Below, one piece after another: positions 1-25,551 of a stretch of DNA of 25,551 nucleotides (position 1 is the first letter of the stretch; each line of letters begins with the position of its first letter). A program made the position numbers and the translations under genes. The notes under the pieces are model-generated. The model was not told the DNA's origin. It worked only from the letters and a program-made list of their open reading frames with translations, and did not search any database. Source of the DNA: a virus; IMG/VR virus record IMGVR_UViG_3300030098_000021, positions 1 to 25,551 of that record; one strand, given 5' to 3'.

Positions 1-1055
1 TCTTGTGGTGTTGAAACTACCTCTATTGATGGTTCTGTAGGTTTTTCTTCTGGTGCAATAATTTGAGGAACTGTAATAGGTGGCATATCTTGCATTTCTT
101 CAAGCACACCTTGTTCAATAGCTTGTTCTTGTTTTTTAGCAAGTATTAATCTTTGTTTATTTTCATTAACTCTTAAATTATCTTCTTCTAATTGTTTATT
201 TCTAATAGATTTTTTACCAGCCATACTAGAGACAACTAAATCAGCACCAGCACCAATAATACCTCCAATAGTAAACTCTTCAAACATACTATCTGCTACA
301 GGTAAGTCCTCACTATAAAGACCTCTAGCTGTTAAATCTTGTAATATACTTGCAGCTACTTCTTGTCCACCTTCAGCAGCTCCTGATTGTAGTGCTGATA
401 CTAATTTTTCTTTAGTAGATAATGGTGCGTTTTTATGAACTTTACCTAATATATTAGCAATAGGTAATACTTCAGTTATACCTATAAGACCACCGAATAA
501 TTCAGCAGTAGTTTCAGTAAGACCACCTACATCTTCACCCATTTCTCTAGCCATTTGTAGTCTATCGCCTTGTGCTGCTATACCTGTTGGTATTGCTAAA
601 GCTGTTGGTGCTGTAAATGTTGGTGATAGGAAGCCTTTAGCTGCTCCTGGTGCTTTAGATAATGCTCTACCTACTATACCTGCACCTAAGAATGGTCCGA
701 ATGAACCTATGCCTTCTCCTAGTTTTGTAGAAAATTTATCAGCATATCGTGGGTCTGCTGCTAATACAGAATCCTCTCTTAATCTTTGTTGTAAACCTTC
801 AAGACCTTTATATAAATTACTGTCGTTGCCAATGTCAAATAAACCAACAATACCTGTAGGTACATCTAAAGCTAAACTAGCAACACCTCTTGGTATTGCT
901 TTTACAAATTCACCTGCTTGTTCTAATGCTGATGTTTGATTTATATCAATGCCGTATTTATCTTTAACAACTTCAGCTAATTGTAGTCTTGTTTCGGGGT
1001 CTAAATTATCAGGAACTTTTATTTTTTTCCCACCGCCAATATCATATTCAGCCAT
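1..1055 (-). CDS. Large internal virion (ejection-type) protein, N-terminal part; runs off window
   Basis: The reading frame opens with ATG at 1055 and stays open to the left edge (351 codons), so the C-terminus is missing. It begins MAEYDIGGGKKIKVPDN, a short LPDG-like N-terminal segment, then has long Ala/Gly-rich hydrophobic stretches (around residues 105-215) and ends in a Lys/Glu/Gln-rich helical part. No enzymatic motif is visible in this part. It is the last of four large proteins that follow the tail nozzle gene, the place where T7-like phages keep their internal core/ejection proteins. Marine podoviruses often have one giant protein here, so this is probably its N-terminus. Role inferred from position and composition only; the CDS itself is secure. 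Confidence 0.75.
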   Translation of the reverse strand, partial: MAEYDIGGGKKIKVPDNLDPETRLQLAEVVKDKYGIDINQTSALEQAGEFVKAIPRGVASLALDVPTGIVGLFDIGNDSNLYKGLEGLQQRLREDSVLAADPRYADKFSTKLGEGIGSFGPFLGAGIVGRALSKAPGAAKGFLSPTFTAPTALAIPTGIAAQGDRLQMAREMGEDVGGLTETTAELFGGLIGITEVLPIANILGKVHKNAPLSTKEKLVSALQSGAAEGGQEVAASILQDLTARGLYSEDLPVADSMFEEFTIGGIIGAGADLVVSSMAGKKSIRNKQLEEDNLRVNENKQRLILAKKQEQAIEQGVLEEMQDMPPITVPQIIAPEEKPTEPSIEVVSTPQ

Positions 1056-1061
1056 AATTTA

Positions 1062-2483
1062 TTATCCTACTTCTTGAACTAAACCTAATAATTCATCTCT
1101 TTTATCTTTTTCAGCAACTGTTATTCCTTGTAATTGTTGTATTCTTTTAATTAATGCAGCTTCTCTTATTTTTGCTTCGTCTGCTGTTAAAACTCCAGAA
1201 TCAACTAAATCATTTAAAGATTGATACTGTTTAATAGCAATATCTAATGGCATATTAGCTACATCTGCTTCATATTTAGAAATTTGTGCTTCTATTAATC
1301 TACCTTGTAAACCTTGTAATTCTGCAGCTTGTTCTGCTGATTTAATTCCAAAATAAGCATCAGATATACCACTACTTAATTCTCCTAGATTTCTAGCAGA
1401 ACCTATAGCACCACCAAGACCTATTAACATATCTGCTCCACGAGAAGATTTTACAAAGTCTTTTAATCTTTGACCTAATCCCTTATCTTCATCTGCATTT
1501 GCATTACCAGTATTTACATCTTTAAGAACTTGTTTTTGTGATTCTTCAGTTTGTGTTTGTACTGTTACTGGATTTATTTCTTCTTCATCTAATAATTTTT
1601 CAATACCTAATTTAGTTGAACCTATAATAGGTAATGCTGCTACACCAGTTCTTCCAAAACTAAATGCTCTTTCAGGTATATCTTTACCTGTAGCAGTATC
1701 AATCATTTTAGATGTTTTTGTTTTTGGGTCCATTACTTTTCTTTGCCCTACTTTTAAGCCACCTTGTAAAGCTGGATTAGGAACTGTATAAGTTTTTTGC
1801 ACACCACTTTTAACAGCAGGTGCAACTTTTTTAGCTGCTGCTACAACTTTAGGTAATAATGCAAGACCTCCTTTTACTGCAGAACCAAGAACAACACCTG
1901 CACCTGGAATAAAAAATGCTGCATTAGCAGCTAATGATAAAGCGTCTGCTGGATTTTCTTTTGCCCAATTTATTGCTTTACTTAAAACTCCTGGTTCATT
2001 ATTTATATCTTGATTTGATATTGGATTAGTAAATGTTGCAGATAAACTATCTGTACCTGTTCCTATACCACCACCTGCTTGATAGCCAGTTTTACCACCT
2101 GATTGATAATCATCTGGTGAAAGAATATTAGTGCCATGATAATATCCAGTTTTACCACCATTAGCAGCCATCATCTGCATAGGAGAAGGCGGAGCCATGT
2201 CGCCCATATCACCTGATTGGAAAGCATTTGGTGTATCAAATGACTGAGCCATGGCTCCTAAACCAGATGGACTTTCTGCATATTCTGCTACTAACTCTTC
2301 AGAAATAGTTGTTTCTGGTTTAGGCTGTTGTGCAGCATACATTTTTTCCATTTGTGTTCTTCTTTTTATTTCAGATAATACTAAATAAGAGGGATAAGTA
2401 GAGTTAGGGTCTTGCGACATTTGTATTAACTGTTCTTTTGGAAAATCCTCTAATTCATTTGCTAGTTCTACTAAATTTGACAT
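1062..2483 (-). CDS. Putative internal virion protein (473 aa)
   Basis: The N-terminal 50 residues are a charged helical segment (ELANELEDFPKEQLIQMSQD, then a VLSEIKRR helix). A Met/Pro/Gly-rich linker follows, holding two copies of GGKTGY (near residues 110 and 130), and then a hydrophobic Ala/Gly region (about 185-220). The C-terminal 150 residues are predicted helical and rich in Gln/Glu/Lys. The start overlaps the upstream stop by one base (TAATG), indicating translational coupling. A related GGKIGF motif occurs in the 767-residue protein at 4305-6608. No catalytic signature is seen. By position between other large structural genes it is most likely an ejection or inner-capsid protein; this is inference. 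Confidence 0.7.
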   Translation of the reverse strand: MSNLVELANELEDFPKEQLIQMSQDPNSTYPSYLVLSEIKRRTQMEKMYAAQQPKPETTISEELVAEYAESPSGLGAMAQSFDTPNAFQSGDMGDMAPPSPMQMMAANGGKTGYYHGTNILSPDDYQSGGKTGYQAGGGIGTGTDSLSATFTNPISNQDINNEPGVLSKAINWAKENPADALSLAANAAFFIPGAGVVLGSAVKGGLALLPKVVAAAKKVAPAVKSGVQKTYTVPNPALQGGLKVGQRKVMDPKTKTSKMIDTATGKDIPERAFSFGRTGVAALPIIGSTKLGIEKLLDEEEINPVTVQTQTEESQKQVLKDVNTGNANADEDKGLGQRLKDFVKSSRGADMLIGLGGAIGSARNLGELSSGISDAYFGIKSAEQAAELQGLQGRLIEAQISKYEADVANMPLDIAIKQYQSLNDLVDSGVLTADEAKIREAALIKRIQQLQGITVAEKDKRDELLGLVQEVG

Positions 2484-3829
2484 TAACTCATTCCTTTATA
2501 TAAACCCAGTCCTTGTAATCCCATACCTAAAGCTGATTGGAATAATCCTGGTTGTTGTTGAAAAGTACTAATTTGTTGTTGTGGTTGAACAGGCACACCT
2601 CTTAATAATCCACCTAAGAAACCTAACTGTTGTTGAGTAAATCCTTGTTGTCTTAAAAAGTCTTGATAACCCATATCCATAGATGCTTGTTGCATTGCTC
2701 TTTGTTGTGCTCCTATGCCTGTTAATGCACCTATTCTTTGTCTTACATCATCTTGTATATCGCCACTAACATCTCTTAAAGCATCTACAGATGCCAAGCC
2801 AAATCTTTGAGACATATCAAAAGCTGATTGCCCAAATCTTTCTTGTGCTTGTCTAGCAGCTTCTTGTGCTTTAAATCTTTCAATATCTTGTCTGCCTTGT
2901 TCTTGAAATGATTTTTCAGTCATAGCAAATGCACTTTGCATATATTTTTCTTGTGCTTGTCTTGCTGCTTCATTTTGTTGTGCTGCTGTTAATCCTAACT
3001 TAGCTGCTGCTTGTCTTGCAGATTCACCTACTTGATATCTTTGTGTATCTAATTGTGTTTCTCTTTGTCTAGCTTGTTCTTCAGCCATATACTGTTGTAA
3101 ATTAAATTGTTGTCCTGTTAATTGTGCTTGTCTTTCTGCTGCAAGTTGTGCTTGTGCTGACTGAAAAGCACCTAGACTACCTTTTGCTTGAATATCATCA
3201 AGTTGTTGACTTAAATTACGCTCTCTTTCTGCTTGTAAAATAGCTTCACGATAACCACCAAGACCACCAGACCTAACTGCAGCATCAGCAGTTTTATCAC
3301 CCATCATTTCTGATTGTCTTATAGCTTCTCTTTTTTGTATGTCAGTTACAGATTGTTGAAATGGATTCATAAATCTATTTATATTAGATTCATAATCTAA
3401 TACATTAAATCTTGGTCCAAAATCTCTTGATAAATAACCTTGACCTATATCTCCTGCTTGATAACCAGAGCCTACTAAACCAGCTTGATAACCAGAACCA
3501 TATCCTTGTGCATCATAAGGATTACCTAAAAAATCTGCTTGATAACTAGAATCATATGGTCCACCTAACATCATAGCTCTTTGTGAAGCTATTTGTAATT
3601 CTGGTGGAGTTCCTGCTTGTGCATAACCTCTAGTCATTGCTTGTGATGTTAATTCATCAGGAGAAAAGTAAGCTATTCTTTCACCTTGATAAGGTGTGTA
3701 AGGTTGATTAGATTCTGCTTCTCCTCTTTTTAGAAGTCTTTCAAAATACGGCTGAACATATTCTGGTAAATCTGTTTGAGTTACTCTTGTTTCTGTTGGT
3801 GCTGGTGAGCTTTTACTTCTTCCACCCAT
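2483..3829 (-). CDS. Putative internal virion protein, Gln-rich coiled coil (448 aa)
   Basis: The N-terminus carries a segment I associate with marine phage structural proteins (TDLPEYVQPYFERLLKRGE). Around residues 95-140 there are repeated GYQAG/G-x-GY motifs, and from about 165 to 345 a long Ala/Gln/Arg/Glu-rich region with heptad-like character suggests an extended helical or coiled-coil rod. The C-terminus is Gln/Gly-rich. No signal peptide or enzyme motif is seen. Both ends overlap neighbouring stop/start codons by one base. Composition and position between the GNAT-like protein and another large protein fit an inner-core or ejection protein, comparable in place, not in recognisable sequence, to T7 gp14/gp15. 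Confidence 0.7.
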   Translation of the reverse strand: MGGRSKSSPAPTETRVTQTDLPEYVQPYFERLLKRGEAESNQPYTPYQGERIAYFSPDELTSQAMTRGYAQAGTPPELQIASQRAMMLGGPYDSSYQADFLGNPYDAQGYGSGYQAGLVGSGYQAGDIGQGYLSRDFGPRFNVLDYESNINRFMNPFQQSVTDIQKREAIRQSEMMGDKTADAAVRSGGLGGYREAILQAERERNLSQQLDDIQAKGSLGAFQSAQAQLAAERQAQLTGQQFNLQQYMAEEQARQRETQLDTQRYQVGESARQAAAKLGLTAAQQNEAARQAQEKYMQSAFAMTEKSFQEQGRQDIERFKAQEAARQAQERFGQSAFDMSQRFGLASVDALRDVSGDIQDDVRQRIGALTGIGAQQRAMQQASMDMGYQDFLRQQGFTQQQLGFLGGLLRGVPVQPQQQISTFQQQPGLFQSALGMGLQGLGLYKGMS

Positions 3830-4308
3830 TATTCATTCTCCTTAAATTCATATTCAAAAAAAATTGCTGTTTTTTCCCATCCTTTTCTATCTTTAATCCA
3901 ATTCCAAAAACCTGCTCTACCAATTCCTTCTATGCCAACACATTCATTACTTTTAGCCCATTTATTTATAACTTCAAGACCTCTATCAATCCATTCATTC
4001 ATTTTTTTACCGCCAATATGGTCTATGTTTAACATTCTTTTACCAGTTGGATATTCAATTATTTTAGTAATAGCACATCCAGATATATCTAATGTTTCTT
4101 TATCAAATATAATCCATAAAGAAGCTTGTTTATTTAAGCAATCATAAAATATATCTTTAGGTAAAGCTCTACCATTAGAACGATTACAAGATTTTTGCAA
4201 ATGTTTTTCACATTGTTCCCAAACTAAAGTTAATTTATCTTCTGGTACAAGTGATATTTCAAAATCATGTTTTACTTCTGATTCTATTTTTTCAGCTACT
4301 TGATTCAT
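3829..4308 (-). CDS. GNAT-like small phage protein, possible T7 gp13-type internal protein (159 aa)
   Basis: Residues about 64-150 have the alternating beta/alpha pattern of a GNAT acetyltransferase core: strand (SLWIIFD), strand (CAITKIIEYP), strand (RMLNIDHIGG), a helix with EWIDRGLEVINKWA, then GIEGIGRAGFWNWIKD and a final strand (TAIFFEYEF). The classical acetyl-CoA loop (Q/R-x-x-G-x-G/A) is not clearly present, so enzymatic activity is doubtful. T7 gp13 is a GNAT-fold-like protein at the equivalent genome position, before the core proteins, and marine podoviruses often have a counterpart. Its start overlaps the preceding gene by 4 bases (ATGA). The structural role is inference; fold assignment is moderately confident. 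Confidence 0.6.
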   Translation of the reverse strand: MNQVAEKIESEVKHDFEISLVPEDKLTLVWEQCEKHLQKSCNRSNGRALPKDIFYDCLNKQASLWIIFDKETLDISGCAITKIIEYPTGKRMLNIDHIGGKKMNEWIDRGLEVINKWAKSNECVGIEGIGRAGFWNWIKDRKGWEKTAIFFEYEFKENE

Positions 4309-6608
4309 GCTGGTAATACCTCTTCTGGATTAAGTGGTGGAGCTTGTGTTTTACCACCAGTTTTAGCCATTCTAATTCTATCTAACATACCATCTAATTG
4401 TTTAGAACCTGCATCAGAGCTACCATCACCTAACATAGATACAACATCTGCAGGAATAATATATTCATCTTGTGATACAGCAGCTATAGGTTTATTACCT
4501 ATATTCATAGGTAAATCATCAGCCATGCCACTTCTTCCTGTGCCTTGTATTAATCCTTCAGTTTGTACATTTGGATTACCTGAAGCTTGTGTTAGTATCA
4601 TATTTCTTAATATCATAAATTGTTCTTGTCCATACTTTATAATAAACTCATTTACAATATTACTATCGTCTGTTTCACCAAGAATAAACTGTATAACTTC
4701 TTGTACTATAGGGTCTTGCATCATCATATCTGTTGATTGACCAGTAGGCATATTTATATCTTGACCTTCTTGATAACCCATTTTTTCTATAGCTTCTCTA
4801 CCTTTTTCTGTTTTAGCTAAAGCTTTTAATCCTTCATTAGGTAATTCTTTATTAGTATCTTCACCTTCTGCAAATAACATACTTCTACCAAACATATCAT
4901 TTCTGCCACCACCTGGTCCACCAATAGACATAGGTTTTTGCATAGGTGTATTAGCTGGTGCTGCTGGAGTTGGAAGAGTTGGAGGAGTTACAGGAGGAGA
5001 AGTTACAGGAGGTGTAAATGTAACTGGATTTTCATTAATCATTAACCCTCTATCTATAGACATTTCATCACGCATAGCATCTCTATCCTCTAAACCTCCA
5101 ATCATAGGAGGAGTTATTGGAGTATTTATTTTACTAAAATCAGGTATTTTTACATCTGCTCCACCTTCAATAGGTACTGTTATTGTAGGAGGTGGTGTAT
5201 TTGTAGGTCTTATAGCTCTTTCTATAGGTCTAGGTCCTTTATTTACAGGTCCTGTAGTAACAAATTCATCTGGCGAACTTGTAGGTATTATATTTCTAGT
5301 TCTACCTTTACGACCAATACCATCATCAGGTATATCTATCGGTGGGTCTATAGGAGGTGTTTGACCACCACCAGTTCCTCCTCCATCATCAGGAGGTGTA
5401 TCTACTGGTGGAACATATGGTACATATGGTTGATAAGGTAAAGGTTGTTGAGTAAATCTTGCATAAGGATTTAAAGTTTGTTGCATTTGTGGTACACCAT
5501 AAAATCCTTGATAGCTAGGTGATTGCATAAATGGATTACCATATCCTGCAAACATTGGAGGTCGTCTAAATCTAAAATCTCTTCTAGGTGGCATAGGTCT
5601 TATATTTCTAAAACCTCTAGTTGGTTGATTAAAATTTATTGGTGAAGTGCTTAATGGATTAAAGCCTAATGCTGTAGCACTTGGATTTGTATTTTCAAAA
5701 TAAGAATATTCAGGCATAAAACCTGGCATAAAACCTCTACCTATTGGTCTTGCTGTTCTACGAGCAGGTAATCTATATTGACCTGTTAAATTAGGATTCA
5801 TAGCTTGATTAATTACATTTTGTTGAGCATCTTGAAAACGATTAACAAAACTGCCTCTTTGAAATCCTATTTTACCACCACTAGCTACTGGTATTTGTTC
5901 AGGATACATTTCATACATTCTTTTTTTACGCTCTTCTTCATCTAATTGCATTTGAGCCATTTGTCTTTCAAATTCTTCTTGTGATTGCATTACAGCTCCA
6001 GTACCTGCTGCTGTTGATGCTAACATACCAGTAGGAGTCATTGCTGCACTTCCTAATGATTTTATACCTGCATCAAGACCTCTGTTACCAAACATAGTTT
6101 TTAATGATTCACCAGGAGTAAATCCTCTAAATCCAGCTTCTGTAGTTAATTTTGCTCCTTCTTGTGCAGCACTTATTGCAGCATCTCTTGCTGCTGTTTG
6201 TGTTGCTATATCTGCTCCAGTAGTTGCTGCTTGTGTTGCTGCATCTGCACCTACTGCAGCTTCTGCACCACCACTTAAAGCTTTTGAACCTAAACCTGCT
6301 GTAAGACCTGATATTAATGCTTTACTACCAGAACCACCTGTTTGTGCATATGTAGCTAAACCTGCTCCTATACCTGCCATAGCTGCTGCTGATAATCCTG
6401 TTCCAGCTAAAATTGTTGGTGCTATTAAACTACCTAACATAGGTGCTAAGAAAGGTAAAAAAGCTTCTGGTTGTCCTGTTTCTGGATTTATAGTTATAGG
6501 CATAGCAGATGCTAATCCTTTAACTTCTTCAGGATTTACATGAAGTAACATAGAATCGCCAAAACGACCTTGTGCTGCTACATTCTTAGTTTGTTGTTTT
6601 ATATCCAT
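4305..6608 (-). CDS. Large internal virion protein with membrane-like N-terminus and Pro-rich middle (767 aa)
   Basis: After a short N-terminus (MLLHVNPEEVKGLASAMP) the protein has a strongly hydrophobic Ala/Gly region (about 50-205, with glycine-zipper-like GIGAGLA). Next come a Glu/Arg-rich helix, a GGKIGF motif near 245, a long Pro/aromatic/Gly-rich disordered part (about 270-430) and a C-terminal domain with DEYIIPADVVSMLGDG, a motif I recognise from marine podovirus virion proteins. A membrane-inserting N-terminus would fit a protein ejected into the host envelope. It follows the nozzle protein and two small structural genes. The exact virion role is not shown by sequence. Confidence 0.7.
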   Translation of the reverse strand: MDIKQQTKNVAAQGRFGDSMLLHVNPEEVKGLASAMPITINPETGQPEAFLPFLAPMLGSLIAPTILAGTGLSAAAMAGIGAGLATYAQTGGSGSKALISGLTAGLGSKALSGGAEAAVGADAATQAATTGADIATQTAARDAAISAAQEGAKLTTEAGFRGFTPGESLKTMFGNRGLDAGIKSLGSAAMTPTGMLASTAAGTGAVMQSQEEFERQMAQMQLDEEERKKRMYEMYPEQIPVASGGKIGFQRGSFVNRFQDAQQNVINQAMNPNLTGQYRLPARRTARPIGRGFMPGFMPEYSYFENTNPSATALGFNPLSTSPINFNQPTRGFRNIRPMPPRRDFRFRRPPMFAGYGNPFMQSPSYQGFYGVPQMQQTLNPYARFTQQPLPYQPYVPYVPPVDTPPDDGGGTGGGQTPPIDPPIDIPDDGIGRKGRTRNIIPTSSPDEFVTTGPVNKGPRPIERAIRPTNTPPPTITVPIEGGADVKIPDFSKINTPITPPMIGGLEDRDAMRDEMSIDRGLMINENPVTFTPPVTSPPVTPPTLPTPAAPANTPMQKPMSIGGPGGGRNDMFGRSMLFAEGEDTNKELPNEGLKALAKTEKGREAIEKMGYQEGQDINMPTGQSTDMMMQDPIVQEVIQFILGETDDSNIVNEFIIKYGQEQFMILRNMILTQASGNPNVQTEGLIQGTGRSGMADDLPMNIGNKPIAAVSQDEYIIPADVVSMLGDGSSDAGSKQLDGMLDRIRMAKTGGKTQAPPLNPEEVLPA

Positions 6609-6610
6609 AT

Positions 6611-6952
6611 TTATCTATCTTCCTCTTTGGTTTCGCAACCAAACATATTAAAACTCATATCTACTGCACTTGTATAAACTTTTACGACATCTGTCTGATT
6701 TAATGTTATACCTAAAACTATAGCAAAAGAATCATTCGCTGCTACAGATTTATCATAAAAAAGAAACTGTTTATCATCTGCACTAGCACCTGCTACATGA
6801 ATACTTAATCTAAATGTTATTGCAGAACCTGTCCTATTTGCTGCAACTATAGAACTAACTGTTGTTTGTGTCATATCAGGACAAGTATAAAGTGTAGTTG
6901 TTGTTGTTGCTGCAGGGTCAACTTGACCTAATACTTTTAAATTATCAGCCAT
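6611..6952 (-). CDS. Small beta-rich virion protein (113 aa)
   Basis: The sequence alternates short hydrophobic strands with Thr/Ala-rich turns (KVLGQVDPAATTTTTLYTCP, then SAITFRLSIHVAG and KQFLFYDKS), as expected of an all-beta virion accessory or tail-associated protein. No signal peptide, transmembrane helix or catalytic motif is present. Its start overlaps the stop of the 67-residue gene by 8 bases, and it ends 2 bases before the 767-residue internal protein. Small beta-sandwich proteins of this type commonly accompany tail nozzle genes in marine phages. Function unassigned; structural role inferred. Confidence 0.6.
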   Translation of the reverse strand: MADNLKVLGQVDPAATTTTTLYTCPDMTQTTVSSIVAANRTGSAITFRLSIHVAGASADDKQFLFYDKSVAANDSFAIVLGITLNQTDVVKVYTSAVDMSFNMFGCETKEEDR

Positions 6953-7148
6953 GTTTCATTCCCATTAATAAAAATTGATGTCTTTTTAATCCTTTACTTA
7001 CTACAACATTTTGTAATTTTTGTACTTTATCTAATTGTATAGCTAAATCTTGTATTGCTTGTTCTAGTATTCTTCTTGTAACTGCTTCATCTGCGGAACT
7101 ATATTCTTGTTGTGCTAAAGGTAATACTATTGATTTAGGATTTGCCAT
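6945..7148 (-). CDS. Conserved small phage protein, helical (67 aa)
   Basis: A 67-residue protein dominated by one helix: SADEAVTRRILEQAIQDL followed by IQLDKVQKL, with a heptad-like pattern that suggests oligomerisation or a coiled coil. The N-terminus (SIVLPLAQQEY) is a conserved-looking strand that I recall from marine phage genomes directly downstream of a tail tubular protein. It overlaps its upstream neighbour by one base and its downstream neighbour by 8, so it is translationally coupled with structural genes. It is probably a small virion assembly or structural component; function unknown. Confidence 0.6.
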   Translation of the reverse strand: MANPKSIVLPLAQQEYSSADEAVTRRILEQAIQDLAIQLDKVQKLQNVVVSKGLKRHQFLLMGMKHG

Positions 7149-9019
7149 TATCTTTTACCATCTGGTCTTATATCTAATCTTAAATCACCAAGTCTCCAAC
7201 CATAATCATTTGATGAATTAGATACTCTTATTGCACATTGCCTACTTCTAGCTCTTGTATTAGTAAATGTAGAAGCTGGTGTAACTGATACAGTAGATAA
7301 AGTAGATAAATCTTCTAATGGATAATTTCTACCTTTTATAGTTATAGTTACATCATCAGATGTAGATTGTTGGTCTCTAAATTCTACATCAGGTATTATT
7401 CTATTTACTGCTATAAATTTTTCACCATCAGGGTCTAAATCAAAATCACTTGATTCTATAAATGCAGTAAAATTACTACCATCGTCTCCATGACCTATTT
7501 CATGTGCAAAAAGAAAATTATTATTATCTGTACTACTATTTTTACTAGCAGCTATAGGATTATTTAATATTAATGCTTCATTCCAAGCTGTTCTAACAAA
7601 ATTATCTGATGTTGTTCCTATAGACCATACTTGTTCTAAATAATTATATAAAACATATCTATCTACTTCTGTGCTATTTTTAGAAGGATAAAACCATAAA
7701 ATTTCATTAGCAATATCATTTACAGCACCAAATATTTTATATTCTTGTTGTTTGTTTAAATCATTAAAAACATAATCTAATACAGTACATGGTAATCTTT
7801 GAGCACTACCTGAATAACTATAAAATCCACCACTATCCATAAAATAAACTTGATTATTAGCATTTACTGCTGCATTAGGTCCTATTAAAGATGGACCATT
7901 TGCAACTTCAGTAAATGAAAAAACAAATGGTGCACCTACAAATCTCATAGAAACTATACCTGCATCTGTCCAAATAAGTATTTCTTGTCTTGTTTGTAAA
8001 GCTCCTATAATTGTAGAACCCATGGATAGTTGAACTCCACCTGCTTGATTTGTTGCAGTTGGTGTCCAATCTGTAATACTTTCTACATCAGAAAATCTAA
8101 CTAATAGTGGGTCAATATCAGAAGAACCTATCGGGTTACAACCAAAAGCTATTGCGTGTTTATCTATATCAGAAATCATTATTTGTAATACTTTTGTAGG
8201 AACATCACTAGCACCAGCTAAACTAGTAGCATTTACTGCTCTTGTTGTTAAACCAGAAGATTCATCCCAATAAAATATACCACCAGCTCTTGCATTTAAT
8301 ACTGTATCATCACCAAAATTATCTATTGACCACAATCTTAATTGATTAGTAAAAGATAAATCAGTAGTAGCACCCCAAGTTCCTTCACCCCATGTACCTG
8401 AACCCCAACCAGTAGATTTAACATAAACATCTAATCCTGAATTTAACTGATAAACACCATCTGTTGCAGAGCCACCATTACCAGAATCGCTTGAATTTGC
8501 ATTTACAGTTGTACCTGAAGTATCTTTTGCACTTATTTCATAAGTATTAGCTCCAGTTACTAAACTAATTTGATATTCTTGATTTAAAACATCTGCAGTT
8601 ATATTACCACCTAAACTTACTGCACTAGAAAAAGTAACAAAATCACCATTTACAGCACCATGACTACTATCTGTTACAGTTATTATAGGTGTATCATCTT
8701 CTTTTTTTGCAAATGTAATAGAATTAGTGCTTGTTTTTCGAATAGGTGTTACATCGTAATAAACATTACCTTGTAATACATAAAATTTTTGATGAGTGCC
8801 TAAAGTTATATAATCAGTACCATCAGTTGCTTTATATGGATAAATTTTTCTACAAGTACCTATAAAACTACTTAAACTTTGTTTTTGCCAACCACCGATT
8901 CTTTCAGGTCTGCCTTTACGAAATCTAACTTTATCTGCATCAAACCAGCCACCTTCATTACTATAATTAGTACCTTCTCTATTTATACCTGGTCTAAATA
9001 CATATTTGGCTAATGGCAT
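7148..9019 (-). CDS. Tail nozzle/tubular protein (T7 gp12 or P22 gp10-like, 623 aa)
   Basis: The N-terminus MPLAKYVFRPGINREGTNY, then GGWFDADKVRFRKGRPERIG, is typical of podovirus tail nozzle/stabilisation proteins. The rest is a beta-rich protein with repeated four-stranded blade-like segments: W-rich GSGTWGEGTWGAT near 205-215, IIGALQTRQEILIWTDAGI near 338-356 and YVLYNYLEQVWS near 460-471. This fits the beta-propeller of T7 gp12 or P22 gp10. Residues about 100-190 look like an inserted beta domain (SHGAVNGDFVTFSS). The gene lies just after lysozyme and before the internal virion genes. Placement in the tail tube is well supported by family resemblance; the T7 versus P22 assignment is open. 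Confidence 0.7.
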   Translation of the reverse strand: MPLAKYVFRPGINREGTNYSNEGGWFDADKVRFRKGRPERIGGWQKQSLSSFIGTCRKIYPYKATDGTDYITLGTHQKFYVLQGNVYYDVTPIRKTSTNSITFAKKEDDTPIITVTDSSHGAVNGDFVTFSSAVSLGGNITADVLNQEYQISLVTGANTYEISAKDTSGTTVNANSSDSGNGGSATDGVYQLNSGLDVYVKSTGWGSGTWGEGTWGATTDLSFTNQLRLWSIDNFGDDTVLNARAGGIFYWDESSGLTTRAVNATSLAGASDVPTKVLQIMISDIDKHAIAFGCNPIGSSDIDPLLVRFSDVESITDWTPTATNQAGGVQLSMGSTIIGALQTRQEILIWTDAGIVSMRFVGAPFVFSFTEVANGPSLIGPNAAVNANNQVYFMDSGGFYSYSGSAQRLPCTVLDYVFNDLNKQQEYKIFGAVNDIANEILWFYPSKNSTEVDRYVLYNYLEQVWSIGTTSDNFVRTAWNEALILNNPIAASKNSSTDNNNFLFAHEIGHGDDGSNFTAFIESSDFDLDPDGEKFIAVNRIIPDVEFRDQQSTSDDVTITIKGRNYPLEDLSTLSTVSVTPASTFTNTRARSRQCAIRVSNSSNDYGWRLGDLRLDIRPDGKR

Positions 9020-9021
9020 AA

Positions 9022-9465
9022 TTAAACCTCATGCCATTCTTTGCCTTCAAATAGCAAAGCTTCTGCTTCTCTTCTTCTAACAAGACCTTGTAAAACTTCA
9101 CCACCAGCTTTATTCCATCTTTTAATTTGATTTGGTATATCATCCCAATCTTTATTATTTAATTTTTGTAAAAGTGTGCTACTAGAAAGATTTGATGGAC
9201 CTAAATTAAATACCCATGATACTAAAGCATCAAATTCATTTTGTTTTAAATCAGATTTAACCATGTCATTTATATAACCTTCATATTCTTTCATTTCATG
9301 TAAAAGTAATTTATCAGCTTCTTCTTGTGTAATAGTATCTCCTTCTTTAACATTTTTAGTTGAGCCATACCCTATTGTTAAAACATTAGCTGCACAACGA
9401 TAAGCTTTAAGTTCACAACCTTCAAACTTTTTAATTAAGGACAATCCTTCTTGTGATATTTTCAT
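9022..9465 (-). CDS. T4-type lysozyme endolysin (GH24, 147 aa)
   Basis: This enzyme hydrolyses peptidoglycan glycan strands at lysis. The GH24 signature is clear: FEGCELKAYRCAANVLTIGY with the spacing E15-x8-C24-x5-T30; Cys in place of the T4 Asp is a known variant of the family. Further family segments are VSWVFNLG and the C-terminal GLVRRREAE. Length is normal for a single-domain phage lysozyme. An upstream in-frame ATG at 9522 would add 19 residues, but I chose 9465 because a strong ribosome site (AAGGAGAG) sits 4-6 bases before it and the longer start would overlap the holin gene. There is no signal or SAR segment, so export needs the adjacent holin. Confidence 0.93.
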   Translation of the reverse strand: MKISQEGLSLIKKFEGCELKAYRCAANVLTIGYGSTKNVKEGDTITQEEADKLLLHEMKEYEGYINDMVKSDLKQNEFDALVSWVFNLGPSNLSSSTLLQKLNNKDWDDIPNQIKRWNKAGGEVLQGLVRRREAEALLFEGKEWHEV

Positions 9466-9466
9466 A

Positions 9467-9946
9467 TTACTCTCCTTTATCGTTGGTGTGAGACGCTCCA
9501 AAATAGAACGAAATAATTGCACTAGCTAATCCTCCTAAATAACCAAGCACTAAATTTATTAATGCTTCACTATTTTGTTCTGGTGGTTGTAATGTAACTA
9601 AGAATATATATCCTAAAAAACCACCTATAGTAAATAAACCTATAATTCTAGCTGTCCAATCTTTGCTAAACATACCTCTAGCGTGTTGTTTGTCTTGTGT
9701 TTCTAATTGAAATACATCTACATCTAGCTCTTTCATTTGAACTTCAAACTCTTGTTCTGCTTTTTTTAGCTCTAGCATTTGCTCTGGAGTAGCGTTTTGC
9801 ATAGCCTGTTGTATAGTTTTTTGGTCGTTTGATACTCCAAGCACTTGTGCTATTTTACCCATAGCCATATTACCAAGAGGACCACCCATAGCTGAACCTA
9901 ATGTAGGAGCAACAGCACCAACTATATTTTTTAGTATTGCTTTCAT
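9467..9946 (-). CDS. Holin of the GTA/3TM type (159 aa)
   Basis: The layout matches the family called holin of three TMs for gene-transfer-agent release: an N-terminal Gly/Ala amphipathic hydrophobic segment (about 5-37), a charged helix with PEQMLELKKAEQEFEVQ (54-70), the family-like QDKQHARGMFSKDWTARI (84-101), then two membrane helices (about 100-119 and 128-150) and a short charged tail. It would permeabilise the inner membrane and release or activate the lysozyme encoded 1 base downstream. An AAGGA ribosome site precedes the ATG. Pairing of holin and endolysin supports the assignment. It sits directly after the curli/cyclase cassette, which may therefore be co-transcribed with lysis. Confidence 0.85.
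   Translation of the reverse strand: MKAILKNIVGAVAPTLGSAMGGPLGNMAMGKIAQVLGVSNDQKTIQQAMQNATPEQMLELKKAEQEFEVQMKELDVDVFQLETQDKQHARGMFSKDWTARIIGLFTIGGFLGYIFLVTLQPPEQNSEALINLVLGYLGGLASAIISFYFGASHTNDKGE
9470..9477 (-). promoter_or_regulatory. Ribosome binding site deciding the lysozyme start
   Basis: On the minus strand AAGGAGAG lies inside the last codons of the holin gene, with GGAG six bases before the ATG at 9465. No comparable site precedes the alternative ATG at 9522, so this element fixes the endolysin start and couples it to the end of the holin gene. Confidence 0.8.
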
Positions 9947-9959
9947 AAAAATCCTTAAA

Positions 9960-11714
9960 TTAATTTATTGTATATATTTGTATTGGTTTTGTTTTACCTT
10001 TTACATATATACTTTTTAATTCTTTTAATATTATTTCAGAATTAAAATCTTTTGCATTAACTGTATTATATCCAATAACAATATCTTGACCAACTTCCTT
10101 AGTAGAACTTTCAAGTCTAGCAGCAAGGTTTACTGCATCACCTATAGCGGTATAATCAAATCTTGTTTCACTTCCCATATTACCTACAACAGCATATCCA
10201 GTATTAATACCTATTCCTATTTCAACACCTAAATCAGCTTTTTTAATATTTTCTTGTATTTCTTCAGCACATAACACAGCTAAAGTTTCATGGTTAGGTA
10301 AGTCAATTGGTGCGTTAAAAATAGCCATCATGGCATCACCAATGTATTTATCTACCATACCATTATATTTTTTAACTGCATCTGCTTGTATTGTTAAAGC
10401 CTTATTCATAATTTTAGTTACTTCTTCTGGCTCTAATTTTTCAGACATAGCAGTAAAGCCTCTTACATCTGTAAATAAAAAAGTGCAGTATCTTTTTTCA
10501 CCACCTAATACTAAAGAATCAGGATTATCTTGTAATTTTTTAACTTGTCTTGGGTCAAGATAATGTTCAAATTGTTTTTTAATTTGTTGTCTTAATTTGT
10601 ATTGTTGTCTAAATCTTAAATAAAAACCTATTGATGCAGTTATAAATTGTGAAATTAATGTCCAACTTACATCTATTAATATTCCACGCTGAATTAAATA
10701 ATGTCCAGAAAATATTGTTAAAAAGAATAATATACTGGTAAATGTTATTCCTAGCGTTATTCCAAAAATATTTACACATAACCAAACTAAAATTACTGTT
10801 ATCACCAGAATTAATAATTCAACTGCTAAATGCCAATCAGGAATATAAGGACTATCTTGTATTAAAATTGATTCTGCTAATGCTGCTTGTATTTTATGTG
10901 GTTCTAATAATCCAACAGGTGTTGCAATTTGTGGCATTACTCCATTAGCTGTAACCCCAATAAAAACAAATTTACCATTTACATTCATTTCTTGTAAGTC
11001 TGTTTGTTCAGTATCTACCCAACTAATCCATTTACGACCAAGACTATCTGTTTTTACTGGTGGTATTCCTCGTATTGATATTTCCTCTATACCATTATCA
11101 TTAGTTTTTATAATATAAGTTTTAACATTAAATAAAGCTTTGTATATTTGTGTGCCAAAACTAGGAATCCAATTATTATTAGGTGTTTTAACTAAAAGAG
11201 GTATTCTTCTTACAAGTTGGTCAACTTCTGTGGGAGCAATGGCTAAACCCTGCAATGTATTATTTTTAAGAGTGTTCAGGTTTTCCTTAACTCCCAAAGA
11301 TACTATACCACCATTATCTTCACCTTTCACTACTGTTCCTGTTGGTTTAGGATAATTACCTTTACCATCTTCAAACATAGCAATAACAGATGGTACATAT
11401 CCTAAAGACCTACCAAAATCTTCATCACCACCCATTCTATCTGCTTGTGGAAAAGATATAACCCAACCGACACCTAGAGCACCTTTACCAATAATTTCCA
11501 TTTGTATATCAGCTAATCTTTTTCTAGGTAATGGATAACCTCCTTCACGCTCTACATCTTCTTCTGTTATATTAAGTATTATAAAATTACCTGATGGTTC
11601 TGGTGTTTGTATAAATGTATCAAATACTTTTAGTTTTAATATTTCTGTAGGTGTTGACTGATATATTAATGGCAATAAAAGTATTATAAGTATAGGTAAT
11701 AATAATTTTTTCAT
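9960..11714 (-). CDS. CHASE2-domain class III adenylate/guanylate cyclase, membrane bound (584 aa)
   Basis: Complete CHASE2-3TM-cyclase architecture. Residues 1-18 form a membrane anchor; about 28-290 is a periplasmic CHASE2 sensor (ILNITEEDVEREGGYPLPRK, IGKGALGVGWVISF); three helices follow (about 298-316, 318-337, 345-365); a linker (KKQFEHYLDPRQ) leads to the cyclase domain (about 405-584). Catalytic residues are intact: metal ligands D416 (FTDVRGFT) and D460 (YIGDAMMAIF), purine-specificity pair K456/D520 typical of ATP-using enzymes, and transition-state N529 and R533 (AVNLAARLE). It should make cAMP in the cytoplasm in response to a periplasmic cue. It overlaps the FecR gene by 4 bases (ATGA). 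Such enzymes are normal bacterial sensors and unexpected in a lytic phage gene block. Confidence 0.93.
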   Translation of the reverse strand: MKKLLLPILIILLLPLIYQSTPTEILKLKVFDTFIQTPEPSGNFIILNITEEDVEREGGYPLPRKRLADIQMEIIGKGALGVGWVISFPQADRMGGDEDFGRSLGYVPSVIAMFEDGKGNYPKPTGTVVKGEDNGGIVSLGVKENLNTLKNNTLQGLAIAPTEVDQLVRRIPLLVKTPNNNWIPSFGTQIYKALFNVKTYIIKTNDNGIEEISIRGIPPVKTDSLGRKWISWVDTEQTDLQEMNVNGKFVFIGVTANGVMPQIATPVGLLEPHKIQAALAESILIQDSPYIPDWHLAVELLILVITVILVWLCVNIFGITLGITFTSILFFLTIFSGHYLIQRGILIDVSWTLISQFITASIGFYLRFRQQYKLRQQIKKQFEHYLDPRQVKKLQDNPDSLVLGGEKRYCTFLFTDVRGFTAMSEKLEPEEVTKIMNKALTIQADAVKKYNGMVDKYIGDAMMAIFNAPIDLPNHETLAVLCAEEIQENIKKADLGVEIGIGINTGYAVVGNMGSETRFDYTAIGDAVNLAARLESSTKEVGQDIVIGYNTVNAKDFNSEIILKELKSIYVKGKTKPIQIYTIN

Positions 11715-12826
11715 CCGCTACTTTGGTTAATTGTTATAACAGAGTCTCCTCCACCATTTATTTTTACTATATTAGATACTCCATCTTGTATCAAAATTAC
11801 TGTATAACCATTTCCTGAGTTTAAATCTACTTGTACTGATTCAGTTATTTTTCTACGCAAACTTATAACTTGTCCTGCTACTATTGTCGTTATTTGTGTA
11901 TCTGGGTCTTGACCAATTAAAGTACCAGAAATATTTACACTTGTGGCTAAAGCTAATTGGTCCTCTTCTTTTTCTATTGCTAAAACATCCAAAACATCTA
12001 ACAAATCTTCAAGAAAATTTACATCTAAATAATTAATATCTAATTCTGTAAATTCTAAATTATTATTTTCTAAAAAATCTTCTGCTAAATAATCTATATC
12101 TAAATCATTAAAATCTAATAAATTAATTGTTTTAGTTGTTGCTGTTTCTTCTTGTGCAATATCTTCTTCTTCAGGTGGTGTAACAATTAACATATTATCT
12201 ATAATATCTAAAGTTAAATCTAATATTACAGGTTTAGTAGGTGAACTCTCAAATACATCTACAGTAGTAGCTTGATATGGTTTATTAAGTAAAACACTTC
12301 CTGTAGCTGTAACCACCTCTATTTCGCCACTAGAAAGCCCTAGAGCATCTGGTAGCAAAATTATAAGGCTACGACCTAATTCATCTACTGTAGCTGTAAA
12401 ATCAGTTCCACGAATGGCTATATTTGCAGTAGGTGTTTTTAAAGATATATTTTGTTTATCTATACGATTTAAATTGCCAGTAATAAATCTTGCTGTACCG
12501 AGCCCAAATGTAAGAGCCATTTTTGCTTTACTTGGGTCAGGGTCATAGATATATTCATCTATTAAAAGCTGTGAGTGTTCAGTTAGCTTTACAGTTGAAT
12601 CATCTAAAAAAGTAATAGCCATACGACCATTTTTAGTTATAGCTTCATCATTGCTTTGTATAGCAAACTTTAAATTAGCTTCGTATGGTTTATCTCTTAC
12701 AATTTGTGCTGAACCATTTAGTTCAGATATATCTCCAATATCAGCAACTTGTGCTTGTGCCTTGGTCGTTTTGAATGACGCACACAGTACCACTATTGCC
12801 AATAGATATAATTTTGAGCCAGTCAT
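11711..12826 (-). CDS. Exported FecR-domain protein with acidic repeat and curlin-like C-terminus (371 aa)
   Basis: A Sec signal peptide (1-25, cleavage near AQA) is followed by a FecR domain (about 60-172): GRMAITFLDDSTVKLTEHS, then TPTANIAIRGTDFTATVD and GEIEV. Residues 217-288 are very acidic and internally repetitive (LDIDYLAEDFLE versus LDINYLDVNFLE). The last 30 residues carry IQDGVSNIVKI, which resembles a curlin strand-turn motif. The protein should be periplasmic or surface exposed. FecR proteins encoded next to CHASE2 cyclases are common in bacteria, so it is a plausible partner of the next gene. The start at 12826 is chosen because it supplies the signal peptide, although no good ribosome site is visible and it overlaps the curlin-like gene by 86 bases. 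Confidence 0.85.
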   Translation of the reverse strand: MTGSKLYLLAIVVLCASFKTTKAQAQVADIGDISELNGSAQIVRDKPYEANLKFAIQSNDEAITKNGRMAITFLDDSTVKLTEHSQLLIDEYIYDPDPSKAKMALTFGLGTARFITGNLNRIDKQNISLKTPTANIAIRGTDFTATVDELGRSLIILLPDALGLSSGEIEVVTATGSVLLNKPYQATTVDVFESSPTKPVILDLTLDIIDNMLIVTPPEEEDIAQEETATTKTINLLDFNDLDIDYLAEDFLENNNLEFTELDINYLDVNFLEDLLDVLDVLAIEKEEDQLALATSVNISGTLIGQDPDTQITTIVAGQVISLRRKITESVQVDLNSGNGYTVILIQDGVSNIVKINGGGDSVITINQSSG

Positions 12827-13457
12827 TATCTTGTGTACTCGATTGTGTAATATTAAATGTTCTACTATTACCTGTTTGGTCTAAATAAAAGTAACCACCT
12901 GCATAACCAGAACCTGTAAAGTTTAAAGTATTACTATCTCCATCAACATCAACATAAGAAGTACCACCATCATAATTTATGTCAAAGTCAAATGTATTAC
13001 CATCACCTTGTATAATCCAATCTAAATCAAGAGTTTCTGCTAAAGCACTTGTTCCATGGTCTAAAGTAAATGTATTAGTATTACCTGTAACATCAACATT
13101 ATAATTTGAATTATCAATACCATATGTATTAGTAGGGTCTCCTTGAATGGTAAAAGTATTACTATCGCCATCAAATTCAAAAAAGCCTGTTATAGTATCA
13201 CCAAGAATATCACCTAAAAATTTATTAGAATCACCAATTTGATTTATATCTAGTGTCATAGTTGTACCATCTAAATCTAAGGCAGTTAAACTACCTGCTG
13301 CAGAATTTAAACCACCAATAATATTTCCAGAACCAATTTGTTCTAAATCTATATTAGCTGTTGCACCTGACTGGTCAATATATATTTCGTTATCAGCCCC
13401 GTATGTTGTCAATGCAGTCAGCATTACAATCAGGCTTATTAATTTTAATTGTTTCAT
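12741..13457 (-). CDS. Curlin-like repeat protein, predicted secreted amyloid (238 aa)
   Basis: A signal peptide (1-20, cleavage near TYG-A) precedes about nine strand-turn units of curlin type, with hydrophobic alternating residues around Q/D-x-G-x-x-N: IDQSGATAN (27), LEQIGSGNII (38), INQIGDSNKF (71), FDGDSNTFTI (95), VTGNTNTFTL (123), IQGDGNTFDF (149), VDGDSNTLNF (171), LDQTGNSRTF (192), ISIGNSGTVC (217). Spacing is less regular than in CsgA, and no Gly/Asn-rich N22-like CsgG targeting segment is visible. Two cysteines (226, 238) end the protein. It directly follows csgF-csgG and is the obvious substrate of that pore. It could form surface fibres on the infected cell. Ribosome site AGGAAAAAG-like, in the csgG 3' end. 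Confidence 0.8.
   Translation of the reverse strand: MKQLKLISLIVMLTALTTYGADNEIYIDQSGATANIDLEQIGSGNIIGGLNSAAGSLTALDLDGTTMTLDINQIGDSNKFLGDILGDTITGFFEFDGDSNTFTIQGDPTNTYGIDNSNYNVDVTGNTNTFTLDHGTSALAETLDLDWIIQGDGNTFDFDINYDGGTSYVDVDGDSNTLNFTGSGYAGGYFYLDQTGNSRTFNITQSSTQDNDWLKIISIGNSGTVCVIQNDQGTSTSC
12777..13379 (-). repeat. Curlin-type strand-turn repeats (nine units)
   Basis: Degenerate protein-level repeats with core G-x-x-N-(T/I/K)-(F/L/I), the first residues of the cores lying near 27, 38, 71, 95, 123, 149, 171, 192 and 217 of the encoded protein. Distance between units varies from about 11 to 33 residues. The repeats are not conserved at the nucleotide level, indicating old duplication with selection on the amino-acid pattern. 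Confidence 0.7.
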
Positions 13458-14262
13458 CTTTTTCCTCCCAGAAACCTTTGTTATAACCTATTTTAACAAT
13501 TTGAAAAACAGCTTCTTCTATAGCTCTTTGTAGTGCTAATGTAGTAGATTCATTTTCTACATCTCCTGTTTCTATTTCTACAAGTTCTGTACCTGCTTCA
13601 ATAAATCTAAAAATATCTTGTGATTGTCCATAACTATAAATTTGTTTATTTACTAAGACATCAATTAATACTTCTCCTGTAGCTATAGAAACCATACGCA
13701 AAGCAACTGTTATATTATCTATACGATATTGTTTGCTACTACCAATACCTAAATATCTAGCACCAATACCACCACTTTTTATATTTGTATCATAACCAAT
13801 GACAGCACCTTCCATAAGTACACCTGCAAACAATAAAGGCATGATAGGTTTTTTACCATCTGTTTCTTCATTTTGTTCTCTAGCAGAGCGTATAAGTTGT
13901 CTTTCTTTAGTAAGGTTATCTAAACCTACTCTTTCAGCAACTCTAAAAAATTTACCATTTGAAGTATGTTTTAAAGTTCTAATTAATAAATGACTTGGTG
14001 CTTGTGTTATAGCAGAAGAAAACAAAGCAAATTCACTATTACTTTTTCTTTGACCTGTTTGGTCTGTAAAACTATTAGGATATACTGCTACAACTATAGG
14101 GACTTTAGGTTGTTTTACATTTAATAATTTTTCTGATTGTATTTGTAAAACACTAGGCAAAGTTTTACCTTGTTGCAAATTATTATCTACTGGAGCTAAA
14201 CTACAACTAGAAGCTAAAATCGCCAATAGGCAACTGAATTTCCGTAACATTTCCGTTTTCAT
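13393..14262 (-). CDS. csgG: CsgG family outer-membrane curli secretion pore lipoprotein (289 aa)
   Basis: Clear full-length homologue of curli transporter CsgG, which forms a nonameric outer-membrane pore for curlin subunits. A lipoprotein signal (LLAILASSC, lipid Cys C20) is followed by the core: VAVYPNSFTDQTGQ (58-71), FRVAERVGLDNLTKERQLIR (106-125), and the family hallmark GYDTNIKSGGIGARYLGIG (156-174), then VALRMVSIATGEVLI and FRFIEAGTE. The constriction Phe (F56 of mature E. coli CsgG) appears kept as F81, while the neighbouring Tyr/Asn are changed. An extra tail with C279 and C283 overlaps the next gene. An internal ATG at 14250 is an alternative start. It is preceded by csgF and followed by a curlin-like substrate. 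Confidence 0.95.
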   Translation of the reverse strand: MKTEMLRKFSCLLAILASSCSLAPVDNNLQQGKTLPSVLQIQSEKLLNVKQPKVPIVVAVYPNSFTDQTGQRKSNSEFALFSSAITQAPSHLLIRTLKHTSNGKFFRVAERVGLDNLTKERQLIRSAREQNEETDGKKPIMPLLFAGVLMEGAVIGYDTNIKSGGIGARYLGIGSSKQYRIDNITVALRMVSIATGEVLIDVLVNKQIYSYGQSQDIFRFIEAGTELVEIETGDVENESTTLALQRAIEEAVFQIVKIGYNKGFWEEKDETIKINKPDCNADCIDNIRG

Positions 14263-14707
14263 CTGTAATAATTAAAGTAATAATGCCATCTTTAATACTA
14301 TATTCGATGGTATTACCCTCTAATGTCAAAGTACCTTCTGTACTTGGCGTTTCTCCAAATAAATTTTCTACTAATTGTCTTGATAACTGTGCATAAATTC
14401 TTGATTCTAAATTACGAATAAATCTAGCTAATGTAGTATTTTCTTTGTCTCTTTCTAATTGTTCTTGAATAGCTTTTATTTCTTCTTTGATACTCATTTT
14501 GCGGTTAAATTCTTGATTCTCTATTGTTAAATAGTGTGAACTTGTACCAATACCGCTAAATGATGGATTTTTAAATTTATGAGTAATAGTATCTGCTTTT
14601 AAATTTATAACAATAATACCAAAAAATAATACAAAACCTATAAAAACTATACTTATTGTAAGTCTATATCTTTCTAATTCTTCTTTATCAATCTTTTCTT
14701 TGGTCAT
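14207..14707 (-). CDS. csgF: CsgF family curli assembly factor (166 aa)
   Basis: CsgF plugs into the CsgG beta-barrel and couples secretion to fibre nucleation. After a hydrophobic export segment (about 16-36, cleavage near LKA-D) the mature N-terminus DTITHKFKNPSFSGIG matches the CsgF peptide that inserts into CsgG (E. coli GTMTFQFRNPNFGGN). The C-terminal domain also fits: a helix ARFIRNLESRIYAQL, then beta segments with NTIEYSIKDGIITLIITDE and a TEIQLP strand. It is about 28 residues longer than E. coli CsgF, mostly because of a charged cytoplasmic leader (1-15) before the signal and a Glu/Lys-rich insert (70-92). It overlaps csgG by 56 bases. Confidence 0.9.
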   Translation of the reverse strand: MTKEKIDKEELERYRLTISIVFIGFVLFFGIIVINLKADTITHKFKNPSFSGIGTSSHYLTIENQEFNRKMSIKEEIKAIQEQLERDKENTTLARFIRNLESRIYAQLSRQLVENLFGETPSTEGTLTLEGNTIEYSIKDGIITLIITDENGNVTEIQLPIGDFSF

Positions 14708-15038
14708 CTCTATCTGCCTTTGCTATTTTATTACTATCTATTAGTTGTGGCACACCAAGAATAGTTTTAATTAAAGTGTCTTGTCTAATAATTTCATTAT
14801 CTAAACTACGAACTCTATCTATTAATGCTACTAAAATGCCATGTTGTGTATCAAGTTTTGTACCTAGTCTTTCTTCTAATGCTGATATTTGTCCTTCTAC
14901 TTTTTCATCAACAGTATCTAATTTAGTTTCCATACCATCAACAATACGCATTATTAATTTATATATAAACCAACCAAGACCAAGTGCAGCAGCAATAGGA
15001 AATCCAACTTCTTGTATAATAGTAACGGCTGATTCCAC
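14688..15038 (-). CDS. Single-TM coiled-coil phage membrane protein (116 aa)
   Basis: One N-terminal membrane helix (about 8-31, VGFPIAAALGLGWFIYKLI) is followed by a long charged coiled coil (36-95; METKLDTVDEKVEGQISALE) with IDRVRSLDNEIIRQD and a basic tail. I recall related small proteins with the QEVGFPIAAA start in marine cyanophages and pelagiphages. The arrangement resembles small holin-like or spanin-like membrane proteins, but no family is certain. It starts at the stop of the nuclease gene (one-base overlap) and overlaps csgF by 20 bases, so it is the first gene of the curli operon as read by translational coupling. Function unknown. Confidence 0.6.
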   Translation of the reverse strand: MESAVTIIQEVGFPIAAALGLGWFIYKLIMRIVDGMETKLDTVDEKVEGQISALEERLGTKLDTQHGILVALIDRVRSLDNEIIRQDTLIKTILGVPQLIDSNKIAKADRDDQRKD

Positions 15039-15418
15039 TAGTAATCACCCCAAATTTTAACTTTTTTTCCTCCATGATATTCAACAGCATGACCTTCATT
15101 AATAAGAATTTGACAGATATCTGCACCATCTTCTGTGTAAGGTATGCCTAATATACGACCATATTTACCTTTACCTAAAGATTTAACTTTTATACTGCCA
15201 CAACAAAGTTCTTTAAGTCTTTCTTTAGCAGCAAGTCCTAATTTTTTTTCTGCTAAATCTCTTGTTCTTGATTCAGGAGTATCTATACCTGCAAGTCTAA
15301 CACGCTGTTTATGTAGTTTTACATCAAAACCTAAATCAAGACAGCAATCAAATGTATCACCATCTACAATTCTTTCTAGTGTAGCGTTATATACAAACGC
15401 ATCAGGAGATTTATCCAT
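15038..15418 (-). CDS. Staphylococcal nuclease-like endonuclease (126 aa)
   Basis: A compact SNase/thermonuclease domain, a calcium-dependent DNA/RNA phosphodiesterase family. All active-site positions can be matched: D21 (IVDGDTF), R41, D46, T47 and E49 (RVRLAGIDTPES), R88 (GKYGRILG), with YHGGKK near the end. There is no signal peptide, so it would act in the cytoplasm, unlike the secreted S. aureus enzyme. Homologues are common in marine phages, where host DNA breakdown for nucleotide recycling is the usual suggestion. It is coupled by one-base overlaps to the basic 80-residue gene before it and the membrane protein after it. Activity is likely given the intact residues. Confidence 0.92.
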   Translation of the reverse strand: MDKSPDAFVYNATLERIVDGDTFDCCLDLGFDVKLHKQRVRLAGIDTPESRTRDLAEKKLGLAAKERLKELCCGSIKVKSLGKGKYGRILGIPYTEDGADICQILINEGHAVEYHGGKKVKIWGDY

Positions 15419-15660
15419 TATCTTTTTTTTCCTTTATGTAAACCATGTTTTGCGTGTTGTTTACCTGCTCTTGTAGCTGCTCTTTTTTTTCTATTTGCTG
15501 CTGCAAGTTTTCTTCGTCCTTTTGGTGTAGATTTTAATCTATCTATTTGTGCTTTTGGAGCATATACTTCACCTGTTTCAGATGATTTTTTTCCGCTAGG
15601 AGTAGTCCAATTTTGACCTGTCCATTTTTTTAAAGACCTCTGAGATTTTTTTAAAGGCAT
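15418..15660 (-). CDS. Small basic conserved phage protein (80 aa)
   Basis: An N-terminal motif SLKKWTGQNWTTPSGKKSSE followed by TGEVYAPKAQID marks a small family found in phages and some bacteria (related to sequences I know as DUF5872-like; name uncertain). The second half is Lys/Arg/Ala-rich (GRRKLAAANRKKRAATRAGK). The net charge suggests nucleic-acid binding. It has one-base overlaps with the 49-residue gene upstream and the nuclease downstream. Whether it helps the nuclease, packages DNA, or does something else cannot be told from the sequence. Confidence 0.6.
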   Translation of the reverse strand: MPLKKSQRSLKKWTGQNWTTPSGKKSSETGEVYAPKAQIDRLKSTPKGRRKLAAANRKKRAATRAGKQHAKHGLHKGKKR

Positions 15661-15809
15661 TATCTACCTACTTTTTTTACAGCTTTTTTATGTGCAGCAC
15701 TAAAACTTGTACCTTTTTTCATAGCTTTTATCATTTCGTCCATATGTTTTTTGGTATGATGTTTACTATGTTTTTTTAAAGTTTCTTTTTGTCGTCTATT
15801 CAATTTCAT
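15660..15809 (-). CDS. Tiny basic phage protein (49 aa)
   Basis: The frame runs from ATG at 15809 to TAA at 15660, encoding MKLNRRQKETLKKHSKHH then TKKHMDEMIKAMKKGTSF and SAAHKKAVKKVGR. The His/Lys pattern KKHSKHHTKKHM with a GTSFSAAHKKA end is, as far as I recall, a recurrent small-protein motif of marine phages, usually starting with L-T-K-R-Q. It overlaps the 3' end of the 226-residue gene by 14 bases and the next gene by one (TAATG), so it fills what would otherwise be the only apparent gap here. Possibly nucleic-acid or metal binding; function unknown. Confidence 0.7.
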   Translation of the reverse strand: MKLNRRQKETLKKHSKHHTKKHMDEMIKAMKKGTSFSAAHKKAVKKVGR

Positions 15810-16476
15810 CATCAAATCCTTCACTATACAAATTATTAAATGTTATTAATGGGTCAAGATAACTTTCATGTCCTTCTGCTGAATGAGTATATTGAGATGG
15901 TTTAAAATCTGGTGCACCCTCTCCTGTTGCCCATAGAGCAGGACTTGTTGCTCTTACTCTATTATTAGGTAAAGCAACTAAATTACCTTTCCATTCACAA
16001 TCTTCTGTAATGTATAAAACATGAGATTGTTTATGTTGTGCAGGACAATCTGCAATAGAATTTCCTGTGTAATCAACTGTAAATAAATATTTACCAGTAT
16101 AAAAATTATTATCTATTTTACATAACCAAGGACTAGAACTTACTCTATCCATAACTACTACAGAATGTTCTCTTGATTCACAATCCCAAGGTTGTGCTAA
16201 ATGGTCATCCATAGGTTCTGCCCATTCTTCTACAGGTATATCTGCAACTAAACCTTGTATAGGCATCCTTGCCCACATTGCTCCACCATGAACATTATTT
16301 TCAGAATCTTCACAACCTGTAAATACTACTTGAAAACTTAATGACCTATCAGGAATAGTATTAACTGCTATAGCTAATGCGTGTATAAACTCCCCATGAT
16401 ATTTTTCGTGATTTGCTGTAAATTCTTTTCTTACCCAACATTTAAAATGCGGTATATTACTTATAAGGTGAGACAT
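15796..16476 (-). CDS. Conserved marine-phage protein of unknown function (226 aa)
   Basis: The protein has strongly conserved-looking segments that I recognise from marine cyanophage and pelagiphage genomes: FKCWVRKEF (12-20), GGAMWARMPIQGLV (64-77), QPWDCESREHSVV (94-106), YLFTVDYTGNSIADCPAQHK (129-148) and NLVALPNNRVRATSP (164-178). It is rich in Trp, Cys and His, and the W/C/H/D clustering suggests a folded enzyme or metal-binding domain, but no named family is evident. There is no signal peptide. It directly abuts the stop of the 92-residue gene. The conserved character contrasts with the variable small genes around it. Confidence 0.65.
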   Translation of the reverse strand: MSHLISNIPHFKCWVRKEFTANHEKYHGEFIHALAIAVNTIPDRSLSFQVVFTGCEDSENNVHGGAMWARMPIQGLVADIPVEEWAEPMDDHLAQPWDCESREHSVVVMDRVSSSPWLCKIDNNFYTGKYLFTVDYTGNSIADCPAQHKQSHVLYITEDCEWKGNLVALPNNRVRATSPALWATGEGAPDFKPSQYTHSAEGHESYLDPLITFNNLYSEGFDDEIE

Positions 16477-16755
16477 TTATTTATATCCTCCACCTGCTTT
16501 TTTGTAAGCTTTTGCTAACATTTGTGCCTTCCTTGCTGACCATTGTCCAGGTCTGCCTCCTTTACCACCAGCTTTTATTCTATTAAATATACGCTTACGC
16601 ATACCTGGTTTAGTATAATTACCAGCTTTATTTACTGTACTTTTACCTTTTTTAAATTGTATAGATTCTAAAGTTTTAGCTTGACTAGCATGAGCTTTAC
16701 TAGCTTTTTTTAATTTTTTTGCTACTCTTTCTACTGCTTTTTTTGCTCTACTCAT
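16477..16755 (-). CDS. Small basic conserved phage protein (92 aa)
   Basis: Lys/Arg/Ala-rich N-terminal helix (SRAKKAVERVAKKLKKASKA) and a conserved-looking C-terminus: NYTKPGMRKRIFNRIKAGGK followed by GGRPGQWSARKAQMLAKAYK. The latter is a motif I recall from marine phages. It is strongly cationic and probably binds nucleic acid. It starts with a TAATG overlap at the end of the 60-residue gene and ends just before the 226-residue gene. No function can be assigned. Confidence 0.6.
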   Translation of the reverse strand: MSRAKKAVERVAKKLKKASKAHASQAKTLESIQFKKGKSTVNKAGNYTKPGMRKRIFNRIKAGGKGGRPGQWSARKAQMLAKAYKKAGGGYK

Positions 16756-16937
16756 TATACAAACCTAGCTAAAAATACAACTGCAACAATAAATGGATAG
16801 ACTGCCCAAATCATATTATCTAATTTATCAAATCTTTTTGAGCCATCTTCTAATCTTTTATCTATACTTTTATATAATGCTTTACATTCTCTTTCATGTG
16901 CTTCTATAGCATTTAAAGCATCTTTAATAGTTGCCAT
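16755..16937 (-). CDS. Holin-like tail-anchored protein, XhlA-type layout (60 aa)
   Basis: A charged amphipathic helix (IEAHERECKALYKSIDKRLE, about 11-30; DGSKRFDKLDN) is followed by one C-terminal membrane helix (43-60, IWAVYPFIVAVVFLARFV). This is the layout of haemolysin XhlA-like small phage proteins, which cooperate with holins. It overlaps both neighbours by one base and lies next to another one-helix protein (57 residues). It may be a lysis accessory or antiholin, but the main holin-lysozyme pair is 7 kb away, so this is tentative. Confidence 0.55.
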   Translation of the reverse strand: MATIKDALNAIEAHERECKALYKSIDKRLEDGSKRFDKLDNMIWAVYPFIVAVVFLARFV

Positions 16938-17110
16938 TACTTCTTTGGTGCTATTTCTTTAGCTCTACCAATATTTAAAGCACACCAATCAATTACACGA
17001 TAAATGTAACTAAACCAATGGTCATCTCTTGGTGTAGGTGTTATTGCTGCTATTACAGAAGCTATAGATATGATTGCAGTTACCCATGCTAATATATTAA
17101 GTATCATCAT
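16937..17110 (-). CDS. Small membrane protein (57 aa)
   Basis: ATG at 17110 to TAA at 16937. The N-terminal two dozen residues form a membrane helix (ILNILAWVTAIISIASVIAA), followed by TPTPRDDHWFSYIYRVIDW and ALNIGRAKE. The TPTP(R/K)DD...ALN(I)GKAK-like pattern is, from memory, one of the most widespread small phage membrane proteins. A clear GGAGG ribosome site sits 6 bases before the first of two adjacent ATGs, inside the end of the 84-residue gene, which it overlaps by 14 bases. It ends with a TAATG overlap on the next gene. Holin-like or antiholin role possible; not proven. Confidence 0.7.
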   Translation of the reverse strand: MMILNILAWVTAIISIASVIAAITPTPRDDHWFSYIYRVIDWCALNIGRAKEIAPKK

Positions 17111-17351
17111 TTTTATCCTCCTCTGGATTATTTAAAACTTCATCTGCTTTTTCTTTAGTAGATTCTATAAATGTATTTTGAAACACACTTAAACTAGCAT
17201 TTACTTGGTCAAGTTCAAATTGTATGCGTTTTTGTTTATTTGTTAAATCTAATATTTGAGAATGTAAATATTGTTGTTGTGGCGTTAAATCAGAAACTTT
17301 CATTTCTTTGTCGTTTAAAGTTATTACGGGTTCTTGGTTTTGTTTTGTCAT
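17097..17351 (-). CDS. Small coiled-coil phage protein (84 aa)
   Basis: The sequence has a short N-terminal strand (EPVITLNDKEMKVSDLTP) and a long heptad-patterned helix (QQYLHSQILDLTNKQKRIQF, then ELDQVNASLSVFQNTF), ending in an acidic tail. The I-x-L-(D/N)-x-K/E-...-DL start with a coiled coil is a pattern I know from marine phage small proteins. A strong AAAGGAAAG ribosome site precedes the ATG. It might be a scaffold, chaperone or lysis-control partner for the membrane protein translated from its 3' end; function unknown. Confidence 0.6.
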   Translation of the reverse strand: MTKQNQEPVITLNDKEMKVSDLTPQQQYLHSQILDLTNKQKRIQFELDQVNASLSVFQNTFIESTKEKADEVLNNPEEDKNDDT

Positions 17352-17372
17352 TTTCTTTCCTTTAAAATGTTA

Positions 17373-17642
17373 TTAACTATTTGAACTAATATATGATTTA
17401 CCTTTTGTAATAGCATCAGTACAGTTAGTTTTTTTACTGTTAGATGAACTTACTATATTAGGTTTATCACCAGTTCCATTATACGCTAAAATAACTTCTA
17501 AGTGGTCTGTATTTCTTTGTACCATTTCATTTATTTCATCTTGTGTCATGCCTTCAACATTCCAAGTTCCAGCTTGTACACCATCAATTAGGCTTACACT
17601 ATCAAGTCCTGCTGTTAAACATTCTGCTACTGTTTGTGCCAT
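17373..17642 (-). CDS. Hypothetical small phage protein (89 aa)
   Basis: An unrecognised protein with a helical/turn N-terminal half containing DGVQAGTWNVEGMTQDEINE and QRNTDHLEVILAYNG, and a Ser/Lys-rich C-terminal tail. No membrane helix, signal peptide or metal motif. An AAGGAG ribosome site precedes it (tcctt on the plus strand near 17650). It lies 12 bases after the oxygenase-like gene and 21 bases before the coiled-coil gene. Its position next to tail fibre genes may mean a tail-associated role, but nothing in the sequence proves this. Confidence 0.5.
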   Translation of the reverse strand: MAQTVAECLTAGLDSVSLIDGVQAGTWNVEGMTQDEINEMVQRNTDHLEVILAYNGTGDKPNIVSSSNSKKTNCTDAITKGKSYISSNS

Positions 17643-17654
17643 ATTATTCTCCTT

Positions 17655-18374
17655 TTACTGCACCGCCTTGGGTGTTTTTGTTTGCACATCCCAACAATTT
17701 AAGTTAGATGCTATTGTTCGTCTTTCTCCTTCACCTTTGAAGGGATAAACCATGTGTTGTAGCCAAGAAGGAAAAATAAGTAACTTACCTATTTCTGGAG
17801 TTACAACAAATGATTGAGAAGGTATTAATCTTTTAGTATCAAATGCAGATACTTTACCATATTGAAAAGTTATACAGCCGTCAGAATGTCCACTTTCATT
17901 ATATAAAGAAAAACTATCTGTATTTGCGTGTGCTTCTGCTCCTATTTGTGGAGGTACTTTTGTCCATGCTGTGGTAGATATACCCATAATTGAATCTGTA
18001 ATATGGTCATGCATTGGATTGTAATCACCTTCGTAACTATGAACAGACCATGTTTCTTTTATTTCAACTTTTTTTAGACAGTCTATTTGATTGCCTGTTG
18101 CAATATATTGTTTGATATATTCTGCTGAAAGCATTGTAACAAAATTACAATAATCAAGCATACGAGAATCATTGTGTTCTAACAAAAGTTGTTCGCCTTT
18201 ATGCGTCTGTCCTACAAGATTATTAGAATGTGATTTTTTGTTTTTATCTTCTTTATATTCATCCATATAATCATTTACATCATCAATGATTTTATCTGGT
18301 ATTTTGGTTTCTAAAATATAAACAGATGGTAAAGCTCCCATTCTGAAATTAATTTGTACTTCTTTATCCTTCAA
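17655..18374 (-). CDS. 2OG-Fe(II) oxygenase-like phage protein (239 aa)
   Basis: The protein fits the putative 2OG-Fe(II) oxygenase family (PF13759-like) that is common in marine phages. Iron-binding candidates are H122/H124 in NPMHDHITDS and H207 in FPSWLQHMVYPF, with R218/R219 (GERRTIASNLN) as the 2-oxoglutarate anchor. The intervening region is a beta jelly-roll-like stretch (KLLIFPSW). The N-terminus with LETKIPDKIIDDVNDYMDE is the usual leading helix. Substrate is unknown; candidates include a residue of a structural protein or a nucleic-acid base. It overlaps the end of the tail-fibre gene by 11 bases, which hints that it may hydroxylate fibre or tail proteins. That link is inference. 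Confidence 0.75.
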   Translation of the reverse strand: MKDKEVQINFRMGALPSVYILETKIPDKIIDDVNDYMDEYKEDKNKKSHSNNLVGQTHKGEQLLLEHNDSRMLDYCNFVTMLSAEYIKQYIATGNQIDCLKKVEIKETWSVHSYEGDYNPMHDHITDSIMGISTTAWTKVPPQIGAEAHANTDSFSLYNESGHSDGCITFQYGKVSAFDTKRLIPSQSFVVTPEIGKLLIFPSWLQHMVYPFKGEGERRTIASNLNCWDVQTKTPKAVQ

Positions 18375-20751
18375 GATTTTCTACTCTTGTTTTTAAATCA
18401 GCTAATGTTGCTTGTATATCTGAAATAATAGTTTGATGTGTATGGTCATCCATATTTGAATTTTCAGTATAAATAAGTTTTTCACCTACTAAATCTTCTA
18501 CTTTTCTAACGACTTTAGCCATATCAACATTTATACCTTGTAATTCATCGGGGTTACTAGGATTGGGTCTTTCTGACCAATAAGTCCAAGCTAATTCTTC
18601 TGATGGTCCCTCAGATATTAAGTTCCAATTATGCGGTGTAATTTGTGTATTGTTATGTGAAGAATCAACAGCAAATAATTCACCACCTCTATTAATTAAA
18701 ACACAAGCATTAGTTAAAGATTGTGTTACTGCTGTTGAGGTAGAGGGACCAATTACAAAACAGTTATTTGTTTGTGGATTATTTGATTGTGGTGATTCAT
18801 CAGTATTAAATTTAAATCTACTATGAGAGGCATCTATAAAAAGTGCGTCATGTTGAGAGTTAGCTACAATCGTAGTAAATTTAAAGCCTATATTAGTAGC
18901 AGCAGCAGTTGCACCACCACCTGAAAAAAAACTTTTTATTTGTGCAGGTTGGTCAGTAGCAAAACCAGTTCTACCCATTCTAAAATTAATAGATTGAGAG
19001 GATGCGTTACCCCTAGTACCAAAACCATCAAAATCAATCATGGCTGTATCTGAGCCCTCAGAAATAGCACCATTAAAAACTAATTTTGCATTACCTGCAT
19101 CGCCATTAGTTAATCCAAGTCCCATGTTACCATTATTGTCTATGAACATTCTCATGTTTCCATCACCATCTGAAAGCACTATATGGTTACTAGATGTTCT
19201 TATATCCAAGCCATCTCCATTCCCATCATAACGACCCAAAAGAGTATTGGCATCACCAGATGTTATAGCTGAACCAGAGTTTTGTCCTACAAATGTGTTA
19301 TCACTTGAATTTACTGCACCACCAGAACTATCACCTATAAAAGTATTTCTAGTATGTGCTTGTACTGCATCACCTGCTTTTTTACCAACAGCAACATTAT
19401 CTCCACCTGTTACTATTGCTAGTGCATCTTTACCGACAGCCGTATTACCAGAACCAGTCGTAGAAGTAGATAAAGCACTTTCGCCAATAGCCACATTGTT
19501 CACGCCTGTAGTACAAGCATCAAGAGCATTTCTACCAATGGCTGTGTTGTCAGTACCAGTTGTATTTGCACCTAAAGCTGCATAACCTACTGCTGTATTA
19601 TTTGTAGCTGATGTATTTGCGTCTAGTGCCAATGCACCAACGGCTGTATTTCTAGCACCTGTATCGTTGGATTCTAAAGCTGATTTACCAACGGCTGTGT
19701 TGTCATCTGCTGAAGTATTAGTAGTTAAAGCATCATGTCCGACAGCTACATTATTTTTACCAGATGTATTAGCATCAAGTGCATTAGAACCTATAGCCAC
19801 ACTATTTCTACCAGAAGTTAATGCAGCAAAAACATCATCACCTATACCAACATTGTCAGTAGCACTTGATAAAGTACCTGTACTTGCATTTTGACTAATT
19901 AAAATACTATCAGTAAAGTTTGTAACATCAGCTTTTATAGTTACGCCATTAATTGTGCTTGAACTTGTAATAGCTCCATCTACTTGTAAAGTAGAAGCCA
20001 TATCTACAGCTCCATCTATATCTACAACATCTAAGTTTGTAGTTCCATCTACATCTATATCGCCTGATATATCTAAAGCTGTACCAATTAAAGTTTGTGA
20101 AAATGTTACTTGTCCATTAGCAGCAATAGTCATAGCATCTACATCTGAAGCAGAACCTATAGTTTTACCATCACCAATAATAATATCATCATTAAAAGTT
20201 GCTGTTTGTGCAAAAGTAGTAGCACCACCATCAGATATGGTTATGGCATCATCTCCATCAGTAAATTCTATTAGGGGGGTTTGTATTGAAGAACTGGTTT
20301 CAATGATGCCACTTGTTTCTAAATTTAAAGAAGCAAAAGCATCAACCATTGCTCCACCAGAACCTGCACCATCAGAATAAATAACTTTAGTTTTACCAGA
20401 AGGTATAGTTACTGTAGCTCCACTACCTTGTTTAATTATTATAGATTGAGAACCACTTGTTGCATTTTCTATAATCCATAGTTTAGATACTGTATTAGGA
20501 CTAATAGTAATAGTACAAGTAGAATCTAATGTTCCTGTATATTTTAAGAACATAGACCTACCTGGGTCTGTAGCTCCATCAGCTATTATTGTGCTATGAG
20601 TGTCAGCATTAGTTGTGATACCTTCTGTACCATAACTAAAAGCTTCTGCTATTAATTCAAGATTAGTATTTGTAGTTGTACCCCAAGTTCCAGATTGGTC
20701 CCCAGTAGCCATTTCTTCTAATCTTAAATCATTTACATATGTACTTGCCAT
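18364..20751 (-). CDS. Tail fibre/adhesin with YadA-head-like repeats (795 aa)
   Basis: The N-terminus (TYVNDLRLEEMATGDQSGTW then GTTTNTNLELIAEAF) is a virion-attachment domain common in marine phage tail fibres. Residues about 150-300 form beta-rich repeats; about 301-506 contains some twelve units with core NTAVG/NVAIG every 16-17 residues, a YadA/Hep_Hag-head-type left-handed beta-roll. Residues 520-700 look like a receptor-facing beta region, and the last 60 residues form a coiled coil (DIQATLADLKTRVENLEG), as in trimeric fibres. It should bind the host surface. A GAGG ribosome site precedes it, after the largest intergenic gap in the window. The 3' end overlaps the oxygenase-like gene. 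Confidence 0.85.
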   Translation of the reverse strand: MASTYVNDLRLEEMATGDQSGTWGTTTNTNLELIAEAFSYGTEGITTNADTHSTIIADGATDPGRSMFLKYTGTLDSTCTITISPNTVSKLWIIENATSGSQSIIIKQGSGATVTIPSGKTKVIYSDGAGSGGAMVDAFASLNLETSGIIETSSSIQTPLIEFTDGDDAITISDGGATTFAQTATFNDDIIIGDGKTIGSASDVDAMTIAANGQVTFSQTLIGTALDISGDIDVDGTTNLDVVDIDGAVDMASTLQVDGAITSSSTINGVTIKADVTNFTDSILISQNASTGTLSSATDNVGIGDDVFAALTSGRNSVAIGSNALDANTSGKNNVAVGHDALTTNTSADDNTAVGKSALESNDTGARNTAVGALALDANTSATNNTAVGYAALGANTTGTDNTAIGRNALDACTTGVNNVAIGESALSTSTTGSGNTAVGKDALAIVTGGDNVAVGKKAGDAVQAHTRNTFIGDSSGGAVNSSDNTFVGQNSGSAITSGDANTLLGRYDGNGDGLDIRTSSNHIVLSDGDGNMRMFIDNNGNMGLGLTNGDAGNAKLVFNGAISEGSDTAMIDFDGFGTRGNASSQSINFRMGRTGFATDQPAQIKSFFSGGGATAAATNIGFKFTTIVANSQHDALFIDASHSRFKFNTDESPQSNNPQTNNCFVIGPSTSTAVTQSLTNACVLINRGGELFAVDSSHNNTQITPHNWNLISEGPSEELAWTYWSERPNPSNPDELQGINVDMAKVVRKVEDLVGEKLIYTENSNMDDHTHQTIISDIQATLADLKTRVENLEG
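19234..19851 (-). repeat. 17-residue (51-bp) tandem repeats in tail fibre
   Basis: Around twelve units with the core (N)(T/V)A(V/I)G. The cores end at residues 321, 338, 355, 372, 389, 406, 423 and 440 with exact 17-residue spacing, then at 456, 473, 489 and 506 with 16/17 spacing. Consensus is NNTAVGxxALxANTTGT. Nucleotide copies are diverged, so this is a fold repeat of a beta-roll and not a recent tandem duplication. Confidence 0.85.
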
Positions 20752-20784
20752 ATTTTATTCCTCGTAAAAATTATAATTTATTTT
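20752..20784 (-). other. Largest intergenic gap, with 12-bp AT palindrome
   Basis: These 33 bases separate the tail fibre gene from the VTG-repeat protein. They hold the fibre ribosome site (GAGG) and a perfect 12-bp palindrome, AAATTATAATTT, at 20768-20779, containing TATAAT on the minus strand. No convincing -35 element is found at the proper distance, so a promoter is only possible. Palindromes of pure A/T arise easily by chance in this composition. Confidence 0.3.
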
Positions 20785-21387
20785 TTATGCAACTTCACTC
20801 CAATTTGGAGTTTGTGAAGTAGAAACTTCTGTATAATTTGGTGTTTGTGAATCATTAACAACAGTCCAAATATTTACAATTTGTGTTTTACCAGTAGCAA
20901 ATATTCCTGTTACATCAACATTTGCATCAGCTTTTACTGTTTCACTTCCTAAAGCTGTTGTTGCTAATAAACCTGTAACTGAAAGTATATTATTTGTTAC
21001 TAAAGATATATTTCCTAATGAACTTGTAGCACTTATACCTGTAGGTGATACTACTGCTGAAGCAGAAACTGATTCATCACCAAGAGTTCCTACACTAGCT
21101 TCTCCTGATACACCTGTTACTGCTGCACCTGCTGTTATAGCATTACCTAAAGCTGATGTTCCTACATTACCTGTAACAGAAGTATTAGCTTCAGCTATAA
21201 CAGTTTCACTTCCAAGTGCTGATGTAGCATTAACTCCAGTTACACTAACTAGAGCTTTAGCTATTACTGTTTCACTACCAAGTGCAGAAGTAGCAGAAAC
21301 ACCAGATACACTAAATGTTATAGGAACTGAATGAGGTTCACCCCAGGGACCAACACCCCAACCAGCACGACCCCATCCGACAGCCAT
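20785..21387 (-). CDS. VTG/ATSALG repeat structural protein (200 aa)
   Basis: The N-terminus is Gly/Trp-rich (GWGRAGWGVGPWGEP). Residues about 27-158 hold six imperfect units starting (V/P)(T/S)G, for example VTGVNATSALGSETVIAEAN, with period about 22 (range 19-25). The C-terminus has a duplicated SQTPNYTEV / SQTPNWSEV motif. This layout is familiar from marine phages near tail fibre genes. It is probably a beta-solenoid-like virion surface or tail protein. It sits 3 bases after the 143-residue structural gene and 33 bases before the tail fibre. No enzyme motif or signal peptide. Function inferred. Confidence 0.65.
   Translation of the reverse strand: MAVGWGRAGWGVGPWGEPHSVPITFSVSGVSATSALGSETVIAKALVSVTGVNATSALGSETVIAEANTSVTGNVGTSALGNAITAGAAVTGVSGEASVGTLGDESVSASAVVSPTGISATSSLGNISLVTNNILSVTGLLATTALGSETVKADANVDVTGIFATGKTQIVNIWTVVNDSQTPNYTEVSTSQTPNWSEVA
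20914..21309 (-). repeat. About six imperfect 22-residue repeats (VTG-ATSALG)
   Basis: Units begin at residues 27, 49, 71, 90, 115 and 137 of the 200-residue protein. The first two differ at only a few residues and are also close at nucleotide level (atgtagcattaactccag versus gaagtagcagaaacacc regions), so duplication there is more recent. The third is short (19 residues) and the fourth is long (25). Confidence 0.8.
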
Positions 21388-21390
21388 TTA

Positions 21391-21822
21391 TTAAGCTATT
21401 CTTATAATAGCATTAGAAGCATCTGCTGTTGGAAATTGAATTGTAAAATCACCTGCTGTTGATGTTTTATCTCCACCAAAAGCTAAAACAGCAACTGCTG
21501 GGTCTCCTGATGCACTATCATTAAATATTAAAGCTCCATTAGCAGTAATAGTAGCTGTACTAAATGTTAAATCTGCAAAATCTGTTAAAGCAGTTGTACC
21601 TGAAGTTGAAGGGTCAACTCTAGTTAAAGTACCACCTTTAGCTGTATAACCTGTTCCACTAACTTCATTAGAAGTTGAATATGCAGTTGTACTTGCACCT
21701 AAAGATGCTGAACTTGTATATAGTGCTAATTGGAAAGTACTACCACCACTATTTTTAAAATTGTGTACACCTTCTAATAATTCTTTTTTAAATGAGGTAC
21801 ACATAGCTTGTGAAATTGCCAT
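21391..21822 (-). CDS. Conserved virion structural protein (143 aa)
   Basis: A beta-rich protein with conserved-looking segments: SQAMCTSFKKELLEGVHNF at the N-terminus, FQLALYTSSASL (30-41), VSGTGYTAKGGTLTRVD (53-69), ADLTFSTATITANGALIFND (82-101) and a final FTIQFPTADASNAIIRIA. I recall this architecture from many marine phage genomes between neck and fibre genes, suggesting a tail-tube or baseplate-like component. It overlaps the 96-residue gene by one base. No catalytic or membrane motif. Specific role not resolved. Confidence 0.65.
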   Translation of the reverse strand: MAISQAMCTSFKKELLEGVHNFKNSGGSTFQLALYTSSASLGASTTAYSTSNEVSGTGYTAKGGTLTRVDPSTSGTTALTDFADLTFSTATITANGALIFNDSASGDPAVAVLAFGGDKTSTAGDFTIQFPTADASNAIIRIA

Positions 21823-22112
21823 TAAAGTCTCCTTATAATATCAGCCATATCTTTATGACCTTGTTTTTGTAATAATCCTGCTACAGTAGCTCTATCACTA
21901 GCTATAGCTTGTTTTAAATATAAAAGTACAACTTGTGTCATACTATCTTTATATGCTTGTGCTTGTGCTTTAACCATAGGGTCAGCATTATCACTAATAG
22001 ATATTAATCTATCTATAATTCTTTCAGTCCAATATTCAGGACTTAAACCTTTGTTATTAGTAGTTTTAACTGATATATCACCAACATTACTTGTTACATC
22101 TAAACTAAACAT
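21822..22112 (-). CDS. Small conserved helical phage protein (96 aa)
   Basis: After a short beta start, the rest is helical: LSPEYWTERIIDRLISISDN, MVKAQAQAYKDSMTQVVLL, then YLKQAIASDRATVAGLLQ and GHKDMADIIRRL. The pattern, with a QAxAY helix and an R-T/A-T-V-G stretch, is one I associate with marine podovirus genes located between adaptor and structural genes. One-base overlaps at both ends. Probably a small assembly or connector component; function unknown. Confidence 0.6.
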   Translation of the reverse strand: MFSLDVTSNVGDISVKTTNNKGLSPEYWTERIIDRLISISDNADPMVKAQAQAYKDSMTQVVLLYLKQAIASDRATVAGLLQKQGHKDMADIIRRL

Positions 22113-22753
22113 TATGTTACCTGTTGTCTCACAGGACCAGTCCTATAATTATCTTTAGTATTTTTACCTTCAGCAAATACTTTTAATCTTTGTATTGCTT
22201 CTTGAAATCTTTTTTCATAATTAGCCATAATATCTGGTTCACCTTTCATAAAAGTATATGCTTCTACTAGTGAACCATATAATAAACAATCTGGTGCATT
22301 TGTGCCTATATAACTTGTTCCATCACTACTTGTTGTAATAGATGTAGGTCTATACTCATAATGTAATTGTGCAGTTAAATTTGCATTAGGAGTTGGTGCT
22401 ACAATAAAAGTATCTTCATCAAATCTAGCGTAATATTTAGGTATTCCTGTTGTAGAACTATCAGGATATGCTTCTCTAATAAAAGCTACATCTTTAAATA
22501 ATAAATATTCATAACCACTATTATCTACAGCTAATGAATGTGATGATAAGAAATCTGTAGGTGTTGATAAATATTGATTACCAGATGTAAAAGTACCTGT
22601 AACATTTTTTCTAAATACTGGAAGAGATACTAATTTTTGTATTCTATCTTCAGTATTAACAATAAATTCATCTAAGTTATTTACAAAAGTAGTTTCTGTA
22701 TTATTAGTATAATCTTGTATTGCTGTTTTTAATGTTGTAAATGTTAATGCCAT
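22112..22753 (-). CDS. Phage head-tail adaptor protein (213 aa)
   Basis: N-terminal helices (TFTTLKTAIQDYTNNTETTF, NLDEFIVNTEDRIQKLVSLP) are followed by a beta-rich central part (VFRKNVTGTF, YLSTPTDFLSSHSLAV, TFIVAPTPN, LHYEYRP) and a final helical segment (CLLYGSLVEAYTFMKGE, then NYEKRFQEAIQRL). This is the layout of marine phage adaptor proteins that sit between portal and tail in podovirus connectors. It overlaps neighbours by one base each side, next to a second adaptor-like gene (23064-23759). Assignment is by fold pattern and context. Confidence 0.7.
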   Translation of the reverse strand: MALTFTTLKTAIQDYTNNTETTFVNNLDEFIVNTEDRIQKLVSLPVFRKNVTGTFTSGNQYLSTPTDFLSSHSLAVDNSGYEYLLFKDVAFIREAYPDSSTTGIPKYYARFDEDTFIVAPTPNANLTAQLHYEYRPTSITTSSDGTSYIGTNAPDCLLYGSLVEAYTFMKGEPDIMANYEKRFQEAIQRLKVFAEGKNTKDNYRTGPVRQQVT

Positions 22754-23067
22754 TATTCTGTACTCACTTTAACTATTCCTACTTTAGCTTTTAGTAATAA
22801 CCCTGTTTCTGCAACTGGATTAAAACCATAATATTCAGTAGATGATTTTTTACCTCTATCAGGTCTTGGATTATAAAGTGATTGATTATCTGATGTATCT
22901 ACTTCACCAATTTTTAATTGAGGATGGTCTATATCAAAACAATCATTACAAACTCTTAATCCATTACGAATACCATCTTCTATTTCGTATTTTAAATCGT
23001 TTAACTTATAAGTAAAACCACATCTATCACAGTCTCCTAAAGCTTTTTTTCCTAAAGCATAACTCAT
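22753..23067 (-). CDS. Zinc-ribbon phage protein (104 aa)
   Basis: Two CxxC pairs, C13/C16 (GDCDRCGF) and C40/C43 (RVCNDCFD), form a classic zinc ribbon with a 23-residue separation. Between them is a short beta/turn region (YKLNDLKYEIEDG). After it come DHPQL and a Tyr/Pro-rich C-terminal region (SLYNPRPDRG, EYYGFNP). Related small Zn-ribbon proteins occur within connector gene blocks of marine phages. It overlaps the 231-residue adaptor by 4 bases (ATGA) and the next gene by one. Role uncertain: structural Zn-site or regulatory. Confidence 0.75.
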   Translation of the reverse strand: MSYALGKKALGDCDRCGFTYKLNDLKYEIEDGIRNGLRVCNDCFDIDHPQLKIGEVDTSDNQSLYNPRPDRGKKSSTEYYGFNPVAETGLLLKAKVGIVKVSTE

Positions 23068-23759
23068 CTGTAAAGATTCATGTCAGGTACAAATTTAACT
23101 GGAGCTCTTTCTCTATCTGCATTACTTACATCATTCCAAAGTTCATCATACCTTTGTTTAATCATTGGAACTCTATTTACTGCTTCTGGTATTTTAGAAG
23201 CTAAATTATATGCAAGTGCATAAGTAAGACATGGTAAATATCTACTAGGTACATCTGCATTATTACTAGCTACATTACCTGCATCTTCTATTCTTTTAAT
23301 ATAATCATAAACTAAAGTATATGTTTCTGCAGAATCAGGAGTTGCCCATAATACTATATTATTAGAAGTAGTTCCTTTATCAATAAAGAATTGAGTTGGT
23401 TTTGATTGTAATAATTTTACAGCTTGATGATTATATTCTGTTCTTGATATTCTATTTAGTCTTTGGTCAAATTGATTATCTGTATCTCCTGCATCAGTTC
23501 TAATAAAAGCATCTATAACTTCTAAAGCAGAAGATTCTATTGCATAACTACTTGTTCCAGCAGTAAGTGTTTGAGTTGCTTGTTCTATTTTCCAAAGATT
23601 TAATCCTTTGTTTTGCCATTCTAAAAATATAAGATTTAAAGCTCTTTTAGCTCCTTTATAATCATAACCAGAACGCAATTCACTACCGCATAAATCATAG
23701 GCTTCTTCCATGATATCAGCTAAATCTAATGTAAATGCTGTTGTTCCACTTGTTGCCAT
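23064..23759 (-). CDS. Head-tail connector/tail accessory protein, P22 gp4-like (231 aa)
   Basis: Residues 12-60 carry the hallmark LADIMEEAYDLCGSELRSGY then KGAKRALNLIFLEWQNKGLN, typical of the P22 gp4-like head-closure/tail-accessory family in marine phages. The middle is beta-rich (SYAIESSALEVIDAFIR, NIVLWATPDSAETYTLVYDY) and the C-terminus helical (YLPCLTYALAYNLASKIP, MIKQRYDELW). It lies at the start of the adaptor block. One-base overlap with the basic protein upstream. The connector role is well supported by family resemblance; the mapping to a specific P22/T7 protein is inferred. Confidence 0.75.
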   Translation of the reverse strand: MATSGTTAFTLDLADIMEEAYDLCGSELRSGYDYKGAKRALNLIFLEWQNKGLNLWKIEQATQTLTAGTSSYAIESSALEVIDAFIRTDAGDTDNQFDQRLNRISRTEYNHQAVKLLQSKPTQFFIDKGTTSNNIVLWATPDSAETYTLVYDYIKRIEDAGNVASNNADVPSRYLPCLTYALAYNLASKIPEAVNRVPMIKQRYDELWNDVSNADRERAPVKFVPDMNLYR

Positions 23760-24046
23760 TATTTACCTTTCTTTTTTCTAATTGCTTCTTTACCTTTTTT
23801 AGCTATAGCTGCTTGTTGAGTTTTACCTGCAACTTTAGCTCTTTGTTCTAATACAGTTAATATTTGTATTTTACGAGCAAAAGGTTTATTTATTCTTTTA
23901 ACTTTTGCTACAGTTGCTCTAGCATCTGCTGGAGTTTTAAATTTAATACTAACTGTATCTTTTGGATTTTCATCAGTATATAACCTACGACCTGAGCCTT
24001 TAGGTTTTTTACCTGTTCCTACTTTAGGGTCTCTACGCTTTCTCAA
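23759..24046 (-). CDS. Small basic conserved phage protein (95 aa)
   Basis: It starts with a very basic segment (RRDPKVGTGKKPKGSGRRL) and has a recognisable conserved core, YTDENPKDTVSIKFKTPADA then RATVAKVKRINKPFARKIQI, ending in Lys/Ala-rich helix. I have seen similar sequences in marine phage genomes next to connector genes. Probably binds nucleic acid or neutralises packaged DNA. It abuts the 96-residue gene and overlaps the adaptor by one base. Function unknown. Confidence 0.65.
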   Translation of the reverse strand: MRKRRDPKVGTGKKPKGSGRRLYTDENPKDTVSIKFKTPADARATVAKVKRINKPFARKIQILTVLEQRAKVAGKTQQAAIAKKGKEAIRKKKGK

Positions 24047-24337
24047 TTAACACTTCCACCTTCTACGAGCTTGTCTAATTCTTGAATTAGGGTCGTTTCT
24101 AGTTTTAGCTGAACTGCGTTTTAATTGTCCCAAAGACCTTGCACAATAAGATTTTCTGCGTTTTGCTGCCTTGCTACCTTTTTTTACTTTACCAGTAACA
24201 GCAGTTTTTAACTTAGAACCAGGATTTAACCTCCTATAGGCTTTTACACCAGCTTTAGTCATACCAGCACCAGACTTAGTAGGTCTAAAGTTTTTTTTAT
24301 TTCTAGGAGGCATTTTAGCCTGTTTTCTCATTGGCAT
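24047..24337 (-). CDS. DUF6321-like basic phage protein (96 aa)
   Basis: Contains FRPTKSGAGMTKAGVKAYRR followed by LNPGSKLKTAVTG, KGSKAAKRRKSYCARSLGQL and a C-terminal RIRQARRRWKC, the pattern of the small family I know as DUF6321. Two conserved-looking Cys (in SYCARS and at the C-terminus) stand out in an otherwise Lys/Arg-rich protein. Similar proteins occur in marine phages and some bacteria. DNA binding is likely from charge; function unestablished. Next to two further basic genes, forming a three-gene basic cluster. Confidence 0.7.
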   Translation of the reverse strand: MPMRKQAKMPPRNKKNFRPTKSGAGMTKAGVKAYRRLNPGSKLKTAVTGKVKKGSKAAKRRKSYCARSLGQLKRSSAKTRNDPNSRIRQARRRWKC

Positions 24338-24347
24338 AGTTATTTAG

Positions 24348-24743
24348 TTAAGATTTACCACCTCTGGCATAACCTTTGGTTCTTTTACCACCCATCATGC
24401 CACCTTTGGTCTTTTTGCCACCAGCCAAACCTAATACTTTTCTTCTAATAAATCTACCACCACGGAATCCTTGATTTTCCATTGGTTTATCATTAGTCAT
24501 TCTTGTATTGCCGCCAACACCGAAAGTTCTTTTAACAAATTCTTTGTTTTGTTGAACTCCAGATTCAACCATTCTAGGTTGCCTACCACCAGCCATACCG
24601 CCTTTAGTTCTTCTACCTCCAGCCATACCACCTTTAGTACGCTTACCGCCCATCATACCGCCTTTAGTACGCTTACCTCCAGCCATACCGCCTTTGGTTC
24701 TTTTACCTCCAGCCATTTTACCTTTTGGTTCTTTACCTGCCAT
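24348..24743 (-). CDS. GGKRTKGGMA-repeat basic protein (131 aa)
   Basis: The first 52 residues are almost entirely repeats of a 10-residue unit, KRTKGGMAGG with small changes, and the last 28 residues return to the same unit (GGKKTKGGMMGGKRTKG). A non-repetitive centre (about 52-103) has a mixed helix (QQNKEFVKRTFG) and EN/RGGRF. The composition (Gly, Lys, Met, Arg) suggests a disordered, cationic protein that could coat nucleic acid or form a phase-separated or virion-internal filler. I do not recognise a family. A ribosome site (AGAGGAA) precedes the ATG. The repeat is also present in DNA (see repeat entry). Confidence 0.6.
   Translation of the reverse strand: MAGKEPKGKMAGGKRTKGGMAGGKRTKGGMMGGKRTKGGMAGGRRTKGGMAGGRQPRMVESGVQQNKEFVKRTFGVGGNTRMTNDKPMENQGFRGGRFIRRKVLGLAGGKKTKGGMMGGKRTKGYARGGKS
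24588..24743 (-). repeat. 30-bp tandem repeat encoding GGKRTKGGMA units
   Basis: Five units in tandem, with spacing of 30 bases; cctttagtacgcttac occurs twice on the plus strand at 24631 and 24661. A further copy pair lies near 24351-24434 at the other end of the gene. Near-identity at DNA level points to recent expansion or continuing unit exchange, making copy number likely to vary between relatives. Confidence 0.8.
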
Positions 24744-24754
24744 AATTTATTCCT

Positions 24755-25060
24755 CTATTTAGATGCAGCTTTTTTAGGTCGTCCCCTTTTTTTAGCTGCG
24801 GGTTTTTTAGTTGTTTTCTTTTTTGGTTTTTTACCACCAACATAAGCTTCATTAACATCAGGTGTTGATGGGTCATCAGCTACATAATGACCTTTGTCAT
24901 CTCTAGCTCTAACACCATTCATTTCATCACACTTGCGTTGTGCATCTTCTAAGTCTGGGTCAGGACCAAATATAGGTCTCCATATACCATCATCTGAAGC
25001 TTCTAAAACTTTATATTGAGGTGGAAATTGTCCAGTTTCTGAAATTATATAATTTGCCAT
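24755..25060 (-). CDS. Hypothetical protein with AT-hook-like basic tail (101 aa)
   Basis: Residues 1-60 form a compact mixed domain (GQFPPQYKVLEASDDGIWRP, LEDAQRKCDEMNGVRARDD). The C-terminal 25 residues are Lys/Ala/Pro-rich and hold KKRGRPKK (90-97), whose central GRP is the core of an AT-hook minor-groove DNA-binding motif. In an AT-rich genome this could bind the phage or host chromosome. The N-terminal domain is not recognised. It lies among small head-associated genes. DNA binding is inferred from the motif only. Confidence 0.6.
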   Translation of the reverse strand: MANYIISETGQFPPQYKVLEASDDGIWRPIFGPDPDLEDAQRKCDEMNGVRARDDKGHYVADDPSTPDVNEAYVGGKKPKKKTTKKPAAKKRGRPKKAASK

Positions 25061-25072
25061 AATAAATCCTAA

Positions 25073-25480
25073 TTAATCAGAATATACTTTTATCATTTCT
25101 ATAACGATAGAATAAGTATCTCCTGAAGAGTGTCCTTTAGTAGTAAGAAGAATATCTCCTGTTTTACCACTACCTGCATTATTTGGTAATCCACCAAAAT
25201 CTTTAAAATCCATATGTCCATTACTACTTTCAGCAAGTTCCATTAATAGAACATTACTTGTAGCATCTAAAAATAATTGAACAGACATACCTACGATAGC
25301 ATGGCTAATACGCATTACTCTAACTTCAGAGCAAGATTTGCCATCAGAGTTAGAAGCTAAGGCAGATACATCTACCTTAGCTACTGCTGATTCTCCTGTG
25401 CCATCGCTGACATTGGTAAATTTCATAACACAATTTCTTTCACCATCAATAATGGTTTGTGATGTTACTGCGTCAGCCAT
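25073..25480 (-). CDS. Small virion structural protein (135 aa)
   Basis: The N-terminus ADAVTSQTIIDGERNCVMKF, then TNVSDGTGESAVAKVDVSAL, and the C-terminus with NNAGSGKTGDILLTTKGH and SGDTYSIVIEMIKVYSD are a pattern I recall from many marine phages in the capsid region. Predicted all-beta. It might be a head decoration or a structural accessory protein. A good AAGGAG ribosome site is present 7 bases before the ATG at 25480. It follows directly after the stop of the truncated gene at the window edge. Confidence 0.65.
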   Translation of the reverse strand: MADAVTSQTIIDGERNCVMKFTNVSDGTGESAVAKVDVSALASNSDGKSCSEVRVMRISHAIVGMSVQLFLDATSNVLLMELAESSNGHMDFKDFGGLPNNAGSGKTGDILLTTKGHSSGDTYSIVIEMIKVYSD

Positions 25481-25493
25481 AATTTACTCCTTA

Positions 25494-25551
25494 TTAAGAT
25501 TGGTCAGTAAATGCTGGAGCATCTGCACCTTCTTGATTACCCCAGATGTAC
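25494..25551 (-). CDS. C-terminus of an upstream gene, cut by window edge
   Basis: The frame entering from the right edge encodes YIWGNQEGADAPAFTDQS and ends with two consecutive TAA codons at 25496-25491. Only 18 residues are seen, so no product can be named. It is probably a head-region gene, given the virion gene that follows; double stops and short spacing fit a real gene end. Confidence 0.5.
   Translation of the reverse strand, partial: YIWGNQEGADAPAFTDQS

Follow-up and report, generated by a model that had tools for sequence, protein, structure and literature searches.

What is a run of curli-type secretion and signalling genes doing in a phage genome, and does it form a working system? 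The question is raised by the window, the whole 25,551-nucleotide stretch of virus record IMGVR_UViG_3300030098_000021 analysed here. Open reading frame (ORF) reading and Pfam searches place genes for CsgF, CsgG, a curlin-type protein, a FecR-domain protein and a CHASE2 class III cyclase consecutively on its minus strand, and the positions of these five ORFs agree with an earlier note on this DNA. The same note implied that the combination was novel, which does not hold. A module of this kind was already known from HTVC023P-type podophages in 2022: PMC9599517 describes CsgF, CsgG, CsgA/B, FecR and adenylate cyclase in nine podo-pelagiphages as well as myophages, and reports module expression in metatranscriptomes. 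Roles proposed for it before are aggregation, uptake, the control of lysis and defence against superinfection (PMC9599517, PMC7029224, PMC9004378).

A conserved module of six genes

Nuclease and lysis genes flank the module, as had been described from the sequence, with an SNase gene on one side and, on the cyclase side, one gene followed by an endolysin (Pfam). This intervening gene is a possible holin with a sub-threshold match to GTA_holin_3TM (E = 0.05, 14.6 bits, cut-off 24.8). The five genes first proposed as the module stand, but its end at 14707 does not, since the locus survey showed that g116 (14688..15038, minus strand), a gene of 116 amino acids present as a single copy between CsgF and the SNase gene, belongs to it as well. 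The module should therefore run to 15038.

The survey drew its viral loci from CsgG searches with two queries, keeping the best 80 of 305 and the best 80 of 194 by similarity; they are hence not independent samples, and two of them (L082 and L085) come from one and the same phage. A locus entered a count only if its flank was long enough. Among the CsgG loci surveyed, CsgF was present in 158/158 with room for it, curlin in 139/139, g116 in 150/152, FecR in 110/112 and the cyclase in 62/65. The two loci without g116 were also the two without FecR, and both are bacterial (L172, L173), while the cyclase was missing from L172, L153 and L165. The earlier note had proposed looking for the same gene order in marine phages; the order is conserved across module loci, and on this ground we rejected a chance cluster. 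In the reverse direction, all 73 loci with room that were found via g116 hold CsgF or CsgG. This covers close relatives only (best 80 of 595, all ≥89% identity, seven too short and omitted), several of them on contigs already in the set.

The g116 protein has one hydrophobic segment (residues 11–29), a predicted N-terminal transmembrane segment, followed by a coiled-coil-like stretch recognised by eye. It is probably the gene labelled “histidine kinase” at the leading position of the module in PMC9599517, a match made by position, copy number and shortness. We rejected this label, as HATPase_c was found in 0/18 module-bearing records at E ≤ 1 (control matched in 14/14) and no kinase family was among the 25 listed of 26 Pfam families for 20 g116 homologues.

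Purifying selection acts on all six module genes. Computed over 13 selected loci (12 in the case of lysozyme and nuclease) and ignoring gene overlaps, median dN/dS was 0.055 for g116, 0.056 for curlin, 0.072 for CsgF, 0.087 for FecR, 0.116 for CsgG and 0.184 for the cyclase, compared with 0.25 for lysozyme and 0.41 for the tail protein. The neighbouring nuclease was as constrained as the module genes (0.087). Together with the conserved order, this selection supports reading the module as a complete system that brings a dedicated substrate and a cyclase. The loci L153 and L165, which lack the cyclase, could be taken to mean that these are passenger genes with no present function, yet selection on all six genes and cyclase catalytic residues kept in 76–78 of 78 sequences make this barely credible.

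Curli-type secretion genes

Profile searches matched four of the gene products identified in the earlier note, namely CsgF, CsgG, the FecR-domain protein and the CHASE2 cyclase. CsgG (13393..14262, minus strand), a putative lipoprotein outer-membrane secretion pore, matched PF03783 (E = 1.1e-46), and a profile built from seven phage CsgG sequences matched solved CsgG chains at E = 2e-65. A lipobox was read by eye. Also by eye, the constriction differs from that of E. coli. CsgF (14207..14707, minus strand), a putative pore-associated curli factor, matched PF10614 (E = 4.6e-18, 66.1 bits, cut-off 25.8), and in the alignment it has a hydrophobic N-terminal segment and then a conserved N-P-x-F region. 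A phmmer search with CsgF alone found no solved CsgF structure, its sole match being eL14 (E = 0.61).

A CsgE profile search of 18 module-bearing records, one of them the 26,279-base record of the window, gave no match at E ≤ 1; the profile scored above its cut-off in E. coli, and some of the 18 records may be fragments. The phage pore may hence be ungated. CsgE is deemed not essential in PMC7029224, so the module could work without it. An ungated pore would also suit the proposal of PMC7029224 and PMC9599517 that open CsgG brings nutrients or cofactors into the infected cell, but import leaves the conserved curlin and CsgF unexplained and we consider it very unlikely.

The curlin-type protein (12741..13457, minus strand) is the only weak call among the five genes in the window itself. 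Its ORF alone matched Curlin_rpt below the cut-off (E = 0.021, 15.2 bits against 20.7), and its identity as a curlin is supported by relatives and predicted fold: 11/17 family members matched Curlin_rpt at E ≤ 1 (best 8.6e-6), and the AlphaFold2 model (pLDDT 77) resembled predicted viral proteins in BFVD named “Curlin associated” (best E = 1.1e-7, TM 0.72). On these family matches and the fold comparison we rejected a misreading, in line with the curlin-like identity first given to it. Foldseek returned nothing from the PDB at E ≤ 0.001. VIA-align 2 placed the model among beta-helix and beta-solenoid proteins (best 5awg_A, Z 16.9, rmsd 4.1, 198 residues), a likeness that reflects a shared predicted arrangement and says nothing on function. 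The protein is acidic (32 D/E versus 5 K/R) and has a signal peptide, recognised by eye. Its description as a nine-repeat protein was overstated: of nine G-x-x-N motifs, one falls in the signal peptide, which leaves eight, unevenly spaced, in the mature protein (shuffle mean 2.9, p about 0.003).

FecR and the CHASE2 cyclase

The FecR-domain protein (11711..12826, minus strand) matched PF04773 (E = 1.7e-9, residues 64–149), as did 19/19 aligned homologues. It has a signal peptide by eye and is hence probably periplasmic. An impression that its C-terminus resembles a curlin repeat found no support, as the AlphaFold2 model is not interpretable at a pLDDT of 40.8 and Curlin_rpt is absent from the seven families matched by the 19 homologues at E ≤ 5. 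Neither FecI nor FecA was found among the 19 window proteins scanned; the FecR gene is instead adjoined by the curlin gene and the cyclase gene, overlapping the latter by 4 nt.

A CHASE2 sensor (PF05226, E = 4e-24) is fused to an adenylate-type class III nucleotidyl cyclase (Guanylate_cyc PF00211, E = 3.5e-19) in the last module gene (9960..11714, minus strand). Class III adenylate cyclases use two metal-binding Asp residues, a Lys/Asp pair for adenine and an Asn-Arg pair for the transition state. The catalytic residues, noted earlier as intact, are widely kept: D416, K456, D460 and R533 occur in 78/78 aligned sequences and D520 and N529 in 76/78, the window included in each case. The enzyme is thus predicted to make cyclic AMP (cAMP). 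In alphaproteobacteria FecR lies within 3 kb of 35/114 CHASE2 genes where about 0.55 would be expected by chance, using rounded genome sizes and ignoring contig ends, and the pairing is described in Campylobacterota (PMC9239204). FecR is the likely partner of the CHASE2 cyclase.

With its catalytic residues intact, the cyclase could also act on a CRP-type receptor and in this way reprogram the transcription of its host, much as curli are controlled in gammaproteobacteria, and the host of the window phage may have CRP. A search of 18 phage records that hold the module (17 distinct phages) found no cNMP_binding domain, hence there is no candidate reader for a cAMP output there. If the host is Pelagibacter, the domain matches in 5/61 genomes of the genus to which a Pelagibacter MAG belongs, each time in an 870-aa frame, and the one such frame that was read carries an acyltransferase domain and is no CRP. 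For Pelagibacter hosts, and for these only, CRP-mediated output is disfavoured; overall we regard it as quite unlikely.

Proposed function of the module

We consider it most likely, with fair confidence, that the module secretes a curli-like fibre via a type VIII system, with FecR and the CHASE2 cyclase as an envelope sensor. CsgG would form the outer-membrane pore with CsgF at its mouth, and the curlin-type protein would exit via Sec and then CsgG and, perhaps late in infection, assemble on the infected cell into an amyloid-like beta-solenoid fibre. FecR and the cyclase would sense across from periplasm to cytoplasm, turning envelope or secretion state into cAMP, and g116 would serve as a dedicated membrane accessory and not as a kinase. 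Late timing is suggested by the position of the module, with the possible holin and the endolysin following just downstream on its strand; the myophage copies sit elsewhere, which weakens this suggestion. The benefit might be aggregation or superinfection exclusion. Against a fibre, PMC9004378 reports that Melnitz cultures did not clump.

That position, shared by the window and many podovirus loci, could also point to a CsgG/CsgF pore turned to lysis timing in a pinholin-like or secretin-like manner, with fibre formation lost, as argued for Melnitz from altered predicted structures (PMC9004378). A pore-only role needs no curlin, however, and the dN/dS of curlin is one of the lowest in the module, while the gene was present in every one of the 139 surveyed loci with room for it. 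PMC9004378 states that Melnitz has no csgA/B, yet its module has two annotated curlin-repeat proteins and FecR, and the HTVC008M module adjoins a tail gene of opposite orientation. We find a lysis-timing role unlikely.

A more specific form of the fibre-secretion reading is possible but doubtful. Here the module would be a two-part device, a gateless curli line with the previously mislabelled membrane coiled-coil protein g116, wired to the FecR-CHASE2 sensor. Its cAMP would have a target other than CRP, the phage would sense its own fibre export or envelope state, and the device would be spread over at least two podovirus replication types and myophages.

Phage affiliation and significance

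The window phage is related to HTVC023P, and the HTVC023P type is a candidate for it. Its best tail-protein match is DSL-LC04 (38.5%). G449, a long relative of the window, shares 14 ORFs with HTVC023P, 12 with DSL-LC04 and 16 with CRP-901 (50 kb each), and its virion genes are about equally near to all three. DNA polymerase is listed among HTVC023P-type core genes (PMC9599517), and the HTVC023P polymerase is family A by match. DNA_pol_A was found in 6/14 long podovirus-like module records and not in 8/14, though records may be incomplete; the eight include three near relatives of the window (G449–G451), and the window record, a fragment, also has none. Given the tail match, the mixed ORF sharing and G449 without DNA_pol_A, we did not file the window phage under the HTVC023P type.

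Two marine phage morphotypes keep a six-gene envelope module which Pelagibacter, host of some module phages, does not have: CsgG was found in 1/61 genomes of the genus, on a 3-kb phage-like contig. If fibres are made, free-living cells would turn sticky on infection, with consequences for carbon flux as well as for superinfection and aggregation. With the kinase label dropped, FecR taken as the likely partner of the cyclase, g116 recognised as near-constant and no cAMP reader found, bench tests have a narrower target.

Comparison with known systems

One close match is the HTVC023P-type module of PMC9599517, ordered as small gene(s), CsgF, CsgG, CsgA/B, FecR, in some cases a second CsgA/B, and adenylate cyclase. 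Like the window module it is described without CsgE, but the window has only one curlin gene. The labels of histidine kinase and, for FecR, ferric citrate regulator in that paper are not borne out here. The myophages HTVC008M (Pelagibacter phage, KC465899) and Melnitz (Methylophilales phage, MZ577098) share the order g116, CsgF, CsgG, curlin, FecR and cyclase with the window, their CsgG being 42% and 37% identical to that of the window, respectively. They differ in having two g116 copies where the window has one, and an extra, longer curlin-type gene between FecR and the cyclase.

Bacterial curli operons (E. coli csg and alphaproteobacterial csgF-csgG) have CsgF and CsgG in common with the phage module, as seen in regions L214 and L217, and the bacterial loci L172 and L173 also have curlin. 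The E. coli system has CsgE, in contrast to the 18 phage records, whereas profiles found no FecR, CHASE2 cyclase or g116 in L172 or L173, nor in five alphaproteobacterial regions of 16 kb around CsgF. In the FecR/CHASE2 clusters of Campylobacterota (PMC9239204) a FecR-domain gene adjoins the CHASE2 cyclase, as in the window, but these clusters add a phosphodiesterase and a TPR protein, neither of which was seen in the phage module. Unlike both the Campylobacterota and the alphaproteobacterial clusters, the phage module sets csg genes beside the FecR-CHASE2 pair.

Gene content of the curli-type module

Five adjacent minus-strand genes in the window encode CsgF, CsgG, a curlin-type protein, a FecR-domain protein and a CHASE2 class III cyclase, as the earlier note had proposed. 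Of the nuclease and lysis/tail flanks described there, the nuclease is in place on one side, and the other side holds a possible holin and an endolysin. Four of the five proteins exceeded curated Pfam cut-offs, the curlin protein alone falling below (E 0.021). Within the curlin family, Curlin_rpt was matched in 11 of 17 members (E ≤ 1, top E 8.6e-6), and the predicted model of the window's protein (pLDDT 77) matches viral proteins named ‘Curlin associated’ (E 1.1e-7) and aligns with beta-solenoid folds. The nine repeats earlier read in this protein were overstated.

Three consecutive out-of-frame overlaps occur at 14207–14262 (56 nt), 13393–13457 (65 nt) and 12741–12826 (86 nt), lengths that depend on gene starts called as longest ORFs. 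In each, the 3′ part of one module gene doubles as the export-signal coding of the next (CsgG, curlin, FecR). Long overlaps are frequent among podovirus loci, and smaller or missing in the myophages HTVC008M and Melnitz.

Conservation of the module

Two IMG/VR scans by CsgG similarity gave 80 loci each (best 80 of 305 and best 80 of 194). Profiles made from the proteins of these loci served to count each gene wherever the flank next to CsgG was long enough. CsgF was found in 158/158 such loci, g116 (a sixth gene, below) in 150/152, curlin in 139/139, FecR in 110/112 and the cyclase in 62/65. The g116 and FecR misses are both curli loci of bacterial MAGs, Amylibacter and Ascidiaceihabitans (L172, L173), and the cyclase gave no match in L172, L153 and L165. 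At L165 (2738–4353) a holin-like gene directly follows FecR with no cyclase match, hence FecR is retained there without its cyclase.

The locus set includes HTVC008M, Melnitz and seven MAG contigs (L165–L171), which are probably binned phage DNA; these carry the phage-type module and were binned as Maricaulis, Neomarinimicrobiota, Flavobacteriaceae, Rhodobacteraceae and Pelagibacter. CsgG of the window shares 42% identity with HTVC008M and 37% with Melnitz. The genomic placement of the module differs among these three, so what is conserved is the unit, not its position. The survey of phage gene order bore out a recurrent arrangement across loci, although these are mutually related and were picked by CsgG, and the counts therefore speak for order and not for independent origins. 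A CsgG match (38.6%) at 286–972 of OR851715.1, a 1,499-base record labelled Salmonella phage, is possibly host csgG DNA.

The sixth gene, g116 (14688–15038, minus strand), encodes a 116-aa protein with one predicted transmembrane segment followed by a coiled-coil-like stretch, and is nearly as constant in the module as CsgF. Copies were counted in 142 loci that hold both CsgF and CsgG, with 1.5 kb of sequence on the upstream side of CsgF. Of these, 67 share the window's nuclease or holin-like gene and were grouped with it; 63 of them carry a single g116 and four carry two. Among the remaining 75, two copies precede CsgF in 62, one lies either side of it in 10, one locus has a lone copy and two (L172, L173) have none. 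The flanking arrangement belongs to ten myophage-type loci (L134, L137–L144, L146) and is a variant of the module's order. Searching in reverse from g116, CsgF or CsgG was present in 73/73 loci with room (best 80 of 595 relatives, at identity ≥ 89% only). Among the Pfam families listed for 20 g116 homologues (25 of 26), none was a kinase family, and HATPase_c had no match in 18 module-bearing records (controls positive 14/14). We infer that the ‘HK’ label in PMC9599517 denotes g116, judging by position, copy number and shortness, and that the label is wrong.

Secretion and the fibre question

In the likeliest mechanism, curlin would exit through Sec and then a CsgG:CsgF pore and would build a fibre on the infected cell, and FecR with CHASE2 would signal envelope state as cAMP. 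In the window the module lies directly upstream of the possible holin and endolysin in the same orientation, a placement which may point to late expression. CsgE had no match in 18/18 module-bearing records, and PMC9599517 likewise describes the module without it. Counting against a fibre, clumping was not observed for Melnitz according to PMC9004378. That paper also states that csgA/B are absent; the deposited Melnitz-3 record, however, annotates FecR and two curlin-repeat proteins within the module (L083:8794–11588). In Melnitz CsgF (L083:7465–7935), an in-frame ATG 45 nt upstream of the annotated start at 7510 adds a hydrophobic N-terminus.

Median dN/dS (window against up to 13 relatives) was 0.055 for g116, 0.056 for curlin, 0.072 for CsgF and 0.116 for CsgG, with 0.087 for FecR and 0.184 for the cyclase; comparison genes gave 0.247 (lysozyme), 0.087 (nuclease) and 0.409 (tail protein). 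The curlin value makes it unlikely that this gene is a leftover in a system reduced to its pore.

The FecR–CHASE2 half

The cyclase's catalytic residues, whose roles are known for class III enzymes, are intact as first described, being kept in 76–78 of 78 sequences. Among 115 alphaproteobacterial genomes, 35 of 114 CHASE2 genes have FecR within 3 kb (~0.55 expected), and these pairs occur in 24 genomes. Matching the lists by eye, CsgF occurred in one of these 24 (G099), on a different contig, and the pairing is therefore independent of curli genes. CsgF itself is scarce in alphaproteobacteria (matched in 7/385 genomes, above cut-off in 6), and in five 16-kb regions around it CsgF was accompanied by CsgG, with no sign of FecR, the cyclase or g116. 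The phage module thus looks like two bacterial cassettes combined, curli secretion and a putative FecR–CHASE2 sensor. FecR was interpreted as an iron regulator in PMC9599517; its recurrent pairing with CHASE2 suggests another role, with FecR–cyclase coupling putative. PMC9239204 also reports FecR together with CHASE2 cyclases in Campylobacterota.

For a cAMP receptor, the domain sought was cNMP_binding, which matched none of 18 module-bearing phage records (17 distinct, the window's own record lying outside the set). It was found in 5/61 possibly incomplete genomes of a Pelagibacter MAG's genus, always in an 870-aa frame; the one examined couples it with an acyltransferase domain. The host may be other than Pelagibacter, and cAMP receptors of other kinds are possible.

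Phage identity

The window (33% GC) covers 25,551 of the 26,279 bases of its IMG/VR record. Its 623-aa tail protein best matches phage DSL-LC04 (38.5%), then roseophages and others, with 29–36% to HTVC023P, HTVC027P and 023Pt_psg01. A long module-bearing relative (G449, 62,745 bases) has ORFs in common with 50 kb each of HTVC023P (14), DSL-LC04 (12) and CRP-901 (16), mainly virion genes where named. DNA_pol_A was matched in 6/14 long podovirus-like module records (G452, G453, G454, G456, G459, G460) and gave no match in eight (G449–G451, G455, G457, G458, G461, G462), hence the module may occupy more than one podovirus replication type. From these comparisons the phage is placed broadly as a podovirus-like relative of HTVC023P.

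Elsewhere, the window encodes a 2OG-Fe(II) oxygenase (17655–18374, PF13759, E 2.1e-14) and two adjoining small, strongly basic proteins (24348–24743 and 24047–24337), one of repeated G-G-K-R-T-K-G-G-M units and the second with a DUF6321 match (E 1.9e-11).

Comparison with published phages

Among the open-licence literature matches listed, there was no later phage study of the module, and none that by title or abstract start raised g116, FecR–CHASE2 or the missing receptor for phages. PMC9599517 already describes the module for HTVC023P-type podo-pelagiphages, and PMC7029224 and PMC9004378 do so in part, for pelagimyophages and Melnitz respectively. This kind of module is therefore previously known, and the window adds another member together with corrections to the published description.
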